Made by a program: the position numbers and the translations under genes. From Rhodoplanes sp. Z2-YC6860 (GTDB lineage Bacteria; Pseudomonadota; Alphaproteobacteria; Rhizobiales; Xanthobacteraceae), in contig NZ_CP007440.1 of assembly GCF_001579845.1 (NCBI RefSeq), forward strand, positions 2,998,029 to 3,062,028: a stretch of 64,000 bases of DNA. Reading direction: 5' to 3'. A model generated the notes under the pieces. It had not been told where the DNA came from and did not search any database. It was given only the letters and a program-made list of their open reading frames with translations. Below are positions 1 to 64,000 of the stretch, piece after piece. The number at the start of each line of letters is the position of its first letter. The stretch's first letter is position 1.

Positions 1-1
1 G

Positions 2-238
2 CAGACGGTGCACGGCATCATCAGCAATCTCGAACGCGCCGAGCTCATCTCGCGCTCGCCGCATCCGGTTCACGGACGCGTGCAGGTGATCGTACTGACC
101 AAAGCCGGACGAACGCTGCTGGCGCGATGCAAGGAGCGCGCTCTCAAGGCTGACGCCGAACTCAAGGCTGGATTGTCGCCGGGCGATGAAGCCGTGATCC
201 GCCGCTGGCTGATCGGTCTGGCCAAACAGGCCGACTGA
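2..238 (+). CDS. MarR-family transcriptional regulator, C-terminal part
   Basis: The reading frame enters from the left edge and stops at TGA 236-238, so only the last 78 residues are seen. They contain the end of a winged-helix domain: a recognition-helix segment (VHGIISNLERAELI), a basic wing (SPHPVHGRVQVIVLTKAG) and a C-terminal dimerisation helix. This matches the MarR pattern of a helix followed by a wing ending in LTxAG. MarR proteins usually repress neighbouring catabolic or efflux genes and are released by a small ligand. The catabolic genes just downstream are plausible targets, but this is inference. The N-terminal half lies outside the window. Confidence 0.75.
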   Translation, partial: QTVHGIISNLERAELISRSPHPVHGRVQVIVLTKAGRTLLARCKERALKADAELKAGLSPGDEAVIRRWLIGLAKQAD

Positions 239-241
239 TCG

Positions 242-1231
242 CTACTCGCCCTGGATGTTGGCTTCCTTGATGACCTTGCCCCACTTGTCGGATTCCGCCG
301 TCATGAAGGCCAAGGCCTCCGCAGGCGTGCCGCCAACCGGCCGCGCGCCTTGATCGGCGAGCTTCTTCTGCATCTCCGGCGACTTCACGATTCGCACGAT
401 GTCGCGGTTGATGCGTTCCGTGAGCTCCGGGGAAAGGCCCTTCGGCGCAATCACGACGTACCAGAGCTCGGCCTCGTAGTCCTTCAAGCCGGCATCGGCG
501 AGCGTCGGCACGTTCGGCAGGATGTCGGTCGCCTTGGCCGACGTCACCGCGAGCGGCTTGATGGTCTTGGCCTGCAGATGCGGCAGCGCTTGCAGCACGC
601 TCAGCACCGAGAGCGGCACGTGGCCGGCAAGCGTATCGTTCAGCGCGAGCGCGCCGCTGCGATAGGGCACGTGCACGAGTTTGACTCCGGCCAGATAGGC
701 CAGAAGCTCCATCGACAGATGCTGGATCGAGCCGGTGCCGGGCGACGTATACGAGATCGTCGCGGGCTTCTCTTTAGCGAGCGCCAGCATCGACTTGATG
801 TCGTTCGCCGGGAAGCTCGGATGCGCGAAGATCAAAAGCGGCGATGAGGCGATCTGCACGATCGGCGTGAAGTCTTTCAACGCATCGAACGGCTGCTTCG
901 GGTTGAGATAGCCGTTGGTGACGTGACCCGACACGATCATCATCAGGGTCTGGCCGTCGGCCGGCAGTTTCGCGAGCTGGCCCGCGGCGATTGCGCCGTT
1001 GGCGCCGGCCCGGTTCTCGATCACAACCGGCTGGCCCCAGACCTTCTCCAACTCGTGGCCGATGTCGCGGGCGATGATGTCGGTCGATCCGCCCGCCGCA
1101 AAGCCCACGAACATCTTCACGGGGCCGTTGGGCCAGTTCTGCTGGGGCTGCGCCGAAGCGTCGCGTCCGGCAACGATCAGCAGCAGCGTAGCGGCTATCG
1201 CCGCGATCCAGCGCGTGTCCCAACGTCTCAT
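242..1231 (-). CDS. Bug-family (TTT) tricarboxylate-type solute-binding protein
   Basis: A 329-residue periplasmic solute-binding protein of the Bug/TctC family, which delivers organic acids to TctAB-type membrane proteins. Residues 1 to about 26 are a Sec signal peptide ending in DASA. The family blocks follow in order: FVGFAAGGSTDIIARDI, VVIENRAGANG and DGQTLMM. The ATG at 1231 is chosen because AGGAGG lies 8 bases upstream; the frame stays open much further upstream but that part is the antisense of the next gene. The gene is transcribed divergently from the fumarylacetoacetate-hydrolase-type gene, sharing a 96-base spacer. No TctA or TctB gene lies nearby, so its membrane partner and ligand are unknown. 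Confidence 0.9.
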   Translation of the reverse strand: MRRWDTRWIAAIAATLLLIVAGRDASAQPQQNWPNGPVKMFVGFAAGGSTDIIARDIGHELEKVWGQPVVIENRAGANGAIAAGQLAKLPADGQTLMMIVSGHVTNGYLNPKQPFDALKDFTPIVQIASSPLLIFAHPSFPANDIKSMLALAKEKPATISYTSPGTGSIQHLSMELLAYLAGVKLVHVPYRSGALALNDTLAGHVPLSVLSVLQALPHLQAKTIKPLAVTSAKATDILPNVPTLADAGLKDYEAELWYVVIAPKGLSPELTERINRDIVRIVKSPEMQKKLADQGARPVGGTPAEALAFMTAESDKWGKVIKEANIQGE

Positions 1232-1327
1232 CGGGCATTCCTCCTGATATTTTCCCTGCGTTTTAGTTGGTTGCCTGCCGCGCGCCAAGCGGGCACATTG
1301 CCACCACAACAAAGGCGAGGAAGCGCG

Positions 1328-2296
1328 ATGAAGCTTGTGACGTTCGTGAAATCCGGCGAAGAGCGGCTTGGTTTGCTCGCCGGCGACAGCGTGGTCGATC
1401 CGCTGCTGGCGTCGGGCAGCCGTGACGTCTTCGCGAGCGCGCTGGCTTTCATCAAGTCCGGCGATGCCGGCATGAACGCCGCAAAGGCGATCCTCGCCAA
1501 TCCGCCGAAGGCTGCGACCACGCCGCTCAAAGACGTGACGCTGGCGGCGCCCATTCGCCCGGCCACCATCCTGTGCAGCGGCAGCAACTATCGCGACCAC
1601 AACGCCGAAAAGGCCAACACGCCGATCAGCGGCAAGGAACCGGAGTTCTTCGTCAAGACCGCCGATTGCGTGGTCGGTCCGAACGAGTCGATCGCGTTTG
1701 ACGATCGCTTCTCCAAGAAGATCGACTGCGAGACCGAGTTGGCCATCGTGATCGGCAAGCCCGGCCGCTTCATCGAAGCGGCGCGCGCACTCGATCACGT
1801 GTTCGGCTACACCATCGTCAACGACGTCACGGCCCGCGACCGGCAGGTGCGCCGCACGCCCGAGGGCATGACCTGGTACGAGCTTGGCAGCGGTAAGGCT
1901 TTCGACACGGGCGCTCCGCTCGGCCCCTGCATCGTCACGGCCGACGAGATCGGCGATCCGCAAAAGCTCAAGGTGATGTCGCGCATCAACGGCGAGCTGC
2001 GTCAGTCGAGCAGCACCTCGAACATGATCTGGACCTGCGCCGAGCTCATTCACTTCTTCTCGCGCAACTTCACGCTGCGTCCCGGCATGGTGATCATCAC
2101 CGGCACGCCCGCCGGCACCGCCTGGTCTGTGGACAAGGAATTGGGCGGCAAGGGCGTGACCCCGCCGGGCCTGGTGCCCGCGACGCGCTATTGCCTGCCG
2201 GGCGACATCGTCGAATGCGAGGTGGAAAAGATCGGCGTGCTGCGCAATCCCGTTGCGCGGGCCGGCGAGGCTGCATCCAGCGTCGCCGCCGAATAG
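1328..2296 (+). CDS. Fumarylacetoacetate hydrolase (FAH) family protein
   Basis: 322 residues. The C-terminal two thirds form the FAH/HpaG-like catalytic domain: the metal-binding segment CETELAIVIG, then VNDVTARDRQ, STSNMIWTCAELI and GMVIITGTPAG near the C-terminus. The family cleaves or decarboxylates beta-diketo or hydroxymuconate-type acids from aromatic or heterocyclic catabolism, using Mg2+ or Mn2+. The first 70 or so residues match the small N-terminal domain common in this family. GAGG precedes the ATG. It is followed on the same strand by a Bug protein and a flavin monooxygenase, so it probably belongs to one catabolic operon. The exact substrate cannot be read from the sequence. Confidence 0.9.
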   Translation: MKLVTFVKSGEERLGLLAGDSVVDPLLASGSRDVFASALAFIKSGDAGMNAAKAILANPPKAATTPLKDVTLAAPIRPATILCSGSNYRDHNAEKANTPISGKEPEFFVKTADCVVGPNESIAFDDRFSKKIDCETELAIVIGKPGRFIEAARALDHVFGYTIVNDVTARDRQVRRTPEGMTWYELGSGKAFDTGAPLGPCIVTADEIGDPQKLKVMSRINGELRQSSSTSNMIWTCAELIHFFSRNFTLRPGMVIITGTPAGTAWSVDKELGGKGVTPPGLVPATRYCLPGDIVECEVEKIGVLRNPVARAGEAASSVAAE

Positions 2297-2361
2297 CACG
2301 CCAGAACAATCGCCAGAGCGGATCAACCGCCCGGCGGATAATGTCATCAGGGAGAGCGATC

Positions 2362-3360
2362 ATGGATCGGCGGAAGTTTGTGACGGGCGCGCTGGCCGCG
2401 CCAATGATGGGCGCGTTGGGTTCGCAGGCGCTGGCGCAGGGACAGGCCTGGCCGGCGCGCAACATCACGATGGTCGTTGCGTTTCCGCCCGGCGGTCAGG
2501 CCGATCTCGCGGCGCGGCCGATCGCGTTGTCGCTTGAAAAGACGCTGGGCAAGTCGGTGATTGTCGACAACCGCGCCGGCGCCGGCGGCCTCGTTGGCAA
2601 CGCCTTCGTGGCGCGCTCCGATCCGGACGGCTACACGCTCTTGATGGCGCTGTCGTCGATGACGTTCCTTCCGGATGCCGAACGGCTTTACGACAGGAAG
2701 CCGTCCTATGAGCTCGACAGCTTCGTTCCGATTGCCCGGGCGCTCGCCGATCCCAATGTGCTGTGCGTGCGCCATGATGCGCCGTGGAAATCGGTCGCCG
2801 ACCTCCTCGAGGACGCCAAGAAGCGCCCCGGCGCGATCTCCTACAGCTCTTCGGGCAACTACGGCGCCACCCACATCCCGTTCGAGATGTTTCAACGCGC
2901 GACAGGCGTGAAGTTCCTGCACGTGCCGTATCGCGGCGGCGGGCCCGCAATGCAAGCCTTCCTCGGCGCGCAGGTCGACATCACAGCGCAGGCGCCCGGC
3001 GTGGCCAATCCCCATGTGCAAGACGGCAAGGTCCGGCTGCTCGCGCATTGGGGCGGCAAGCCCACGCCGGAGCTCAAAGGCATCCCGAGCATGATCGAGC
3101 TCGGCTACAAGGATGTCGAGTACTACATCTGGGCCGGTCTGTTCGCGCCGAAGGGAACGCCGCCTGCCATCATTTCGCGCTTGCGCGAGGGCATGAAGCA
3201 GGCCATGAGCGATCCGCAAGTCACTTCGATTTTCGCGAAAGCCGGCAGCCCTGCCGCCTACCTCGATCAACCCGAATTCGCGGCCTTTGTGGAAGCCGAC
3301 GCCAAGCGCCTCGTTCCTATCGTGAAAGCCATCGGCAGGCTGGATGAGAAAGAGAAATGA
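2362..3360 (+). CDS. Bug-family solute-binding protein with Tat-like signal
   Basis: 332 residues. The N-terminus DRRKFVTGALAAPMM carries a twin-arginine motif (RRKF), so export by Tat is likely, unlike the Sec signals of the other Bug proteins here. The family blocks VVAFPPGGQADLAAR, VIVDNRAGAGG and DGYTLLM are all present. The ATG at 2362 follows GGGAGAG. The stop overlaps the ATG of the flavin monooxygenase by 4 bases (ATGA), which points to translational coupling: uptake of a substrate and its oxidation appear to be co-expressed. The ligand is unknown. Confidence 0.9.
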   Translation: MDRRKFVTGALAAPMMGALGSQALAQGQAWPARNITMVVAFPPGGQADLAARPIALSLEKTLGKSVIVDNRAGAGGLVGNAFVARSDPDGYTLLMALSSMTFLPDAERLYDRKPSYELDSFVPIARALADPNVLCVRHDAPWKSVADLLEDAKKRPGAISYSSSGNYGATHIPFEMFQRATGVKFLHVPYRGGGPAMQAFLGAQVDITAQAPGVANPHVQDGKVRLLAHWGGKPTPELKGIPSMIELGYKDVEYYIWAGLFAPKGTPPAIISRLREGMKQAMSDPQVTSIFAKAGSPAAYLDQPEFAAFVEADAKRLVPIVKAIGRLDEKEK

Positions 3361-4403
3361 AAGTTGGACTGTTCGATCATATTGAGCACGGCGAGCGCCC
3401 CACATCGCAGCTTTTCGACGAAAGACTGACCTTCATCCAGGCGGCCGACGAGGCGGGCTTCTACTGCCTGCATCTCGCCGAGCACCATCAGACTCCGCTC
3501 AACATGGTGCCGGTGCCGGGCGTGTTTCTCGGCGCCGTGGCGCGGCTGACCAAGAAGATCAAGATGGGGCCGCTGGTTTATCTGCTGCCGCTCTACTCGC
3601 CGCTGCGGATGATCGACGAGATCTGCATGATCGATCATCTCAGCCATGGCCGCGCTGAGATCGGCGTCGGCCGGGGCGTGTCGCCATTCGAGCTGAAGTA
3701 TCACAAGATCGAGCACGACCAGTCGCGCGAGATTTTCATCGATGCCTATCGCTGCATCGTGAAGGGGCTTTCGACCGAGCAGCTCAGCTACAAGGGCCCG
3801 CATTACGAATACGAGAACGTGCCGATCGCGCTGCGCCCGTATCAGAAGCCGTTCCCGGCGTTCTGGTACGGCTCGTCCGGCGCGGAAGGCTCCACGTGGG
3901 CCGGCGAGGAGGGGCTGCATTTCGTCACGCTCGGCGCCAACGCCTTCGCCAAGGCCAACATCGACACCTTCAAGACGGCGTTTGCCAAGCGCGGCGGCAA
4001 GGCATTCCAGCCGAAGCCGGAATTCTCCGGTGGCATAGCCCTCGGTGTGCAGCGCCATATCTTTGTCGACGAGACCGACGAGAAGGCGAAAGCCTGGGCC
4101 AAGCCCGCGATGGAGAATCATCTCTCCAACATCAACTGGATCCGCAACCGTCACGGCGTCACCATGACGGCCGAGCGCATGAAGAACGTGCGCGGCCGGA
4201 ATTTCGAGGAATGCATCGAAGAGGGTACGGTGATCGCGGGTTCGCCCAAGACCGTGCTGGCCGAAATCGAGAAGCAGGTGAAGGAGATCGGCTTCAACTA
4301 TCTGCTCGTCTATCTCTTCCTCGGCACCATGTCGTTCGAGAACGCCATGCGTTCGATGAAGCTGTTCGTCAAAGACGTAATGCCGGCCGTCGAGAAGATG
4401 TAG
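3357..4403 (+). CDS. LLM-class (luciferase-like) flavin-dependent monooxygenase
   Basis: 348 residues of the bacterial-luciferase-like TIM-barrel family, which uses reduced FMN or F420 to hydroxylate or open substrates. Visible hallmarks are the N-terminal strand MKVGLFDHIEHGERP, the HLAEHHQT segment, and the block IDHLSHGRAEIGVGRG that lines the flavin site. Length fits the family. It overlaps the upstream Bug gene by 4 bases. With the RidA gene 172 bases downstream it forms a monooxygenase/RidA pair that recalls RutA/RutC of uracil breakdown, but the other rut genes are absent and the substrate is unknown. Confidence 0.88.
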   Translation: MKVGLFDHIEHGERPTSQLFDERLTFIQAADEAGFYCLHLAEHHQTPLNMVPVPGVFLGAVARLTKKIKMGPLVYLLPLYSPLRMIDEICMIDHLSHGRAEIGVGRGVSPFELKYHKIEHDQSREIFIDAYRCIVKGLSTEQLSYKGPHYEYENVPIALRPYQKPFPAFWYGSSGAEGSTWAGEEGLHFVTLGANAFAKANIDTFKTAFAKRGGKAFQPKPEFSGGIALGVQRHIFVDETDEKAKAWAKPAMENHLSNINWIRNRHGVTMTAERMKNVRGRNFEECIEEGTVIAGSPKTVLAEIEKQVKEIGFNYLLVYLFLGTMSFENAMRSMKLFVKDVMPAVEKM

Positions 4404-4434
4404 TTTAGTCCGCCGAGCGTCTTTTCTCTCTCCG

Positions 4435-4531
4435 CCTCATCCTGAGGAGCATCGCGAAGCGATGCGTCTCGAAGGATGGGGCGGCCCCATGGTTCGAGAC
4501 GCGTTGCTTCGCAACGCTCCTCACCATGAGG
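4435..4531. repeat. Long palindromic intergenic repeat (97 bp)
   Basis: An imperfect inverted repeat spanning most of the spacer between the monooxygenase and RidA genes. The left arm starts CCTCATCCTGAGGAGC and the right arm ends GCTCCTCACCATGAGG; pairing continues inward through GCGAAGC and GTCTCGAA on both sides to a centre at about 4475-4492. From memory, elements with this CCTCAT/GAGGAGC pattern are common between genes in Bradyrhizobium relatives; that was not checked. Transcripts would fold into a long stem, so it may stabilise mRNA or attenuate read-through into the next gene. Confidence 0.75.
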
Positions 4532-4575
4532 CCGGGAGAGACTGATGTGCGGTAAGAGAGAGTTGGAGTCGATCA

Positions 4576-4989
4576 ATGGCCGCCAAGCGCGAACGCATTC
4601 AGCCGGACAAGCTGCATGTCCGCAAAGATGGCGAAAAAGTCCTCTATTCGCAGGTGATGGTGGTCGAGGTCGGCGGCACGAAGCAGGTCTTCGTCGCCGG
4701 CCAGACGCCGCGGGACAAGCACGGCAACTGCATCGGCAAGGGCGACATGCGGGCGCAGATCGAGCAGGTCGGCCAGAACATCAAGGACGCGCTGGAAGCG
4801 GCCGGCGCGACGCTTGCCGACGTGGTGAAGACCACGACCTACGTCACCGATATGGAAGAGTACTTCAAGCACCAGGACGTGCGTATGAAGTTCTTTGCGC
4901 AAGCGCTGCCGACCAGCACCACGGTGCAGGTGAGCCGCCTGTCGCGTCCTGAGTTTATGGTCGAGATCGAGGCGTTCGCGATTGTTTGA
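4576..4989 (+). CDS. RidA family protein (YjgF/YER057c/UK114)
   Basis: 137 residues, the usual RidA length. The ending AFAIV follows the characteristic VEIEA strand, and VFVAGQTPRDKHGN and LADVVKTTTYVTDMEEY match conserved family segments. RidA proteins hydrolyse reactive enamine/imine intermediates; subfamily members linked to catabolic operons act on pathway intermediates such as aminoacrylates. The canonical active-site arginine is not placed with certainty here: the segment usually reading RxxV appears as TTVQVSRLSRPEF. It lies on the same strand as the flavin monooxygenase, separated by a palindromic repeat. Confidence 0.88.
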   Translation: MAAKRERIQPDKLHVRKDGEKVLYSQVMVVEVGGTKQVFVAGQTPRDKHGNCIGKGDMRAQIEQVGQNIKDALEAAGATLADVVKTTTYVTDMEEYFKHQDVRMKFFAQALPTSTTVQVSRLSRPEFMVEIEAFAIV

Positions 4990-5017
4990 GTGAGACGCTG
5001 GCGCTGCGTCTCTTTAA

Positions 5018-5126
5018 CCTCTCCCATGGGGAGAGGTCGCCGCACGAAGTGCGGCGGGTGAGGGGTTACGGTCTATCGAGAGAGTTAACGCCCCTCACCC
5101 CAGCCCTCTCCCCAACGGGGAGAGGG
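5018..5126. repeat. Composite palindromic intergenic repeat (about 109 bp)
   Basis: This element sits between the 3' ends of the RidA gene and the oppositely oriented aldolase gene. It contains three nested hairpins: CCTCTCCC/GGGAGAGG-type at 5018-5035, GCCGCAC/GTGCGGC at about 5039-5055, and CCCTCTCCCC with GGGGAGAGGG at 5104-5126. In addition GGGTGAGGGG pairs with CCCCTCACCC at 5091-5100. It is a different family from the repeat at 4435. The position between convergent genes suits a bidirectional transcription stop. Confidence 0.75.
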
Positions 5127-5172
5127 AGCGCACCGTGCTTGCGGCGATAGTAGAGAGTCAACGCAGCGGCGA

Positions 5173-5892
5173 TCAGCCGTTCATCGCCTCGTGCTTCCAC
5201 ACGTCCCACGAGTCGCCGAGGCGCTGCGGATCGAGCATCTCGTCCTCCGAGATGTATTTGATCGGCTTGCCGAACGACAGTGCGGTGGCGAGCTGCTTGG
5301 CGTTGATCTCGGTGTAAAGCGCGCGATGCACGACACGCGGGATGTCGGGCGCGACCACCAGATTGCCGTGGCCGCGCATCAGCGCCACCGGCTTGTCGCC
5401 CAGGATCTTCGCAAGTTCTGCGCCCTGCTCATTGTTGGTGATCAGAAGGCCCTTGGTCCGGCTGACCTTGTGGAAATCGAACACGGGACAGCCGCAGGCC
5501 AGGAACGAAGCCACGCTCGACACCGCGCGCAGCGGCTGGTCGGTCACCGAGAACGGCACGATCGTCGGCGAGTGGCTGTGCACCACGGCGTTGACGTCCG
5601 GCCGTGCCTTGAACGCGTTGCCGTGGATGAAGCGTTCGAGAAAGCAGCGCCGGTCGCGCTGGTCGACCGGATTGGAGTCGAGGTCGAACTCCATGATGTC
5701 TTCGATCGACACCATCGCGGGAGCCCGCGCACGCGACATCAGATAGCGCTGCGGATTGCTCGGATGCCGCATCGACACATGGCCCCAGGCATCGAGCACG
5801 CCGTGATGCGCGAGAATGCGGCTCGCGGCGACGAGATCTTCGATCAGCTTGGCGTCGACCGGGCCGGCGGAGGAAAGCTTCGCGTCAGACAT
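5173..5892 (-). CDS. Class II aldolase/adducin family protein
   Basis: 239 residues. Zinc-ligand histidines of the family are visible: the pair in VVHSHSPTIVPF and a third in VVHRALYTE. HGVLDAWGHVSMRHP is the conserved N-terminal block. Members are fuculose-phosphate-type aldolases, ribulose-phosphate epimerases, or decarboxylase/hydrolase-like enzymes in aromatic catabolism; the exact reaction cannot be assigned. The gene ends 10 bases before a Bug gene begins in the direction opposite to the coordinates, so the three Bug genes at 5903-8913 lie upstream and may be co-transcribed with it. Confidence 0.88.
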   Translation of the reverse strand: MSDAKLSSAGPVDAKLIEDLVAASRILAHHGVLDAWGHVSMRHPSNPQRYLMSRARAPAMVSIEDIMEFDLDSNPVDQRDRRCFLERFIHGNAFKARPDVNAVVHSHSPTIVPFSVTDQPLRAVSSVASFLACGCPVFDFHKVSRTKGLLITNNEQGAELAKILGDKPVALMRGHGNLVVAPDIPRVVHRALYTEINAKQLATALSFGKPIKYISEDEMLDPQRLGDSWDVWKHEAMNG

Positions 5893-5902
5893 GAGGTCCC
5901 CT

Positions 5903-6889
5903 TCAGTTCATTTGGAAGCCGGTCGCCTGCACGACCGGAATCCATACCTTCATTTCGCTCGCGAGGAGTTTTGTAAAGTCCTCTGGTGTTCCGCCATGCG
6001 GATCGAAGCCGATCCGCCGGATCGCGGCGATGACGTCAGACGATTTCAGGCTGTCATTGACCGCAGCGTTGATGCGCTGCACGGCGTCAGCCGGCACGCC
6101 GCGCGGGCCGAGGATGCCGTAATAGGTGAGCGACGCGACTTGCGGCAAGCCGCTTTCCGCCATGGTCGGCACGTCCGGCAGTTCGTGATTGCGCTCCGCG
6201 CTCGTCATCGCGAGCGCGCGGAGCTTGCCCTCGCGGACCAGCGGCGCGAGCGTCGAGATGGTGCCGATGTTCATCTGCACGCGGCCGCCCAGCATATCGG
6301 TCACGGCCTGTGCGCCTCCCTTATAGGGGATGTCGGCGATGTCCGTTCCGGTCGCGCGCTTGAACATCTCACCGACGAGTTGCGGCAGCGTGCCCTGGCC
6401 GAAGCCGAAATTGAGCTTGCCCGGGTTGGCCTTGGCATAGGCGACGAACTCGGCGAGCGTTTTGGCGGGCACATCGGGGGCGATCACCAGCATCAATCCG
6501 CCGCTCGCGATCGTCGCGATGGGCACGAAGTCCTTCAACGGATCGTAGGTCAGTGACTTGTTGACCAGCGGCGAGATGAAATGCGTCGGGCTGTTGGAGA
6601 TCAGCAGCGTATAGCCGTCGGGCTCGGCGCTCATCACCGCCTTGACGCCGATGGTGGTGCCGCCGCCCGGCCGGTTGTCGACCACGACCGACTGACCAAG
6701 GTTCACCGCCATCGGCGCAGCAATCAGGCGCGCCACCACGTCGTTGGGCGAGCCGGGCGTAAAAGGCGCGATCATCTTGATCGGACGGTCCGGAAAGCTG
6801 TCCGCGGCGGCAGGCGCAGCAAGACCCGTCACCCAAAGCATTGTTGCGCCCAGTATTCGCGCCGCGAACCTCATCGGCGTCACGCTCAC
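5903..6889 (-). CDS. Bug-family solute-binding protein
   Basis: 328 residues from a GTG at 6889; an in-frame ATG at 6874 (MRFAARI) is an equally reasonable start. The GTG overlaps the stop of the preceding Bug gene by 4 bases, which favours it and implies coupled translation. Signal peptide ends near APAAADSFP. Family blocks: APFTPGSPNDVVARL, VVVDNRPGGGTTIG and DGYTLLI. It is the last of three tandem Bug genes on this strand, followed by the class II aldolase. Confidence 0.9.
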   Translation of the reverse strand: MSVTPMRFAARILGATMLWVTGLAAPAAADSFPDRPIKMIAPFTPGSPNDVVARLIAAPMAVNLGQSVVVDNRPGGGTTIGVKAVMSAEPDGYTLLISNSPTHFISPLVNKSLTYDPLKDFVPIATIASGGLMLVIAPDVPAKTLAEFVAYAKANPGKLNFGFGQGTLPQLVGEMFKRATGTDIADIPYKGGAQAVTDMLGGRVQMNIGTISTLAPLVREGKLRALAMTSAERNHELPDVPTMAESGLPQVASLTYYGILGPRGVPADAVQRINAAVNDSLKSSDVIAAIRRIGFDPHGGTPEDFTKLLASEMKVWIPVVQATGFQMN

Positions 6890-7884
6890 TTCGATTGCTC
6901 AGCCGCCTGCTTGGCGATCCGCCCGGCCACCGGCCGCCAGGTGCGCTGCTGCTCCTCGGCAAAGGCCACGACCTCCGCAGGGGTCATCGGATGCAGATAG
7001 GCGCCGAGCGCCCCAAGCTTGGTCTTCACTTCGGCTTCGTCGAGCGCCTTGCGCAGATCAATGCTGGCTTTCTGGATGACGGCGTCCGGCGTGCCGACCG
7101 GCGCGAGCAGAACGTTCCAGCCGCCGGCGAAAAAGCCCGGCAATGTCTCCGCGACCGTCGGCAGGTCTTTGAAGTCGTCGAGCCGCTGATGCGAGGCGAC
7201 GGCAATGCCCTTGATGACGCCGCTGGTGAGCCCGCCCGCCAATCCCGAATAGCCTTCGAGCACCACGGCAACGCGCCCGGTGGCGAGGTCGGCCATCGCT
7301 GCGGTCGGCCCGCCCGTATAAGGGATCATCTGCATCTTGATGCCGGCGCGGTCCTGCAGCAACTCCATGGTCAGGTGTGTGATGCGGCCGCGCCCCGTCG
7401 TTGCATAAGAGAGTTCGCCGGGCTTCTGCTTGGCGAGCGCAATCAGGTCCGGCAGCGATTTGATGCCTGAGGCTGGCGATGCCGCGATGAACATGGGCTG
7501 TTCAGTCATGAAACCAATCGGCGAAAAGTCGCGAGGCAACTCGATTGGCAGATTGGGCGCGACGCCCGGTGCGCCCTTCAACGCCGTGAACGTCGATGCA
7601 GCGCCGACATAAAGCGTATAGCCGTCCGGCGCGGCTTGCGACGCCGCACGCACCGCGATCGAGCCGCCGGCGCCGGGTTGGTTGATGACGATGGCCTGCT
7701 GGCCCCAGACTTGGGTGAGGCGATCGGCCATCAGGCGGGCCGAAACGTCAGTGGCGCTGCCTGCCGCCGAGTCGACGATGATGCGGACCGGCTTGTTCGG
7801 ATAAGTCTCGCTCTGCGCCCACGTACCCGATGGAAGCGCAGCCACCATGGCCGCAAGTGCAATTGCCCGGGACCATCTCGTCAT
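6886..7884 (-). CDS. Bug-family solute-binding protein
   Basis: 332 residues. Signal peptide MTRWSRAIALAAMVAALPSGTWAQ (split here as residues 1-24). Ligand-binding blocks VDSAAGSATDVSARL, AIVINQPGAGGSIA and DGYTLYV are present. The first block has VDSAAGS where most relatives have PFxPGG, so the ligand pocket loop differs from its neighbours and the three tandem copies may not be redundant. GGGAGG lies 6 bases before the ATG. Ligand unknown. Confidence 0.9.
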   Translation of the reverse strand: MTRWSRAIALAAMVAALPSGTWAQSETYPNKPVRIIVDSAAGSATDVSARLMADRLTQVWGQQAIVINQPGAGGSIAVRAASQAAPDGYTLYVGAASTFTALKGAPGVAPNLPIELPRDFSPIGFMTEQPMFIAASPASGIKSLPDLIALAKQKPGELSYATTGRGRITHLTMELLQDRAGIKMQMIPYTGGPTAAMADLATGRVAVVLEGYSGLAGGLTSGVIKGIAVASHQRLDDFKDLPTVAETLPGFFAGGWNVLLAPVGTPDAVIQKASIDLRKALDEAEVKTKLGALGAYLHPMTPAEVVAFAEEQQRTWRPVAGRIAKQAAEQSK

Positions 7885-7920
7885 TGCGTCCTCCCTCAGT
7901 CGGTGATGTGCGTATCCGTG

Positions 7921-8913
7921 TCACTCGCTCTTGATGCCGGCGGCCTTGATCACCGGCCACCAGCGTTCGATCTCGGCCTTCTGCTGCGCCGCCAGTGCTG
8001 CCGGATTTTGTTGATCGGCCGGCCACACCTCCTGGCCGATATCGGCCATGCGCTTCTTCACCGTCTCGTCGGCGAGCGTCTCGACCATCGCGGCATTGAG
8101 CCTGGCGATAACGTCCTTCGGCGTGCCCCTAGGTGCCCACAGCCCGTGCCAGAACGACGCGTCCAATCCTTTGACGCCAGCCTCGTCCATGGTCGGCACG
8201 TCGGGCGCAGCCCACCAGCGTTTCTTCGCCAGCACCGCGAAGGGCTTCAGCGTGCCGCTGCGCACATGGCCGAGATAGTTGGCCGCCTGGCCGAAGGTGA
8301 AGTCGATCTGCCCGGCCAGCATGTCCTGCACCAGCGGTCCACCGCCGCGGTAGGGCACGAGTTGGAATTTCGTGCCGGTGGCCTTTTGGAAAAAGGCCGC
8401 AGCGAGGTCGGTCGGCCCGCCGACACCGACCGCGCCGCCGGTCGCCTTGCCGTCCTGCTGCTTCAGCCAGGCGATGAAGCTCTTGATGTCGTCGGGCGGA
8501 ATCGCCTTGCGCGCCACCAGCCATTGCGGCGTGTCGGCGACCAGCGTGACCGGCTCGAAGTCCTTCACGACGTCGTACTGCAGGTTTTGCGTCACCGCAT
8601 TGATGACGTGCGTCTGATTGTGCCCCAGCACCAGCGTGTAGCCGTCAGGCGCAGAGCGCGCGACGCGCCCGGTGCCGATCGAGCCGCCCGCGCCGGTGAC
8701 ATTCTCGATGATGACTGATTGGCCAAGCGCGGTCTTCATCCGCTCGGTGATGACACGGGCCAGCGTGTCGGATGGTCCGCCAGCCGGATACGGGACGATC
8801 AAGGTGATGGCGCGCGACGGATATGTCTCTGCCTTCGCACCGCAAACTAAAAGCGCAGTTTGGAATAAAACCAAACCCACGATGTGGACCATCGTCCGGC
8901 GCGCGACCCGCAT
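7921..8913 (-). CDS. Bug-family solute-binding protein
   Basis: 330 residues. Signal peptide residues 1 to about 29, ending in GAKAE. Family blocks VPYPAGGPSDTLARV, VIIENVTGAGGSIG and DGYTLVL. GGGAGG precedes the ATG by 5 bases. First gene of the minus-strand series (Bug, Bug, Bug, aldolase). Its start faces the start of the plus-strand haem/propeller cluster across a 132-base spacer, so both units could share a regulatory region. Confidence 0.9.
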   Translation of the reverse strand: MRVARRTMVHIVGLVLFQTALLVCGAKAETYPSRAITLIVPYPAGGPSDTLARVITERMKTALGQSVIIENVTGAGGSIGTGRVARSAPDGYTLVLGHNQTHVINAVTQNLQYDVVKDFEPVTLVADTPQWLVARKAIPPDDIKSFIAWLKQQDGKATGGAVGVGGPTDLAAAFFQKATGTKFQLVPYRGGGPLVQDMLAGQIDFTFGQAANYLGHVRSGTLKPFAVLAKKRWWAAPDVPTMDEAGVKGLDASFWHGLWAPRGTPKDVIARLNAAMVETLADETVKKRMADIGQEVWPADQQNPAALAAQQKAEIERWWPVIKAAGIKSE

Positions 8914-9045
8914 GGCATCCTCCCGTGGATTGTGTGCCCGGCTCTGAACGGCCGGTGGCGTCTTCCGAACGATCCTATTTGGTATAAGATCAATTCGACA
9001 ACGGGGGCGAAACCCGGAAGTTTTGGAAGTCAGGGAGGCATTTTG

Positions 9046-11205
9046 ATGAGCCTGAAACAGGTTCTGTTTTCTACAGTTGCGGCGTTCGGCATTGCGGTCA
9101 TCGCGGCAAACGCGCCGGCGACAGCACAGCCCAAGCCGACGGCACCGGCAGCGCCAGTCGCGATCGATGCGGATGATATCGGCGGTGTCGTTACGGGCGC
9201 CAAAGGCCCGGAAGCCGGCGTCTGGGTGATTGCCGAGACCACCGACCTGCCAACGCGCTTCACGCGCAGTGTCGTCACCGACGACAAGGGCCGCTACGTC
9301 ATTCCCGACCTGCCGACCGCCAACTACGAGGTCTGGGTGCGCGGCTACGGCTTGGTCGATTCACCGAGGATGCGAGCCAAGCCGGGGCAGACGCTAAACC
9401 TCACCGCGGTTCAGGCGCCCAGTGAAGCGGCGGCTGCGCATTATTATCCGGCGATCTACTGGTACGTCATGATGAAGTTGCCGCCGCAAAAGGATTTCGG
9501 CGGCTCCTCTGACATTCCGAAGAACATGACGTTCGATGGCTGGCGCAAACAGCTGAACAACGTGGATTGCGTCGGCTGCCATCAGCTGGGCCAGGAGGCG
9601 ACCCGCACGATCCCGGCACAATTCGGTAAGTTTGCCTCCGGTGAGGAGGCCTGGCAGCGGCGCATCCAGTCCGGCCAAGCTGGCGAGATGATGACCAACC
9701 GCTTTGCAGGTCAGTGGGGTGGAGTGCCCTACAAATATTTCGGCGACTGGACCGATCGGGTTGCCAAGGGCGAACTGCCGAAGAACAAGCCGCCGCGGCC
9801 GACCGGTGTCGAGCGCAATCTCGTCGTCACGACCTGGGATTGGTCCACGCCCGACAAGTATATGCACGATCTGATCTCGTCGGACCGACGCAATCCGACC
9901 GTCAACGCCAACGGTCTGCTGTTCGGCTCGCCGGAGTACTCGACCGACAATGCTCCGGTGCTCGATCCGAAGACCAACACCGTTTCATTCTTCAAGATGC
10001 CGGTGGCCGATCCTGGCATGCCTGTGTCATTGGGGCCGGGTCATGCCGGCGCAGTGAAGCCGGCGGCGCCATCGGCGTATTGGGGCGATCAAGTCCTGTG
10101 GGATACCCGCGCCAACAATCACAACTCCATGATTGGTGCCGATGGCCGTATCTGGCTCTCGGCGACAGTGCGCGGGCAGGACAATCCGGCCTGGTGCAAG
10201 AAAGGATCGGACAACGAGTACGCCAAAGTATTTCCGATCGAGAAAAGCCAGCGGCAAGTCGCCGTGCTCGATCCGAAAACGAAAGACTATCAGTTCATCG
10301 ACACCTGCTTCTCCTCCCACCACGATCAGTTCGGTTATGACCCCGACAACACGCTGTGGCTGAGCGGCACAGGACCGGTGGCAGGCTGGGTCAACACGCG
10401 GATTTGGGACGAGACCCATGATGCGCAGAAGGCGATCGGCTGGAGGCCGTTCGTCGCCGACACCAATGGCAACGGCAAGCTCGACGAATTCACCGAGCCC
10501 GGCAAGCCTGAGGACGGCAAGGACATGCGCATCAATGTCGGGTCCGGCCCGTATGCGGTGATGCCGCATCCGAAGGACGGCTCGATCTGGTACGCCAGCG
10601 GCACGTTCGGCGGCGCTGCCGGCTTCCTGCGTTACGATCCGAAAACCAAGCTCAGTGAGCTTTATGTGTTGCCAAAGGAGGCGATCGGTATCCGTGGTGG
10701 CGACATCGACGCCAACGGCGTGCTTTGGGGTTCGGGTTCGGCCGGTGTGCTGATCGAGTTCAATCGCAACAAGTGCAAGGCGCCGAAGACCGGCCCGAGC
10801 GCTGCGGCCGGCATCCAGTGTCCTGAGGCGTTCACGCTGCACAAATATCCGGGGCCGGGCTTTGCCGAAGTGCCGAACTCGAGCGCAGAGGCGAGCTACT
10901 ACACCTGGGTCGATCACCACAACGCGGTCGGCCTTGGCGACAATGTCCCGATCTCGACCGCGAACCTGCAGGATGGTTTCGTCGCCTACAAGGACGGCAA
11001 GATGATCCTGATGAAGGTGCCGTACCCGATGGGCTACTACGCCAAGGGTCTCGACGCCCGCATCGACGATCCGAAGGTCGGCTGGAAGGGCAGGGGCCTG
11101 TGGAGCGCGAGCGGCGACCGCACGCCTTGGCTCAACGAGCGCGGCAAGGGCGCTTATCCGATGGCGGTGCACATCCAGGTGCGTCCGGATCCATTGGCGC
11201 ACTGA
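9046..11205 (+). CDS. Secreted haem c protein: carboxypeptidase-regulatory-like domain plus beta-propeller (copy 1)
   Basis: 719 residues. The ATG at 9046 is chosen because AGGGAGG precedes it by 7-8 bases; the open frame extends upstream without a signal sequence. Residues 1-28 are a Sec signal (ends PATAQ). Residues about 42-105 form an Ig-like carboxypeptidase-regulatory domain (DIGGVVTG, then GRYVIPDLPTANYEVWVRGY). A single c-type haem site CVGCH is at 175-179. From about 290 on, repeated GxIW/GxLW blades (NNHNSMIGADGRIWL, GYDPDNTLWLSG, KDGSIWYASG) suggest a streptogramin-lyase-like propeller. DTNGNGKLDEF at 472 looks like a calcium loop. Conserved cysteines near CFSSHH (421) may form disulfides. 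A periplasmic redox role is inferred; the substrate is unknown. A TATAAG at 8983-8988 may be its -10 element. Confidence 0.85.
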   Translation: MSLKQVLFSTVAAFGIAVIAANAPATAQPKPTAPAAPVAIDADDIGGVVTGAKGPEAGVWVIAETTDLPTRFTRSVVTDDKGRYVIPDLPTANYEVWVRGYGLVDSPRMRAKPGQTLNLTAVQAPSEAAAAHYYPAIYWYVMMKLPPQKDFGGSSDIPKNMTFDGWRKQLNNVDCVGCHQLGQEATRTIPAQFGKFASGEEAWQRRIQSGQAGEMMTNRFAGQWGGVPYKYFGDWTDRVAKGELPKNKPPRPTGVERNLVVTTWDWSTPDKYMHDLISSDRRNPTVNANGLLFGSPEYSTDNAPVLDPKTNTVSFFKMPVADPGMPVSLGPGHAGAVKPAAPSAYWGDQVLWDTRANNHNSMIGADGRIWLSATVRGQDNPAWCKKGSDNEYAKVFPIEKSQRQVAVLDPKTKDYQFIDTCFSSHHDQFGYDPDNTLWLSGTGPVAGWVNTRIWDETHDAQKAIGWRPFVADTNGNGKLDEFTEPGKPEDGKDMRINVGSGPYAVMPHPKDGSIWYASGTFGGAAGFLRYDPKTKLSELYVLPKEAIGIRGGDIDANGVLWGSGSAGVLIEFNRNKCKAPKTGPSAAAGIQCPEAFTLHKYPGPGFAEVPNSSAEASYYTWVDHHNAVGLGDNVPISTANLQDGFVAYKDGKMILMKVPYPMGYYAKGLDARIDDPKVGWKGRGLWSASGDRTPWLNERGKGAYPMAVHIQVRPDPLAH

Positions 11206-11254
11206 GGCGAACGAACGACGTGGGAAGAAAAACGAGGTTGTAACCGACGAACGA

Positions 11255-11282
11255 CGTCGGGGCCGAATGAACGGCCCCGACG
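11255..11282 (+). terminator. Intercistronic hairpin between the two haem/propeller genes
   Basis: Perfect 11-base stem CGTCGGGGCCG (11255-11265) pairing with CGGCCCCGACG (11272-11282) around the loop AATGAA. No U-tract follows, so it is more likely an mRNA-stabilising or partial-termination hairpin than a full terminator. A direct repeat GAACGACGT occurs just before it (about 11213 and 11249). Confidence 0.6.
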
Positions 11283-11320
11283 CATATTCCGACTGGGATT
11301 GGCGACGGCAGGAGGAAATG

Positions 11321-13474
11321 ATGACATTGCGGTCTGTTCTTTTCGCGAGCGCGGCAGCGCTCGGCATTGCGGGTGTTACACTCGGCGCACCCACGGCGAC
11401 AAACGCACAGCAGGCGGCGGCAGTCGCGATCGACAACGACGACATCGGCGGTGTGGTCACCGGGCCAAACGGGCCAGAGGCCGGCGTCTGGGTGATCGCG
11501 GAGACGCGCGATCTGCCGGTGCGCTTCATCCGGAGCGTCGTGACCGACGATCAGGGCCGCTATGTCATCCCCGATCTGCCGAAAGCGAACTACGACATCT
11601 GGGTTCGCGGCTATGGCCTTGTCGACTCGCCGAAGGTCAAGAGCGAGCCGGGCAAGCAGCTCAATCTCACGGCGGTCGCGGCGAAGAACGACGCGGAGGC
11701 TGCGAAATACTATCCGGCGATCTACTGGTACTCGATGATGAAAATCCCCGAGGCGGAGTTCTTTGGCAGCAAGGACGCACCTCCCGGCATGAAGATCACC
11801 GACTACCTCAACGGCATGAAGAACAACGGCTGCGTCGGCTGCCATCAGCTCGGCCAGCTCGCGACCCGGACCATTCCGGAATTCCACATGAAGGCCGGCA
11901 AGACCCATGAGGAAGCCTGGGTCCATCGCACGCAGTCGGGCCAGGCGGGCGAGAACATGATCACCATCGCGGCCGGTCAGCTCGGTGGTGTGCCGTACAA
12001 ATATCTCGCCGACTGGACCGAGCGCGTCGAGAAGGGCGAATTGCCGTTCGCCAAGCCGCAACGCCCGCAGGGCGTCGAGCGCAACATCGTGGTCACGCTG
12101 CGCGACTGGCACAATCCGAAGCAATACCTGCACGATCTGATCACCACCGACCGGCGCTACCCGACGGTCAATGGCTATGGTCCGGTGTATGGGTCTTGCG
12201 AGCATGCCTGCAACGACATGCCGATCCTCGACGTTGTGAAGAACGTCGCCTCGAACTTCGTGCTGCCGACCACGGCCGACATGCCGCTCGCGCTCGGCCC
12301 AGGCAATGCGGGCTCGGTGCATATACTCGGGCCGTCGGCCTATTGGGGCACCGAAGACATCTGGGACAGTAAGGCCAACAACCACAATTCGATGATCGAC
12401 CGGAAGGGCCGCGTCTGGCTCGCCGCGACCGGGCACGTTCCCGACAATCCGGCGTTCTGCAAGAAGGGCTCGACGCATCCTTCGGCGGTCGAGTTCCCGC
12501 TGAACAGCACCAACCGCCGGGTGACGATGTACGACCCGAAGATTGGCAAATACACCGCCTACCAGACCTGCTTCGGCTCGCACCATCTGCAGTTCGGCTA
12601 TGACGCGAACGAGACGTTGTGGATGTCGACCGGCGGCGGTGGCGGCAATGTCGGCTGGATCAACACCAAGATGCTGGACGAGACCGGCGACATCGAGAAG
12701 TCGCAGGGCTGGACCGCGCTGGTGCTCGACACCAACGGCAACGGCGTGCGCGACGAATACACCGAGCCGGGCAAGCCGCAGGAGCCGGGCAAGGATATGC
12801 GTATCGGCCCGACATTCTACGCCGTGATGCCGAGCCCGACCGACGGCTCGATCTGGGGCACGCTGCGAGGCAGTCCGGGCGCGATCGTTCGTGTCGACCC
12901 GGGCAAGAATCCGCACAAGGCATTGTCAGAGATGTACAACGTCCCGCTGCCGGGCTTCGGGCCGCGCGGCGGCGATATCGACAAGCAGGGCCGTGTCTGG
13001 GTGTCGCTCGCGAGCGGCCACATGGGCGTGTTCGACCGCCGTCTGTGCAAGGGGCCGCTCAACGGCCCGAACGCGACGGGCAACCACTGTCCGGAGGGCT
13101 GGAAATTCTACCAGTATCCCGGCCCGGGCTTTAAGGGCATCGGCGAGAACTCAGCGGAGTCGAGCTACTACTCGTGGGTCGACCAGCACAACACCTTCGG
13201 GCTTGGCGAGGACATCCCGATGTCCACGGCCAACCTTGAGGACGGCCTTGTCGCGCTGAAAGACGGCAAGATGATCTCGATCCGCGTGCCGTATCCGCTT
13301 GGCTTCTATGCCAAGGGCTTCGACGGCCGCATCGACGATCCGAATGCCGGCTGGAAGGGCCGCGGGCTGTGGGCCGCCAATGGCGATCGCACACCGTGGA
13401 TGATCGAAGGCGGCAAGGGCACCAAGCCGCTCGCGGCGCACTTCCAGTTGCGGCCCGACCCGCTGGCGCACTAA
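11321..13474 (+). CDS. Secreted haem c protein: carboxypeptidase-regulatory-like domain plus beta-propeller (copy 2)
   Basis: 717 residues. The second of two adjacent ATGs (11321) is used because AGGAGG then has a 5-base spacing; the first leaves only 2. Signal peptide about 1-30. Same architecture as copy 1: DIGGVVTG/GRYVIPDLPKANYDIW domain, haem site CVGCH at 171-175, propeller blades (NNHNSMIDRKGRVWL, DGSIWGTLRG, GRVWVSLASG), calcium-type loop DTNGNGVRDEY at 470, and the same C-terminal RPDPLAH. By eye the two proteins are clearly paralogous along their whole length. Copy 2 has an extra cysteine pair (GSCEHACND) where copy 1 has GSPEYSTDN. Tandem duplication followed by divergence is inferred; the two may form a heterodimer or serve different substrates. 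Confidence 0.85.
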   Translation: MTLRSVLFASAAALGIAGVTLGAPTATNAQQAAAVAIDNDDIGGVVTGPNGPEAGVWVIAETRDLPVRFIRSVVTDDQGRYVIPDLPKANYDIWVRGYGLVDSPKVKSEPGKQLNLTAVAAKNDAEAAKYYPAIYWYSMMKIPEAEFFGSKDAPPGMKITDYLNGMKNNGCVGCHQLGQLATRTIPEFHMKAGKTHEEAWVHRTQSGQAGENMITIAAGQLGGVPYKYLADWTERVEKGELPFAKPQRPQGVERNIVVTLRDWHNPKQYLHDLITTDRRYPTVNGYGPVYGSCEHACNDMPILDVVKNVASNFVLPTTADMPLALGPGNAGSVHILGPSAYWGTEDIWDSKANNHNSMIDRKGRVWLAATGHVPDNPAFCKKGSTHPSAVEFPLNSTNRRVTMYDPKIGKYTAYQTCFGSHHLQFGYDANETLWMSTGGGGGNVGWINTKMLDETGDIEKSQGWTALVLDTNGNGVRDEYTEPGKPQEPGKDMRIGPTFYAVMPSPTDGSIWGTLRGSPGAIVRVDPGKNPHKALSEMYNVPLPGFGPRGGDIDKQGRVWVSLASGHMGVFDRRLCKGPLNGPNATGNHCPEGWKFYQYPGPGFKGIGENSAESSYYSWVDQHNTFGLGEDIPMSTANLEDGLVALKDGKMISIRVPYPLGFYAKGFDGRIDDPNAGWKGRGLWAANGDRTPWMIEGGKGTKPLAAHFQLRPDPLAH

Positions 13475-13500
13475 GCGCGCCGGCGCAACACGCACTGTGA

Positions 13501-13549
13501 CCCTCCCCTCAGGGGAGGGTGAGCGCGCCGCCGATACGGTATCGGCGGC
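13501..13549 (+). terminator. Double hairpin between copy 2 and the membrane-protein genes
   Basis: Two adjacent stems. CCCTCCCCT (13501-13509) pairs with AGGGGAGGG (13511-13519), and GCCGCCGATAC (13527-13537) pairs with GTATCGGCGGC (13539-13549). Neither is followed by a U-tract. The downstream gene has its own GGAGG, so the hairpins may set different transcript levels for the soluble and membrane parts of the cluster. Confidence 0.6.
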
Positions 13550-13572
13550 GGCTCTGAGAGTGGAGGTCGCGA

Positions 13573-14088
13573 ATGGGCCTGATGCCTGATTTCATCCTCG
13601 ATTGGATCGACGTCGGCACCTTCTGGACGATCCTGATGATGACGCATGGCCTCTTGGCCGTGGCGCTGCTCGGCGCCATGACGCATCAGGCGATGTCGGT
13701 GCTGGCGCCGGTGCGCCAGCCGGCCGGCGGCGGTTTCGTCACGCGCTTCCGTGCCGTGCAGGGCGCAGGCTATGCCTCTGCGGTCTGCGTGCTGTGGATC
13801 GTGACCTTCCTCTTTGGCGCCTGGATCTACACCAAATACCGGATGTACGTTCGCATCCCGATCGAGGCGCAGGGCTATTACAAGACGCTCGGCGTGTTCG
13901 ACCTCAAGGAGCACGTTGCCGTCATCGGTCTGTTCCTGCTGCCGATCTATTGGTACCTCTGGAAGAACGTCCGCAACGCCGAGTACGACAGCCCGCGCCG
14001 CTGGCTGACCGTTCTGATGGCCGCGATGGTCTGGTACCTGTTCCTGGTCGGGCACTTCCTCAACAACGTGAGGGGCTTTGGCTCATGA
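13573..14088 (+). CDS. Small four-helix membrane protein, possible b-type cytochrome
   Basis: 171 residues, not recognised as a named family. Four hydrophobic segments are visible: about 14-40 (FWTILMMTHGLLAVALLGAM), 60-82 (VCVLWIVTFLFGAWIY), 104-122 (HVAVIGLFLLPIYWYLW) and 137-158 (LTVLMAAMVWYLFLVGHF). Histidines sit in or beside the first, third and fourth (MTHGLL, GAMTHQ, KEHVAV, VGHFLNN), as expected for axial haem b ligands, but this is inference. GGAGG lies 6 bases before the ATG. The stop overlaps the next gene by 4 bases. Location after two haem c proteins suggests a membrane electron partner, for example to or from quinone. Confidence 0.75.
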   Translation: MGLMPDFILDWIDVGTFWTILMMTHGLLAVALLGAMTHQAMSVLAPVRQPAGGGFVTRFRAVQGAGYASAVCVLWIVTFLFGAWIYTKYRMYVRIPIEAQGYYKTLGVFDLKEHVAVIGLFLLPIYWYLWKNVRNAEYDSPRRWLTVLMAAMVWYLFLVGHFLNNVRGFGS

Positions 14089-14474
14089 CGACCACGACCG
14101 ACATCCGCCCTACAAGCCAAGCCGGGTCGCTGGCATCATCGGCCGCGTTCCGGACCTTCGCGGTGGTGTTCGCGATTACTGCGCCGGTGATCTATGTGAT
14201 CTGCGAGATGCAGAACTGGCCGCTGTTCACCTATCAGCCGGCGTCCAATCAATTCGATTGGTTCTTTGTGCCGCCGGTGCGCGATCATGGCCCGACGATG
14301 TACTGGTACGGCTGGATCGCGAACGCGGCGATCGGGTCGGGCATTCTCGGCATTCTTGCGCTCCTGCTGCCCGAACGGGTCGTCAGCCGGATTCCGCTGT
14401 CGCTGGTCTGGATCGTGCCGCTCGCGGCGATGCCGGTCCTGGTCTACGCGCTGCGCTTTTTCTGGCGGTGGTAG
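14085..14474 (+). CDS. Small three-helix membrane protein
   Basis: 129 residues, family not recognised. The ATG at 14085 overlaps the previous stop as ATGA. Three hydrophobic segments: about 24-44 (FAVVFAITAPVIYVICEM), 74-98 (WYGWIANAAIGSGILGILAL) and 104-125 (LSLVWIVPLAAMPVLVYAL). Between the first two is a roughly 28-residue stretch with WPLFTYQPASNQFDWFF and VRDHGPTMYW. Overlap with the four-helix gene implies the two proteins are made together, probably as subunits of one membrane complex. Function unknown. Confidence 0.75.
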   Translation: MTTTTDIRPTSQAGSLASSAAFRTFAVVFAITAPVIYVICEMQNWPLFTYQPASNQFDWFFVPPVRDHGPTMYWYGWIANAAIGSGILGILALLLPERVVSRIPLSLVWIVPLAAMPVLVYALRFFWRW

Positions 14475-14554
14475 GGCGCGAGACCCGGATTGGTCGGCCC
14501 GAGCGATTGCGCTAAAATGGCGCCAAAGAAGTTTAGCCCGTTCGGGAGGCTCGC

Positions 14555-14941
14555 ATGACTGTGCTGATGCGGATGATGGCGCTCGTGGCGGCTGGTGTGC
14601 TCGCGCTCGGCGCGCCGGCCTTCGCCGGCGGCGACGACTACGATGCCGCCAACGACACCGAGGGCGCAGGCCCTGCGTATTTCGGCTTCGTGCGTGACCA
14701 GCGCGGCGCGCCGGTGTCGGATGCGCAGGTGTTCCTCACGCCCAAGAGCGGCCAGCAGGTGGCGCTGAAGACCAACGTGCTCGGGCTCTATCGCAGTCAC
14801 GTCAACAAGGACACGTTGCCGGACGATGTGGCCATCTCCTGCGAGAAGGATGGCTACAGGCAGGACAAGGTGTTCCGCAGGACGCCGCCTGGCGCCAAGG
14901 ACATGTTCATCGAGACCGATTGCACGCTGCGGCGGCTTTAA
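14555..14941 (+). CDS. Exported carboxypeptidase-regulatory-like domain protein
   Basis: 128 residues. Signal peptide 1 to about 24 (ends PAFAGG). The rest is one Ig-like regulatory-type domain: AYFGFVRDQRGAPVSDAQVF, then TNVLGLYRSHVNKD and the closing DTDxTL-like strand. Two cysteines (in ISCEKDG and TDCTLRRL) could form a disulfide. This is a free-standing version of the kind of domain at the N-terminus of both haem/propeller proteins, so it may assemble with them. GGGAGG precedes the ATG. The amidohydrolase begins 6 bases after its stop. Confidence 0.8.
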   Translation: MTVLMRMMALVAAGVLALGAPAFAGGDDYDAANDTEGAGPAYFGFVRDQRGAPVSDAQVFLTPKSGQQVALKTNVLGLYRSHVNKDTLPDDVAISCEKDGYRQDKVFRRTPPGAKDMFIETDCTLRRL

Positions 14942-14947
14942 ACGTCG

Positions 14948-16633
14948 ATGCGGCTCGCGTTCCGGGCGACGCTTTTCGCAATCGTCGGCTGCCTGACGCT
15001 GTTCCGCATATCGGCGGCTGGCGCCCAATCGTCCGACACGATCCTCATCAATGGCAAGATCGTGGTCTACGATGCGGCGCCCGCGCAGGCGCTTGCGGTG
15101 CGCGACGGCAAGATCGCAGCGATTGGCACCACCACCGAGATCCGCGCTACAGCCGGCCCCTCCACCCGCGTCATCGATCTCGGTGGCCGCACCGTCATCC
15201 CGGGCCTGATCGATTCCCACATTCACGCGATCCGCGCGGGGCTGACCTGGCAGACCGAGGTGCACTGGATCGGCATCCGCACGCTGGCCGAGGCACTCGA
15301 CCGGCTGCGCGCTGCTGCCAAGACCGCGCCGAAAGGCTCGTGGCTGATTGTGGCTGGCGGCTGGACCGCGCGGCAGTTCAAGGAGGACCGCCGCCCGACG
15401 GAGACCGAGATTGCCGCCGCGGCGCCCGACCACCATGTCTATGTGCAGGAACTCTACAGCCGCGTGCTGCTCGATCCGAAAGGCTTCGCGGCACTCGGCA
15501 TTCCGTCCGATCTTGCGTCGCGCATCACCATCGAGCGCGACAAGGATGGCGCGCCGACGGGCTGGCTCACCGGCGACAACCGCGCCATCAGCGAATTGTT
15601 CGATCTCCTGCCGCGGCCCGATTTCGCCCAGAAGGTCGCGGGCACCAAGGCCTTCTTCCGGGCGCTCAACGCCATGGGACTGACCGGCGTGATCGATCCT
15701 GGAGGATACAACCTCCCGATTGCCGACTATCAGCCGTTGTTTCAGATCTGGCGCGAGCGCGCACTCACGCTTCGCGTCCGCTACAGCTTGAGCGCGCCGC
15801 GCCGCGATCACGAGCTTGAAGACTTCCAGGATCTCACGCAGGTGCTGCCGATGGGCTTCGGCGACGACTGGCTGCGTTTCAACGGCATCGGCGAGAACGT
15901 CACCTGGGGCTTTTACAACAATGACAAGCCGACTGACGCTCAGAAGGAGCAGCTCGCCGACGTGCTGCGCTGGGCAGTCAGCCGCGGCATGACGGCGATC
16001 TTCCACTGGCACAACGACAAGGCGGTGCATCATCTCCTCGACGTGCTGGAGCGCATCAACGCCGAAACGCCGATCAGGAAACTGCGCTGGTCGATTGCGC
16101 ATCTGAACGATGCCAGCGTGGAAAGCCTCGCGCGCATGAAGGCTATGGGCGTCGGCTGGCTGATGCAGAACGCGTTTTACTTCCGCGGCGAAGCGTTTCT
16201 CGGCCAGCGCGGCAGCGAGCCGTTGCGCTTCGTGCCGCCGATCGTCACGGCAGCAAAGATGGGCGTGCCGATTGGCGGCGGTACCGACGCGCATCGCGTG
16301 ATGGGGCCCAATCCGTTTGTCTCGCTGCAATGGATGCTCGACAGCAAGACGGTCGGCGGCACGGTGATGCGCGGACCTGAGGAGATCCCGTCTCGTATCG
16401 AGGCGCTGCGCATCTACACCGAAGGCAGCGCCTGGTTCGTGTTCGACGAAGACAAGCGTGCTGCTCTCGCGGCTGGCAAGCTCGCCGATCTGGCGGTGCT
16501 CGATAGGGACTATCTGACGGTGCCGGTGGATGAGATCGGCGGCATCGTCTCGCTGCTCACCATGGTCGGCGGTCGCGTGGTCTACGCTGCTGGTCCTTTT
16601 GAATCCGACGAAGACAGCGTACCGTTTCGCTGA
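14948..16633 (+). CDS. Exported amidohydrolase (Amidohydro_3 / YtcJ-like)
   Basis: 561 residues. Residues 1 to about 27 form a signal peptide (ends AAGAQ). The metal-binding DSHIHA (H91, H93) follows VIDLGGRTVIPGLI, the standard start of the barrel. FHWHNDKAVHHLL, IAHLND and GGGTDAHRVMGPNP supply further likely ligands, and the C-terminal GKLADLAVLDRDYL strand closes the beta-sandwich. YtcJ-type enzymes hydrolyse C-N bonds in amides or ring systems. Export to the periplasm and a 6-base gap to the preceding gene tie it to the haem/propeller cluster; whether it prepares the substrate for that system is inference. Confidence 0.85.
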   Translation: MRLAFRATLFAIVGCLTLFRISAAGAQSSDTILINGKIVVYDAAPAQALAVRDGKIAAIGTTTEIRATAGPSTRVIDLGGRTVIPGLIDSHIHAIRAGLTWQTEVHWIGIRTLAEALDRLRAAAKTAPKGSWLIVAGGWTARQFKEDRRPTETEIAAAAPDHHVYVQELYSRVLLDPKGFAALGIPSDLASRITIERDKDGAPTGWLTGDNRAISELFDLLPRPDFAQKVAGTKAFFRALNAMGLTGVIDPGGYNLPIADYQPLFQIWRERALTLRVRYSLSAPRRDHELEDFQDLTQVLPMGFGDDWLRFNGIGENVTWGFYNNDKPTDAQKEQLADVLRWAVSRGMTAIFHWHNDKAVHHLLDVLERINAETPIRKLRWSIAHLNDASVESLARMKAMGVGWLMQNAFYFRGEAFLGQRGSEPLRFVPPIVTAAKMGVPIGGGTDAHRVMGPNPFVSLQWMLDSKTVGGTVMRGPEEIPSRIEALRIYTEGSAWFVFDEDKRAALAAGKLADLAVLDRDYLTVPVDEIGGIVSLLTMVGGRVVYAAGPFESDEDSVPFR

Positions 16634-16907
16634 CGCTGCCGCTTCTTGGGATGTCCTCAAAAATGGGACTTCTGCGTTGATATGCCGCAGGCTGGAAGGG
16701 CGTTTCCGAGGACAAAAACTGTCATCGTCAAGTCACAAAACTGCGAACAAAATCGAAAATACGCATGCCTGATCAGATGGTTATGAATATCGTCGGGAAA
16801 AGCCTTACATTAAATTTTGGTAATTGGATGCGACATAGTTTCCAGGGGCTAGACATTCGTGCACAAGTCCCGAAGGGGCGACTGCTGAACGAATGGGAAC
16901 TGGGGAA

Positions 16908-17132
16908 ATGAAAACCTTCACAGCACTCGCCGCTCTGGTGCTCGCCACTTCGGTGGCCGGCACGGCGAACGCCGCCAAGCACATCCATCATCATCACCAT
17001 CATGCGATGCACGCCGTTGACGCCGGCAAGGCGTCGACGACCGACTGGCCGGGCAACCCGTACATGGATCTGAGGCAGGACCAGGTGCAGCGGTTCTGGC
17101 GCGACGCGTTCGATCCGTTCGACGCCAAGTAG
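16908..17132 (+). CDS. Small exported histidine-rich protein
   Basis: 74 residues. The ATG at 16908 is chosen because TGGGGA sits just upstream and the N-terminus is then a clean signal peptide (MKTFTALAALVLATSVAG, ending NAA). Directly after the signal comes KHIHHHHHHAMH, eight histidines within 12 residues including a run of six, followed by a 40-residue tail rich in D, W and R (LRQDQVQRFWRDAFDPFDAK). Binding of Ni, Zn, Co or Cu in the periplasm is likely from composition. No family is recognised. A strong terminator lies 160 bases downstream. Confidence 0.7.
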   Translation: MKTFTALAALVLATSVAGTANAAKHIHHHHHHAMHAVDAGKASTTDWPGNPYMDLRQDQVQRFWRDAFDPFDAK

Positions 17133-17291
17133 TCGCGGCCAATCGCCGGCCAAGGCATCACACGCCAAGCATAAGCGTGCTCCGAGCGATCCCCTCGGCG
17201 CTGGGGTCTCAGTGTGGTCCACACTTCGTGGAGGATGCGCGGCTCGTCCGCGCATCGGGCCCAACAAACGCATGTCTACCCAGGCAAAACT

Positions 17292-17321
17292 GCCCCGCTC
17301 CGGCGGGGCTTTCTTTTTTTT
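17292..17321 (+). terminator. Rho-independent terminator
   Basis: Stem GCCCCGC (17292-17298) with GCGGGGC (17303-17309), loop TCCG, followed by TTTCTTTTTTTT. It is a textbook plus-strand terminator. It ends the histidine-rich gene transcript or an independent small RNA in 17133-17321, where two further hairpins are visible (GATGCGCGG/CCGCGCATC and TCCAC/GTGGA). Confidence 0.85.
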
Positions 17322-17327
17322 GGGTTC

Positions 17328-18023
17328 TCAAACGCCAAGCCAGCGCAGGCCGCCCGGAAGTTCATCCGCCGAAAAGTCCACTTGCAGAACGCGGCGACGG
17401 TCAGGCTCGGCGGCCGCCTCGGAGGCGTGCAGGATCGGCGTCGCATAGAGCCAGATATCGCCGGCGTCGGCGACGCAGGCTGTGCTGCGGCAGCGCCGGA
17501 CCACGTCGCCGACTTCGTTGACCGGAATGCGGCCCAGCCGGTGCGAGCCCGGTGCGACGAGGAGCGGAGCATTCCGTACCGGCACCGGGTCAAGGTGAAC
17601 CCGCAACGTGACCATGCCGGTCAGCACTGCGAAAGGCGGTGCCACATGGAGGAGGCCGCTCTTGACGGTCCATGGCTCGAAGCCTTCGACGTCGATGCGC
17701 TCTCTGACCACGATGGTGCGGTCCTGGTGCCAGCCGAGCGACCAGTTCTGATCCGGCGTCTTGTCGAACAGGATTGCCCGCACCGGCCGGCACGCCGGTC
17801 CGAGCACTGATGCCGCAATCGTGCCGATCGGTCCGGTGCAGGCGAGAAGCGGTCGCAGCGCCGCAACCCCATAAATTCTCACGCCGGCTTGGGCCGAAGG
17901 TTGGTCGGCCACGGCCTGAAGAATGTCTTGGAGCGTGGCCAACGGGACGGCCGCCTGGAACCGTTGTGCGCCGTCGCGGGCGAACGTTACAGTCGCGGCT
18001 TCATGAGGCGTGGTGTCGATCAT
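17328..18023 (-). CDS. Phytanoyl-CoA dioxygenase (PhyH)-like Fe(II)/2-oxoglutarate oxygenase
   Basis: 231 residues. The iron triad is visible as H99-x-D101 in LGWHQDRTIVV and H199 in ATPILHASE; RRRVLQVDF (209-217) gives the arginine that holds 2-oxoglutarate. This spacing and the HxD in a GWHQD context match PhyH-type enzymes, which hydroxylate small organic molecules. It stands alone between oppositely oriented genes, so its substrate cannot be guessed. The start ATG is at 18023. Confidence 0.82.
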   Translation of the reverse strand: MIDTTPHEAATVTFARDGAQRFQAAVPLATLQDILQAVADQPSAQAGVRIYGVAALRPLLACTGPIGTIAASVLGPACRPVRAILFDKTPDQNWSLGWHQDRTIVVRERIDVEGFEPWTVKSGLLHVAPPFAVLTGMVTLRVHLDPVPVRNAPLLVAPGSHRLGRIPVNEVGDVVRRCRSTACVADAGDIWLYATPILHASEAAAEPDRRRVLQVDFSADELPGGLRWLGV

Positions 18024-18212
18024 GACGTTTTGTGACGTTCGTGTTCTCTATCCGACGTTCTCATAACGAACTACGGTCGCATGTCGGACAATTTTACGAA
18101 CCAGGTACGGCACTTGTGTGCCGAACTTCGGCCGAACCGAGGACAGGGCAGGTTGGCTGCTTTGCCCGAAATAACGGTCGTATCGGTTGGCCTTTGGGGT
18201 TAAAGAGGCCTC

Positions 18213-19127
18213 ATGGCTGAAGACATCCCCTTCGATAAGGAATTCACGCTCGTCCCCGGCAAAGTGGACGAGCCGATGCCCGGCGTGCGGCGCATCCTTT
18301 GCAACAACCCGAGCGCGTTCACGTTCAAGGGCACGATGAGCTACATCATCGGCCGCGGGAAGGTCGCGATCGTCGATCCGGGGCCGGACAATCCTGAGCA
18401 TGGCGCGGCGCTGCTGGACGCAGTCCGCGGCGAGACCGTGACGCATATCTTCGTCACCCACACTCATCGCGACCATTCGCCGGGCGTGCCCGCGATCAAG
18501 CACGCGACGGGAGCGCTCGTGCTGGCCGAAGGTCCGCATCGCGCCGCGCGGCCGCTCCATATCGGCGACGGGCCGCGGCTTGATGCCTCGAACGACACCG
18601 ACTTCAGGCCGGACCGTGCGCTCGCCGACGGCGAGGTGGTGCGCGGCGACGGCTGGACCATCGAGGCGATCACGACGCCGGGCCACACCGCCAATCACAT
18701 GGCCTATGCGTTTCGCGAGGCCAATGTGGTGCTGTCCGGCGACCATGTGATGGCGTGGTCGACGCCGGTGGTATCGCCGCCCGACGGCTCGATGGGCGAC
18801 TACATGAGCTCGCTGCAGAAGCTCGCCAAGCGCGAAGAGCCGATCTACTTCCCGGGTCACGGTCCCGCGGTGCGCAGCGCTCCACGCTTCGTCGCCGCCT
18901 ACATCCTGCACAGGAAGGCGCGCGAGGCTTCAATCCTCAACCAGCTTGCCAAAGGCGAGACTGACATCCCATCCGTGGTCGGCGCGATCTACGCCAATCT
19001 CGATCCGCGCCTTGTGAAGGCCGCCGGCATGTCCGTGCTGGCGCATCTGGAGGATCTGGTGGCGCGCGGCCAAGCCGCGACCAACGGCCCGCCGTCGATC
19101 GAGGGGCGTTATCGCTTGCCGGCCTGA
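18213..19127 (+). CDS. Metallo-beta-lactamase-fold hydrolase (LACTB2-like)
   Basis: 304 residues. Zinc motif THTHRDH gives H83, H85, D87 and H88; later ligands are H in TPGHTANHM, D in VLSGDHVM and H in YFPGHGPAV. The C-terminal 60 residues (RKAREASILNQLAKGETDI...) match the winged-helix tail of LACTB2-type hydrolases, which cleave RNA or thioesters. Its 3' end overlaps the convergent DUF1499 gene by 19 bases. AGAGG precedes the ATG by 4 bases. Confidence 0.88.
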   Translation: MAEDIPFDKEFTLVPGKVDEPMPGVRRILCNNPSAFTFKGTMSYIIGRGKVAIVDPGPDNPEHGAALLDAVRGETVTHIFVTHTHRDHSPGVPAIKHATGALVLAEGPHRAARPLHIGDGPRLDASNDTDFRPDRALADGEVVRGDGWTIEAITTPGHTANHMAYAFREANVVLSGDHVMAWSTPVVSPPDGSMGDYMSSLQKLAKREEPIYFPGHGPAVRSAPRFVAAYILHRKAREASILNQLAKGETDIPSVVGAIYANLDPRLVKAAGMSVLAHLEDLVARGQAATNGPPSIEGRYRLPA

Positions 19128-19945
19128 ACCGGTGACGGCTTCTGCGGCTTCTGTTGCTGGCGCTGCTCGCGCTTCTCCTCGGTATCGGCGCGCGCCTCGA
19201 CGTCTTCCAGCAGCGAACGGATGCGCGAGGCATTGCCGCCGAAGTCGTGGCGGCCGTAGCGCGAGGCCGAGCGCACGTCGATGCGTGAGCCGTCGTCGTC
19301 CGGCCTGATCCTGATCGAGACGTCGTCACGGAAACCCATGATCGGCGTGCGCGCCACCGCCTCGATCTGGCCGTCGCGGCGGCCGGGCTGCGGCGGGCGG
19401 TCGACCACCACGCGCCATTTGCGCCGCGTGATCACCGCCATGGTGACGTCATAGGCCGCTTTCGGCGCCGCGCTGACACTGAGCGGCTCGATGTCAGGGT
19501 AAGCCTTGCGTTGGAGTTCGGCGGCATAGAGGCCGGCGTATTCCACTGTGCCGCGCGGACGCAGCCTCGCCAGCACATCGAAACGCGGCGGGTCGATCGG
19601 GTCGGTGGTGATATCGTTGATCATCGGCAGCTTGTAGGCCATGTAGCCGAGATAGGCCGGGTAGCCGAGCAGGGCGACACCGATACCGATCGCCGCGAAG
19701 GCGTGGCCGACGCCGTCGGTGCCGTCCTTCCACACCACGATGAAGGCGCCGAAGGCGAGCACGATGCCGAACACCGCGACCACCAGCGCGCCGCCGAAGG
19801 TGGCGAGCGCAGGAATCGGTTCAAGGATGCCGGAGCGCACGATCAGGATGGACAGGATGGTCGCGGTCAACGCGAAGAACGCGCAGCGACGCGCCCAGAT
19901 GGCCAGTCGCGAGGTCGGCTGATCGGCGATGCGTCGGCGCGCCAT
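19109..19945 (-). CDS. DUF1499 membrane protein
   Basis: 278 residues. Three hydrophobic segments in the first 110 residues (CAFFALTATILSILIV, ATFGGALVVAVFGIVLAF and HAFAAIGIGVALLGYPAYLG) are followed by a soluble DUF1499 domain (AAPKAAYDVTMAVITRRKW through SRYGRHDFGGNASRIRSLLE). The function of the domain is unknown. The last 25 residues are glutamine/lysine-rich. It starts 3 bases after the M48 peptidase stop and is the last gene of a three-gene operon. Confidence 0.85.
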   Translation of the reverse strand: MARRRIADQPTSRLAIWARRCAFFALTATILSILIVRSGILEPIPALATFGGALVVAVFGIVLAFGAFIVVWKDGTDGVGHAFAAIGIGVALLGYPAYLGYMAYKLPMINDITTDPIDPPRFDVLARLRPRGTVEYAGLYAAELQRKAYPDIEPLSVSAAPKAAYDVTMAVITRRKWRVVVDRPPQPGRRDGQIEAVARTPIMGFRDDVSIRIRPDDDGSRIDVRSASRYGRHDFGGNASRIRSLLEDVEARADTEEKREQRQQQKPQKPSPVQAGKR

Positions 19946-19948
19946 GGT

Positions 19949-21070
19949 CTATCCGCAAATCCGTTTCAGCGCGGCCCAGTCCGCGGCCGGCAGCAGGGGT
20001 TCGATCGTTCCCGGCGACGAATCCGCCAAGGCATTGATCGCAACGACGCGATCCTTGGTCTGCGGGTGATCGAGCAGGATCTTCGAGCCCGGAGCCGCGC
20101 CGCCGGCCACGCGGTCAAGGATCGTTGCGAGCGCCCGCGGGTCGCCATGAGTCCGCGTCATCAGGCCGACGCTGTAACGGTCGGCCGCGGTTTCGACGTC
20201 GCGCGAATAGGCCGATTGCACCACTGTCCTCGCCGCAATCACCACCAAGCCGCCTCCGGTGAAATCGCCCAGCAGCATACCGAACAGGAACGATAAGCCG
20301 GCGGCCTGCAACAGCGAGCGAGTGCCGTCGCGATGGGCGACATGTCCGATCTCGTGCGCGACAACGCCTGCGAGCTCGTCGGGTGTGCGCGCCTGCCGGA
20401 TGAGCCCTTCGAAGACGTAGATGTGTCCGCCCGGCAATGCAATGGCGTTGGCGTCCGCCTTTCGGACTGCTGCCGCCTTCAGGGGGATCGGCAGACCGGC
20501 CGCGATTTCGAGCCGGCCGATCAGGCGGTCGAGCGCGGCGCGGCCGGGCTTTTCAGCGTCCGCCGTGCCGCATTCGAACGGCCGGTCGGTGCGGCCGGGA
20601 TCGATCATGGAGCGAACCTGCTTGTCCATGGCGGCGCCGAGCCGCTGCTCGGCCGACAACGGAATCAGCAGCGCAATGCGGTCCGAAAGCGCGGGCAGAC
20701 CCCAGACCCCAACCAGAACCAGCGACACCGCCGCCATGATGGTCCAGCCGATGACCTTCGAGCGCAACCGCCGTTCGGTGGCTCCGGTGCGGTCGAGGCT
20801 GTCCGCATAGGCGTCGATCCTGGCAATCAGCACGGGATCGCGGAGTTCGAGCCGGGCAAGCTCCGGCCCGCTGGCGCGGCGCAGTCGCATGACCTTGTCG
20901 GGTGCGGACTGCGCCCGCAGATCGGCATAGGGCCATTCGGCGAGCATCGCGCCGTTCGCGTCGGTGATGCGGACAGCTTGCGGCGCGGCCTCAACCGTGA
21001 CGTCGTGGCGGGCACTCGAGGTGCCGTCGAAATAGAGACCAGGTCCTTTCACCAGATCATCGGTCGCCAT
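19949..21070 (-). CDS. M48-family zinc metalloprotease, membrane-anchored
   Basis: 373 residues. Zinc site VVAHEIGHVAHRD gives H239, E240 and H243, and the third ligand is E293 in DVETAADRYS. One membrane segment lies at about 108-126 (GWTIMAAVSLVLVGVWGL), preceded by a 100-residue N-terminal domain. The family cleaves membrane or misfolded envelope proteins (HtpX/BepA-like). Its ATG shares one base with the stop of the DUF898 gene (TGATG), so the two are translationally coupled; DUF898/M48 pairs are, from memory, a recurring arrangement. Confidence 0.88.
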   Translation of the reverse strand: MATDDLVKGPGLYFDGTSSARHDVTVEAAPQAVRITDANGAMLAEWPYADLRAQSAPDKVMRLRRASGPELARLELRDPVLIARIDAYADSLDRTGATERRLRSKVIGWTIMAAVSLVLVGVWGLPALSDRIALLIPLSAEQRLGAAMDKQVRSMIDPGRTDRPFECGTADAEKPGRAALDRLIGRLEIAAGLPIPLKAAAVRKADANAIALPGGHIYVFEGLIRQARTPDELAGVVAHEIGHVAHRDGTRSLLQAAGLSFLFGMLLGDFTGGGLVVIAARTVVQSAYSRDVETAADRYSVGLMTRTHGDPRALATILDRVAGGAAPGSKILLDHPQTKDRVVAINALADSSPGTIEPLLPAADWAALKRICG

Positions 21071-22368
21071 CAGATACCGCCCACGTTGAGCGCGTCGGCA
21101 AGGCCCTCGCCAACCGCGGAACTTGCGGCGCCGGACGCATGAACGCTGTCGAGTGCGTCAAGACCGGAAAACGACATCGTCTCGATGCTGCTACGCCAGA
21201 AGCCGAGCTTCACGGTTGCCTGATAGATCGCAGAAAAACCCAGCATGGCGATGACGTAGAAGCCAATGCCGGCCGCTGCGTTGGCGAGGTCGGCGAGGTC
21301 CTTCTTGCCTTGATCGACGAGGACGGCGGTCAGCAGGAAGGCCACGATGCTGCCGAGCACAATGACCGCGATGGCGAACAGAAGGCCAAAGCCGAGGAAG
21401 CGCAAATAAGCGCCGTAGATCGAGCCGGTGCGCAAGCCTGAGTGGATCGAAAGCCCGCCGAGCCGCAGCCCGTCGAGCCACCAGCGCAGCAGCACGGCCT
21501 GAAACACCGGATAGAGCACAGCCACTATGATGATGCTGAAGCTTCCGGCAAACACGGCGACACCGACCGCGAGATAGAAATCCGATGCGGCGCTGTCGAG
21601 TTGGCTGTTGAACTCCTCGAGGCTGTTGCTTTTGACGGCCACGGCGCCGACGGTCTCCCAGTCCACGGTGACGAGGGCAAAAGCGATGGTGCCAGCGAGC
21701 GGCCCGACCACCAGGAGCCACATGAAGAAGCCCCGCAGCAGCAGCCGGAAGCCCGATCCTTCGAAGCGGCCCTGCAGGTCGCCGAAATAGGTGTGGCGCA
21801 TCTTGAAGCGCTCGAGCTGCGACTGCATGAACGGATAGGCAAGCCCCACCGTCAGCACCACCATGATCCACCAGAAGGTCGCGCAGATCGCGTAGCGCAA
21901 CGCGGAGCCGTCCTGATGGCAGCGCACGCCACGATAGATCGTGCGGGTGAGCCGGTAGCGGCGGGCGCGGAACACCGCGAATTGACCCAGGAAGAACAGC
22001 AACGGGAAGGAGAGGGCGCCGGCCGCGGCGCCGATGGGGCCCGCGCTCAGTGCTGCAAGCGAGAGTGCCACATAGAGCGGCACGAGAAGGGCAAGCGCGA
22101 TCAGGAAGCCGATCAGAAGTTCATAGGGCGTACCAGTGTATTCCAGGCTTTCGCCGGCGATCTCGGTGTTCGACCACAGGAACCGCCGCACGTCTGTGGC
22201 GAGCCAGAAGCGGTATATGCCGAGCGTGACCGCAAGCAGCGCCGCGCCACGCAGCAAAATGCGCCAATAGGCCCGGCCGTCGCCGGTGAAGCGGGCGGCG
22301 GGCAGAGGTGGAGACGCGGCCACCGGAATGCTGGGCGTCGGAACGGCGCTCGCTTCGGCGGCGGTCAT
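21070..22368 (-). CDS. YjgN family (DUF898) membrane protein
   Basis: 432 residues. Several hydrophobic segments are spread along the protein, with the family hallmarks YWRILLRGAALLAVTLGIYRFW near 33-54 (split: YWRILLRGAALL then GIYRFW), YLRFLGFGLLF, and repeats of the pattern FRARRYRLTRTIYRGVRC. Function is unknown. First gene of an operon with M48 protease and DUF1499 protein; a quality-control or transport role in the inner membrane is possible but not shown. Confidence 0.87.
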   Translation of the reverse strand: MTAAEASAVPTPSIPVAASPPLPAARFTGDGRAYWRILLRGAALLAVTLGIYRFWLATDVRRFLWSNTEIAGESLEYTGTPYELLIGFLIALALLVPLYVALSLAALSAGPIGAAAGALSFPLLFFLGQFAVFRARRYRLTRTIYRGVRCHQDGSALRYAICATFWWIMVVLTVGLAYPFMQSQLERFKMRHTYFGDLQGRFEGSGFRLLLRGFFMWLLVVGPLAGTIAFALVTVDWETVGAVAVKSNSLEEFNSQLDSAASDFYLAVGVAVFAGSFSIIIVAVLYPVFQAVLLRWWLDGLRLGGLSIHSGLRTGSIYGAYLRFLGFGLLFAIAVIVLGSIVAFLLTAVLVDQGKKDLADLANAAAGIGFYVIAMLGFSAIYQATVKLGFWRSSIETMSFSGLDALDSVHASGAASSAVGEGLADALNVGGI

Positions 22369-22549
22369 GGAGGGTCCTGTGGCAGCAGCACGGCGCCTTG
22401 TCGTCGCGCATCCACTAGATGCCGCAGGAACTGCCCGGATTCAATCCCGCGCCCCGCGATCGCGACCCCGACAGGCCTGGGTATTCAAATGGCTTGCCTG
22501 TTGCTTATGCGATCAGGTTGCCGTTGACAGCGGGGAGGGGAAAACAATC

Positions 22550-23506
22550 TCATTTGCCCGCGACAAAGGGAACGATGATCCCGATGGCCTGCTGGGTTTG
22601 CTCTTCCATGATCCAGTGGCCGGAATTGGTGATGACGGCGCCTTGGACGTTACTCGCGACGGTCGTGAGTTCGGACTTCATGGACACGCCATATGAATGA
22701 TCGCCGCCAATCGCCAACACGGGCATGCGCAATTTGCCCTTCTTGGCAAACAGCGCCTTGTTGTCCTCCGCATCCTGGGTGAACGCCGCGAATTGCCCGC
22801 TGAAGGCATCATGGATTGCGCCCGGCCGTGCATAGAGTTCCGCATAGTGGTCGCGGGTCTGATCGTCGATCGCAGCGGGGGTGGCCGATAGCTCGTTGTA
22901 AAAGCGATCGAGCAGGATGCGCTCCCGGCCGGCGACCAGACGTTCAACGTCAGGCCCTCGGAAGTTGAAATGCCAGACCTTGGGGTTGGTCAGTTGCTTC
23001 GTGTACCAGGTGCCGAGCCCTGGAAGCGGCGCGTCCATGACGGCCCATTTGGTGACCCTGTCGGGAAACTGGGCGGCGAGTGCGTAGCCGACCATATTGC
23101 CGATATCATGGGTGACCAGCACGACCTGTTGAATCTTCAACTGGTCGAGAATGGCGGCGATGTCTCGCGCCTGGGCAACTTTCTCGTATCCGGCTTCCGG
23201 GTGCGACGACAGACCCATGCCGCGCAGATCGGGAACGATCACCGTGTGGTCCTTGACCAGGGTTTCGGCCAGCGGCGCCCACATGTCGCCTGTATCTCCG
23301 AAGCCGTGCAGCAGCAGCACAGCCGGCCCTTGGCCGCCGACGCGAACGTATTGCGTGCCGCCGGTCACCGGCATCTGCTGCGCTTTAAAGCTGGCAGGGA
23401 AGGGCCTGATCTCCGCGGCGGCCGGCGTTGTCGTGGTGAACGACAGGATAGGCGCCGTCGCAGCAAGAGCGAGACCTAGGATGATCTGACGGAGAGGACT
23501 GAGCAT
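22550..23506 (-). CDS. Exported alpha/beta hydrolase, epoxide hydrolase/dehalogenase type
   Basis: 318 residues from ATG 23506 (AAAGG 7 bases upstream); a TTG 18 bases further up is also in frame. Signal peptide 1 to about 31 (ends TPAAAE). Oxyanion motif HGFGDTGDMW, nucleophile aspartate in VTHDIGNMVG, and catalytic histidine in SGHWIMEEQ. An aspartate nucleophile indicates epoxide hydrolase or haloalkanoate dehalogenase chemistry rather than a serine esterase. Export to the periplasm is unusual for those enzymes but seen in some homologues. Stand-alone gene. Confidence 0.85.
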   Translation of the reverse strand: MLSPLRQIILGLALAATAPILSFTTTTPAAAEIRPFPASFKAQQMPVTGGTQYVRVGGQGPAVLLLHGFGDTGDMWAPLAETLVKDHTVIVPDLRGMGLSSHPEAGYEKVAQARDIAAILDQLKIQQVVLVTHDIGNMVGYALAAQFPDRVTKWAVMDAPLPGLGTWYTKQLTNPKVWHFNFRGPDVERLVAGRERILLDRFYNELSATPAAIDDQTRDHYAELYARPGAIHDAFSGQFAAFTQDAEDNKALFAKKGKLRMPVLAIGGDHSYGVSMKSELTTVASNVQGAVITNSGHWIMEEQTQQAIGIIVPFVAGK

Positions 23507-23551
23507 GGTTCGGCCTTTTGCCAATTGCGTGACGGTACATGCGTCGTGAGG

Positions 23552-24622
23552 TCAATGCACACCTAGGAATACGAACGGCTTCGCCTCTTTGAATTCCTTT
23601 GTCGCATTGCCGGAATAGGTGTGATCCTGGCTGGGGCCGAGGTCCAGCATGCGCACCTTTCCATTCGCCGCAGAAAAGTCGATCGCCTTGAGGTCGACCC
23701 AGAATGTGTTCGGCGTCAATGCGGACTCGAAGAAGTAGAGACGCCGCTTATGATCGACGACGGTCCGCCAGCGCGTAGAGGAGATGTTGGGCTGGTCGGG
23801 CGTGTTCAGCCCATAGGGCACCGACACGTTGCGGATGACGCTGAACACGCTGGCAACGGCGCGATTCGGATCCTCGTTCTTTGGAATGGCGTTGATGTAG
23901 AAGGACGCCCGCGCGAAGCGGTCGGAGGCACGATTGGTGCCCGGCAGCATGACCGTGCCGCCGATCTGTTGCCAGTATGAATTCAGCGCCAGCTGCTGGT
24001 CGAAAGTCGGCGAATTGGTCATGACCTGATATTTGCGATCGTGATGGATGACCTGCTTGCCCTTGACGTATTCGATGATGGCGCTGTCGCCGGTGGCATC
24101 CGATAGGGACAGGTGCAGGGTTGCGAGCCGCGTATCGCCCGGGACGTTGTCGGTGACGATGGTGAAGGGTTCGCGCGACAACGCACTCACGGCTTCTTCC
24201 ACTGTGGCGAAATTGTCCAATACGTATTGCGCCCATGCGGCAATGGTCAGCCCGGGTTTGGATTGATCGAACTTCGGGTAATCGGACTCCACCAGCCAGA
24301 GCAGGTTGGCCGCCAACCCCGCTTCGTTGACGCCGTCCGTCGTCGAAACATCGTATGCGCTTGCAATGACGCTGCCGTATTTCGAGGTCCATTTGATGGA
24401 GTTAGGGCCTGTCTCTCCGGTGCGCGCCATGCCGCGGGGAAAAATCCAGAGGTTGGTTGGAATATCCGTTTTCCAGTCCATCGAGCGGGCCGTGATGATG
24501 TTGTCGTTCGGCCCGAGATAGACCACCCGTGTGCAGGCCCACGCCCATGAATTCATGAGAAAGACAAGCGCGAGGCTGAGTGCAGAGCAAGAGCGGATCG
24601 CTGATATCATTCGTCGGCTCAT
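23552..24622 (-). CDS. Choloylglycine hydrolase family amidase (N-terminal nucleophile)
   Basis: 356 residues. ATG at 24622 has AAGGAG upstream; the open frame begins earlier but that part lacks a signal. Residues 1-29 are a signal peptide ending SWAWA, and cleavage would expose C30 as the N-terminal nucleophile. R46 and D49 follow at +16 and +19 and N203 at +173, the same offsets as C2, R18, D21 and N175 in characterised bile salt hydrolases and penicillin V acylases. Substrates could be penicillin V, bile salts or N-acyl homoserine lactones. The family in Gram-negatives is often periplasmic and quorum-quenching; that role is inferred. Confidence 0.88.
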   Translation of the reverse strand: MSRRMISAIRSCSALSLALVFLMNSWAWACTRVVYLGPNDNIITARSMDWKTDIPTNLWIFPRGMARTGETGPNSIKWTSKYGSVIASAYDVSTTDGVNEAGLAANLLWLVESDYPKFDQSKPGLTIAAWAQYVLDNFATVEEAVSALSREPFTIVTDNVPGDTRLATLHLSLSDATGDSAIIEYVKGKQVIHHDRKYQVMTNSPTFDQQLALNSYWQQIGGTVMLPGTNRASDRFARASFYINAIPKNEDPNRAVASVFSVIRNVSVPYGLNTPDQPNISSTRWRTVVDHKRRLYFFESALTPNTFWVDLKAIDFSAANGKVRMLDLGPSQDHTYSGNATKEFKEAKPFVFLGVH

Positions 24623-24785
24623 GACAGCGCTCTCCTTGAATACGTCGAGTGCGGGATGCGCATCCGGCATCAGACACGATGCAACGTGTCATGGCTAGAC
24701 GCTGCCGACAGGTCAAAAATTCATAGCCGCGTCGATGCCGCCGGCGATCGTCACGCGGGATGGCGATCGAGAGAGGCGGCGGTGC

Positions 24786-26423
24786 CTATGCCGCCGCGGT
24801 CGGCAGCCGATAGTCTTTGAACTGCTCGCGCAGCACGGTCTTCTGGATTTTGCCCGTCGCGGTGTGCGGGATTTCCTGCACGAAGGCGACGTCGTCGGGC
24901 ATCCACCATTTGGCGATCTTGTCTTTCATGAACCCGAGAATGTCGTCCTTGCTGGCCTGCTGGTCCTTCTTCAGAACGATCACCAGGAGTGGCCTCTCGT
25001 CCCATTTCGGATGGCGGATGCCGATCACGGCGGCTTCGGCCACCTTGGGATGGCCGACCGCGAGGTTCTCAAGATCGATCGACGAGATCCATTCGCCGCC
25101 GGACTTGATCACGTCCTTGGATCGGTCCGTGATCTGCATATAGCCGCATGCATCCATGGTGGCGACGTCGCCGGTGTCGAAGAAACCCTCCTCGTCGAGA
25201 ATGTCCGTGTCATCCTTGAAGTAGCGGCGCGCGACCGCTGGGCCGCGCACCTTGAGCCGGCCGAAGGTCTTGCCGTCCCACGGCAGCTTCTTGCCGGCGT
25301 CGTCGGTGATTTTCATTTCAACGCCGAACGGCGGGTGGCCCTGCTTGGCCTGGATGTCGAGCTTCGCGTCGCCGGAGAGTTCCTGATATTCGGGCTTCAG
25401 CGTGCACAGGGAGCCGAGCGGGCTCATCTCGGTCATGCCCCAGGCGTGGATGACCTCGACGCCGTACTTGTCCTGGAAGGTCTGCGTCATGGCGCGCGGC
25501 GAAGCCGATCCGCCGATCACGATGCGCTTGAGGTAGGGCAGCTTGCCGCCGGTCTTCTCGAGCTCCTGCAGCAGCATCAGCCACACGGTGGGCACGCCGG
25601 CCGTGAACGTGACCTTGTACTTTTCCAGAAGCTCCAGCACCGACGGGCCGTCGAGCTTCGGCCCCGGCATCACCATGGAGGCGCCGGTCATCGGCGTCGA
25701 GAAGGCGAGCGACCAGCAGTTGGCGTGAAACAGCGGCACGACGGGCATCACGACGTCGCAGGCGCGGATGCCCTTGGCGTCGGGCAGCGACGCCATGAAG
25801 GCGTGCAGCACGTTGGAGCGATGCGAATAGAGCACGCCCTTGGGATTGCCGGTGGTGCCCGACGTGTAGCACATGCCGCAGGCGGTGTTTTCGTCGAAGC
25901 TCTTCCATTGGAAGTCGCCATCGGCCTCGGCGATATACTCCTCGTAGGGCACCGCATTTTTGAGCGTGGTCTGCGGCATATGCTTGGCGTCGGTCAGCAC
26001 GATGTAACGCTGCACGGTCGGCAGTTTGTCGGCGAGCTTTTCGAGAAGCGGCAGAAACGTCAGGTCGGTCATCATCACCCGGTCTTCGGCGTGATTGACG
26101 ATCCAGGAGATCTGTTCGGGAAACAGCCGTGGATTGACGGTGTGATAGATCGCGCCGATGCCGATGATGCCGTACCAGGCTTCGAGATGCCGCCAGGTGT
26201 TCCATGCCAGCGTTGCGACGCGATCGCCGGGCTGGACGCCATCGCGCTCGAGTCGTTGCGCGAGCTTCAGAGCTCTCTGACGGACCTCGGCATAGTTCGT
26301 GGTGTGGATCGGCCCTTCGACCGAGCGGCTTATGACCGGGCGGCAGCCATGCTGGATCGCAGCATGGTCGATGATGCGATGGCAAAGAAGCGGCCAATTC
26401 TGCATCAGGCCAAGCATGGGCAT
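24786..26423 (-). CDS. AMP-forming fatty-acyl-CoA ligase (AlkK/DmdB-like)
   Basis: 545 residues of the ANL superfamily. Phosphate loop [12 protein letters not shown], then [12 protein letters not shown], the hinge region [16 protein letters not shown] with [15 protein letters not shown], and the catalytic lysine in [11 protein letters not shown]. Length and the N-terminus [16 protein letters not shown] fit medium/long-chain ligases related to AlkK and the methylmercaptopropionate ligase DmdB. It activates a carboxylic acid to its CoA ester for beta-oxidation. GGAGAG precedes the ATG at 26423; an ATG at 26417 is also possible. Confidence 0.9.
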
Positions 26424-26477
26424 CTCTCTCCGCGACGTCTTTTGTTGTTACCGGTTCCAAGACCGGATGGATGCAGC

Positions 26478-27602
26478 CTAGCAGCCGAACCGGCTGAGCC
26501 GGAAGCGTCCGATGTCGTGTGCGGTGCGGCGTGAGATCGCGAGGTCGGCGAGGATTTCGCCCATCACGGGAGCGAATTTGAAACCATGGCCGGAGCACGC
26601 GGAGGCGACCGTCACGCTCGGTGCGCCCGGCAGGAGGTCGATGATGAAATCGTGGTCGGGCGTCACCGTGTAGAGGCAGGTTTTAGCACGGGCGATTGGG
26701 CCGTCCGCGGCCGGGATATGGGCGGCCACCGCGGCGCGGACGGCGGCTTCGTCCTGCAGGGAGACAGCGCGGTCGACGGTTTCGGCATCAACGGTCTCGT
26801 CGAGATGATGGTGTTTGGCGATCTTGACGAGACTGCCATCGACGGAAGGAAAGCCGTAGTGATTGCCGTGCGGGGTCCGCATCAAGAACACCGGGAAGCG
26901 GCCCAGTTCGAGCAGTGCAGGCTCGCGTGGCTCAAACCAGGTCATCACCTGCCGTGTCACGCGAAGCGGCAGGTCCGGCGCGAGCCGGCTGATCCAGGGG
27001 CCGGCTGCGATAATCGCGCTCGCGGCTTCAACGTCACCGCGGCTGGTGGCAACACGCACGCCGCGGCCGGTCGGAGTCAACGCCTGCACCATCGTCTCGG
27101 ACCAAATCTCCGCACCTGCAGCCTTCGCCTGATCGACCATCGCCGTCATCGCGGCTTCGACCGCAACGAAGCCACCGTCGGGCTGCACCACGCAGACGAA
27201 ATCGTCGGGCAACCGGAATGCCGGAAAGCGCGCCATCGCATGCTTCGCGCTCAACACCTCATGCGGCAGATCGTGCAGCTGCGAGGCCGCGAGCGTGCCG
27301 GCCACCACATCGCTGTCGGGCAAGCCCATCTCGGCGATGCCGGTGATGTGCAGAAGCTTGTGGCCTGCCTCAGCCTCGAGCTCGCGCCACAGCGCGTAAG
27401 TCCGGCGGAGCAGCGGCACGTAGGACGGATGTTCGAAATAGCCGAGCCGGATCATCCGCGTTTCGCCATGCGACGAGCCTCGGTCGTGGCCCAGCGCAAA
27501 GCGTTCGATTCCCAGCACCTTCACGCCGCGCCTGGCGAGAACGCGCAGCGTGGCGCTGCCGATTGCGCCAAGCCCCACCACGATGACGTCGTATTGCGGC
27601 AT
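26478..27602 (-). CDS. FAD-dependent N-methyl amino acid oxidase (SolA/sarcosine oxidase type)
   Basis: 374 residues. ATG 27602 is chosen because the Rossmann motif VVGLGAIGSATLRVLARRG starts right there; the frame remains open far upstream but only as antisense of other genes. TCLYTVTPDHDFIID carries the cysteine that binds FAD covalently in MSOX/SolA, and SACSGHGFKFAPVMG is the conserved C-terminal block. The reaction would be oxidative demethylation of an N-methyl amino acid to give formaldehyde and H2O2. N-methyltryptophan versus sarcosine cannot be decided. It is divergent from the amidase gene with a 27-base gap. Confidence 0.88.
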   Translation of the reverse strand: MPQYDVIVVGLGAIGSATLRVLARRGVKVLGIERFALGHDRGSSHGETRMIRLGYFEHPSYVPLLRRTYALWRELEAEAGHKLLHITGIAEMGLPDSDVVAGTLAASQLHDLPHEVLSAKHAMARFPAFRLPDDFVCVVQPDGGFVAVEAAMTAMVDQAKAAGAEIWSETMVQALTPTGRGVRVATSRGDVEAASAIIAAGPWISRLAPDLPLRVTRQVMTWFEPREPALLELGRFPVFLMRTPHGNHYGFPSVDGSLVKIAKHHHLDETVDAETVDRAVSLQDEAAVRAAVAAHIPAADGPIARAKTCLYTVTPDHDFIIDLLPGAPSVTVASACSGHGFKFAPVMGEILADLAISRRTAHDIGRFRLSRFGC

Positions 27603-27629
27603 GCTGCTGTCCCTGGTTAGCTTGATGCC

Positions 27630-28307
27630 ATGCCGTTCCCGCGTTTGTCTCTCGCCATCGTGGTCCTGCTGTCGATCGGTCAGGCCTTTGCGCAGGACTC
27701 GGACTTCGCCAGCCTGGCGCGCAGCGCTGGCATGCCAGCAATCCCGGGTCTCAAGGTCGTCTACCTCAGCCCGCTCGGCGATCCGAAGGCGGCGCCGTGG
27801 CAGAACATCATCCTGCATCAGACGGAAGGGCCGGCGGGCTCGGCCGCGGCGCTGGCGAAGCAGCAGGCCGCAAATCCAACCAAGCGAGGTGTCATGCTGT
27901 GGGTCGAGACCGACGGCACCGTCTACTGGGCCACGCCTGAAACCACGGTCACGACGCACGGCGACGGCGCCAATCGCAACGACAACAAGTACATCGACAA
28001 CACCAAGACCTATCATCAGGTGGTGCGAACGAATTCGATCGGTATCGAATTCGCCGGCAATTATCCGGATGTGGCCAAGCCGCTGACGCCGGAACAGTTC
28101 GCGACGGGCCTTGCGCTCGTGCGCTTCGTGCAGGAGCGCTACGGCATTCCCGTCGATCGCGTCTATGCCCACAACTGGATCGACTACAAGGATGCCCGCT
28201 ACTGCGAAGGCTGCGCGCTGGCCGCGCGGGTTCGCGCCCAGGCCTATGTGCCCTCCGGCGCGTCGTCCACAACCGTTCCGCCGGCCGTTATTCCGGCCCA
28301 TCGCTGA
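27630..28307 (+). CDS. Exported N-acetylmuramoyl-L-alanine amidase (Amidase_2/T7 lysozyme type)
   Basis: 225 residues. Signal peptide 1-21 (ends QAFA). Zinc ligands of the T7 lysozyme fold are visible: histidine in NIILHQTEG, histidine in VYAHNWIDY and cysteine in ARYCEGC. SIGIEFAGNYPD is the conserved central strand. It would cut the amide between N-acetylmuramate and the stem peptide in the periplasm. It is followed at 102 bases by an extensin-family protein, also a cell-wall enzyme. Confidence 0.88.
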   Translation: MPFPRLSLAIVVLLSIGQAFAQDSDFASLARSAGMPAIPGLKVVYLSPLGDPKAAPWQNIILHQTEGPAGSAAALAKQQAANPTKRGVMLWVETDGTVYWATPETTVTTHGDGANRNDNKYIDNTKTYHQVVRTNSIGIEFAGNYPDVAKPLTPEQFATGLALVRFVQERYGIPVDRVYAHNWIDYKDARYCEGCALAARVRAQAYVPSGASSTTVPPAVIPAHR

Positions 28308-28409
28308 CAAATTTCTTGCGAACTTCTGGCCGGTTCCAGCGTTATGCTTCCCGATATGTCTCATTCCGCACGCTGCCGTGCGGGCCGGTCAACCAGCGGG
28401 GACGGCATC

Positions 28410-30122
28410 GTGTCGATAAAAAGCGGCCGAAAATGGCTGTTGTCGGTGTTTGCTGTTCCGGTAGCATTTGCCGGCGTTGCGACCGCGGACCCGTGGCTTG
28501 AAAAGAGCCCCACGGCCGGACGAGGCTGGGACGACATTCCCTTTTTGGGACCGCCCCAGCGCCAGACCAAGCAGCGGCCGCCTCGCGGCCCGTCAGCCGC
28601 CCGCGCGCTCGAGGCCAAGCGAGAGATGCAGCGCGAATTGCGCCGCATGCCCGAGACGGATCGCGCAGCCAATGCCAAGGCCTCCGCCAACGTGTTTCCC
28701 CCGCCGCGTGTGCCGCAGCAGGCCAAGACCGCGGAGCCGCCACCGGAGACCTCGAGCACTGCGACGCCGGTCGCCGCACGCGATGCCAAGCCCTCTGAGA
28801 TTCCGCACAAGCCATCACGCACTGCAGCTGCGCCAACCCGCGATGCCGAGCGGGAATTGCAGCGCCAGCTCGATCGCACCCTCCCGCCTGCTGCGGTCAC
28901 TCCGGTGCCTGAGCAGCTCGCCTGCGCCGAGCGGCTTGCCAAGATCGCGCGCTACTCGCCGCTGCCGAACCGCAGCGGCCCAGGCGCCTGTGGCGCAACG
29001 GACTTGGTGCGGCTCGACAGTATCCTGATGCCGGACCGCTCCGTTGTCGCGCTCAATCCAGCGCCGCAGATCCAGTGCAGCATGGCTGAGCAGGTTGCCG
29101 AGTGGGTGCGTGAGGATGTCGGTCCCGCGGCGAGCACGGCGCTCGGCTCGCCGCTGATGTCCATCAATGACTACGACGCCTATGACTGCCGGCCGCGCAA
29201 CAACGTCAAAGGCGCCAAGCTCTCCGAGCACGGCAAGGGAAACGCACTCGACGTCGGGAGCTTCCGGTTGCGCAACGGCGGGGTGTTCACGCTCGCCGAC
29301 CAACTCGTCACAAAGCAGTTCCGCGACAAGGTCCGGCTCGCCGCCTGCAGCCGCTTCATGACGGTGCTTGGCCCGGGAGCCGATCCCTATCACGGGGATC
29401 ACGTCCATCTCGACATGGCCGAGCGCTCGCACAACACCAAGATCTGTCAGTGGAACGTGCGCGAGACGTTGATCGCCGCGCAGTCGGAGCCTGAGCCGTC
29501 GCAGCGCACGACCGCTTCTGCGCCACCGGCGGCCGCAGCGCCAGTTATGCCGCCGTCCAAGGTGGAGGCTAAAGTCGAGCCCAAGATCGATCCAAAGATC
29601 GAATCCAAGTCGGAGCCGAAGAACGAACCGCAGGCTCCAGCCGTTGCCGCGGCTCCCAAAGTCGAGCCGCCGGTGATTGCTGAGCCACCCATGCCGAGGC
29701 CCAAGCCGCCTGAGGTCGCTGAGGCGCCCGTCAAATCGGCGGCCGAAGCGCCACCGCCGCAAGTTAAAGATGAGCGGCCCACAGAAGAATTGAGCCGCGA
29801 TCAGGCGAGCCAAGACAAGCCGAAAGACGAGCGGCCGCCAAAGTTCGATGTGGCCGCAGCGACGCCGAAAGAGCCTGAGGCTCGACCGGAACGGAAAGAC
29901 GAAGCGTCGCCGTCGCTAGCCTCGGAGGCCCTGCAACTTTCAACCGTGTCGCCGCCACTGCCACGGCGAAAGCCAGAGGCTCTGCAGCGGCTTGCGGAGA
30001 TCCAGCAGCCGGAAACGCCGAACCGAAGCGAACGTGGGACGCGTGGCGAGCGCTCGCGCCACTACGACCCGCGGCGTCGCTTTGAACGTGACGTTCGCCG
30101 CTTCATGCGGAATTTCTTCTGA
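28410..30122 (+). CDS. Extensin-family (VanY/M15-like) protein with long charged tail
   Basis: 570 residues from GTG 28410, which has GGGGA upstream and gives a compact signal peptide (SIKSGRKWLLSVFAVPVAFA); an ATG at 28344 is the alternative. Residues about 180-370 form the extensin_2 domain: SEHGKGNALDVGSFRLRNGG and DPYHGDHVHLDMAERSH supply a D and two H that resemble the zinc site of LD-carboxypeptidases. Four or more cysteines could form disulfides. The flanks are low complexity: N-terminal basic/proline and C-terminal about 190 residues of K, E, P repeats (KVEPKIDPKIESKSEPKNEP). A role in peptidoglycan trimming is inferred. Confidence 0.85.
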   Translation: MSIKSGRKWLLSVFAVPVAFAGVATADPWLEKSPTAGRGWDDIPFLGPPQRQTKQRPPRGPSAARALEAKREMQRELRRMPETDRAANAKASANVFPPPRVPQQAKTAEPPPETSSTATPVAARDAKPSEIPHKPSRTAAAPTRDAERELQRQLDRTLPPAAVTPVPEQLACAERLAKIARYSPLPNRSGPGACGATDLVRLDSILMPDRSVVALNPAPQIQCSMAEQVAEWVREDVGPAASTALGSPLMSINDYDAYDCRPRNNVKGAKLSEHGKGNALDVGSFRLRNGGVFTLADQLVTKQFRDKVRLAACSRFMTVLGPGADPYHGDHVHLDMAERSHNTKICQWNVRETLIAAQSEPEPSQRTTASAPPAAAAPVMPPSKVEAKVEPKIDPKIESKSEPKNEPQAPAVAAAPKVEPPVIAEPPMPRPKPPEVAEAPVKSAAEAPPPQVKDERPTEELSRDQASQDKPKDERPPKFDVAAATPKEPEARPERKDEASPSLASEALQLSTVSPPLPRRKPEALQRLAEIQQPETPNRSERGTRGERSRHYDPRRRFERDVRRFMRNFF

Positions 30123-30135
30123 GGTTCACAAAGAA

Positions 30136-30168
30136 GAACGGCGCCGATCCGGAAGGATGGCGCCGTTC
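30136..30168. terminator. Bidirectional hairpin between convergent genes
   Basis: GAACGGCGCC (30136-30145) pairs perfectly with GGCGCCGTTC (30159-30168) around a 13-base loop. It lies between the 3' ends of the extensin-family and L,D-transpeptidase genes. No clear U-tract on either strand, so termination strength is uncertain. Confidence 0.6.
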
Positions 30169-30191
30169 GCAATCTGAATTGAGGCTTCGCG

Positions 30192-30887
30192 TCAGTTCAT
30201 GTTGGTGGTGCCGCCGAGCGCCACGCGCGGGCTCATCGGTGAGTCGCCTTCAGTCGGCTTGAGCACCACCACCGGCGAACCCATCTTCACCCGGCCGTAG
30301 AGGTCGATGACATCCTCATTGGTCATACGGATGCAGCCCGAAGAAATGGCCGAGCCGATATATTCCGGCTGATTGGTGCCGTGGATGCGGAACAGCGTGT
30401 CCTTGCCGTTGGCGTAGAGGTAGAGGCCGCGCGCACCGAGCGGATTGTGCGGGCCCGGGCCGACGAAATCAGGAATGCCGGTGAGGCGCTTCTTGATGTC
30501 GGCGGTCGGCGTCCACGACGGCCACTCTTCCTTGCGTCCGACCTTGGCAACGCCGGAGAACACAAGGGCCTCTTCGCCGACGGTTACGCCGTAGCGGATC
30601 GCCTTGCCGCCATCGAGCACGTAGTAGAGAAAGCGCGCATCCGGATCGACCACGATGGTGCCCGGGCCTTCCTTGCGATGGAATTCGACGATGTGGCGCT
30701 GAAATGGTTCGGGGATCTGCGCCTTTGCGTATGGAGGATTGGCCAGCAGCTTCTTGTCGCGTGCCGTGAAGCTCGCGTTCGTTGATGGTTCGAGGGTTTC
30801 GCTTGTCACGCAGCCCGAGAGCAGCGCGCCCATGGCAAACGCCAGAAAGACAACGGCCGTTCTGCCGGCACGTTCCCAAGTTTTCAT
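30192..30887 (-). CDS. L,D-transpeptidase (YkuD) lipoprotein
   Basis: 231 residues. ATG 30887 has AGGTGG 5 bases upstream. Lipobox LLSGC at about residues 22-26 predicts a lipoprotein. The YkuD active site is HGTNQPEYIGSAISSGCIRM, with the catalytic cysteine in SSGCIRM and the conserved histidine in FRIHGT. It would make 3-3 cross-links in peptidoglycan or attach proteins to it. The first 60 residues after the lipid anchor form a linker. Convergent with the extensin-family gene, so the neighbourhood 27630-30887 is a cell-wall cluster. Confidence 0.9.
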   Translation of the reverse strand: MKTWERAGRTAVVFLAFAMGALLSGCVTSETLEPSTNASFTARDKKLLANPPYAKAQIPEPFQRHIVEFHRKEGPGTIVVDPDARFLYYVLDGGKAIRYGVTVGEEALVFSGVAKVGRKEEWPSWTPTADIKKRLTGIPDFVGPGPHNPLGARGLYLYANGKDTLFRIHGTNQPEYIGSAISSGCIRMTNEDVIDLYGRVKMGSPVVVLKPTEGDSPMSPRVALGGTTNMN

Positions 30888-31266
30888 GCGGTCCACCTGT
30901 TTATTTGACCCTTAGATAATCGATTTACCGACCCCGATTCCAGGCGGCGCGCAGCAGTGTGATCAAGCCGTTGTGGACCTGTTGCAGGAAAGCCGCAACT
31001 CGAAGTTGGCGGTTCCCGGTGCTGGATCGTGGCGATCGCGTTGTCAGGTATTCTCCGGCGAGGGCCTTAAACGAAGGTTAACCATGCCGGGTGCTTAATG
31101 GATTGATCGCAATTGGCCGGAATATTCCGCCAACCCCCGGGAAAGACGGGAGAATTGGGGATTTTTTCCCCGAAATGCCTCGTCAGGGCACGATTTGTTG
31201 CCCATTTTCGCCGCGAACGCTGCTTACGTTTTCGGCATGGGGAAAGGAAACGACTGGAGACCAACA
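30888..31266. other. Intergenic, no gene seen (379 bp)
   Basis: No coding region with a plausible start and ribosome site was found. A 12-base perfect palindrome CGGAATATTCCG lies at 31118-31129 and could be a protein-binding site. A run of T follows GGGGA at about 31157-31170. Promoters for the divergent flanking genes must lie here. Confidence 0.4.
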
Positions 31267-31479
31267 ATGACCGACAAGAAGACGGCCCAAGGCCAGAAAT
31301 CACCGCCATCGCCACAGCAGCAGCAGTCTCGGTCGGGTCAGACCGGATTGCAGCACCGCTACGCCGCCATCGGCATCGAGGCGGTCGCCGCCGCATGCCG
31401 TTATTCGAATCCCGGCAAGCGGGTTGAAGAGCCGATGAAAGCACCGCGCATCGACCAGCGCTTCGAGCAGGCCAACTGA
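31267..31479 (+). CDS. Small hypothetical protein
   Basis: 70 residues, not recognised. The ATG at 31267 is preceded by GGAGA at a 7-base spacing. The N-terminal third is rich in K, Q, S and P (QGQKSPPSPQQQQS) and probably disordered; the middle RYAAIGIEAVAAACRYSN looks like a short amphipathic helix; the end is charged. A perfect terminator hairpin follows 45 bases after the stop, which supports a real transcription unit. Confidence 0.55.
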   Translation: MTDKKTAQGQKSPPSPQQQQSRSGQTGLQHRYAAIGIEAVAAACRYSNPGKRVEEPMKAPRIDQRFEQAN

Positions 31480-31833
31480 CGCCGCGCGCGAGGTCTTAGA
31501 GCCCTAAAGGGATTCGCCGCCATGGGCGGCCGCGGGTGACTGCGGCCGCCCTTCTTTGTTTGATTGATCGCGGATCGCCACGCCATCGCATCGTCGGCGG
31601 TGTCCACCTGTCTCCTTCAGGGAAGGCACGGCCACGTTGCGCGCCCACGCGCTTTCGACAATGTCATGACAACGTGACGCGCCATTTATGACACCGTTTC
31701 TTGCTGCCTTTTTTCTTGCGAGCCGGTGAGCTTTTGGCCATGAGTGGCCGGGGGCAGTTCATCAGATGCATGGACCGGGCGCTGCACGGCGTCGGCGTCC
31801 TTCAAAAGCCGCGCAGCGCAATCCGGGTTTCTC
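31480..31833. other. Leader region of corA, no gene seen (354 bp)
   Basis: Apart from the terminator at 31524, no coding region is supported. The frame of corA stays open back to 31744, but codons before 31834 do not resemble the family. The pyrimidine-rich stretch CTGCCTTTTTTCTTGC near 31705-31720 and nearby short repeats might be part of a 5' regulatory leader, as magnesium transporters often have; no known riboswitch was identified. Confidence 0.35.
31524..31561 (+). terminator. Rho-independent terminator
   Basis: Perfect 10-base stem GGGCGGCCGC (31524-31533) with GCGGCCGCCC (31542-31551), loop GGGTGACT, followed by TTCTTTGTTTG. It terminates the small gene at 31267. Confidence 0.8.
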
Positions 31834-32811
31834 ATGCTTGACGTCTACGTGCCGAACGGCTCTTCGCTGGAACGCCACACGGTGGTCTCGGGTGATGACG
31901 TGCCCGAAAACGCGGTGTGGTTCGACCTCATCAATCCGGCCCCCGGCGAGGACAAGCTGATCGAAGGCCGGCTCGGGATCGCGGTGCCGACCCGCGAGGA
32001 GATGCAGGAAATCGAGGTGTCGAGCCGGCTCTACACCGAGCACCATGCCCGCTTCATGACCGCGACGCTGATGTGCAACTCCGACACCGTGGTGCCGAAG
32101 ACCACGGCGGTGACCTTCATCCTGGCCAAGCACAGCCTTGTCACGGTGCGCTACGACGACCCCAAGCCGTTCATGCTGATCTCAAACAAGCTGACGCGCA
32201 ATTGCCCGCAGAGCATCAACGGCGAGTCGGTGCTGATGGAGCTGCTCGACGCGGTGATCGACCGCGAAGCCGATCTGCTCGAACGTATCGGCATAGACAT
32301 CGACCAGGTCTCGCACGATATCTTCGACCCGCATGGGAGAGGCCCGGAGCAGGGCCAGTCCTACATCACCACGCTGAAGGTGATCGGCATCAAGGGCGAT
32401 CTCACCTCCAAGGTGCGCGAGAGCCTGGTGTCGCTCGGCCGTTTGCTGCTGTTCCTCGCCAACGAGGCCGAAGGCATGCGCTGGGCCAAGGACGTGCGGT
32501 TGCAGCTTCAGGCGATGCAGCGCGACGTGCTGTCGCTCAGCGACCATGCCAGCTATCTCGGCAACAAGATCCAGTTTCTGCTCGATGCGCTGCTCGGCGT
32601 CGTCACGCTCGAGCAGAACAACACCATCAAGATATTCTCGATCGCGGCCGTGGTCTTCCTGCCGCCGACGCTCGTCGGCACCATCTACGGCATGAACTTC
32701 AAGCTCATCCCCGAGCTCGAATGGACGCTTGGCTATCCCATGGCGCTGATCATGATGATCGCTGCGGCCGTGCTGCCGTATTACTTCTTCAAATGGAAGA
32801 AGTGGCTTTAG
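31834..32811 (+). CDS. corA: CorA-family magnesium transporter
   Basis: 325 residues from ATG 31834 (MLDVYVPN), where similarity to the family begins. The large N-terminal cytoplasmic domain is followed by two C-terminal membrane helices (KIFSIAAVVFLPPTLVGTIY and GYPMALIMMIAAAVLPYYFF) with the signature YGMNF between them and a basic end KWKKWL. It mediates Mg2+ (or Co2+/Ni2+) uptake as a pentamer. Its 3' end overlaps the convergent DUF4336 gene by 23 bases. Confidence 0.92.
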   Translation: MLDVYVPNGSSLERHTVVSGDDVPENAVWFDLINPAPGEDKLIEGRLGIAVPTREEMQEIEVSSRLYTEHHARFMTATLMCNSDTVVPKTTAVTFILAKHSLVTVRYDDPKPFMLISNKLTRNCPQSINGESVLMELLDAVIDREADLLERIGIDIDQVSHDIFDPHGRGPEQGQSYITTLKVIGIKGDLTSKVRESLVSLGRLLLFLANEAEGMRWAKDVRLQLQAMQRDVLSLSDHASYLGNKIQFLLDALLGVVTLEQNNTIKIFSIAAVVFLPPTLVGTIYGMNFKLIPELEWTLGYPMALIMMIAAAVLPYYFFKWKKWL

Positions 32812-33569
32812 ACTCGTTCCCATCGAGCAGCCACCGAAACGCTCTGATCAATTTAGCTTTCCCATCACGGTCGTACCAACGCCCGTGAGCGATGATGATG
32901 CGCTCCGGATCCCACTCGATCATCTGACGTATGGCAGTGATGAACTCCGGTCTCCGTTTCGCGAACGTCACCCGAAGGTCGCGCGGAGTGCTGCCGTTCG
33001 GATCCTGCACGCCGCCGGCCCAGGTCAAAAAACGAATGAATGGCGACTTGATCTTTTTGGCCTCGAAATTTTCGATGAGATCGGTGAGCACCAGCGTCCG
33101 GGTGGCCCGGTGCAGGAATGCGATCTCGGTCATGTAGCTGCCTGCGATCGGCAGTGTCGCGATCTCGCCGTCCCAAGGATATCCGCTTTCGTGGTCGATG
33201 GTTTGGCAGTCGAAGCGAATGTGGTCGCCGGCCTGCTTGCGAACTTTCGGGGCAACGAAGGTTTGCGCTTTGCCGAACGCATCCCGCCATTCGGGTAGCC
33301 ACCAGTAGTGCAGGCGATTGGGGGCGACGATGAAGCGCGGTGGGCCGAGTTCCTCGATCTCGGTCTTGAGGCTTGCGACAAGATGAGTCGGGGAGTGAAC
33401 AAACAGCTCGCCGCTTGGCAAGCGGATCACGGTCATCCTCGTCGAAAAGGGAATCTTCGGCCACGGCGCGCCAAACCGGATGACCGGCCGGCCCATCCAC
33501 GATCCAGACATTGTCGGCAATGGGTTTGAGAGTGTCGAGCGGCGGATAAGTGAGATTCGGCTCGATCAT
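32789..33569 (-). pseudogene. DUF4336 protein, split by a frameshift
   Basis: Two frames together make one DUF4336 protein of about 259 residues. The first part starts at ATG 33569 (MIEPNLTYPPL) and runs to DNVWIVDGP; the rest continues in another frame from VIRFGAPWPKIPF to the end at 32789. The switch is at about 33489-33500, where the minus strand reads GGGCCGGCCGGTCATC. Removing four bases (one CCGG/GGCC unit) or one G restores a single frame. The long downstream part keeps the family blocks (MTVIRLPSGELFVHSP, APNRLHYWWLPEW, LTDLIENFE). A 4-base duplication or a sequencing error are both possible. Confidence 0.75.
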
Positions 33570-33978
33570 CCGACCGCCACAAATTGAAGTCGCCCTTACG
33601 TCCAAGTGACGCGCGGACGGATTGTTCCGTCCGATTTGCGGACAAACGTTCAGAGCGCGCGACTCAACGTGTTCGCAGAGCGCATCGGTATAAGACTGGT
33701 TAACACGCGCACGCCCTCGCCGGTAAAGAATTCATGCTGTCGCCGGCAAAGAAATTGTCACGCGAATCGCGTATGATGATTCTTGCATGACGGCTCGTTC
33801 GGTTGTGATCCGATGACAGGCCACCGGTATCCAAACCTCGGATACCGCTGCTCGCTCGCCTGCCGCCGCGCCGTCCGCATCACCACGCCTCACACCTTCA
33901 ACCAAGAACCAACCTCGCGCATTCGCGCGGGGCGCTCAGGCTTTTCCCTTCCTCCGGGTCCGGCAAAAGGAGTCTATC
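33570..33978. other. Intergenic region upstream of the PhoH gene (409 bp)
   Basis: No coding region is supported. It has a short direct repeat CGCCGG(T/C)AAAGAA (about 33719 and 33736) and a perfect 8-base hairpin CGGTATCC (33825-33832) with GGATACCG (33840-33847) in the probable leader of the PhoH gene. Promoters for both divergent genes should lie here. Confidence 0.4.
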
Positions 33979-34734
33979 TTGGGTAAGCACTACAGCAAGA
34001 AGCACTTCGGCAAGAAGCAGCGTCGCGCGCTTCGCGGCCTTGATCTCGACACCGCCGAGATCATCAGCTTCCGCGGAGGCAAATTCGAGGAGGAGCGGGC
34101 TCTTCCCCCGATCCGGCCGCTGAATGCAACGCAGGCTGCGTACCTCGATGCGTTGCGGTGCTGCCCGCAGGTGATCGTGCTGGGACCCGCCGGCACCGGA
34201 AAGACTTGGATGGCTGCGACCTACGCGGCCGACCTGTTCCGGGCCGGACAGATCGACAAGATCATCCTCACCAGGCCGAACATTCCGTGCGGCCGTTCGC
34301 TCGGCTATTTTCCCGGCACGCTCGAGGCCAAGTTCGGGCCCTGGGCTGCGCCGGTGATCGAGGCCATCAAGGAGCGGATCGGCGCGGCCGCCTACGAGAT
34401 CGCGCTGAAGAAGGGCGATATTGAACTGGTGCCCTTCGAGGTGATGCGCGGTCGTTCGTGGAAGAACGCCTTTGTGCTGCTCGACGAGGCGCAGAACACC
34501 ACGCTCGCGGAGATCAAGACCTTCCTCACGCGCATCGGCGACGATTGCACCGTGGTGATCAACGGTGACATCAGTCAGTGTGATATTGACCACGCTAGCG
34601 GGCTTCGCACGGTGATCGATATGGTGAAGTCTCAGGCGCTGCAGGTGCCGGTGATCGAGTTCAGCCGCGACGACATCGTTCGTTCGGGCATCTGCGCTAT
34701 GTGGGTGCGCGCGTTCGACGAGGCAAAGCTGTAG
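33979..34734 (+). CDS. PhoH family ATPase
   Basis: 251 residues from a TTG at 33979, with AAGGAG 8 bases upstream; no ATG fits. Walker A is GPAGTGKTWMA and Walker B is FVLLDEAQNTT, with the sensor segment TVVINGDISQCD. The basic start GKHYSKKHFGKKQRR may bind nucleic acid. PhoH proteins are cytoplasmic NTPases linked to RNA metabolism. This short form lacks the extra N-terminal domain of the ybeZ type that sits next to ybeY, so it is a second-type PhoH. A terminator follows. Confidence 0.88.
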   Translation: MGKHYSKKHFGKKQRRALRGLDLDTAEIISFRGGKFEEERALPPIRPLNATQAAYLDALRCCPQVIVLGPAGTGKTWMAATYAADLFRAGQIDKIILTRPNIPCGRSLGYFPGTLEAKFGPWAAPVIEAIKERIGAAAYEIALKKGDIELVPFEVMRGRSWKNAFVLLDEAQNTTLAEIKTFLTRIGDDCTVVINGDISQCDIDHASGLRTVIDMVKSQALQVPVIEFSRDDIVRSGICAMWVRAFDEAKL

Positions 34735-34768
34735 CGGTCGGTTCATTGCACGCACGCGGCGATTATCT

Positions 34769-34807
34769 CCGCCTCACCCCAGGTAAGGGTGAGGCGGTTT
34801 CATTTTT
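34769..34807 (+). terminator. Rho-independent terminator of the PhoH gene
   Basis: Perfect 11-base stem CCGCCTCACCC (34769-34779) with GGGTGAGGCGG (34787-34797), loop CAGGTAA, followed by TTTCATTTTT. It sits between convergent genes and so may also stop the minus-strand Bug gene, though no U-tract is seen in that direction. Confidence 0.85.
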
Positions 34808-34834
34808 GTCTGGCCTATGCTCGGCAACACCGCC

Positions 34835-35809
34835 TCAGTTGAGCTTGATTTTTCCGCCTTCGATCGCGCTTTGCCAGCGGCGTCGCTCTTGAGACAAGAA
34901 TGCATCCAACTCTGCGGGGGTCGACGTGGCTGCGCCAATTCCCGCGTTGCCGAGCTTTTCAAGGACAACGGGATCGCTGTATGCCCGGCGCACGTCGTTG
35001 TGCAGCTTGTCGATAACCGACCGTGGCGTGGCGCGCGGGGCCACCAAAGCGGCCCAGCTTGTGATGTCCTCAAGCGACTGCATGTCCGCCGCAGCCGACA
35101 ACGATGGCAAATCCGGCAATGATGGAAGCGACACGCTGTTGCTGATCTTGGCAAGCGCGCGAAGGTTTCCCGCCTGAATGGCCGGCAGGCTGGCTGCCGC
35201 GCTGTCGACGGCAAAATCGAGGCTGCGGTTCAAAAGCCCCGCGACAAGATCGGACCCGCCTTTGAAAGGGATGTACTGAACATCGATACCCGCTCGTTCG
35301 ATAAACAGCGAAGCTGCCAGCCGATTGGCCGGTATGCCGGCCCCGTAGTTCAGCTTGCCCGGATTGGCGCGCGCTTTCGCAATCAATTCCTTCGCTGTGG
35401 CTGGTCCGTCGGACTTCACCGTCAGCAGGGTCGTGTTCTTGAAGAGGAGCGCGACCGACGCGAAATCCTCACTGGGGTTGTAAGGCAGGTCGGTGCGGAT
35501 GAGTGGGTTGACCGTCAGCGTCGAATCCACTGCCACGAGGAGTGTGTGTCCGTTCGGCTCCGCACGCGCCACCGCTTGTGCGCCGATGGCGGTGTCCGCA
35601 CCTGGCCGGTTTTCGATCACGACAGGTTGTCCCCAGAGCTCGCTGAGCTTCTGTCCGACGATGCGTGCGGAAACATCGGTCGGGCCGCCAGGCGGGAAGG
35701 GTACGACAAGCCGAACCGCGCGATTCGGAAATTCGGTGTTCTGTTGCGCCAGCGCGGTGTTGGCCAGGACAAGCCAGGCCATCACCAGCAAAGCGCACAA
35801 AAATCTCAT
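34835..35809 (-). CDS. Bug-family solute-binding protein, coupled to a LysR regulator
   Basis: 324 residues. Signal peptide 1-21 (ends NTALA). Family blocks VPFPPGGPTDVSARI, VVIENRPGADTAIG and NGHTLLV (N in place of the usual D). Its ATG overlaps the stop of the LysR gene by 4 bases (ATGA), so regulator and binding protein are made from one message. This suggests the regulator responds to the ligand that the binding protein captures. Confidence 0.9.
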   Translation of the reverse strand: MRFLCALLVMAWLVLANTALAQQNTEFPNRAVRLVVPFPPGGPTDVSARIVGQKLSELWGQPVVIENRPGADTAIGAQAVARAEPNGHTLLVAVDSTLTVNPLIRTDLPYNPSEDFASVALLFKNTTLLTVKSDGPATAKELIAKARANPGKLNYGAGIPANRLAASLFIERAGIDVQYIPFKGGSDLVAGLLNRSLDFAVDSAAASLPAIQAGNLRALAKISNSVSLPSLPDLPSLSAAADMQSLEDITSWAALVAPRATPRSVIDKLHNDVRRAYSDPVVLEKLGNAGIGAATSTPAELDAFLSQERRRWQSAIEGGKIKLN

Positions 35810-36738
35810 TTCCGCCCCCGCTGCGTGACGCCCTGCCGGTAGTGCGTCATGTATTCGATAAACGACCTGGTGCTTTTCGACGGATCATCGGTTCGATGCA
35901 CGAACACGATTGGAAACTGTTTCGTGCTGGAGCCCAGAAAATTTCGGAACACCAGGTTCGGAATTTTCATGATGGGTATCGAGCCGGGCACGACCGCGAT
36001 ACCATATCCCGCGGCGACGTAGGTGAGGATGGAGACCATGTCGCCGGCCCGTCTCGAAACCCTGGGAAGAAAACCGCCGAGCTCGATCACGGCCTGCGTC
36101 AGGCTGCGAAACGCCATATCGCTTTCCACGGCTGCAACCACAAATGGTTCGTTCTTGAGCGCTGCTGGCGGGATCGGCGTTCTGCTTTTGGCGAGCCGGT
36201 GCTGCTCGTGCATGACCAGCACCAAGGGTTCGGTGAAGACCTCGAAACCGCTGAGGCCGGAAGGGAACTTCGTGGGCGGAGCGCAAAAGCCGGCATCGAG
36301 ATCGTGACGTGCCACGGCCTCGAACTGTGCAGGCGACACGAGAAGCCGGAGATTGATTTCGATGCCGGGACGCTCTTTCTGAAAGCCGGCAAGAACGTCT
36401 GCCATCAATCCACAAGCGGAGACTGAAGGCATATAGCCCAGGTTCAACCGACCGACCTCGCCACGGGCAGCCTGCAGTGCACTTAGTTCGGCTTCGGCCG
36501 CATGATGCACGACCGCCCGCGCGTTTTCCCGAAACCGGGCGCCGGCTTGCGTGAGCTCGAATTTCTTTCTGCTCGTGCGGTCGAGCAATTGAACGCCGAG
36601 CTCGCGCTCCAGCATTTGAATTTGGTGCGTGAGCGTCGGAGTCGTGATGTTCAGATGCTCTGCGGCGCGCGTAAAGCTTTTCTCGTCGCAAAGTTTCAGG
36701 AAATAGCGGTGGTGGCGCAGCTCGATCTTGCTGCTCAT
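35806..36738 (-). CDS. LysR-family transcriptional regulator
   Basis: 310 residues. The N-terminal helix-turn-helix is ELRHHRYFLKLCDEKSFTRA, then HLNITTPTLTHQIQMLERE and RKKFELTQAG; the effector domain follows from about residue 92. It lies upstream of and overlaps the Bug gene, an arrangement different from the usual divergent LysR layout. Effector and targets are unknown; the adjacent transporter gene suggests an organic acid. Confidence 0.9.
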   Translation of the reverse strand: MSSKIELRHHRYFLKLCDEKSFTRAAEHLNITTPTLTHQIQMLERELGVQLLDRTSRKKFELTQAGARFRENARAVVHHAAEAELSALQAARGEVGRLNLGYMPSVSACGLMADVLAGFQKERPGIEINLRLLVSPAQFEAVARHDLDAGFCAPPTKFPSGLSGFEVFTEPLVLVMHEQHRLAKSRTPIPPAALKNEPFVVAAVESDMAFRSLTQAVIELGGFLPRVSRRAGDMVSILTYVAAGYGIAVVPGSIPIMKIPNLVFRNFLGSSTKQFPIVFVHRTDDPSKSTRSFIEYMTHYRQGVTQRGRK

Positions 36739-36984
36739 GGAGACCCGTCCAGCAGTGCTTGGAACCGCATTCTACGGTAGACCGCGCCTGGATAGGCAAC
36801 AGCAAATTGAAAGAAGTGGCCATGCAATGGGCTTGTAACGGACTGCGATGTGCGCAGCGGTTGCGAAACCGTGAGCGGCGTTCCAGCGTTAAACTGCATC
36901 ATAAACGCGTCCGTCAGGTCCGGTTCAGCTTGCAGGACCTACTTTGATGTCCAAGGGCGATGGACCCTCGATAGGAGAGCAAAA

Positions 36985-37266
36985 ATGCGCAGGCTTCGTT
37001 TTGCACTCGGAACGGCGGTGGCATCGTTGATCGCGGTTGCCGCACTGTCCGCTCCGGCTTCAGCGTTCGGCACGCCGGCTCCGGCAGGTCTCCGTGCTGA
37101 CGCGAACAACATCGGCCTCACCCAGGACGTGGCCTATGTCTGCCGCTACGGCTTCTACGGCCGCCGCTGCTTCTGGCGTCCTGGCTACTACGCCTATGGC
37201 TACTACCCGGCCTATCGACCTTACCGATGGGGCTATTACCGGCCTTATCGCCGCTATTGGTGGTGA
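36985..37266 (+). CDS. Small exported Tyr/Arg/Pro-rich protein
   Basis: 93 residues from ATG 36985, with AGGAGA 6 bases upstream. Signal peptide 1 to about 27 (ends APASA). The mature part starts neutral, has a CRYGFYGRRCFWRPGYY segment with two cysteines, and ends in a run of Y, R, P and W (YRPYRWGYYRPYRRYWW). Similar tails are found in small envelope proteins of Rhizobiales. Function unknown. A hairpin follows at 37301. Confidence 0.7.
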   Translation: MRRLRFALGTAVASLIAVAALSAPASAFGTPAPAGLRADANNIGLTQDVAYVCRYGFYGRRCFWRPGYYAYGYYPAYRPYRWGYYRPYRRYWW

Positions 37267-37300
37267 GCGTCTGATTGTGGGGCGTCGGGTGTAAGCCAAA

Positions 37301-37325
37301 GAGGCTCTGGCAGAACCGGAGCCTC
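37301..37325 (+). terminator. Hairpin between convergent genes
   Basis: GAGGCTCTGG (37301-37310) pairs with CCGGAGCCTC (37316-37325), one G:T pair, loop CAGAA. No U-tract follows. Likely marks the end of the small exported protein transcript. Confidence 0.55.
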
Positions 37326-37363
37326 TCCAAGGCCGCAAAGGTCTGCTTCGGACGACAGCAGTG

Positions 37364-38119
37364 CTAAACGTGCTGGCCGCCGTTGATGTGAATCTCGGCG
37401 CCGTTCACATAGGACGACATCTCGGTGCATAGGACGTAGATGATCTTGGCCACCTCGTCGGTGGTGCCGAGCCGGTGCAGCGGAATGTGCGGGATGATCT
37501 GCTCGGTGCCCGGCGAGAGAATCGCGGTGTCGATCTCGCCCGGTGCAATAGCATTGACGCGGATGCCGAGCGGGCCGAAGTCGCCGGCCATCTCGCGGGT
37601 GAGCGCCGCAAGTGCAGCCTTGGACGTGCCATAGGCCGAGCCCGCGAACGGATGCACGCGCGAGCCCGCAATCGACGTGACGTTCACCACCGAGCCCTTG
37701 GTTGCGGCGAGTTCCTTGACGAGCCCGCGCGCCAGCATGATCGGCGCAAAGAAGTTCACTTGGAACACCTGCTGCCAGACGTCGAGTGTGGTGTCGATCG
37801 ACGAGAGCCGCTTGCCGCCTTCGGCTTTCGGCGAGATCGCTGCATTGTTGACCAGCGCGTGCAACTCGCCGTCGGGGAGGCGGCGTTTGATCTCCGCGAT
37901 GGCGTGGCCGGTATTCTCAGGGTCTGCGAGATCGACCTGAATGTGATCTTCGGGGCCCATCTCCCACGGGCAATTCTCGGGAAAAGGATGCCGCGAGCAG
38001 GTGATGACGCGCCATCCCGCTGCCGAAAAGCGCTTCACCGTGGCGTGCCCAATGCCGCGGCTTGCCCCGGTGAGGAGCAGCGTGCGGCGTGGGTGATTGG
38101 GTTGTGGCGTGGTCGGCAT
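37364..38119 (-). CDS. Short-chain dehydrogenase/reductase
   Basis: 251 residues. Cofactor motif TGASRGIGHA, LVNNAA, and catalytic YGTSK with the preceding serine in VTSIAGSRVH. The C-terminal GTTDEVAKIIYVL and YVNGAEIHINGG blocks are those of classical SDRs. An NADP(H) or NAD(H)-dependent oxidoreductase; the substrate cannot be inferred. Located next to pdxH without overlap. Confidence 0.9.
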   Translation of the reverse strand: MPTTPQPNHPRRTLLLTGASRGIGHATVKRFSAAGWRVITCSRHPFPENCPWEMGPEDHIQVDLADPENTGHAIAEIKRRLPDGELHALVNNAAISPKAEGGKRLSSIDTTLDVWQQVFQVNFFAPIMLARGLVKELAATKGSVVNVTSIAGSRVHPFAGSAYGTSKAALAALTREMAGDFGPLGIRVNAIAPGEIDTAILSPGTEQIIPHIPLHRLGTTDEVAKIIYVLCTEMSSYVNGAEIHINGGQHV

Positions 38120-38183
38120 GACGCGGTTCTAGCGCACAAATAGTGAGAGGACGGCAAGAAACTAGCGGAGCAAGAAGCCTAGC

Positions 38184-38825
38184 TCACGGATAGAGCCGCG
38201 TCTTGCTCCAAGGCGCGCCAATCGCATCGCGGTGGAACTCAACCCGCTCGTGCAGGCGGAATGGCCGGTCCTCCCAGAACTCGATCCTCATTGGAACGAC
38301 TCGAAAGCCCGACCAGCGTGGTGGTCGCGGCACTGTGCCGATGGCGTATTTGGCCGTGTAGAGCGCCACCGCCTTCTCGAAGGCAAGCCTGCTCTCCAGC
38401 GGCTCGGACTGCTTGCTGGCCCAGGCGCCGAGCTGGGACAGACGGGAGCGGGTGGCAAAGTAGGCGTCGGCCTCGGTCTCGCTGACGCGCTCCACGGGTC
38501 CGCGCAAGCGAACCTGCCGACGCAACGACTTCCAATGGAAGAGCAGCGCGGCCTTCGGATTGGCGGCAAGCTCGCGGCCCTTCTGACTGTCCATGTTGGT
38601 GTAGAAGACCGCGCCCTGGTCGTCGAAGCCTTTGAGCAGGACCATGCGGACGTCCGGCATGCCGCTGCTGTCGACGGTTGCGACCGACATGGCATTGGGA
38701 TCATTCGGCTCGCTACGCGTCGCCTCCTCAAGCCACTGGCCGAACAGCCGCAGCGGCTCGTCGGCCGCGGTGAAATCACCAACCGTTAACCCAGTTGTGT
38801 GAAGACTAGGGGCTGCATCGGACAT
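38184..38825 (-). CDS. pdxH: Pyridoxamine 5'-phosphate oxidase
   Basis: 213 residues. Family segments are present in order: [13 protein letters not shown]-like start ([15 protein letters not shown]), [60 protein letters not shown], and the C-terminal [20 protein letters not shown] with [17 protein letters not shown]. It uses FMN to oxidise pyridoxine or pyridoxamine 5'-phosphate to pyridoxal phosphate. Its ATG shares bases with a plus-strand ATG (palindromic CATG), so the divergent lipoprotein gene starts very close by. Confidence 0.93.
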
Positions 38826-38841
38826 GTTTCGGAGTACCTGT

Positions 38842-39405
38842 ATGGCCGGCCCGGTGGCAGAACGCTCATACCGGCTGCCTTCTTATAGTGGAATGGTTGG
38901 GGCAAGCCTACGGTTCGGCGCCTTCGTGGCGCTGGGACTGATGGTGTCCGGCTGCGCCATGACCGGAGGCCTTTCCGGCATCTTTGCCAAGTCCAAGAGC
39001 GACGAGGCGCAAACCCAATTCCAGGCCCAGGCGCTGGCCAGCGAGGAGGCGACCGGTTCGACGTCGGAGCCGACGCTCAAAGCCTCGGCAGCGGTCCCGA
39101 CCGACGGGCTGCCTTCGGAAACCGACCTGGTGTTCGCCCGGATGGCGATCGTCGATGTGCTCAAGCGCGGCAGCAAGGAAGTCAGCGCGCCTTGGGAGAA
39201 CCCGAGCAGCGGGGCGCGCGGGACCGTGACGCCGATCGCCCGCGCCTATGCCCGGGACAGCGACGTCTGCCACGACTTCCTGGCGAGCTACGTTCGCCGC
39301 GGGGCGCCCGAGCGCTGGCTCCAGGGGCAGGCTTGCCGCGGCAAGGCACGAGGGAAACTGGGGGCTTGGGAGGTCCGGACCATGCGCCCCTGGACCCGGT
39401 CCTAA
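38842..39405 (+). CDS. Surface-antigen-like lipoprotein (RT0821/17 kDa type)
   Basis: 187 residues from ATG 38842, chosen because GGAG is 7 bases upstream. Lipobox LMVSGC at about residues 33-38 follows a hydrophobic stretch ([10 protein letters not shown]). After a variable linker rich in A, S, T, Q and E, the C-terminal domain has the pattern [36 protein letters not shown], as in the 17 kDa surface antigen-like family. Probably an outer-membrane protein. Divergent from pdxH. Confidence 0.75.
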
Positions 39406-39536
39406 GGACTAAGTCCTGAGCCCGTTGCGCGAATCATTGCGGCGGGGCCGAATAGTCACCACATAGATGACCTGTTTCGGCTGCACTCCCGGTGCAGTCC
39501 GTTAGGTCTTTTGGGGCAATTTTCTGGAGTGGTGGG

Positions 39537-40586
39537 ATGCGCGACCCCTATGACGTCCTGGGGGTGCAGAAGAATGCGAGCGCCGGAACGGTCAAAAGCG
39601 CCTTTCGCAAGCTCGCCAAGAAGCTGCATCCGGACGCCAACAAGAACGATAAGAAAGCGGCGTCGAAGTTCGCCGAGCTGAACGCCGCCTACGAGATCCT
39701 CGGCGACGAGGACAAGCGCAAGGCGTTCGACCGCGGCGAGATTGACGCCGAGGGCAAGCCACGCTTTCAGGGCTTTCCGGGCGGCGGCGCCGGACGCGGG
39801 GCTGGTCAAGGTCCTTGGGGCAATATGGGCGGCGGCGCGCAGGGTGGCGCTCAGGATAGCCATTTCGAAAGCTTCACCTGGGGCCCGGGCGGCTTCCAGC
39901 GTCACGGCGGTGGTCCGGGAGCGGGCGCGGCAGGCGGCGGTGGCGGCTTCGATGACATTCTGAAGGAGATGTTCGGCGCGGCGGGAGCGGCCGGCGCAGC
40001 ACGCGGCCGCGGCCGGCGGCGCACGCAGTTCGAGCCGGACGACTTTGGAGCGGGCGTTGGCGGCGCCGGGAGTGATGTGTCGGGTGAGGTGACGATCACG
40101 CTCAACGAGGTCGCAACCGGCGCGTCTCGCCGCGTGCATCTGCCGACCGGCAAGGAGATCGACGTCAAGGTGCCGGCGGGCTTGGCTGACGGCCAGACCA
40201 TCCGGCTGAAAGGGCAGGGCATGCCCGGTGCGGGCGCTCCTGGCGACGCTCTGATCACCGTGCATGTCGCCAAGCACCCGACCTTCGAGCGCGATGGCGC
40301 GAACTTGCGGCTGGAACTGCCGGTGACGCTCTATGAGGCGGTGCTGGGCGGGCGGGTGCGGGTGCCGACGCTCGACGGCGCGGTCGAACTTGCGATTCCG
40401 CCGAATACGAATTCAGGCCGCACCATGAGGGTGAAGGGCAAGGGCCTGCCGTCAAAAGATGGCCAGGGCGATCTCTATGCCACCGTGCGCATTGTGCTTC
40501 CCGAGCAGCCCGATTCCGAGCTCGAAGCGCTCATGAAGAAGTGGCGCGACAGCAAACCCTACGATCCGCGGCGCGACAGAAGCTGA
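39537..40586 (+). CDS. DnaJ-type co-chaperone (CbpA-like, no zinc fingers)
   Basis: 349 residues from ATG 39537. J-domain at 1-70 with HPD at 31-33 (KLHPDANKN). A G-rich linker of about 100 residues with many GG and GAAG runs follows. Two C-terminal substrate-binding domains end with GDLYATVRIVLPE. There are no CxxCxGxG zinc repeats, so it is a CbpA-like class. A short stem (CTGCAC/GTGCAG, 39481-39497) precedes it. Its 3' end overlaps the convergent anti-sigma gene by 28 bases. Confidence 0.9.
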   Translation: MRDPYDVLGVQKNASAGTVKSAFRKLAKKLHPDANKNDKKAASKFAELNAAYEILGDEDKRKAFDRGEIDAEGKPRFQGFPGGGAGRGAGQGPWGNMGGGAQGGAQDSHFESFTWGPGGFQRHGGGPGAGAAGGGGGFDDILKEMFGAAGAAGAARGRGRRRTQFEPDDFGAGVGGAGSDVSGEVTITLNEVATGASRRVHLPTGKEIDVKVPAGLADGQTIRLKGQGMPGAGAPGDALITVHVAKHPTFERDGANLRLELPVTLYEAVLGGRVRVPTLDGAVELAIPPNTNSGRTMRVKGKGLPSKDGQGDLYATVRIVLPEQPDSELEALMKKWRDSKPYDPRRDRS

Positions 40587-41374
40587 TCGGCCGAACTCCG
40601 TGAGGTCGGCGGCGGCCGGTTCTCGATCTGGTCGTAGGCAGCGCTGGCGATCGACTTGAGCAGGTCGCGGTCTTTCGGCCCGCTCAGCGCCCAGCCGTAA
40701 TTGCCTTCGATCCACCGCACCGAGCCGAAGTTGGTGTTGTCCTCGTAACGGAACGAGGTGCGCGCCGCGTCGACCTTCGAGCAGTAGATCGTGTAGCGTT
40801 CGCCGCTGCCGCCTTCATACATGAACAGCGCGGCAGGACTCGCCACGCCCGGCAGCAGCCGGCCGCCGAGCAGCTTCAGACCGAACGCGCTGAGGTCGGG
40901 CGCGCGCAGCGTCGTGCCGACGCGCCGCGACAGCCATGGCAACAGGTGGTCCTCCTCGGCCTTGACCTCGATCGGGTGCCGCACCTCGCTGATGTACAGC
41001 CGGTGCGCAACCATTGCGTCGCTGGTGAACACTTCGGTTTCGCTTGGGGCTGCGGCTGAGGCGCCGCGGCCGACCCAGCCGGCGATGCCGCCCACGAAGA
41101 ACGCCGCGATCGCGGCAGTCGCCGCAATTGCTCCCCACGACCGGCGGGTGCGCGTGATCGCCGCAAGCTTGAGCTTGTCCGGCACCCGCTCCTCGGCGAT
41201 GTGAGCGAAGCGCTGGCGAATGAGCGTGGCCTGCTCGCGCCAGGACGCGACGCGCGCGGCATCTTCCGCATGATTGGCGAGCCAGGCCTCGACCGCTTCC
41301 CTGCGTCCGACCGGCAATTCGCCGTCGACGTAGAGATGAAGCTCGTATTCGGTCACAGGAGTTTGGTCGACCAT
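40559..41374 (-). CDS. Membrane anti-sigma factor
   Basis: 271 residues. The N-terminal 65 residues form an anti-sigma domain (EYELHLYVDGELPVGRREA), then one membrane helix at about 80-100 (WGAIAATAAIAAFFVGGIAGW) and a periplasmic domain of 170 residues. The histidine of the zinc anti-sigma motif is present (ELHLY) but no CxxC follows, so it is probably a zinc-free version. It starts after AAGGTG and lies 15 bases downstream of the sigma gene, the usual order for a sigma/anti-sigma pair. Confidence 0.85.
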   Translation of the reverse strand: MVDQTPVTEYELHLYVDGELPVGRREAVEAWLANHAEDAARVASWREQATLIRQRFAHIAEERVPDKLKLAAITRTRRSWGAIAATAAIAAFFVGGIAGWVGRGASAAAPSETEVFTSDAMVAHRLYISEVRHPIEVKAEEDHLLPWLSRRVGTTLRAPDLSAFGLKLLGGRLLPGVASPAALFMYEGGSGERYTIYCSKVDAARTSFRYEDNTNFGSVRWIEGNYGWALSGPKDRDLLKSIASAAYDQIENRPPPTSRSSADQLLSRRGS

Positions 41375-41389
41375 TGTTGCACCTTCTTG

Positions 41390-41881
41390 TTATTTAATCC
41401 GGCGAAGCGTGGGGCGTTCGCCGTCGAGGTAAGACTTGATCTGGGTTCGGGCCCGCGCCAGGCGGGACATCACGGTGCCGATCGGCACGCCTTGGATTTC
41501 TGCGACCTCGCGATAGGTGAGGCCTTCCAGCACCACGAGAAGGAGCGCGGTGCGCTGCTCGTCAACCAGCATCTCGAGCGCGCGCTCGATGTCGCGTCCG
41601 CCGGCTTCTGGGCCGGTGGCGGCGGCCACGTCATGATCCTCGATCGGTGTCAGCGTTGGCCGCCGCGAGAGCGAGCGCAGGCGGTTGCGGTTAAGGTTGG
41701 TCAGGATGGTGTAGAGCCAGCTCCGCACCTCGCCGCCATGAAACAGATGCTCGGAGCGCAATGCCCGAACCAGCGTGTCCTGCACGAGGTCGTCGGCGAT
41801 CTCCGCATCGCGCGTCAGCGCCCGCGCATAGCGCCGCAATGCCGGAATGGCCGCCTCGACGTCACGGTGAAACGAATTCAC
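41390..41881 (-). CDS. ECF RNA polymerase sigma factor
   Basis: 163 residues from GTG 41881, which has GGAG 6 bases upstream; a GTG 12 bases further up is also in frame. Region 2 is seen in DDLVQDTLVRAL and LYTILTNLNRNRLR; region 4 is LVVLEGLTYREVAEIQG with VPIGTVMSRLARAR. It directs transcription of a stress regulon when released by the membrane anti-sigma encoded next. Neither PhyR nor NepR is nearby, so it is not the general stress EcfG system. Confidence 0.9.
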   Translation of the reverse strand: MNSFHRDVEAAIPALRRYARALTRDAEIADDLVQDTLVRALRSEHLFHGGEVRSWLYTILTNLNRNRLRSLSRRPTLTPIEDHDVAAATGPEAGGRDIERALEMLVDEQRTALLLVVLEGLTYREVAEIQGVPIGTVMSRLARARTQIKSYLDGERPTLRRIK

Positions 41882-42191
41882 CCCGCGCTCCACAAATGGA
41901 CTTGAACGTCTTGAACCAAAAACCTGGACTTAAGACACTTCGGACTGTGAAAGGAAAACACCGCCCTTTGCCCGCATATTCCGAAAAGCCGGCAACATTC
42001 CCTGGCGTGCAATTGCGCATATTAACGTTTGCAGGCCGCTCCGGGCAGCCGCGCTTGATGGGCTTTGGGCCCTGTGCCATAGGACCGTGGTTGAGCACGG
42101 CCGTTTCCGAAAGTTCCGTTTTCCTGCCGCGCGTTAGGCATTGCGCCGGCTCTTTTGGGATCGTGCCCCGAAGCCGGTGGGTGGGCAGATC
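41882..42191. other. Intergenic region between the sigma gene and fabI (310 bp)
   Basis: No coding region is supported. The octamer CGCATATT occurs twice, at 41973-41980 and 42016-42023. On the minus strand GGGAATGTTGCCGG (41991-42004) is a loose match to an ECF -35 element; autoregulation of the sigma gene is possible but not shown. Confidence 0.35.
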
Positions 42192-43016
42192 ATGGCGGAA
42201 CACGCAGGTCTGATGCGCGGCAAGCGCGGCCTGATTTTAGGCGTCGCCAACAACCGCTCGTTGGCCTGGGGCATCGCCAGGGCCTGCCGCGAGCAGGGCG
42301 CCGAGCTTGGTTTCACGTATCAGGGCGACGCACTGAAAAAACGTGTGGAGCCGCTCGCCAAGGAAATCGGCGCCTGCTTGCTCGGCCATTGCGACGTGCA
42401 GGATCTGGCGAGCGTCGACGCGGTGTTCGAGGCGGCGAAGGCGAACTGGGGCACGCTCGACTTCGTCGTGCATGCGATCGCGTTTTCGGACAAGAACGAG
42501 CTCGACGGCCGCTACGTCGACACCACACCGGACAACTTCAGCAAGACGCTGTCGATCTCCTGCTATTCGTTCGTGGCGGTCGCGCAACGTGCCGAGAAGC
42601 TGATGCCGAATGGCGGCTCGCTTTTGACGCTGACCTACTACGGCGCCGAGAAATGGATTCCGCACTATAACGTCATGGGCGTGGCCAAGGCCGCGCTCGA
42701 AACCTCGGTGCGCTATCTTGCGGCTGATCTCGGGGCTAAGAAGATCCGCGTCAACGCCATCTCGTCAGGACCGATCAAGACGCTCGCGGCCTCGGGCATC
42801 GGTGACTTCCGCTATATCCTCGGTTGGACCGAGCACAACGCGCCGCTGCGGCGTACGGTGACGACCGAGGAGGTCGGCGATGCAGCGGTGTATCTTTTGT
42901 CCGACATGTCGCGCGGCGTCACCGCTGAAATCCTTCATGTCGATGCCGGCTACAACATCGTCGGTATGAAGCATCCGGAAGCGCCGGATATCGACATCAC
43001 CATGGGCAAAAGATAA
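42192..43016 (+). CDS. fabI: Enoyl-[acyl-carrier-protein] reductase
   Basis: 274 residues from ATG 42192. NADH-binding GVANNRSLAWGIA, then FVVHAIAFSDK and the catalytic pair in WIPHYNVMGVAKAALE (Y-x6-K). The end RRTVTTEEVGDAAVYLLSD and the TAEILHVDAGYNIVGM block match alphaproteobacterial FabI. It catalyses the last reduction of fatty-acid elongation and is the target of triclosan and isoniazid-like drugs. Followed at 21 bases by a phosphatase gene. Confidence 0.95.
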   Translation: MAEHAGLMRGKRGLILGVANNRSLAWGIARACREQGAELGFTYQGDALKKRVEPLAKEIGACLLGHCDVQDLASVDAVFEAAKANWGTLDFVVHAIAFSDKNELDGRYVDTTPDNFSKTLSISCYSFVAVAQRAEKLMPNGGSLLTLTYYGAEKWIPHYNVMGVAKAALETSVRYLAADLGAKKIRVNAISSGPIKTLAASGIGDFRYILGWTEHNAPLRRTVTTEEVGDAAVYLLSDMSRGVTAEILHVDAGYNIVGMKHPEAPDIDITMGKR

Positions 43017-43037
43017 AGCGGCGCAACACGAACGATC

Positions 43038-43637
43038 ATGCCGCGACCCATTCTTTATTTCGTCCGACACGGCGAGACCGACTGGAACCGGGATCGCAGG
43101 CTTCAGGGCCAGCACGACATCCCGCTCAATGCACTTGGCCGCACGCAGGCTGAGCACTGCGGCGTTCTGCTGCGCGACCTGCTCGCGCGCAACGGCCGCG
43201 CGATTGCGGACTACAATTATGTGTCGAGCCCACTCGGACGCGCGCGTGAAACCATGGAACTGATGCGCGGCGGGATGGGGCTTGAGCCTGGAGCCTATCG
43301 CACCGATGCGCGGCTGATGGAGATGTCGTTCGGCCGTTGGGAGGGGTTCACCTACGCGGAACTGCAATCGCGCGAGGCCGCGGCGCTTGCCGAACAACAG
43401 CGCGACAAATGGGGCTTCGTGCTGCCTAGCGGCGAGAGTTACGCACAGCTCGAGAAACGTGTGCAGGTCTGGTACGAGGGCCTCGAGCGCGAAACCGTGG
43501 CGGCTGCGCATGGCGGCGTTTGCCGCGTGTTAATGGCGTATATCGGCGTGGCCGAGCCCGCGGCAGCCTCGATGGGGAACATCGGCCAGGGCGTGGTCTA
43601 CGTGTTCGACGGTAAATCCATGATACGGCACGAGTGA
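43038..43637 (+). CDS. Histidine phosphatase family protein
   Basis: 199 residues. Catalytic motif FVRHGETDWN near the start (histidine in RHG), SSPLGRARETMEL with conserved arginine, and the second histidine in AAHGGVCRVL. Phosphoglycerate mutase-like family; may be a phosphatase for a sugar phosphate or related compound. It lies 21 bases downstream of fabI on the same strand and is probably co-transcribed. A terminator follows. Confidence 0.88.
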   Translation: MPRPILYFVRHGETDWNRDRRLQGQHDIPLNALGRTQAEHCGVLLRDLLARNGRAIADYNYVSSPLGRARETMELMRGGMGLEPGAYRTDARLMEMSFGRWEGFTYAELQSREAAALAEQQRDKWGFVLPSGESYAQLEKRVQVWYEGLERETVAAAHGGVCRVLMAYIGVAEPAAASMGNIGQGVVYVFDGKSMIRHE

Positions 43638-43676
43638 TCGGGAAAAGCGGGATCTGCGGCAGCGATCCCAAAAAGC

Positions 43677-43706
43677 AAAACGGCCGAACTTTCGCTCGGC
43701 CGTTTT
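43677..43706. terminator. Bidirectional terminator
   Basis: CGGCCGA (43681-43687) pairs with TCGGCCG (43696-43702) around ACTTTCGC, flanked by AAAA on the left and TTTT on the right, so it reads as a terminator on both strands. It ends the fabI/phosphatase unit on the plus strand and the lysine-rich small gene on the minus strand. Confidence 0.75.
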
Positions 43707-43780
43707 GGCGAAACACCCTTGGGTATCCCGCTTAAGACAAATGGCCATGCCGTCTCGGAAGAGACCGGCATGAAGTCCCA

Positions 43781-43831
43781 TTAGGACTTCTTCGCGGCCT
43801 TCTTCGCCTTCTTCTTCTTCTTCATCGCCAT
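43781..43831 (-). CDS. 16-residue lysine-rich microprotein
   Basis: A 17-codon gene reading MAMKKKKKAKKAAKKS and stop: ten lysines in 16 residues. AAGGA lies 9 bases before the ATG at 43831. A terminator-like hairpin at 43677 would end the message. Composition resembles the tails of bacterial histone H1-like proteins, so binding to DNA or RNA is likely if it is made. Not recognised as a named family. The clean ribosome site and terminator support it, but such short frames can be accidental. Confidence 0.5.
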   Translation of the reverse strand: MAMKKKKKAKKAAKKS

Positions 43832-44092
43832 GGTCGTATTCCTTCGGATGAGTGTTAAACCGCCGGCAGGTGGGCTCAGCCCCTTACCGTGAATAAAGAT
43901 GGCACACAGGCTTCGCTCACGCAATGGGGAAAATGAAAAAAGTGCTTATATTTCCGTAACTTAACGGACATTCAGGTTGCCATTAACCGCCGTTCAGGCA
44001 TCTGAATGGACGTTCATTTGAGTGCGCAGCGCCGACTATGCTTTGACCACGCAACGGGCGCGGGCTACCACACCGCCACAAGCAGAACTCTC

Positions 44093-45208
44093 ATGTCGTT
44101 CAATACCTTCGGCCATCTCTTTCGCGTCACGACGTTCGGCGAGAGCCACGGACCTGCCATCGGCTGCGTGGTCGATGGCTGCCCGCCGCGCATTCCGCTG
44201 ACCGAGGCCGACATCCAGCCGTACCTCGACAAGCGCCGTCCCGGGCAATCGCGCTTCACCACCCAGCGCCAGGAGCCGGACACGGTCAAAATCCTCTCCG
44301 GCGTGTTCGGCGATGAGGCGACCGGCGGCCAGGTCACGACCGGCACGCCGATCGCGCTGCTGATTGAGAACGTCGACCAACGCTCCAAGGATTACTCGGC
44401 GATCAAGGATACGTATCGCCCCGGCCACGCTGGCTACACCTATGATATCAAATACGGCCTGCAGGACTATCGCGGTGGCGGCCGCGCCTCGGCGCGCGAG
44501 ACCGCGATGCGGGTCGCGGCCGGAGCGATTGCGCGCAAGATCGTGCCGGGACTTACGGTGCGCGGCGCGCTGATCCAGATGGGCAGTGAGACCATCGACC
44601 GCAATTCCTGGGATTGGGATGAGGTCGAACGCAATCCGTTCTTCTGCCCCGACGCCAAGGCCGCGGTGCGTTTCGCGGATTATCTCGATGGCGTGCGCAA
44701 GAAGGGCTCGTCGGTCGGCGCAGTGATCGAGGTCGTCGCCGAGGGCGTGCCGCCTGGTCTCGGCGCGCCGATTTACGGCAAGCTCGACGGCGATCTTGCA
44801 GGAGCCATCATGGGCATCAACGCCGTGAAAGGTGTCGAGATCGGCGCGGGCTTTGGCGCAGCGACCCTCAGCGGCGAAGATAACGCCGACGAGATGCGGA
44901 TGGGCAACGACGGCAAGCCGCGATTTCTATCCAACAACGCGGGCGGCATCCTCGGCGGCATCTCGACCGGGCAGTCGGTGGTGGTGCGCTTTGCCGTGAA
45001 GCCCACTTCGTCGATCCTGACGCCGCGCAAGACCGTCGACCGCTACGGAAATGAGACTGAGGTGGTCACCAAGGGCCGTCACGACCCATGCGTCGGGCTC
45101 CGGGCGGTCCCCATCGGCGAGGCCATGGTCGCCTGCGTCATCGCCGATCATTATCTACGTCATCGAGGTCAGGTCGGCGAGCCGTTGGCTTGGCCGTTCA
45201 CGAAATAA
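44093..45208 (+). CDS. aroC: Chorismate synthase
   Basis: 371 residues from ATG 44093 ([20 protein letters not shown]). The signature blocks are present: [39 protein letters not shown] and [17 protein letters not shown]. It converts 5-enolpyruvylshikimate-3-phosphate to chorismate with reduced FMN. Codons upstream to 44006 are open but do not resemble the family. ribB begins 15 bases downstream; the flavin supply and chorismate synthase link is a known need but co-transcription is only inferred. Confidence 0.95.
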
Positions 45209-45223
45209 GCGGGTGAGGTCGTC

Positions 45224-46315
45224 TTGGTAATCGAAAGTCACGAACAGATAGAAGCGGCCATAGCCGCCTTTGCCCGGGGCGAGATAGTCGTCGTCACCGA
45301 CGACGACGACCGCGAGAACGAAGGCGATCTGTTCGTTGCAGGCTCTCTCTGCACCCCTGAGAAGATGGCCTTCATCATCCGTCACACCTCGGGCATCGTC
45401 TGCGCGCCGCTCTCGGCCGGCGAGGCGCGGCGGCTGCATCTCGATCCGATGGTGGCAGCGAACGATGCGCCGCTCGGCACGGCCTTCACCGTCACGATCG
45501 ACGTCCGCCACGGGCTCACCACGGGCATCTCCGCGGAAGAGCGCACCAACACCGTGCGCGCGCTGGCCAACAGCAACAGCGGTGCGAATGATTTCGTCCG
45601 GCCGGGCCACGTCTTTCCGCTGGTCGCGAAAGAGGGCGGCGTGCTGATGCGCTCGGGCCATACCGAGGCCTGCATCGATCTCTGCCGTCTGGCGGAGCTT
45701 CCGCCGGTGGGTGTGCTGTCCGAGCTGATGAACGACGATGGCACCGTGATGCGCGGTCCGCAGGTTGCGGCCTTCGCGCAGAAGCACAAGCTCGCGCAGA
45801 TCTCGATCGCCGATCTGATCTCCTATCGCCAAGCGCGCGAGAAACTGGTCCGGCGCGTCGCCGAATTCCCGGTGAAGAGCGAGATCGGCACGCTGAACGG
45901 TTACGCCTACCTGACGCCGTTTGACTCCGTGAACCACATGGCCGTCGTTTACGGCAAGATCGGCGATGGCAAGAACGTTCTGACCCGTCTGCACCGCGCC
46001 GACATCATCCGCGACGTGTTTGGCGGCGCCAACCCGGTGCACTCGGCGATGCAACGCCTCAAGCAGGAGGGCCGCGGCGTCATCGTGGTGCTGCGCGACG
46101 GCACCGCAGGCGTTCCAATGAACACCATTCCGTCGCTCGATACGAGCTCGGAGGCCGCGCGCACGCGGCAGTGGCGCGAGGTCGGTCTCGGTGCGCAAAT
46201 TCTCAAGGACCTCGGCATCTCCTCGATCCGCTTGCTCACTTCGGCGCGCTTCACCTATGTGGGCCTCGCGGGCTTCGGCATCGAGATCACCGAGACCGAA
46301 ACCACGGACAGTTGA
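45224..46315 (+). CDS. ribB: 3,4-dihydroxy-2-butanone 4-phosphate synthase with degenerate GTP cyclohydrolase II tail (RibBX)
   Basis: 363 residues from TTG 45224, with GAGG 5 bases upstream. The RibB half has DDDDRENEGD (27-35) and RSGHTEACIDLCRLA (H146). The C-terminal 150 residues keep the RibA fold outline (LTPFDSVNHMAVVYG, RLHRADIIRDVFGG) but lack the zinc-binding cysteines of real GTP cyclohydrolase II (the usual SEC and CxC segments read RADIIRD and NPVHSAM). This is the alphaproteobacterial RibBX form: only the first reaction is expected, in riboflavin synthesis. Confidence 0.9.
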   Translation: MVIESHEQIEAAIAAFARGEIVVVTDDDDRENEGDLFVAGSLCTPEKMAFIIRHTSGIVCAPLSAGEARRLHLDPMVAANDAPLGTAFTVTIDVRHGLTTGISAEERTNTVRALANSNSGANDFVRPGHVFPLVAKEGGVLMRSGHTEACIDLCRLAELPPVGVLSELMNDDGTVMRGPQVAAFAQKHKLAQISIADLISYRQAREKLVRRVAEFPVKSEIGTLNGYAYLTPFDSVNHMAVVYGKIGDGKNVLTRLHRADIIRDVFGGANPVHSAMQRLKQEGRGVIVVLRDGTAGVPMNTIPSLDTSSEAARTRQWREVGLGAQILKDLGISSIRLLTSARFTYVGLAGFGIEITETETTDS

Positions 46316-46395
46316 ACCGCGGTCCGATCGCTCCGGCTTCCCCTGGTGGCCGACGCGTGTCACCATGATCCAGGCTGGTGATTGCGGAGGCTCGC

Positions 46396-47241
46396 ATGCG
46401 ATGGCGTCTGTTGGCGTTTTCCATCATCGCGGTGCTTTCGGCCGCGGCTGCTGCAAGCTTCGGCATCGCCGCGCCTTCAGGCCCGCAAATCATCGCACAG
46501 GGCACGCCCTCGGCCGCGACACCGGTCGACGTCGAGGTCGTTCTCGCAGTCGACGTGTCCTACTCAATGGACCCCGACGAGCAGCAGCTGCAGCGCGAAG
46601 GCTATATGGCTGCGATCACGTCGCGGGATTTCCTGCAGGCGGTCAAGCAGGGCATGAACGGCCGCATCGCGTTGACTTATGTCGAGTGGGCCGGCTCGCA
46701 TCACCAGCAGATCATCGTGCCGTGGCGGCTGATTGACGGGCCGGAAACTGCCGATGCCTTCGCCGCCGACATCGGCCGCGCCCGCTACACGCGCGCCTCG
46801 CGCACCTCGATCTCCTCGGCGCTGCTGTTCGCTGCGCCGTTGTTCGAGGGCAGCGGCTATCGTGGCGTCCGGCGCGTGATCGACGTGTCGGGCGACGGCG
46901 TCAACAACAACGGGCCGGTGGTCACCGTGGCACGCGACGAGGTGCTGGCCAAGGGCATCACCATCAACGGGTTGCCGGTCATGCTCAAGCGCCCGAACAT
47001 CAGCACGCTCGATATCGATCAGCTCGACGTCTACTACGAAGACTGCGTGATCGGCGGGCCCGGCTCGTTCGTGATTCCAATCAAGGAGCGCGACCAGTTC
47101 AAGGAGGCGATCCGCACCAAGCTCGTTCTGGAGATTGCGGGACGCCGGCCCGAGCGTCCGGTCGTGCCGGCCGCGGCCGCCGCGCCGCGTGTCTCCTGCA
47201 CCATCGGCGAGCGGCTGTGGCAGGAGCGCTGGGGCAACTAG
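46396..47241 (+). CDS. DUF1194 protein with von Willebrand A domain, exported
   Basis: 281 residues from ATG 46396 (GGAGG 5 bases upstream). Signal peptide 1-30 (ends FGIA). The VWA metal site is LAVDVSYSMDPDE (D-x-S-x-S), with later T in ASRTSISSA and D in VIDVSGDGVNNNG. The family is a periplasmic VWA protein found in alphaproteobacteria with unknown role; the site binds Mg2+ and usually a protein partner. It is followed 36 bases on by a FAD monooxygenase. Confidence 0.87.
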   Translation: MRWRLLAFSIIAVLSAAAAASFGIAAPSGPQIIAQGTPSAATPVDVEVVLAVDVSYSMDPDEQQLQREGYMAAITSRDFLQAVKQGMNGRIALTYVEWAGSHHQQIIVPWRLIDGPETADAFAADIGRARYTRASRTSISSALLFAAPLFEGSGYRGVRRVIDVSGDGVNNNGPVVTVARDEVLAKGITINGLPVMLKRPNISTLDIDQLDVYYEDCVIGGPGSFVIPIKERDQFKEAIRTKLVLEIAGRRPERPVVPAAAAAPRVSCTIGERLWQERWGN

Positions 47242-47276
47242 CCCCGCAATCTTGCCGGATGGGAATTCGCCGGACG

Positions 47277-48404
47277 ATGGGACAAATTCAACGCGTGTTG
47301 ATCGCAGGTGGCGGCATCGCCGGCATGTCGCTCGCCATTGCGCTTCAGCGCGTTGGGATTTCAGCGACGATCGTCGAGATCGATCCGGGCTGGCGTGTCT
47401 ATGGCGCAGGCATCACCATCACAGGGCCGAGCCTGCGCGCCTTCGATAAACTGGGTCTGCTCGATCGGATCGTGGCCGAGGGGTACTGCTACAACGCCAC
47501 GCGCATCTGCGGCGCGGACGGCAGCGTGATCGTTCCGTCGCGTGTCGTCGGGCGGCCGCTTGGCGAGCATATCCCGAACAGTGGTGGCATCCTCCGGCCA
47601 GTTCTTCACCGAATTCTCTCCGAGGCGACACGGGCATCGGGCGCGGCAGTTCGGCTTGGTGTTTCGGTGGCACGGTTTGAGCAGCGCGATGAAGGCGTAT
47701 CAGCCGTTTTGAGCGACGGCGCTGAGTTCAGCGCCGATCTTGTGATCGGTGCGGACGGCATTCATTCGGGAATGCGCGAGATGCTGTTTCCCGATGCGCC
47801 GGCACCCGCGTTGACCGGGCAGGGCTGCTGGCGTGCGGTGGTGCCGCGGCCGGACGAGATCGACTGCGCTCATGTCTATGTCGGCGGCCCGGTGAAGGCC
47901 GGCATCACGCCGGTGTCTCGGACCGAGATGTATCTCTTTCTGCTGCAGCACGTGCCGGATAATCCACGCATGCCGGAGGAGCGCTTTCCGGCGCTGCTGG
48001 CCGAGCAGCTTCGCGGCTTTGGCGGCGCGCTCGGCGATATCCGAGACGCGCTCGGCCCGGCATCGCGCATCAATTACCGGCCGCTGGAAAAGCTCCTGCT
48101 GCCGCCGCCTTGGCATCGCGGTCGCGCCGTGCTGATTGGCGACGCCGCGCATGCCACCACGCCGCATCTGGCGTCCGGCGCGGGCCTTGCCGTCGAGGAT
48201 GGGCTGGTGCTGGCCGATCTTCTATCGTCCGACTTGGCGCTCGATGACGCGCTCGCACAGTTCACCGCCCGGCGTTATGACCGTTGCCGCATGGTGGTGG
48301 AGAATTCGGTGCGGCTCGGGGAGCTGGAAATGGGCCGGGCCGCCGGCGAAGAACAGGCCGCCCTGCAGAGAAGTTCGATGCTGGCACTCAACGCGCCGAT
48401 TTAA
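47277..48404 (+). CDS. FAD-dependent monooxygenase
   Basis: 375 residues from ATG 47277; an ATG at 47259 is also in frame. Rossmann motif [16 protein letters not shown], the DG motif in [15 protein letters not shown], and [16 protein letters not shown], as in aromatic hydroxylases of the PHBH type. No reliable hint to the substrate. Its 3' end overlaps the convergent RNA methyltransferase by 4 bases. Confidence 0.87.
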
Positions 48405-49642
48405 GCGCGTTCCAGCAGCGCCACGATCTCGATATGAGCGGAGTGCTTGAACTGATCGACGGGCGTTACCGTGCCGAGACGGTAGCCGCCGTCGACGAGC
48501 AGGCGCATGTCGCGGGCGAAGGTCGCGACATTGCACGACACCGCGACGATCCGCGGCACCTCGCTTTTCGCGAGCTCGCGGGCCTGCGCCTCCGCGCCCT
48601 GACGCGGTGGATCGAACACGACCGTGTCAAAGCGTTTGAGCTCTTGGCCGACGAGCGGCCGGCGGAACAGGTCGCGCGCTTCGGTGTCGACCGGCTTGAG
48701 CCCTGAGGTGGCAGCGGCTGCGGCCTTCAGCGCGGTGGTTGCCGCGGCATCGGAATCGAAGGCGGCGACTCGCATGCGCTCGGCGAGCCGCAGTGCAAAC
48801 GGCCCGAGGCCGCAGAACAGGTCGGCCGCGAGCTTCCCGCGCGCGATATGACCATCGACCAGCCGGGCGAGGACCTCTTCGCCGGCCACGGTCGCCTGAA
48901 GGAACGCACCCGGCGGCAATGTCACGCGCGCCCGGCCCATCATCACGGTCGGCGCCGCGCGCTGCGCCACCAGTTCGCCGTGACGGGTCAGCCGGGCTAG
49001 CCGATGCTTGCCGGTGGCCTGTGCCAGCGCGGTCATCCGCGCGGGGTTGAGCGCGCCCGAGCCGCGCACATCCATGTCGATGCCCGCCTCGGTCGCAGTC
49101 ACCTGGATGTCGAGCGGCTTCTTTTCAGGCTTGAGGATTTCGGACACTGCCCAGGCCGCGGCGAGAGCGCCGTCGAGGGCAGGGGTCAGGATCGGACAAC
49201 GATCGATCGCCACGATGTGGTGCGCACGCGGCGCGGCGAAACCGACCTCGATGATGTCATGGGTGCCGCGCCGCGCATGGAACGTGGCGCGGCGGCGGCC
49301 TTCGCCGTGGGCATCGATCAGGTCGGCGACCGGCGCCTTGAGGCCGGCCTGCTGGAGCGCGGTCACGACCAGATCGCGTTTCCATTCGCGATAGCGCGCC
49401 TCGCTCCAATGCTGGATCGCGCAGCCGCCACAGACGCCGAAATGCTGGCAGAACGGCTCGATGCGCTCGGGGCTCGGCGTATCGACGCGCAGGAGATGGC
49501 GGCGGTCCGGATGGCCCGGCACGCGCTCGACCTCGACGGTCTCGCCAGGCAGCGCATAGGCCACGAACACCGGGCCATCCGGCGTGTCGGCCGCGCCGTC
49601 GCCGCGGTGGGCGATGTGATCGATAACGAGGCGTTCGGTCAT
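48401..49642 (-). CDS. RNA uracil-5 methyltransferase (RumA/TrmA family)
   Basis: 413 residues. N-terminal TRAM-like beta domain, then the iron-sulfur motif [16 protein letters not shown]-binding [26 protein letters not shown] and the catalytic cysteine in [14 protein letters not shown]. The iron-sulfur cluster points to the RlmD/RlmC side of the family, which methylates 23S rRNA uridines at C5. Which uridine is modified cannot be read here. Confidence 0.9.
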
Positions 49643-49669
49643 TGACCTGAATTTCTGCGGACGAGCGCC

Positions 49670-51091
49670 TCACTTAGCGGAGGCCACGTCCGGAAGATAG
49701 CCGCGCCGGGTCAGCAAGTGGAAGCGCCGGATCAAGAGGATCGCGTAGACCATCAGCCCGATCGACAGGCCGATCCAGATTCCGGCCGGGCCATAATCCA
49801 GAGCGAAGCCAAGCCCCCAGCACGCGGAGAATCCGATCACCCAGAAGCAGATCGCGGCGAACAGGAGCGGCATGCGCGTGTCGTTGAGCCCGCGCAGTGC
49901 GCCGACTGCGACGGTTTGCACGCCATCGGCGATGAAGAAGCTCGCTCCGACGGCCAGCAGCAGCGCGGCAAGTTGAAGCGTCGTGTCCGATGCGGGCGTG
50001 TCGAGCCCGAGGAACAGCAGCGGAATGAATTGGCGCACGAGCGCAACCAGCAGAGTCATCGCCGCCATGAACGCCATGCCCAGCGCGATGGCGGTCATGC
50101 CTGCGCGCCGTGTCGCCTCCTTGTCGCGCCGGCCGACCGCATGGCCGACCCGTGTGGTCGCCGCCATCGACACGCCGAACGGCACCATGAACAGGATCGA
50201 CGCCGTCGTGAGCGCGATCTGATGCGCGGCGAGCGCTTCGGTGCCGATCAGGCCCATCAGCAGGGCAGCCGCGGCAAATAAGCCGAATTCCAACAGCATG
50301 GTGCCCGAGATCGGCGCGCCGATCGCGAGCAGACGGCCGAACAGCGACCAATCCGGCCGCCAGAAACGGCCGAGCACGTGGAATTTCTTGAACGGCCGGC
50401 AGGTGGTGCAGACCCACACCGCGGCGATGCACATGCAGAGGTTGATGATGGCGGTGCCAAGCCCGGCGCCGAACATCTCCAGTCGCGGCAGGCCGAACTC
50501 GCCGTAGATGAGCGCATAGGCCAGCGCGGTGTTGGCCGGGATCGCAACGAGCGTGATCCAAAGCCCGGGCTCCGGGCGGTTGACCGACTGCATGAAGCCG
50601 CGCAGCGCGATGAACCACCAAGCCGGCACGATGCACCAGGCGAGTCCGTGCAGATAGCTCGCGGCGAGCTTTGCCGCCTCGGGCGTCTGGCCGAGCGCGA
50701 GCAGCATCTGCTCGCCGTAGAGCTGCGACATTGTCACGGGCACGCCGAGCAACGTCGCGGCCCAGAGGCCTGCGCGCAGGGCACGGCGAACCATGCGCGG
50801 ATCGCGCGCTCCGAAGGCCTGTGAGGCAAGCGGCGACACCGCTGAAACCAGACCCATGCCGACAATGAAAAACGCAAACAAAATGGTGTGAGCGAGCGCG
50901 GACGCCGCCACCACCTGATTGCCGAGCCGGCCGAGCAGGGCGAGGTCGCCCGTCATCATCGCGACCTGGCCGAGTTGCGTGAGCGCAATCGGCAGCGCGA
51001 GCTTGACCGTCTCGATCAACTCGTCGCGCCAGATCGTTCGGCTCGCGGAGGCAGGCGCCGCGCCCGCGAGGGCTTGTTCGGGCATCGTCAT
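49670..51091 (-). CDS. MATE family multidrug efflux transporter
   Basis: 473 residues from ATG 51091; ATG 51085 is also possible, and neither has a strong ribosome site. Twelve hydrophobic segments in two halves are visible, with IALTQLGQVAMMTGDLALLGRL and the mirrored APISGTMLLEFGLFAAAALLM half. These are typical of NorM-type Na+/H+-driven drug exporters. It lies 27 bases upstream of the RNA methyltransferase gene on the same strand, so they may be co-transcribed. Confidence 0.88.
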   Translation of the reverse strand: MTMPEQALAGAAPASASRTIWRDELIETVKLALPIALTQLGQVAMMTGDLALLGRLGNQVVAASALAHTILFAFFIVGMGLVSAVSPLASQAFGARDPRMVRRALRAGLWAATLLGVPVTMSQLYGEQMLLALGQTPEAAKLAASYLHGLAWCIVPAWWFIALRGFMQSVNRPEPGLWITLVAIPANTALAYALIYGEFGLPRLEMFGAGLGTAIINLCMCIAAVWVCTTCRPFKKFHVLGRFWRPDWSLFGRLLAIGAPISGTMLLEFGLFAAAALLMGLIGTEALAAHQIALTTASILFMVPFGVSMAATTRVGHAVGRRDKEATRRAGMTAIALGMAFMAAMTLLVALVRQFIPLLFLGLDTPASDTTLQLAALLLAVGASFFIADGVQTVAVGALRGLNDTRMPLLFAAICFWVIGFSACWGLGFALDYGPAGIWIGLSIGLMVYAILLIRRFHLLTRRGYLPDVASAK

Positions 51092-51317
51092 GATTTGGGC
51101 CGTCAGTCCTCGAAAGCCAAATCTGCTCAAGGCAGTTGGCTCGAGGCGCGCCTGAGTAAGTATCGATCGTGGAGAAATTGGGAAGGCGCACGCGGCAATC
51201 GGGCGCGCCAAATCAATGTCGCGTGACGAAGAGGTCACAAAACGGCGGTCAAATCGATCGTGCTGATGCTTCGATCAACGATGAGAATGTCTGGCGCGCG
51301 GGAATGCGCGCCAACTG

Positions 51318-53258
51318 TCAAGCAAGGCGGCCAGTCTCGACCTTGGCGGCGTCCTTGCCGAGAGCCTCGAACACCTTCTTCACGATGCCCTTCGTGTCGA
51401 GACCGGCCTTGGCATACATCGCGTTCGGCGAGTCTTGATCGATGAAGGTATCAGGCAGCACCATGGCGCGGATCTTCAGGCCGCGGTCGAGCGCACCATG
51501 GTCGGACAGCGTCTGGAACACCTGCGCGGCGAAACCGCCGATCGAGCCTTCCTCGATGGTGATCAGCACCTCGTGCTCGGCGGCGAGCCGCAGCACCAGA
51601 TCAGTGTCGAGGGGCTTGGCAAAACGCGCATCGGCCACTGTGGTGGAGAGGCCGTAGGCCGCGAGCTCTTCGGCCGCCTTCAGCGATTCCGACAGCCGCG
51701 TGCCGAGCGACAGGATCGCGATCTTGCTGCCCTCGCGGATGATGCGGCCCTTGCCGATCTCGAGCGGCTTGCCCTCGGTCGGCATCTCGACGCCGACGCC
51801 CTCGCCACGCGGATAGCGCAGCGCCGACGGACGGTCGTCGATCGCGACTTGCGTCGCGACCATGTGCACGAGGTCGGCTTCGTCGCCCGCCGCCATGATC
51901 ACCATGCCGGGCAGGCAGCCGAGATAGGCGATGTCGAACGAACCCGCATGCGTCGGGCCGTCGGCCCCGACCAGGCCGGCGCGGTCCATGGCGAAGCGCA
52001 CCGGCAGCCGCTGGATCGCGACGTCGTGCACCACCTGGTCATAGGCGCGCTGCAGGAAGGTCGAATAGATCGCGCAGAACGGCTTGTAGCCCTCGGTTGC
52101 GAGTCCTGCCGCGAACGTCACGGCGTGCTGCTCGGCGATGCCGACGTCGAAGGTCCGCTCCGGAAACACCTTCTCGAAAAGGTCGATGCCGGTGCCGGAC
52201 GGCATTGCGGCGGTGATGCCGACGATCTTGTTGTCCTTCTTGGCCTCCTTGATGAGGCTCTCGCCGAACACCTTCTGATAGGCCGGCGCATTCGATTTGG
52301 CCTTGGCCTGGATGCCGGTCGCGACGTCGAACTTGACCACGCCGTGATACTTGTCGGCGGACTTCTCGGCCGGCTCGTAGCCTTTGCCTTTCTGGGTACG
52401 GCAGTGGACGATGATCGGGCCGGTCTGGCTGTCGCGCACGTTCTTCAGCACGGGCAGCAACTGGTCCATGTTGTGGCCGTCGATCGGGCCGACATAGTAG
52501 AATCCGAGCTCTTCAAACAAAGTTCCGCCGGTGACCATGCCGCGGCTAAACTCCTCGGCGCGCAGCGCGCCGATCTCGAGCGCCTTGGGCAGGCGCTTGG
52601 CGAGCTGCTTGCCAATCTCGCGCAGCGAACGATAGGTGTGGCCGGAGAACAGCCGGGCCAGATAGCCCGCCATGGCGCCGACCGGCGGCGCAATCGACAT
52701 GTCGTTGTCGTTGAGGATGACGATCAGGCGCGAGTTCATGGCGCCGGCGTTGTTCATCGCCTCATAGGCCATGCCGGCGGTCATCGCGCCGTCTCCGATG
52801 ACCGCAATGGTGTTGTTCTTGCCGCCTGAGAGATCCCGCGCCACGGCCATGCCGAGAGCTGCCGAGATCGAGGTCGATGAATGCGCGGCGCCGAACGGGT
52901 CGTATTCGCTCTCGGCGCGCTTGGTGAAACCGGAGAGCCCGTTACCTTGGCGCAGCGTGCGGATGCGGTCGCGGCGGCCGGTCAGAATCTTATGCGGATA
53001 GGCCTGATGGCCGACGTCCCAGACGATACGGTCGGCAGGCGTGTTGAACACGTAATGCAGCGCAACCGTAAGCTCGACGACGCCGAGACCGGCGCCCAAA
53101 TGACCACCCGTGACTGCCACTGCATCGACCGTCTCGGTGCGCAATTCGTCGGCAACCTGGCGCAGCTGGCTCTCGGGTAGCCGGCGCAGATCATCTGGCG
53201 TGCGGATCTGATCAAGGAGGGGCGTCTTGGACGATTGAGCCACCAAATTCTCCACCAC
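51318..53258 (-). CDS. dxs: 1-deoxy-D-xylulose-5-phosphate synthase
   Basis: 646 residues, usual length. GTG at 53258 is the start; a second GTG follows directly. Thiamine-diphosphate motif [48 protein letters not shown] and [14 protein letters not shown] are all present. First step of isoprenoid synthesis by the MEP pathway. On the same strand downstream of xseB, a common arrangement; the 209-base gap holds no gene. Confidence 0.95.
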
Positions 53259-53467
53259 AAACTATTGATACGTCGCATCTTCCGGGCGAGGCTTCTGAAT
53301 ATACCGAAACAGCGCCACAAGCCTGTTACAGTAGATTGGAACTGCCTTGTATTTCAACCAATCCTTTGGAAAAACACTAGGTTCCGCCGGGTCTTATAAT
53401 ACCAAAATATCATCACTCCGTGGCCACATGGACACAGCTTGGGCGGCTTGATGCCACAAAATAAGGC

Positions 53468-53719
53468 TTAGTTCACGTCGAGCGGTTCGGTTCCCGCGGG
53501 CTTCCCCGACGAATCCAGCGTGATCTTCTCCACCCGGGCCTCGGCCTGCCGGAGCAGTTCCTCGCAGCGCCGCTTCAATGCCTCGCCACGCTCATAGATC
53601 GCGACCGATTCCTCAAGGGGGACCTTGCCCTCCTCAAGTCGTTTGACGATGGTTTCGAGTTCCTCGATGGCCCGCTCGAACGTCAGCTTCTTGATGTCGG
53701 CGGCATTGGTGTCGGCCAT
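53468..53719 (-). CDS. xseB: Exodeoxyribonuclease VII small subunit
   Basis: 83 residues. The core [46 protein letters not shown] and QAEARVEKI match XseB. It forms the small subunit of exonuclease VII, which degrades single-stranded DNA, with XseA encoded elsewhere. Located between the HDAC-type gene upstream and dxs downstream, all on the minus strand. Confidence 0.92.
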
Positions 53720-53773
53720 GGTCGGTCTTTCGGAGGCAAGGTCAGGGCGAGTCAGTCCGGAGGTATTATAGTC

Positions 53774-54703
53774 CTATCCGCGCATCAGCGCGATGACGTG
53801 GGCCGCCGCGGACAGCGACAGGCCCTGCAGGTCATAGCCGCCTTCCAGCACTGAGACCACACTGCCGTCCGCAGTCTTGTCGGCGACCTCCATGATTTTG
53901 CGGGTGGCCCAGGCGAAGTCGTCCTCGACAAACTGGAGATTGGCGAGCGGATCGCGCTGATGGGCGTCGAAGCCTGCCGACATGATGATCAGTTCCGGAC
54001 CGAAGGCCTGAAGTCTCGGCAGGATGCGGCTCGTGAGCGCTTCCTTGAACTGTGCGCCGCCATCGCCCGGCCGCAGCGGCGCGTTGACGATGTTGTCGTG
54101 ATCGCCGCACTCGGACAGCGCGCCGGTACCGGGGTAGAGCGGCATTTGGTGTGTCGAGCAGTACATCAGCGTCGGATCGGACCAGAAGATTTCCTGCGTG
54201 CCGTTGCCGTGATGCACGTCGAAGTCGACCACGGCGACGCGATTGAGGCCGTGCTTTCGTTGCGCGTGACGCGCCGCAATCGCAGCCTGATTGAAGATGC
54301 AGAAGCCCATCGGCCGTACGGTCTCGGCATGATGGCCCGGCGGCCGGTGTGCCACGAAAGCGTTGGCGGCCTTCTTGGTAACGACCTCGTCCACCGCGAG
54401 CATCGCGCCACCGACCGCGCGCAGCGCCGCTTCCCAGCTTCCCGGCGACATCGAAGTGTCGGCGTCGAGCTGCACCATGCCTTCCTTCGGCGCAGCCTCC
54501 TTGATGGCCTCCACGTAATCGCGCGGGTGGCATAGCGTGACGGCCTCGATGTCGGCAGGCTCGGGCTGCACGCGAATGAGCGGCTGGAACTTCTCCTGCT
54601 CAAGCACGCTCTCGATGGCGCGCAGCCGGTCCGGCCGCTCCGGATGGCCGGGGCCATTGCTGTGGTTGAGCGACGCCGGATGCGAAATGAAAAGTGTCGT
54701 CAT
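53774..54703 (-). CDS. Histone-deacetylase-family protein (class II HDAC-like)
   Basis: 309 residues. ATG 54703 is chosen because GGTGGA lies 7 bases upstream; a TTG slightly further up is possible. Motifs [32 protein letters not shown] and LEGGYD carry the zinc ligands and catalytic histidines. In bacteria such enzymes act on acetylated polyamines or acetylated proteins. It is first in the HDAC-xseB-dxs minus-strand run. Confidence 0.9.
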
Positions 54704-54863
54704 GCTGCAATCCACCAAAATGCTTCGCGAGACTTATTCCTTCGCGGCCGTCGAATCAAAGGTTCATGCCACCTTATTCCCGTCGATGTCGATTTCCCGC
54801 CGACGTGGGTACCGGGTTGCGAAAGTTTTGTATCACAAATCAGCAGTGGTTTGATATTGAACC

Positions 54864-54871
54864 ATACCAGA
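54864..54871. promoter_or_regulatory. Candidate LysR regulator site, upstream half
   Basis: ATACCAGA just upstream of the LysR gene; the reverse complement TCTGGTAT occurs at 55878-55885 in the spacer before the GS-like gene. A palindrome GGTTTGATATTGAACC (54848-54863) lies immediately next to it. LysR proteins often bind such spaced half sites near their own gene and target promoters. This is a pattern, not proof. Confidence 0.35.
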
Positions 54872-54899
54872 TGCGGGATGCTTTCTGGGTTCAAATCGA

Positions 54900-55811
54900 A
54901 TGAAGCGGAGAGTTCAGCGCAGGTCCGGCAAGTTGCTGCGCAATCGATTGCGCATGTCGCAGATCGAACTGCTCGCGGCGATGGAGCGCTCCGCGACATT
55001 GAGTGCGGCGGCCCGCGATGTGAGTCTCACGCAGCCCGCGGCATCGCGCCTGCTCAACGCGCTCGCGGCCGATCTCGGTATGGCGCTGTTCGAGCGCGTG
55101 GGGCGCACGCTCAAGCCGACCGCCGCAGGCCAGGCGCTGGTCCGGAAGGCAGCCGAATTCGTTGCCGATCTGGACCGGACGCAGAGCGATCTTGAAGCCA
55201 TCGACGAAGGTCTGATCGGCACGACCAGCATCGGCGCAGGTGTCAGCTCCTGTTATGTGCTGGTGCCGCGCGCCGTCACCTTGCTGATGAAGGCTGCGCC
55301 GCGCATCGCGGTTTCGATCCGCGAGGGCGGCATGGACGAACTCGCGGCGCGCCTGCGGGAAGGCCGGATCGATCTGCTGGTCGGGCGTTTCGAGAACGAA
55401 ACCCCGTACCAGGACATCGTCATCGAGAAGCTCTACAACCCGTCGGTCAAAGTCGTCTGCGGACCGCAGCATCCGCTGGCCCGGAAGCGAAACCCCGCAT
55501 GGGTGGAGTTGCTTCAGGAGCCATGGATCGTGCCGGAAAGCGGCACGCCGATGCGCAGTGCCGTCGAGGCGCTGTTTCGGCGGCAGGGGGCCCGCCCGCA
55601 ATCATCCCTGGTCGAGTGCTCGGCCATTCAGGCGAACGTGGCTCTGCTGAACAGCCTCAACCTGATCTGGGTGCTATCGGAAGATGTGTCGGAATACTTC
55701 GCCCGCCTCGGTGCGCTTCATATCGTCAATGTGCCGGAATTGGATGCGCCGGGTCCGTTCATCGTCGCCACTTGCGCCACCGTCGCTTGTCGCCGGCCGC
55801 CCGGCGCATGA
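54900..55811 (+). CDS. LysR-family transcriptional regulator of the GS-like/Rieske cluster
   Basis: 303 residues. The helix-turn-helix lies at about 19-77 (QIELLAAMERSATLSAAARD, LTQPAASRLLNALAADLG), followed by ALFERVGRTLKPTAAG and the effector-binding domain. The first 18 residues (KRRVQRRSGKLLRNRLR) are very basic. It precedes the GS-like and Rieske genes on the same strand with a 139-base spacer, so it probably controls them. Confidence 0.9.
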   Translation: MKRRVQRRSGKLLRNRLRMSQIELLAAMERSATLSAAARDVSLTQPAASRLLNALAADLGMALFERVGRTLKPTAAGQALVRKAAEFVADLDRTQSDLEAIDEGLIGTTSIGAGVSSCYVLVPRAVTLLMKAAPRIAVSIREGGMDELAARLREGRIDLLVGRFENETPYQDIVIEKLYNPSVKVVCGPQHPLARKRNPAWVELLQEPWIVPESGTPMRSAVEALFRRQGARPQSSLVECSAIQANVALLNSLNLIWVLSEDVSEYFARLGALHIVNVPELDAPGPFIVATCATVACRRPPGA

Positions 55812-55877
55812 GGGAATGCCTGTTCGAGGCGGCAAAGCTCAAGCCGCGGCGGCGATGAAGTCGGAACACATATCATT

Positions 55878-55885
55878 TCTGGTAT
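55878..55885. promoter_or_regulatory. Candidate LysR regulator site before the GS-like gene
   Basis: TCTGGTAT, reverse complement of the ATACCAGA upstream of the LysR gene. The region also repeats ATCATTT (55873, 55902), giving a cluster of short repeats in front of the first catabolic gene. Binding by the adjacent LysR protein is inferred. Confidence 0.35.
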
Positions 55886-55950
55886 CATTCATGGCCAACA
55901 AATCATTTGAAGTATCCGGTTGCCATTCCGCATAATTCGGAAAATCGGGG

Positions 55951-57468
55951 ATGGGACTTTCTGGGCAGTTGCTGATGGCGCGCGGTGAAGGATTTATTCA
56001 AAAGCACGGTCTTTGGACCGACGATCAGCACCGCCAGGCTGCGGCGATCAGGGAGCGCGCCGAGAAGGACAAGCTGAAGCTCTTTCGGCTGGCCTGGGCC
56101 GATCCGCATGGCGCCTCGCGTGCGAAGACATTGACGGCGCCGGCGTTTTTCGGGGCGCTCGAGAGCGGCCACAACACCAATGTCGCGACCACGACGCTCG
56201 ACGCCTCCGGCGCACGGACGTTCGCGTCGTTCACGCGCGGCGGCGGCATGGGCCTCGACGAGATGACCGGCTCGCCCAACATGATCATCGTGCCGGATCC
56301 GGCGACCTTCCGCGTCCTGCCCTGGGAGCCGGACGTCGGCTGGGTGCTCTGCGACGAATATTTCACGTCCGGCGTGCCATTTCACTTTTCGCCGCGTCAG
56401 CTTTTACGCAAGCAACTCGCGCGACTTTCGGCCCGCAAGCTTCGTTGCATGGTCGGGCTCGAGGTCGAGTGGTATCTGCTCGCGCTGGCCGATCCGCATC
56501 TGACCGGCGAACACGTCGGGGCCCCAGGCTTGAAAGGCCGAGCGCCATCGACCTATCCGGTCGAGCCGGGCTTTTCGTTTCATTCCGAGTCCAACATGGA
56601 CTTGATGCACAAGCCGGTTGCAGCGCTGGCCGACGCGCTGGAGAAGCTTGGCTTGCCGCTCCGCTCCATCGAAAACGAATGGGGACCGGGCCAGCTCGAA
56701 TGCACGTTTGCGCCGCGCGAGGCGCTGGAAGCCGCCGACAATCTGGTGCTGTTCCGCACCGCCACGCGGCAGCTCGCGCGCCGAATGGGTTATCTTGCGA
56801 CGTTCATGAGCAGGCCTGCCCTGAAGGGCTATTACTCCAGCGGCTGGCATCTGCATCAATCACTGGTCGATGCGGCGACCGGCAACAACGCCTTCATGCC
56901 CGATGCCGAAGGCAAGCCGCTGTCATGGACGGGGCTTGCCTATCTCGGCGGCCTGATGCACCACGCGCTGCCTTCCACGGTTTTCGCCAATCCGACGATC
57001 AACGGCTACCGGCGCTTTCGGATGAATTCGCTCGCGCCGGATCGCGTCGCCTGGTGCTCGGACCATCGCGGCGTCATGCTGCGCGTGCTCGGCGCGGTAA
57101 ATGATCCCGCCAGTCGGATCGAGAATCGGATCGGCGAGCCTTCAGCCAATCCATATCTCTACATCGTCTCGCAGATCGTCGCGGGCCTCGACGGCATCGA
57201 CAGCAAGCGCGACCCGGGACCGCCGGACACCGATCCGTATTCCACCAAACATCCGATGCTGCCGAAAAGCCTCGGAGACGCGCTCGTGCTGATGGAAAAG
57301 GATGCGCTGTTCCGAGACGAACTCGGGCCAATCTTCGTCGACTACTACGTCAAGCTGAAGCGGACCGAGCTTGCGCGTTACGAAAAGTTCGCAGCCGACA
57401 ACAACATCGATCCTGCATCCGACGAGACGACGGCCTGGGAGCAAGACGAGTACCTGGACTTCTTTTAA
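55951..57468 (+). CDS. Glutamine-synthetase-like amide ligase (TdnQ/AtdA1/PuuA-like)
   Basis: 505 residues. The GS catalytic fold is clear: metal-site CMVGLEVEWYLLALAD, SIENEWGPGQLECTFAP, ALKGYYSSGWHLHQSLVD, and the ATP/glutamate segments RVLGAVNDPASRIENRIGEP. It is longer than PuuA and not near nitrogen genes. In aniline degradation operons (TdnQ/AtdA1), such enzymes form gamma-glutamylanilide before a Rieske dioxygenase acts, and a Rieske pair follows here directly. An amine substrate ligated to glutamate is therefore likely, but not identified. Confidence 0.87.
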   Translation: MGLSGQLLMARGEGFIQKHGLWTDDQHRQAAAIRERAEKDKLKLFRLAWADPHGASRAKTLTAPAFFGALESGHNTNVATTTLDASGARTFASFTRGGGMGLDEMTGSPNMIIVPDPATFRVLPWEPDVGWVLCDEYFTSGVPFHFSPRQLLRKQLARLSARKLRCMVGLEVEWYLLALADPHLTGEHVGAPGLKGRAPSTYPVEPGFSFHSESNMDLMHKPVAALADALEKLGLPLRSIENEWGPGQLECTFAPREALEAADNLVLFRTATRQLARRMGYLATFMSRPALKGYYSSGWHLHQSLVDAATGNNAFMPDAEGKPLSWTGLAYLGGLMHHALPSTVFANPTINGYRRFRMNSLAPDRVAWCSDHRGVMLRVLGAVNDPASRIENRIGEPSANPYLYIVSQIVAGLDGIDSKRDPGPPDTDPYSTKHPMLPKSLGDALVLMEKDALFRDELGPIFVDYYVKLKRTELARYEKFAADNNIDPASDETTAWEQDEYLDFF

Positions 57469-57502
57469 CGCCCACACGGTCTACGTGATGGAGGAGGCGG
57501 CT

Positions 57503-58885
57503 ATGACGCTCGAACGTTCCAAGGCTCCTGCGCGTCTGCAGAATGCCCCGCTCTACGATTGGGACGAACTGGTGCAGGAGGATCGTGTCCATCGCCTGAT
57601 CTACACCGATCCCGCGGTGTTCGATGCCGAGATGGTCAACGTGTTCGGCGGCACGTGGGTGTACCTCGCCCATGAGAGCCAGATTCCCAACCCGAACGAT
57701 TTCATCACCGGAAAGCTCGGCCTGCGTCCGCTGATCATCACACGAGACGAGAACGGCCAGATCCGCGCGCTCTATAACCGCTGCACCCACCGTGGCACGA
57801 CGCTCTGCCGGTGGGACAAGGGCAACAGCCGGTCGTTCCAATGTCCGTATCACGGCTGGAATTTTCTCAACACCGGCAAGCTTCGCGGCGTGCCTTGGCC
57901 GGATGGCTATGCATCGAAGCTCGTCCAGGAGGATAAATTCAATCTCGCGCAGGTGCCGCGCGTTGAATCCTATCGCGGCTTCATTTTTGGCACGCTCAAC
58001 ATGGAGGCGCCGTCGCTCCCCGATCATCTCGGTCCGATCAAGAAGCCGATCGACGAGTGGCTCGATCGAAACCCCGGCGGCAAGGTCATCGTCTGCGAGG
58101 CCAATCGGCTCAAATTCAAGGGCAATTGGAAGCTCGCCTACGACAATTCCGGCGACGGTTATCATGTTATCTTCTCGCACCGCTCCCTGATCCAGACCGA
58201 GAACCGGTTCGCCGACGAGGCCACCAAGAAGGGGATGAGCTACTATCAGAATTCCCCGGACACGCTGCCGATGTATTGCCAGTACATGGGCAACGGCCAT
58301 CACTTCAAGGACAAGCGCCCCAATCTCGAAGCGCGTCCGGGAGGCTTATGGGCCATCGAGTCGCTGCATCCGGGCATGGAGCATGTGCAAGACAAGCTCC
58401 GCAGCCGCTACGGCGCGCGCGCCGAGACCATGCTTGATCTCGCGGGCTCCGAGCCGGTCAACATCAACGTGTTTCCGAACCTGTCGCTGCTCGGCAATCA
58501 CATCCAGGTGTTCCAGCCGGTGGCGTTCGATGAGACCGACGCGATCTGGTACGGCACCAAGATCGAGGACGTCGATGGCACGCTCGGCGAGGAGGTGCTG
58601 ACCGACATCAATGCGCTGCGCATGCGCACGCAGGAGGGTTTTCCGAACTTCGGCGAGGTCGACGATGTGACGAATTTCGAGCAGATCCAGCGCGGTCTCG
58701 CCGCGGCGGAGGACGAGTGGATCTACATGAATCGAGGCTATGCGATTCCAGATCGCATCCACACGCTGGAGGACGGCACGATCAAGGGGCCTGCGACCGA
58801 CGAACTGTTCATGCGTGAATACATCCGCGAGTGGAAGCGGCTGATGAAGGCCGAGCCCGACATCGCGATCCGGCGGGAGGTTTGA
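57503..58885 (+). CDS. Rieske non-haem iron oxygenase, alpha subunit
   Basis: 460 residues from ATG 57503 with GGAGG 5 bases upstream. Rieske cluster ligands C94, H96, C114 and H117 (NRCTHRGTT and FQCPYHGWNF). The mononuclear iron site is DGYHVIFSH with D218, H221 and H226. Length and layout are those of BenA/aniline-type dioxygenase alpha subunits. It would dioxygenate an aromatic ring. No reductase or ferredoxin gene is in the window. Confidence 0.92.
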   Translation: MTLERSKAPARLQNAPLYDWDELVQEDRVHRLIYTDPAVFDAEMVNVFGGTWVYLAHESQIPNPNDFITGKLGLRPLIITRDENGQIRALYNRCTHRGTTLCRWDKGNSRSFQCPYHGWNFLNTGKLRGVPWPDGYASKLVQEDKFNLAQVPRVESYRGFIFGTLNMEAPSLPDHLGPIKKPIDEWLDRNPGGKVIVCEANRLKFKGNWKLAYDNSGDGYHVIFSHRSLIQTENRFADEATKKGMSYYQNSPDTLPMYCQYMGNGHHFKDKRPNLEARPGGLWAIESLHPGMEHVQDKLRSRYGARAETMLDLAGSEPVNINVFPNLSLLGNHIQVFQPVAFDETDAIWYGTKIEDVDGTLGEEVLTDINALRMRTQEGFPNFGEVDDVTNFEQIQRGLAAAEDEWIYMNRGYAIPDRIHTLEDGTIKGPATDELFMREYIREWKRLMKAEPDIAIRREV

Positions 58886-58886
58886 G

Positions 58887-59477
58887 ATGAACGCGCCCGC
58901 CCGAGACCCGTCACGGTCGTCCTACTATGTCACCAACGACTTCTATCTGGAGCTGATCGCCGATTTTGCCGACTGGCAGGTCGACGAAAGAAGTGTCGAG
59001 GATTGCGCAGAGCGCGACAGGTTCCGGCGGCTCATTGAGCAGGAGGCGCGCCTGCTTGACCGGCTTCTCTATGAGGAATGGCTTGCCCTCTACACGCCTG
59101 AATGTGCCTATTGGGTGCCATCCACGCCGGAAGGCGGCGATCCGCGCACCGAGATCTCCGTGATGTTCGACGATCGGCGACGGCTGGAGGACCGCATCTA
59201 TCGGCTGCGGACGGGTTATGCCTGGTCGCAGGCGCCGTCGTCGCGGACGTCCCGGATCGTCTCGAACGTCGAGGTGTTCAAAAGCGCTCGCGACGACCAG
59301 CGCATGGTGCGCTCGAACTTCGCCATCAGCGAATTCTGGGACGGGGAAATCAGAATGCTCGCCGGCTGGACCGGCCACCGCTTCCGGCAGCATGGCGGCG
59401 CGTGGAAGATTTCCGCCAAGCAGGTCAACCTGCTGAATTGCGATCAATGCATCCGCAATCCGAGTATCGTTCTGTAA
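58887..59477 (+). CDS. Aromatic-ring-hydroxylating dioxygenase, beta subunit
   Basis: 196 residues, one base after the alpha stop. The N-terminal VDERSVEDCAERDRFRRLIE and LDRLLYEEWLALYTPECAYW segments and C-terminal WKISAKQVNLLNCDQ match the cone-fold small subunits (BenB type), which stabilise the alpha-beta hexamer and do not catalyse. Tight spacing means alpha and beta are co-translated. Confidence 0.9.
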   Translation: MNAPARDPSRSSYYVTNDFYLELIADFADWQVDERSVEDCAERDRFRRLIEQEARLLDRLLYEEWLALYTPECAYWVPSTPEGGDPRTEISVMFDDRRRLEDRIYRLRTGYAWSQAPSSRTSRIVSNVEVFKSARDDQRMVRSNFAISEFWDGEIRMLAGWTGHRFRQHGGAWKISAKQVNLLNCDQCIRNPSIVL

Positions 59478-59485
59478 GAGCGCCG

Positions 59486-59755
59486 ATGCCGACGGTCGAG
59501 ATCTATACAACGCGGTTCTGTCCCTACTGCAACGCCGCCAAGGCGCTGCTGAAGCGCAAGGGCATTGCCTTCACCGAGATCGACATTGCAGCCAACTGGG
59601 AGCGCCGCGACGAGATGGTGCAGCGTGCCAGCGGTCAGGCCACGGTGCCGCAGATTTTTGTTGGCGGACGTCATGTTGGTGGCAACGCCGAGTTGCAGCG
59701 ACTTGATGCCAGCGGCGAACTCGACGCTGTTTTTGAGATACCGACAACGACCTGA
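59486..59755 (+). CDS. grxC: Glutaredoxin
   Basis: 89 residues. Active site TTRFCPYCNAA (C12, C15), then ATVPQIFVGGRHVGGNAELQRL, as in glutaredoxin 3. It begins 8 bases after the oxygenase beta stop, so it is part of this catabolic unit. Glutaredoxins reduce disulfides or carry iron-sulfur clusters; here it might support Rieske cluster assembly or a thiol step, which is inference. Confidence 0.88.
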   Translation: MPTVEIYTTRFCPYCNAAKALLKRKGIAFTEIDIAANWERRDEMVQRASGQATVPQIFVGGRHVGGNAELQRLDASGELDAVFEIPTTT

Positions 59756-59757
59756 AG

Positions 59758-60627
59758 TTATTCCCACCGCTTTCCGGAAATGCTGACTCCCGGTGGAGGA
59801 TCGCTGTCCGGCACGAAGAATGTTCCGGCCAGCGGTTCGCCCGGCACCGCGCGGTAGTGCTCGAAATCGGTGACGCCTTCGCCTGCGAGGAACGTGTCGT
59901 CGATCAGGAAATAGCCGGTGAAGCTTTTTGCGGGCTTGTGAAAGATCGCATAGGCTGCGTCCGCCATGATCTCGGGCTTGCGCGACATGCGCATCACGCG
60001 GTCGCCGCCGAGCAGGTTCTTGATCGCTGCCGTGGCAATGGTGGCGCGAGGCCACAGCGCGTTCACGGCGATGCCTTTGTCGCGCAGTTCGCCGGCGAGG
60101 CCGAGCACGACCAGACTCATGCCGTATTTGGCGATGGAATAGCCGGTCGAGCCCGCGAACCATTTCTCCTGCATGTCGAGCGGCGGCGAGTTCATCAGGA
60201 TGTGCGGGTTTTGTGCCTTCTCGAGATACGGAATGGCATATTTCGACACCATGAAGGTGCCGCGTGTGTTGATCGCCTGCATCAGGTCGTAGCGCTTCAT
60301 ATCGGTGTCGGCGACCGGAGTGCGCGACACCGCGCTGGCGTTGTTGATCACGATGTCGACGCCGCCGAATGTCTGCGCCGTCTGATCGAGCGCGGTCTTC
60401 ACGGCGGTCTCTTCGCGCACATCCACCACCAGGGGCAGGGCGCGGCCGCCCGCCTTCTCGATCTGTTCGGCCGCCGTGTAGATCGTGCCTTCGAGCTTCG
60501 GATGCGGCGTCTCGGTTTTGGCAGCGATCGCGATGTTGGCGCCGTCGCGCGCGGCGCGGAGCGCAATCGCGAGGCCGATACCGCGCGACGCACCGGTGAT
60601 GAAAAGAGTCTTGCCGTTGAGCGACAT
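59758..60627 (-). CDS. Short-chain dehydrogenase, HSDL2-like
   Basis: 289 residues. TGASRGIGLA, NNASAVSRTP and the active site YSIAKYG. The length and the C-terminal DDTFLAGEGVTDFEHYRAVPG-type block match the HSDL2-like SDR group (hydroxysteroid or fatty acid related). Convergent with the glutaredoxin gene, 2 bases apart. It ends near the acyl-CoA dehydrogenase gene, which lies upstream on the same strand, 29 bases away. Confidence 0.87.
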   Translation of the reverse strand: MSLNGKTLFITGASRGIGLAIALRAARDGANIAIAAKTETPHPKLEGTIYTAAEQIEKAGGRALPLVVDVREETAVKTALDQTAQTFGGVDIVINNASAVSRTPVADTDMKRYDLMQAINTRGTFMVSKYAIPYLEKAQNPHILMNSPPLDMQEKWFAGSTGYSIAKYGMSLVVLGLAGELRDKGIAVNALWPRATIATAAIKNLLGGDRVMRMSRKPEIMADAAYAIFHKPAKSFTGYFLIDDTFLAGEGVTDFEHYRAVPGEPLAGTFFVPDSDPPPGVSISGKRWE

Positions 60628-60656
60628 GCGGCCCTCGCTATAAATCGATGCGGGGA

Positions 60657-62420
<1,764 letters not shown>

Positions 62421-62486
62421 AGCGTGATCCTAGTCTTGGAGGCTGCGTCGTCAATCATGGTGGGCAGCGCTATGGTTGCCGTCCTG

Positions 62487-62588
62487 GATCTCAAGACGAG
62501 GCCATCGCCGGCCGAATTCGGCGCCTGTATGCCTGCGGACATGAAATGGCAGCGCGTCGTGAAGGATGGCTGCATCAAATCGGAATAG
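62487..62588 (+). pseudogene. Decayed C-terminal fragment of a Bug-family protein
   Basis: The plus-strand frame ending at TAG 62586-62588 reads PSPAEFGACMPADMKWQRVV, then KDGCIKSE. It closely matches the usual end of Bug proteins (xPAEFxxFxxxExxKWxxVVKxAGIKxE), with substitutions. No upstream domain remains and there is no plausible start, so this looks like the remnant of a lost Bug gene next to an intact one in the opposite direction. Identification rests on pattern similarity only. Confidence 0.6.
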
Positions 62589-63560
62589 TCATTTCGACGG
62601 CGGCAGCGTCGCCAGCAACGCCTTCCACTTGTCGGATTCGGTGTGGAGGAGTTCGCCGAACTTGGTTTCGTTCTCGTAGGCCGGCTCGACCGAGAGCAGC
62701 GCCACCTTGGCTTGCACGTCGGGTCGTGCCCAGGCGGCGCCGACCGCCCGCGAAATCTCCTTGATCTTGTCGGGCGGCGTGGCGGCCGGCGCGAGGAGGC
62801 CGATGAAGCTCGCCGAACCGCCGAAGCCCGGCACGCCGGCTTCCGTGATGCTCGGAATGTCTGGCGCCATCTTGGAACGGGTTGCGCTCGTGACGCCGAG
62901 GCCCACGAGATTGCCGGCCTTGATGTGCTCATGAGCGGACGTGAGATCAACCGACGCCATCGGGATCTGGCCGCCGAGCACGTCAGTCACCGCGGGCGCG
63001 CTGCCTCGATAAGGCACGTGGACGAAATTCCCGCCGGTCGCCTTCTTCAGGAGTTCGACCGCGAGATGCTGGCTCGAATTCACGCCGGTGGTGCCGTAGC
63101 TGACGCCCTCGGGGGCGGTTTTGGCGCGTTCGATCACGGCCTTCAGCGTCTTCAGTTCGCCTTTTGAACTCGACACCAACACAATCGGGATCTCGATCAG
63201 CTTGGCGACTGGTGCAAGCTCCTTCAGCGTATCGAATGCGTTCGAGGTGGGCAGATGCGGATTGATTACCAGGGCGCCGACGGCCGCGATGGCGAGCGTG
63301 TCGCCGTCCGGCGCCGCCTTCGACGCCGTGATCAGCCCTATGGTGCCGCCGGCGCCAGGCTGGTTGATCACCACCACCTGGCGGTTGAGGCTTGCGCCCA
63401 GTTCAGTCGCTACGATGCGGGCAATGCCGTCGGCCGAGCCGCCGGGTGCAAACGGCACGTAGATCTGCATGACCTTCGAGGACGCCGGTTGGGCCGCGGC
63501 GGAGCCTGTTCCCAGTGGCAGCGCCAGTGCTGCGAGCAACGCCAAAGGCCTCAGACGCAT
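62589..63560 (-). CDS. Bug-family solute-binding protein
   Basis: 323 residues. Signal peptide 1-23 (ends SAAAQ). Family blocks VPFAPGGSADGIARI, VVVINQPGAGGTIG and DGDTLAI (D in place of Y). The stop at 62589 immediately follows the remnant on the plus strand. The ligand is unknown; the acyl-CoA dehydrogenase and SDR further along the same strand suggest a carboxylic acid. Confidence 0.9.
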   Translation of the reverse strand: MRLRPLALLAALALPLGTGSAAAQPASSKVMQIYVPFAPGGSADGIARIVATELGASLNRQVVVINQPGAGGTIGLITASKAAPDGDTLAIAAVGALVINPHLPTSNAFDTLKELAPVAKLIEIPIVLVSSSKGELKTLKAVIERAKTAPEGVSYGTTGVNSSQHLAVELLKKATGGNFVHVPYRGSAPAVTDVLGGQIPMASVDLTSAHEHIKAGNLVGLGVTSATRSKMAPDIPSITEAGVPGFGGSASFIGLLAPAATPPDKIKEISRAVGAAWARPDVQAKVALLSVEPAYENETKFGELLHTESDKWKALLATLPPSK

Positions 63561-63716
63561 CCGTCACCCCCGCGATTTTTCCGATAGGAGCGTAGCCGCG
63601 GGGCAGATTTCTATAAAGAGCATCCACCGCCTCCCACAGCTTGCATTGATTGGAAGCAGGTGCGCCGCTATACGGTGCGGGCAAAGATATCGGCCAATGA
63701 CGCAACGCCGCGGCAT

Positions 63717-63791
63717 TGGGGCGTAGCCAAGTGGTAAGGCAGCGGATTTTGATTCCGCCATCCCCTGGTTCGAATCCAGGCGCCCCAGCCA
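63717..63791 (+). tRNA. tRNA-Gln (TTG anticodon)
   Basis: 75 bases with encoded CCA. Acceptor stem TGGGGCG (63717-63723) pairs with CGCCCCA (63781-63787), discriminator G. The anticodon stem GCGGA/TCCGC (63742-63746 and 63754-63758) encloses the loop TTTTGAT with anticodon TTG at 63749-63751. The T arm CCTGG/CCAGG holds TTCGAAT. All parts are standard, so it reads CAA/CAG glutamine codons. Confidence 0.95.
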
Positions 63792-64000
63792 ATTTCCCGC
63801 GATTTTTCAGCCATTTTCAGCATCGATAGATCGGAACATTGGGAACGGAGAGCGAATATTCGCCGCCACAAAAACCGGCACAGTCGATCATGCCGTTCTA
63901 TTTGTGTTCGTTCGAGAATTCGCCTTTTGGTCTTTTGCGGCGGCGGGCCGCTCCGACTCATGACCGGCACGATTGTCGGCACGCGCGAGACGCTGTTCGA
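63792..64000. other. Region downstream of tRNA-Gln, no gene seen (209 bp)
   Basis: No coding region with support was found. An ATG at 63960 opens a frame (TGTIVGTRETLF) that leaves the window after 13 codons, too short to judge. A minus-strand frame overlapping the tRNA is an artefact of the tRNA sequence. Confidence 0.4.

Follow-up and report, generated by a model that had tools for sequence, protein, structure and literature searches.

Thiocyanate dehydrogenase, nitrous oxide reductase and galactose oxidase are propellers with copper-binding side chains, and enzymes of the carotenoid cleavage oxygenase type are propellers in which inner-strand histidines serve as a metal site. The propeller is also what the virginiamycin B (streptogramin) lyase family (Vgb_lyase, PF24684) has in common with P0001 and P0002, the haem-propeller proteins described here, which are encoded in a 64,000-nt stretch of the Rhodoplanes sp. 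Z2-YC6860 genome (NZ_CP007440.1, 2,998,029–3,062,028, forward strand; hereafter the window, to which all coordinates refer). The link to the lyases runs through a group of CarboxypepD_reg–CxxCH–Vgb_lyase proteins, termed c38, for which a description of function was not found. These proteins have the same domain order as P0001 and P0002, and at four places (L195, L196, L208 and L209) one of them stands in for the P0001-type propeller next to P0003–M2–P0004. They are shorter (about 550–620 residues), and alignment with the haem-propeller family using hhalign gave 99.2% probability over 467 columns at about 21% identity. When four c38 proteins were scanned, three scored at least the 50 bits of the PF24684 cut-off (127, 91 and 50.1) and one fell short of it (41); no match to this model was found in P0001, P0002 or the 13 family members scanned. 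The resemblance to streptogramin lyases proposed in an initial annotation of this DNA thus holds as profile kinship at the superfamily level, via c38, and not as a direct PF24684 match. In contrast to Vgb_lyase proteins, P0001 and P0002 have two invariant cysteine pairs, invariant histidines and a fused haem-c domain. In an alignment that is uncertain, neither H425/H426 nor the cysteines have an obvious equivalent in c38 (an SHG motif lies nearby in L168 and L098).

With the four-histidine iron dioxygenases of the carotenoid cleavage oxygenase type (named '4-His Fe dioxygenases' in a passage of PMC12308385), P0001 and P0002 share the propeller and, by the strand assignment used here, several inner-strand histidines that may form a metal site; they differ in their fused haem c, in having no such Pfam match and in drawing their histidines from three blades only. 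Likeness to the copper propellers is generic: galactose oxidase (9g43) ranks 46th among the 50 listed fold matches of P0001 (TM 0.29/0.33), thiocyanate dehydrogenase and nitrous oxide reductase are absent from those 50, and no copper propeller in the PDB matched P0001 or P0002 by sequence.

The gene cluster and its haem-propeller proteins

All six genes of the initial annotation were found on one strand (Table 1), beginning, as it had stated, with twin secreted proteins of about 718 residues that share one domain order. The overlaps or short gaps ascribed to the last four genes were measured as a 4-nt overlap (P0003/M2) and gaps of 80 nt (M2–P0004) and 6 nt (P0004–P0005), and the first genes are separated by 112 nt (P0001–P0002) and 98 nt (P0002–P0003). 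Chance open reading frames are ruled out by protein-level conservation in other genomes. Two hairpin stems in the gap at 13475–13572 each occur once in the genome at up to two mismatches, and therefore do not belong to a repeat family. The gap at 11206–11317 also contains a hairpin.

Table 1. Positions of the cluster genes within the window.
Gene	Product	Position	Strand	Remarks
P0001	haem-propeller protein 1	9046..11205	+	719 aa; clade A
P0002	haem-propeller protein 2	11318..13474	+	718 aa; clade B
P0003	membrane protein 1	13573..14088	+	171 aa; four long helices in model
M2	membrane protein 2	14085..14474	+	129 aa; about three hydrophobic segments
P0004	exported single CarboxypepD_reg-like protein	14555..14941	+	128 aa
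P0005	exported Amidohydro_3 enzyme	14948..16633	+	561 aa

P0001 and P0002 align end to end at 57% identity (417/728), and a third paralogue (51%) is encoded elsewhere in the same genome. A tree built by a quick method places the two in separate lineages, clades A and B. Its row L003 is an extraction artefact with a very long branch (the same gene places normally as L183), and because several rows have short flanks, 'not P3-linked' (P0003) is a lower bound for them. Both N-termini are hydrophobic and signal-like. P0001 consists of a Sec-type signal, a CarboxypepD_reg domain (about 45–121), a haem-c domain and a seven-bladed propeller (about 259–712), and the architecture of P0002 is the same. 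The likeness of the N-terminal domain to CarboxypepD_reg (PF13620), also proposed initially, stands in terms of domain order, with P0001 exactly at the cut-off (E 1.3e-7, 32.3 bits) and P0002 under it (E 8.2e-6, 26.5 bits); matches at E <= 1 were obtained in 13 of 13 family members. Structure prediction, the check suggested for the proposed propeller, returned a confident P0001 model (mean pLDDT 89.5, pTM 0.89) with an Ig-like domain, a helical haem domain and seven propeller blades. Searches of the PDB with this model gave 431 fold matches at E <= 0.001, those listed being mostly propellers. The best 50 of the 431 are an assortment (sensor, teneurin, WD40, strictosidine synthase, luciferin-regenerating enzyme, galactose oxidase and other propellers) in which no specific fold relative stands out.

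Each protein contains exactly one CxxCH (CVGCH). The motif in P0001 (C175-x-x-C178-H179) and M216 are invariant in a 78-row family alignment, and CxxCH and M216 are invariant in all 121–123 rows with letters there in a wider alignment that includes some genes more than once. The candidate second haem ligand is probably M216, judging from this conservation. As exported proteins with an invariant CxxCH, P0001 and P0002 are candidate c-type cytochromes, and CcmH, for haem-c maturation, is encoded in the genome. Curated cytochrome c models gave weak matches alone, Cytochrome_CBB3 in two of 13 members (best E 0.19) and Cytochrom_C in one of 13 (E 0.22).

Only four histidines of the propeller are invariant (H274, H359, H425 and H426), and all lie at the starts of inner strands in blades 1–3, as assigned; the seven variable histidines lie elsewhere. 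Invariant Tyr and Arg likewise occupy inner-strand starts. Inner strands were assigned with conserved residues in view, and the strand-start statistics are therefore descriptive. Two cysteine pairs, C384/C421 and C577/C592 (pairing assumed), are also invariant.

One scan of reference genomes identified 580 related stretches. Lineage labels among the 80 listed are Proteobacteria, Acidobacteria and Rokubacteria, and one Acidobacteria genome holds nine near-full-length haem-propeller copies. Two Bradyrhizobium genomes were each found to encode a single homologue. The haem/propeller part has no named relative in Pfam, NCBIfam or PDB sequences, consistent with the initial statement that no described enzyme is known to have this combination, and no paper on a protein of this type was found in the open-licence literature. 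A Microvirga plasmid homologue, the one annotation examined, is annotated by its CarboxypepD_reg domain alone.

A membrane module linked to the propellers

P0003-family genes were detected in 14 of 61 related genomes: 14 of the 16 with a haem-propeller and 0 of the 45 others (Fisher 5e-12). Across 29 distinct P0003 places, 26 have a haem-propeller alongside (22 of this family, 4 of c38), and a search driven by P0003 alone found one nearby at 14 of 16 places. Of the three places with no haem-propeller near, one (L210) has the full module. Propellers are exchanged next to this module, by c38 proteins as noted above and in five related genomes by a third propeller lineage in the second slot. P0003, M2 and P0004 are a linked unit. 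Invariant residues are H25, H38 and H161 in P0003 and C96 and C123 in P0004, whose CarboxypepD_reg match (22.8 bits) is under the Pfam cut-off. P0003 has no confident Pfam or PDB relative, whether by PDB sequence or by fold at E <= 0.001, and no haem- or quinone-binding family was identified for it. DUF420 was the only known membrane family to appear (best E 0.007, in three of 14 members), comparison with DUF6644-type and M2 proteins by hhalign gave no match, and a resemblance to oxidase subunit III arose only at E ~1 and was set aside.

The module is accessory and is not the general electron partner, because no P0003-family match was found in the available sequence (many are MAGs) of 18 of 26 propeller-bearing genomes, a set in which P0003 loci were included on purpose. 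The six-gene complex of the initial annotation is accordingly not general. Gene content is nevertheless kept in relatives, including loci labelled Betaproteobacteria, and no named homologue was found, so that neither a homologue of known function in this arrangement nor a gene order confined to this genome, the two outcomes named there as counting against such a system, was encountered.

P0005 matches Amidohydro_3 (PF07969) over its full length (E 4.8e-80, profile 1–472 of 472). Its residues H91, H93, H353, H385 and D447 are invariant in 11 sequences (P0005 included) and presumably include the metal binders, as we assign from family knowledge. It is conceivable, though somewhat unlikely, that the amidohydrolase, and perhaps P0004, has no function in common with the rest, the system being the haem-propellers alone or with P0003/M2. 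An amidohydrolase occurs at just 18 of the 29 P0003 places (in two, L085 and L217, it reads as two open pieces), and most haem-propeller loci lack these genes, P0003 being present at 13 of the 80 named loci, whose flanks are unequal. However, the amidohydrolase is kept with the module, in varied order and orientation, in loci labelled Alpha- and Betaproteobacteria (L065, L069, L192, L210), and P0004 is found at 26 of the 29 places; of the other three, two are contig ends and one has a partial P0003.

Three TctC/Bug receptor genes adjoin the cluster on the opposite strand (5903–8913), and the gene group holding such receptors occurs at 28 of 80 named loci. They were discounted as an uptake partner: with at least 150 TctC matches in the genome (150 of 462 candidates scored), such neighbours are expected and uninformative. 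Further recurrent neighbours, mostly named by eye, are ABC, short-chain dehydrogenase, metallo-beta-lactamase-fold and amidohydrolase genes, and no consistent pathway emerged among those listed. Three Acidobacteria loci have DUF6152- and DUF6644-type neighbours (one member per type scanned).

Proposed function and alternatives

The set of residues kept constant points to an electron-transferring enzyme located beyond the inner membrane. Our preferred reading, to which we assign a probability of about 0.5, is a periplasmic oxidoreductase with a histidine-lined, probably metal-binding pit, passing electrons via its haem and linked to the membrane module where this is present. P0001 and P0002 would be exported oxidoreductases with a substrate-binding pit at one propeller end, lined by H274, H359, H425/H426, Y503, R550 and Y618/Y619, the histidines probably holding a metal ion. 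The fused haem c (C175/C178/H179, probably with M216) would accept or donate the electrons. In lineages carrying them, P0003 and M2 would connect this haem with the electron chain of the membrane, and exported P0004 would assist them in binding or assembly; lineages without P0003/M2 would need other electron carriers. P0005 probably works in that compartment as well, hydrolysing a substrate or product. The occurrence of differing propeller lineages before one constant module fits a scheme in which substrate choice lies with the propeller and the module serves as a common electron partner.

A less probable alternative is that the propeller, much as in virginiamycin B lyase, acts as a lyase-type enzyme or a hydrolase using a divalent metal or His/Tyr/Arg chemistry, with a structural or redox-sensing haem. 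Such a role is consistent with the profile kinship to Vgb_lyase-containing proteins and with the alignment of H359 to a histidine in four of the five distinct c38 rows having letters there (L129 repeats L075). The invariance of CxxCH and M216 throughout, however, goes beyond the needs of a decorative haem, and a small CxxCH protein found next to the P0003 module in L079 and L195 also argues against it. Equally improbable is a non-enzymatic docking or binding platform, with the protein carrying electrons or acting as a sensor and positioning a partner such as the amidohydrolase or P0004: CarboxypepD_reg domains and propellers often serve as binding folds, and among the 50 listed matches the best solved folds are sensor propellers and many others WD40, but the invariant His, Tyr and Arg at inner-strand starts resemble an active site.

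More tentatively, and at less than even odds, the preferred periplasmic oxidoreductase may represent a new class of metallo-oxidoreductase, in which a Vgb-lyase-type propeller has acquired a histidine-bound metal and is fused to haem c, propellers of differing substrate specificity being exchangeable and the two-protein membrane electron partner constant. Where annotation was examined, this large soil and freshwater family is known by its small regulatory domain alone, and no assay was found in the open-licence literature. With H274, H359, H425, H426 and M216, the partner genes and module-positive and module-negative genomes now named, its function is directly testable. If it is truly a redox family, many such bacteria would possess a periplasmic oxidation route.

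The six-gene cluster

The genome is a single contig of 8.19 Mb, of which the window covers 2,998,029–3,062,028. The initial annotation described two exported haem-propeller proteins, two membrane proteins, a regulatory-domain protein and an amidohydrolase on one strand, and all six are present. P0001 and P0002, the haem-propeller proteins, are 57% identical end to end, and a genome search revealed a third copy elsewhere (51%). Strong RNA hairpins occupy the first two intergenic gaps; by genome search, both stems of the second gap occur only once each, and uneven expression or processing inside the operon is a possible consequence of the hairpins. Upstream lie TctC receptor genes, a family in extreme expansion here (at least 150 matches in the genome).

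Features of the window and of loci (L-numbers) in other genomes
Feature	Location	Strand	Remarks
Six-gene cluster	window 9046–16633	+	
P0001, exported haem-propeller protein	first gene	+	719 aa
P0002, exported haem-propeller protein	second gene	+	718 aa
P0003 and M2, membrane proteins	after P0002	+	mutual overlap 4 nt
P0004, small exported regulatory-domain protein	after M2	+	
P0005, exported Amidohydro_3 enzyme	last of six	+	Pfam E 4.8e-80
RNA hairpin, gap gene 1/gene 2	window 11206–11317		z -3.4 vs shuffles
RNA hairpin, gap gene 2/gene 3	window 13475–13572		z -4.7 vs shuffles
Three consecutive TctC receptor genes	window 5903–8913	-	
Amidohydrolase-P0003-M2-P0004	L210 (G467) 5765–8648		
Small CxxCH protein	L195 4555–5088		adjoins P0003 module
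Small CxxCH protein	L079 5468–6064		adjoins P0003 module
Small CxxCH protein	L094 1314–1775		~3 kb from propeller gene
Small CxxCH protein	L092 134–682		~9 kb from propeller gene

Fold, kinship and spread of the haem-propeller family

Only CarboxypepD_reg-type domains carried any weight in Pfam scans of P0001 and P0002, and this match (E ≤ 1) recurred in 13/13 family members scanned. NCBIfam returned no match to either protein at E ≤ 0.1, and a PDB sequence search with the family gave nothing meaningful. For a close relative encoded on a Microvirga plasmid, the existing annotation names nothing beyond a carboxypeptidase-like regulatory domain. A structure model of P0001, built with 78 sequences (mean pLDDT 89.5, pTM 0.89), places an Ig-like domain at ~45–121, a haem domain made of helices after it, and the propeller from residue ~259 onwards; its PDB fold matches, among those listed, were generic propellers. 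C175, C178, H179 and M216 are invariant in 78/78 alignment rows, and in all of the 121–123 rows that have a residue at these positions in a larger alignment, in which some genes are repeated. Four propeller histidines (H274, H359, H425 and H426) are invariant and seven vary. By our strand assignment all four stand at inner-strand starts of blades 1–3, with Y503, R550, Y618/Y619 and R672 at comparable positions in blades 4–7. Invariant residues are commoner at such starts (10/28 versus 61/426, Fisher p 0.006), but their conservation was already visible when the strands were picked. In P0001 the segment beginning at D472, DTNGNGKLDEFTE, resembles a calcium-binding loop.

Some P0003-type modules stand beside a protein of another family, c38, which combines CarboxypepD_reg, CxxCH and a Vgb_lyase propeller; four c38 proteins scored 127, 91, 50.1 and 41 bits for Vgb_lyase (cut-off 50). 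Because the haem-propeller family matches c38 in profile comparison (99.2% over 467 columns, 21% identity), it is, by sequence profile, distantly related to the virginiamycin B lyase family. The suggested likeness to streptogramin lyases thus holds as distant kinship, but not as membership by Pfam's own cut-off.

Matches at E ≤ 0.001 occurred in 16/61 related genomes, the window's own included, and in 5/398 genomes drawn evenly across the phylum (among the matches listed, no genome had more than two candidates scored; two of the five are weak and partial). Two short peptide patterns scanned against named genomes yielded at least 593 stretches, 580 of them confirmed by tblastn, and the best 80 loci were kept. 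Their labels, which are record titles and so give only rough taxonomy, some looking wrong, name Alpha-, Beta-, Gamma- and Deltaproteobacteria, Acidobacteria and Rokubacteria; L032 and L084 are labelled Rhodoplanes piscinae MAGs. Contig labels are at odds with gene grouping at L050, L100, L042, L043 and L073: genes on Klebsiella pneumoniae- or Chitinophaga pinensis-labelled contigs group with Betaproteobacteria, and those on Rokubacteria-labelled contigs with Bradyrhizobium and Microvirga, which suggests that these MAGs were wrongly named or wrongly binned, or that genes were transferred. The richest of 26 genomes searched, the Acidobacteria genome G474, has 16 matches, nine near full length and seven short, of the N-terminal domain; by our count near-full-length copies number five in G470, five in G476, four in G466 and three in G463. 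Among the matches listed, copies in the multi-copy Acidobacteria genomes (these five and G475; L158–L177, L181, L182) mostly differ in gene neighbourhood.

The membrane module and its propellers

The P0003 model has four long helices (pLDDT 80); H25, H38 and H161 are invariant in 14 rows, and sequence and fold searches recognised no family. P0003 occurs in 14/61 related genomes, all among the 16 with a haem-propeller (Fisher 5e-12). Of the 398 genomes drawn across the phylum one has it, namely that of the window (up to nine candidates per genome were scored among the matches listed). We counted 29 distinct P0003 places, merging same-contig pairs (L032/L219, L084/L221, L066/L220) and leaving out a 28-residue match (G469:C7). 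A haem-propeller lies within ~6 kb at 22/29, c38 takes its stead at four (L195, L196, L208, L209), and three have neither: L211, a partial P0003 alone; L212, at a contig end; and L210, with no haem-propeller within the 16 kb fetched. The module of L210 may have another partner, though its genome carries a haem-propeller on another contig. The propeller scan supplied 13 of the 29 places, three of which the P0003 search recovered too, so the P0003-driven search gives the less biased estimate: 14/16, with L211 and L212 the exceptions. M2 is present at 28/29 places and P0004 at 26/29; gene order and orientation vary (L065, L069, L101, L191, L192).

The six-gene complex first proposed does not extend to a general unit: the amidohydrolase is found at 18/29 P0003 places (in L085 and in L217 it reads as two open pieces), and 18/26 propeller-bearing genomes, many of them MAGs and perhaps incomplete, have no P0003-family match. 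These include both Bradyrhizobium, the sole Rokubacteria-labelled and all eight Acidobacteria-labelled genomes; the remaining 8/26 overstates P0003 frequency, because loci with P0003 were deliberately included. As P0003 is also found at only 13/80 named propeller loci, flanks being unequal, the propeller protein apparently functions independently of the module in most of the lineages covered.

In the tree, P0001 clusters with slot-1 proteins of relatives, and P0002 with lone propeller proteins of the L096, L097, L104 (labelled Comamonadaceae or Betaproteobacteria) and L100 (Chitinophaga) operons, and with own-genus copies (L017, L019, L020) on contigs other than those of P0003 genes; G008 lacks a P0003 match altogether. 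P0001 and P0002 group with different lineages, and slot 2 holds a third one in five related genomes (G001, G003, G009, G010, G020). The cluster of the window is thus composite, with differing propellers before one constant membrane module. We infer that the propeller is the variable substrate part and the module the constant electron part.

Proposed role

The genes, their domains, conservation and linkage, and the exchange of propellers are established. The best supported reading is that the haem-propeller is a periplasmic oxidoreductase with a predicted His-lined pit, probably metal-holding. Electrons would travel via its His/Met haem c and onward through P0003/M2 where present, or other carriers elsewhere; the amidohydrolase would process the substrate of the haem-propeller or the product made from it. 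Small proteins (~180 aa, one CxxCH), encoded next to haem-propeller or P0003 genes or several kb away, are candidate soluble electron partners; that of L195 matches cytochrome c' weakly (E 0.0009, below cut-off), and a Pfam scan of that of L079 gave no such match. No paper on the haem-propeller protein was found in an open-licence paper library. The parts are of known kinds, their combination and gene setting are undescribed in the literature covered, and there would be room for further novelty if the metal site is real.
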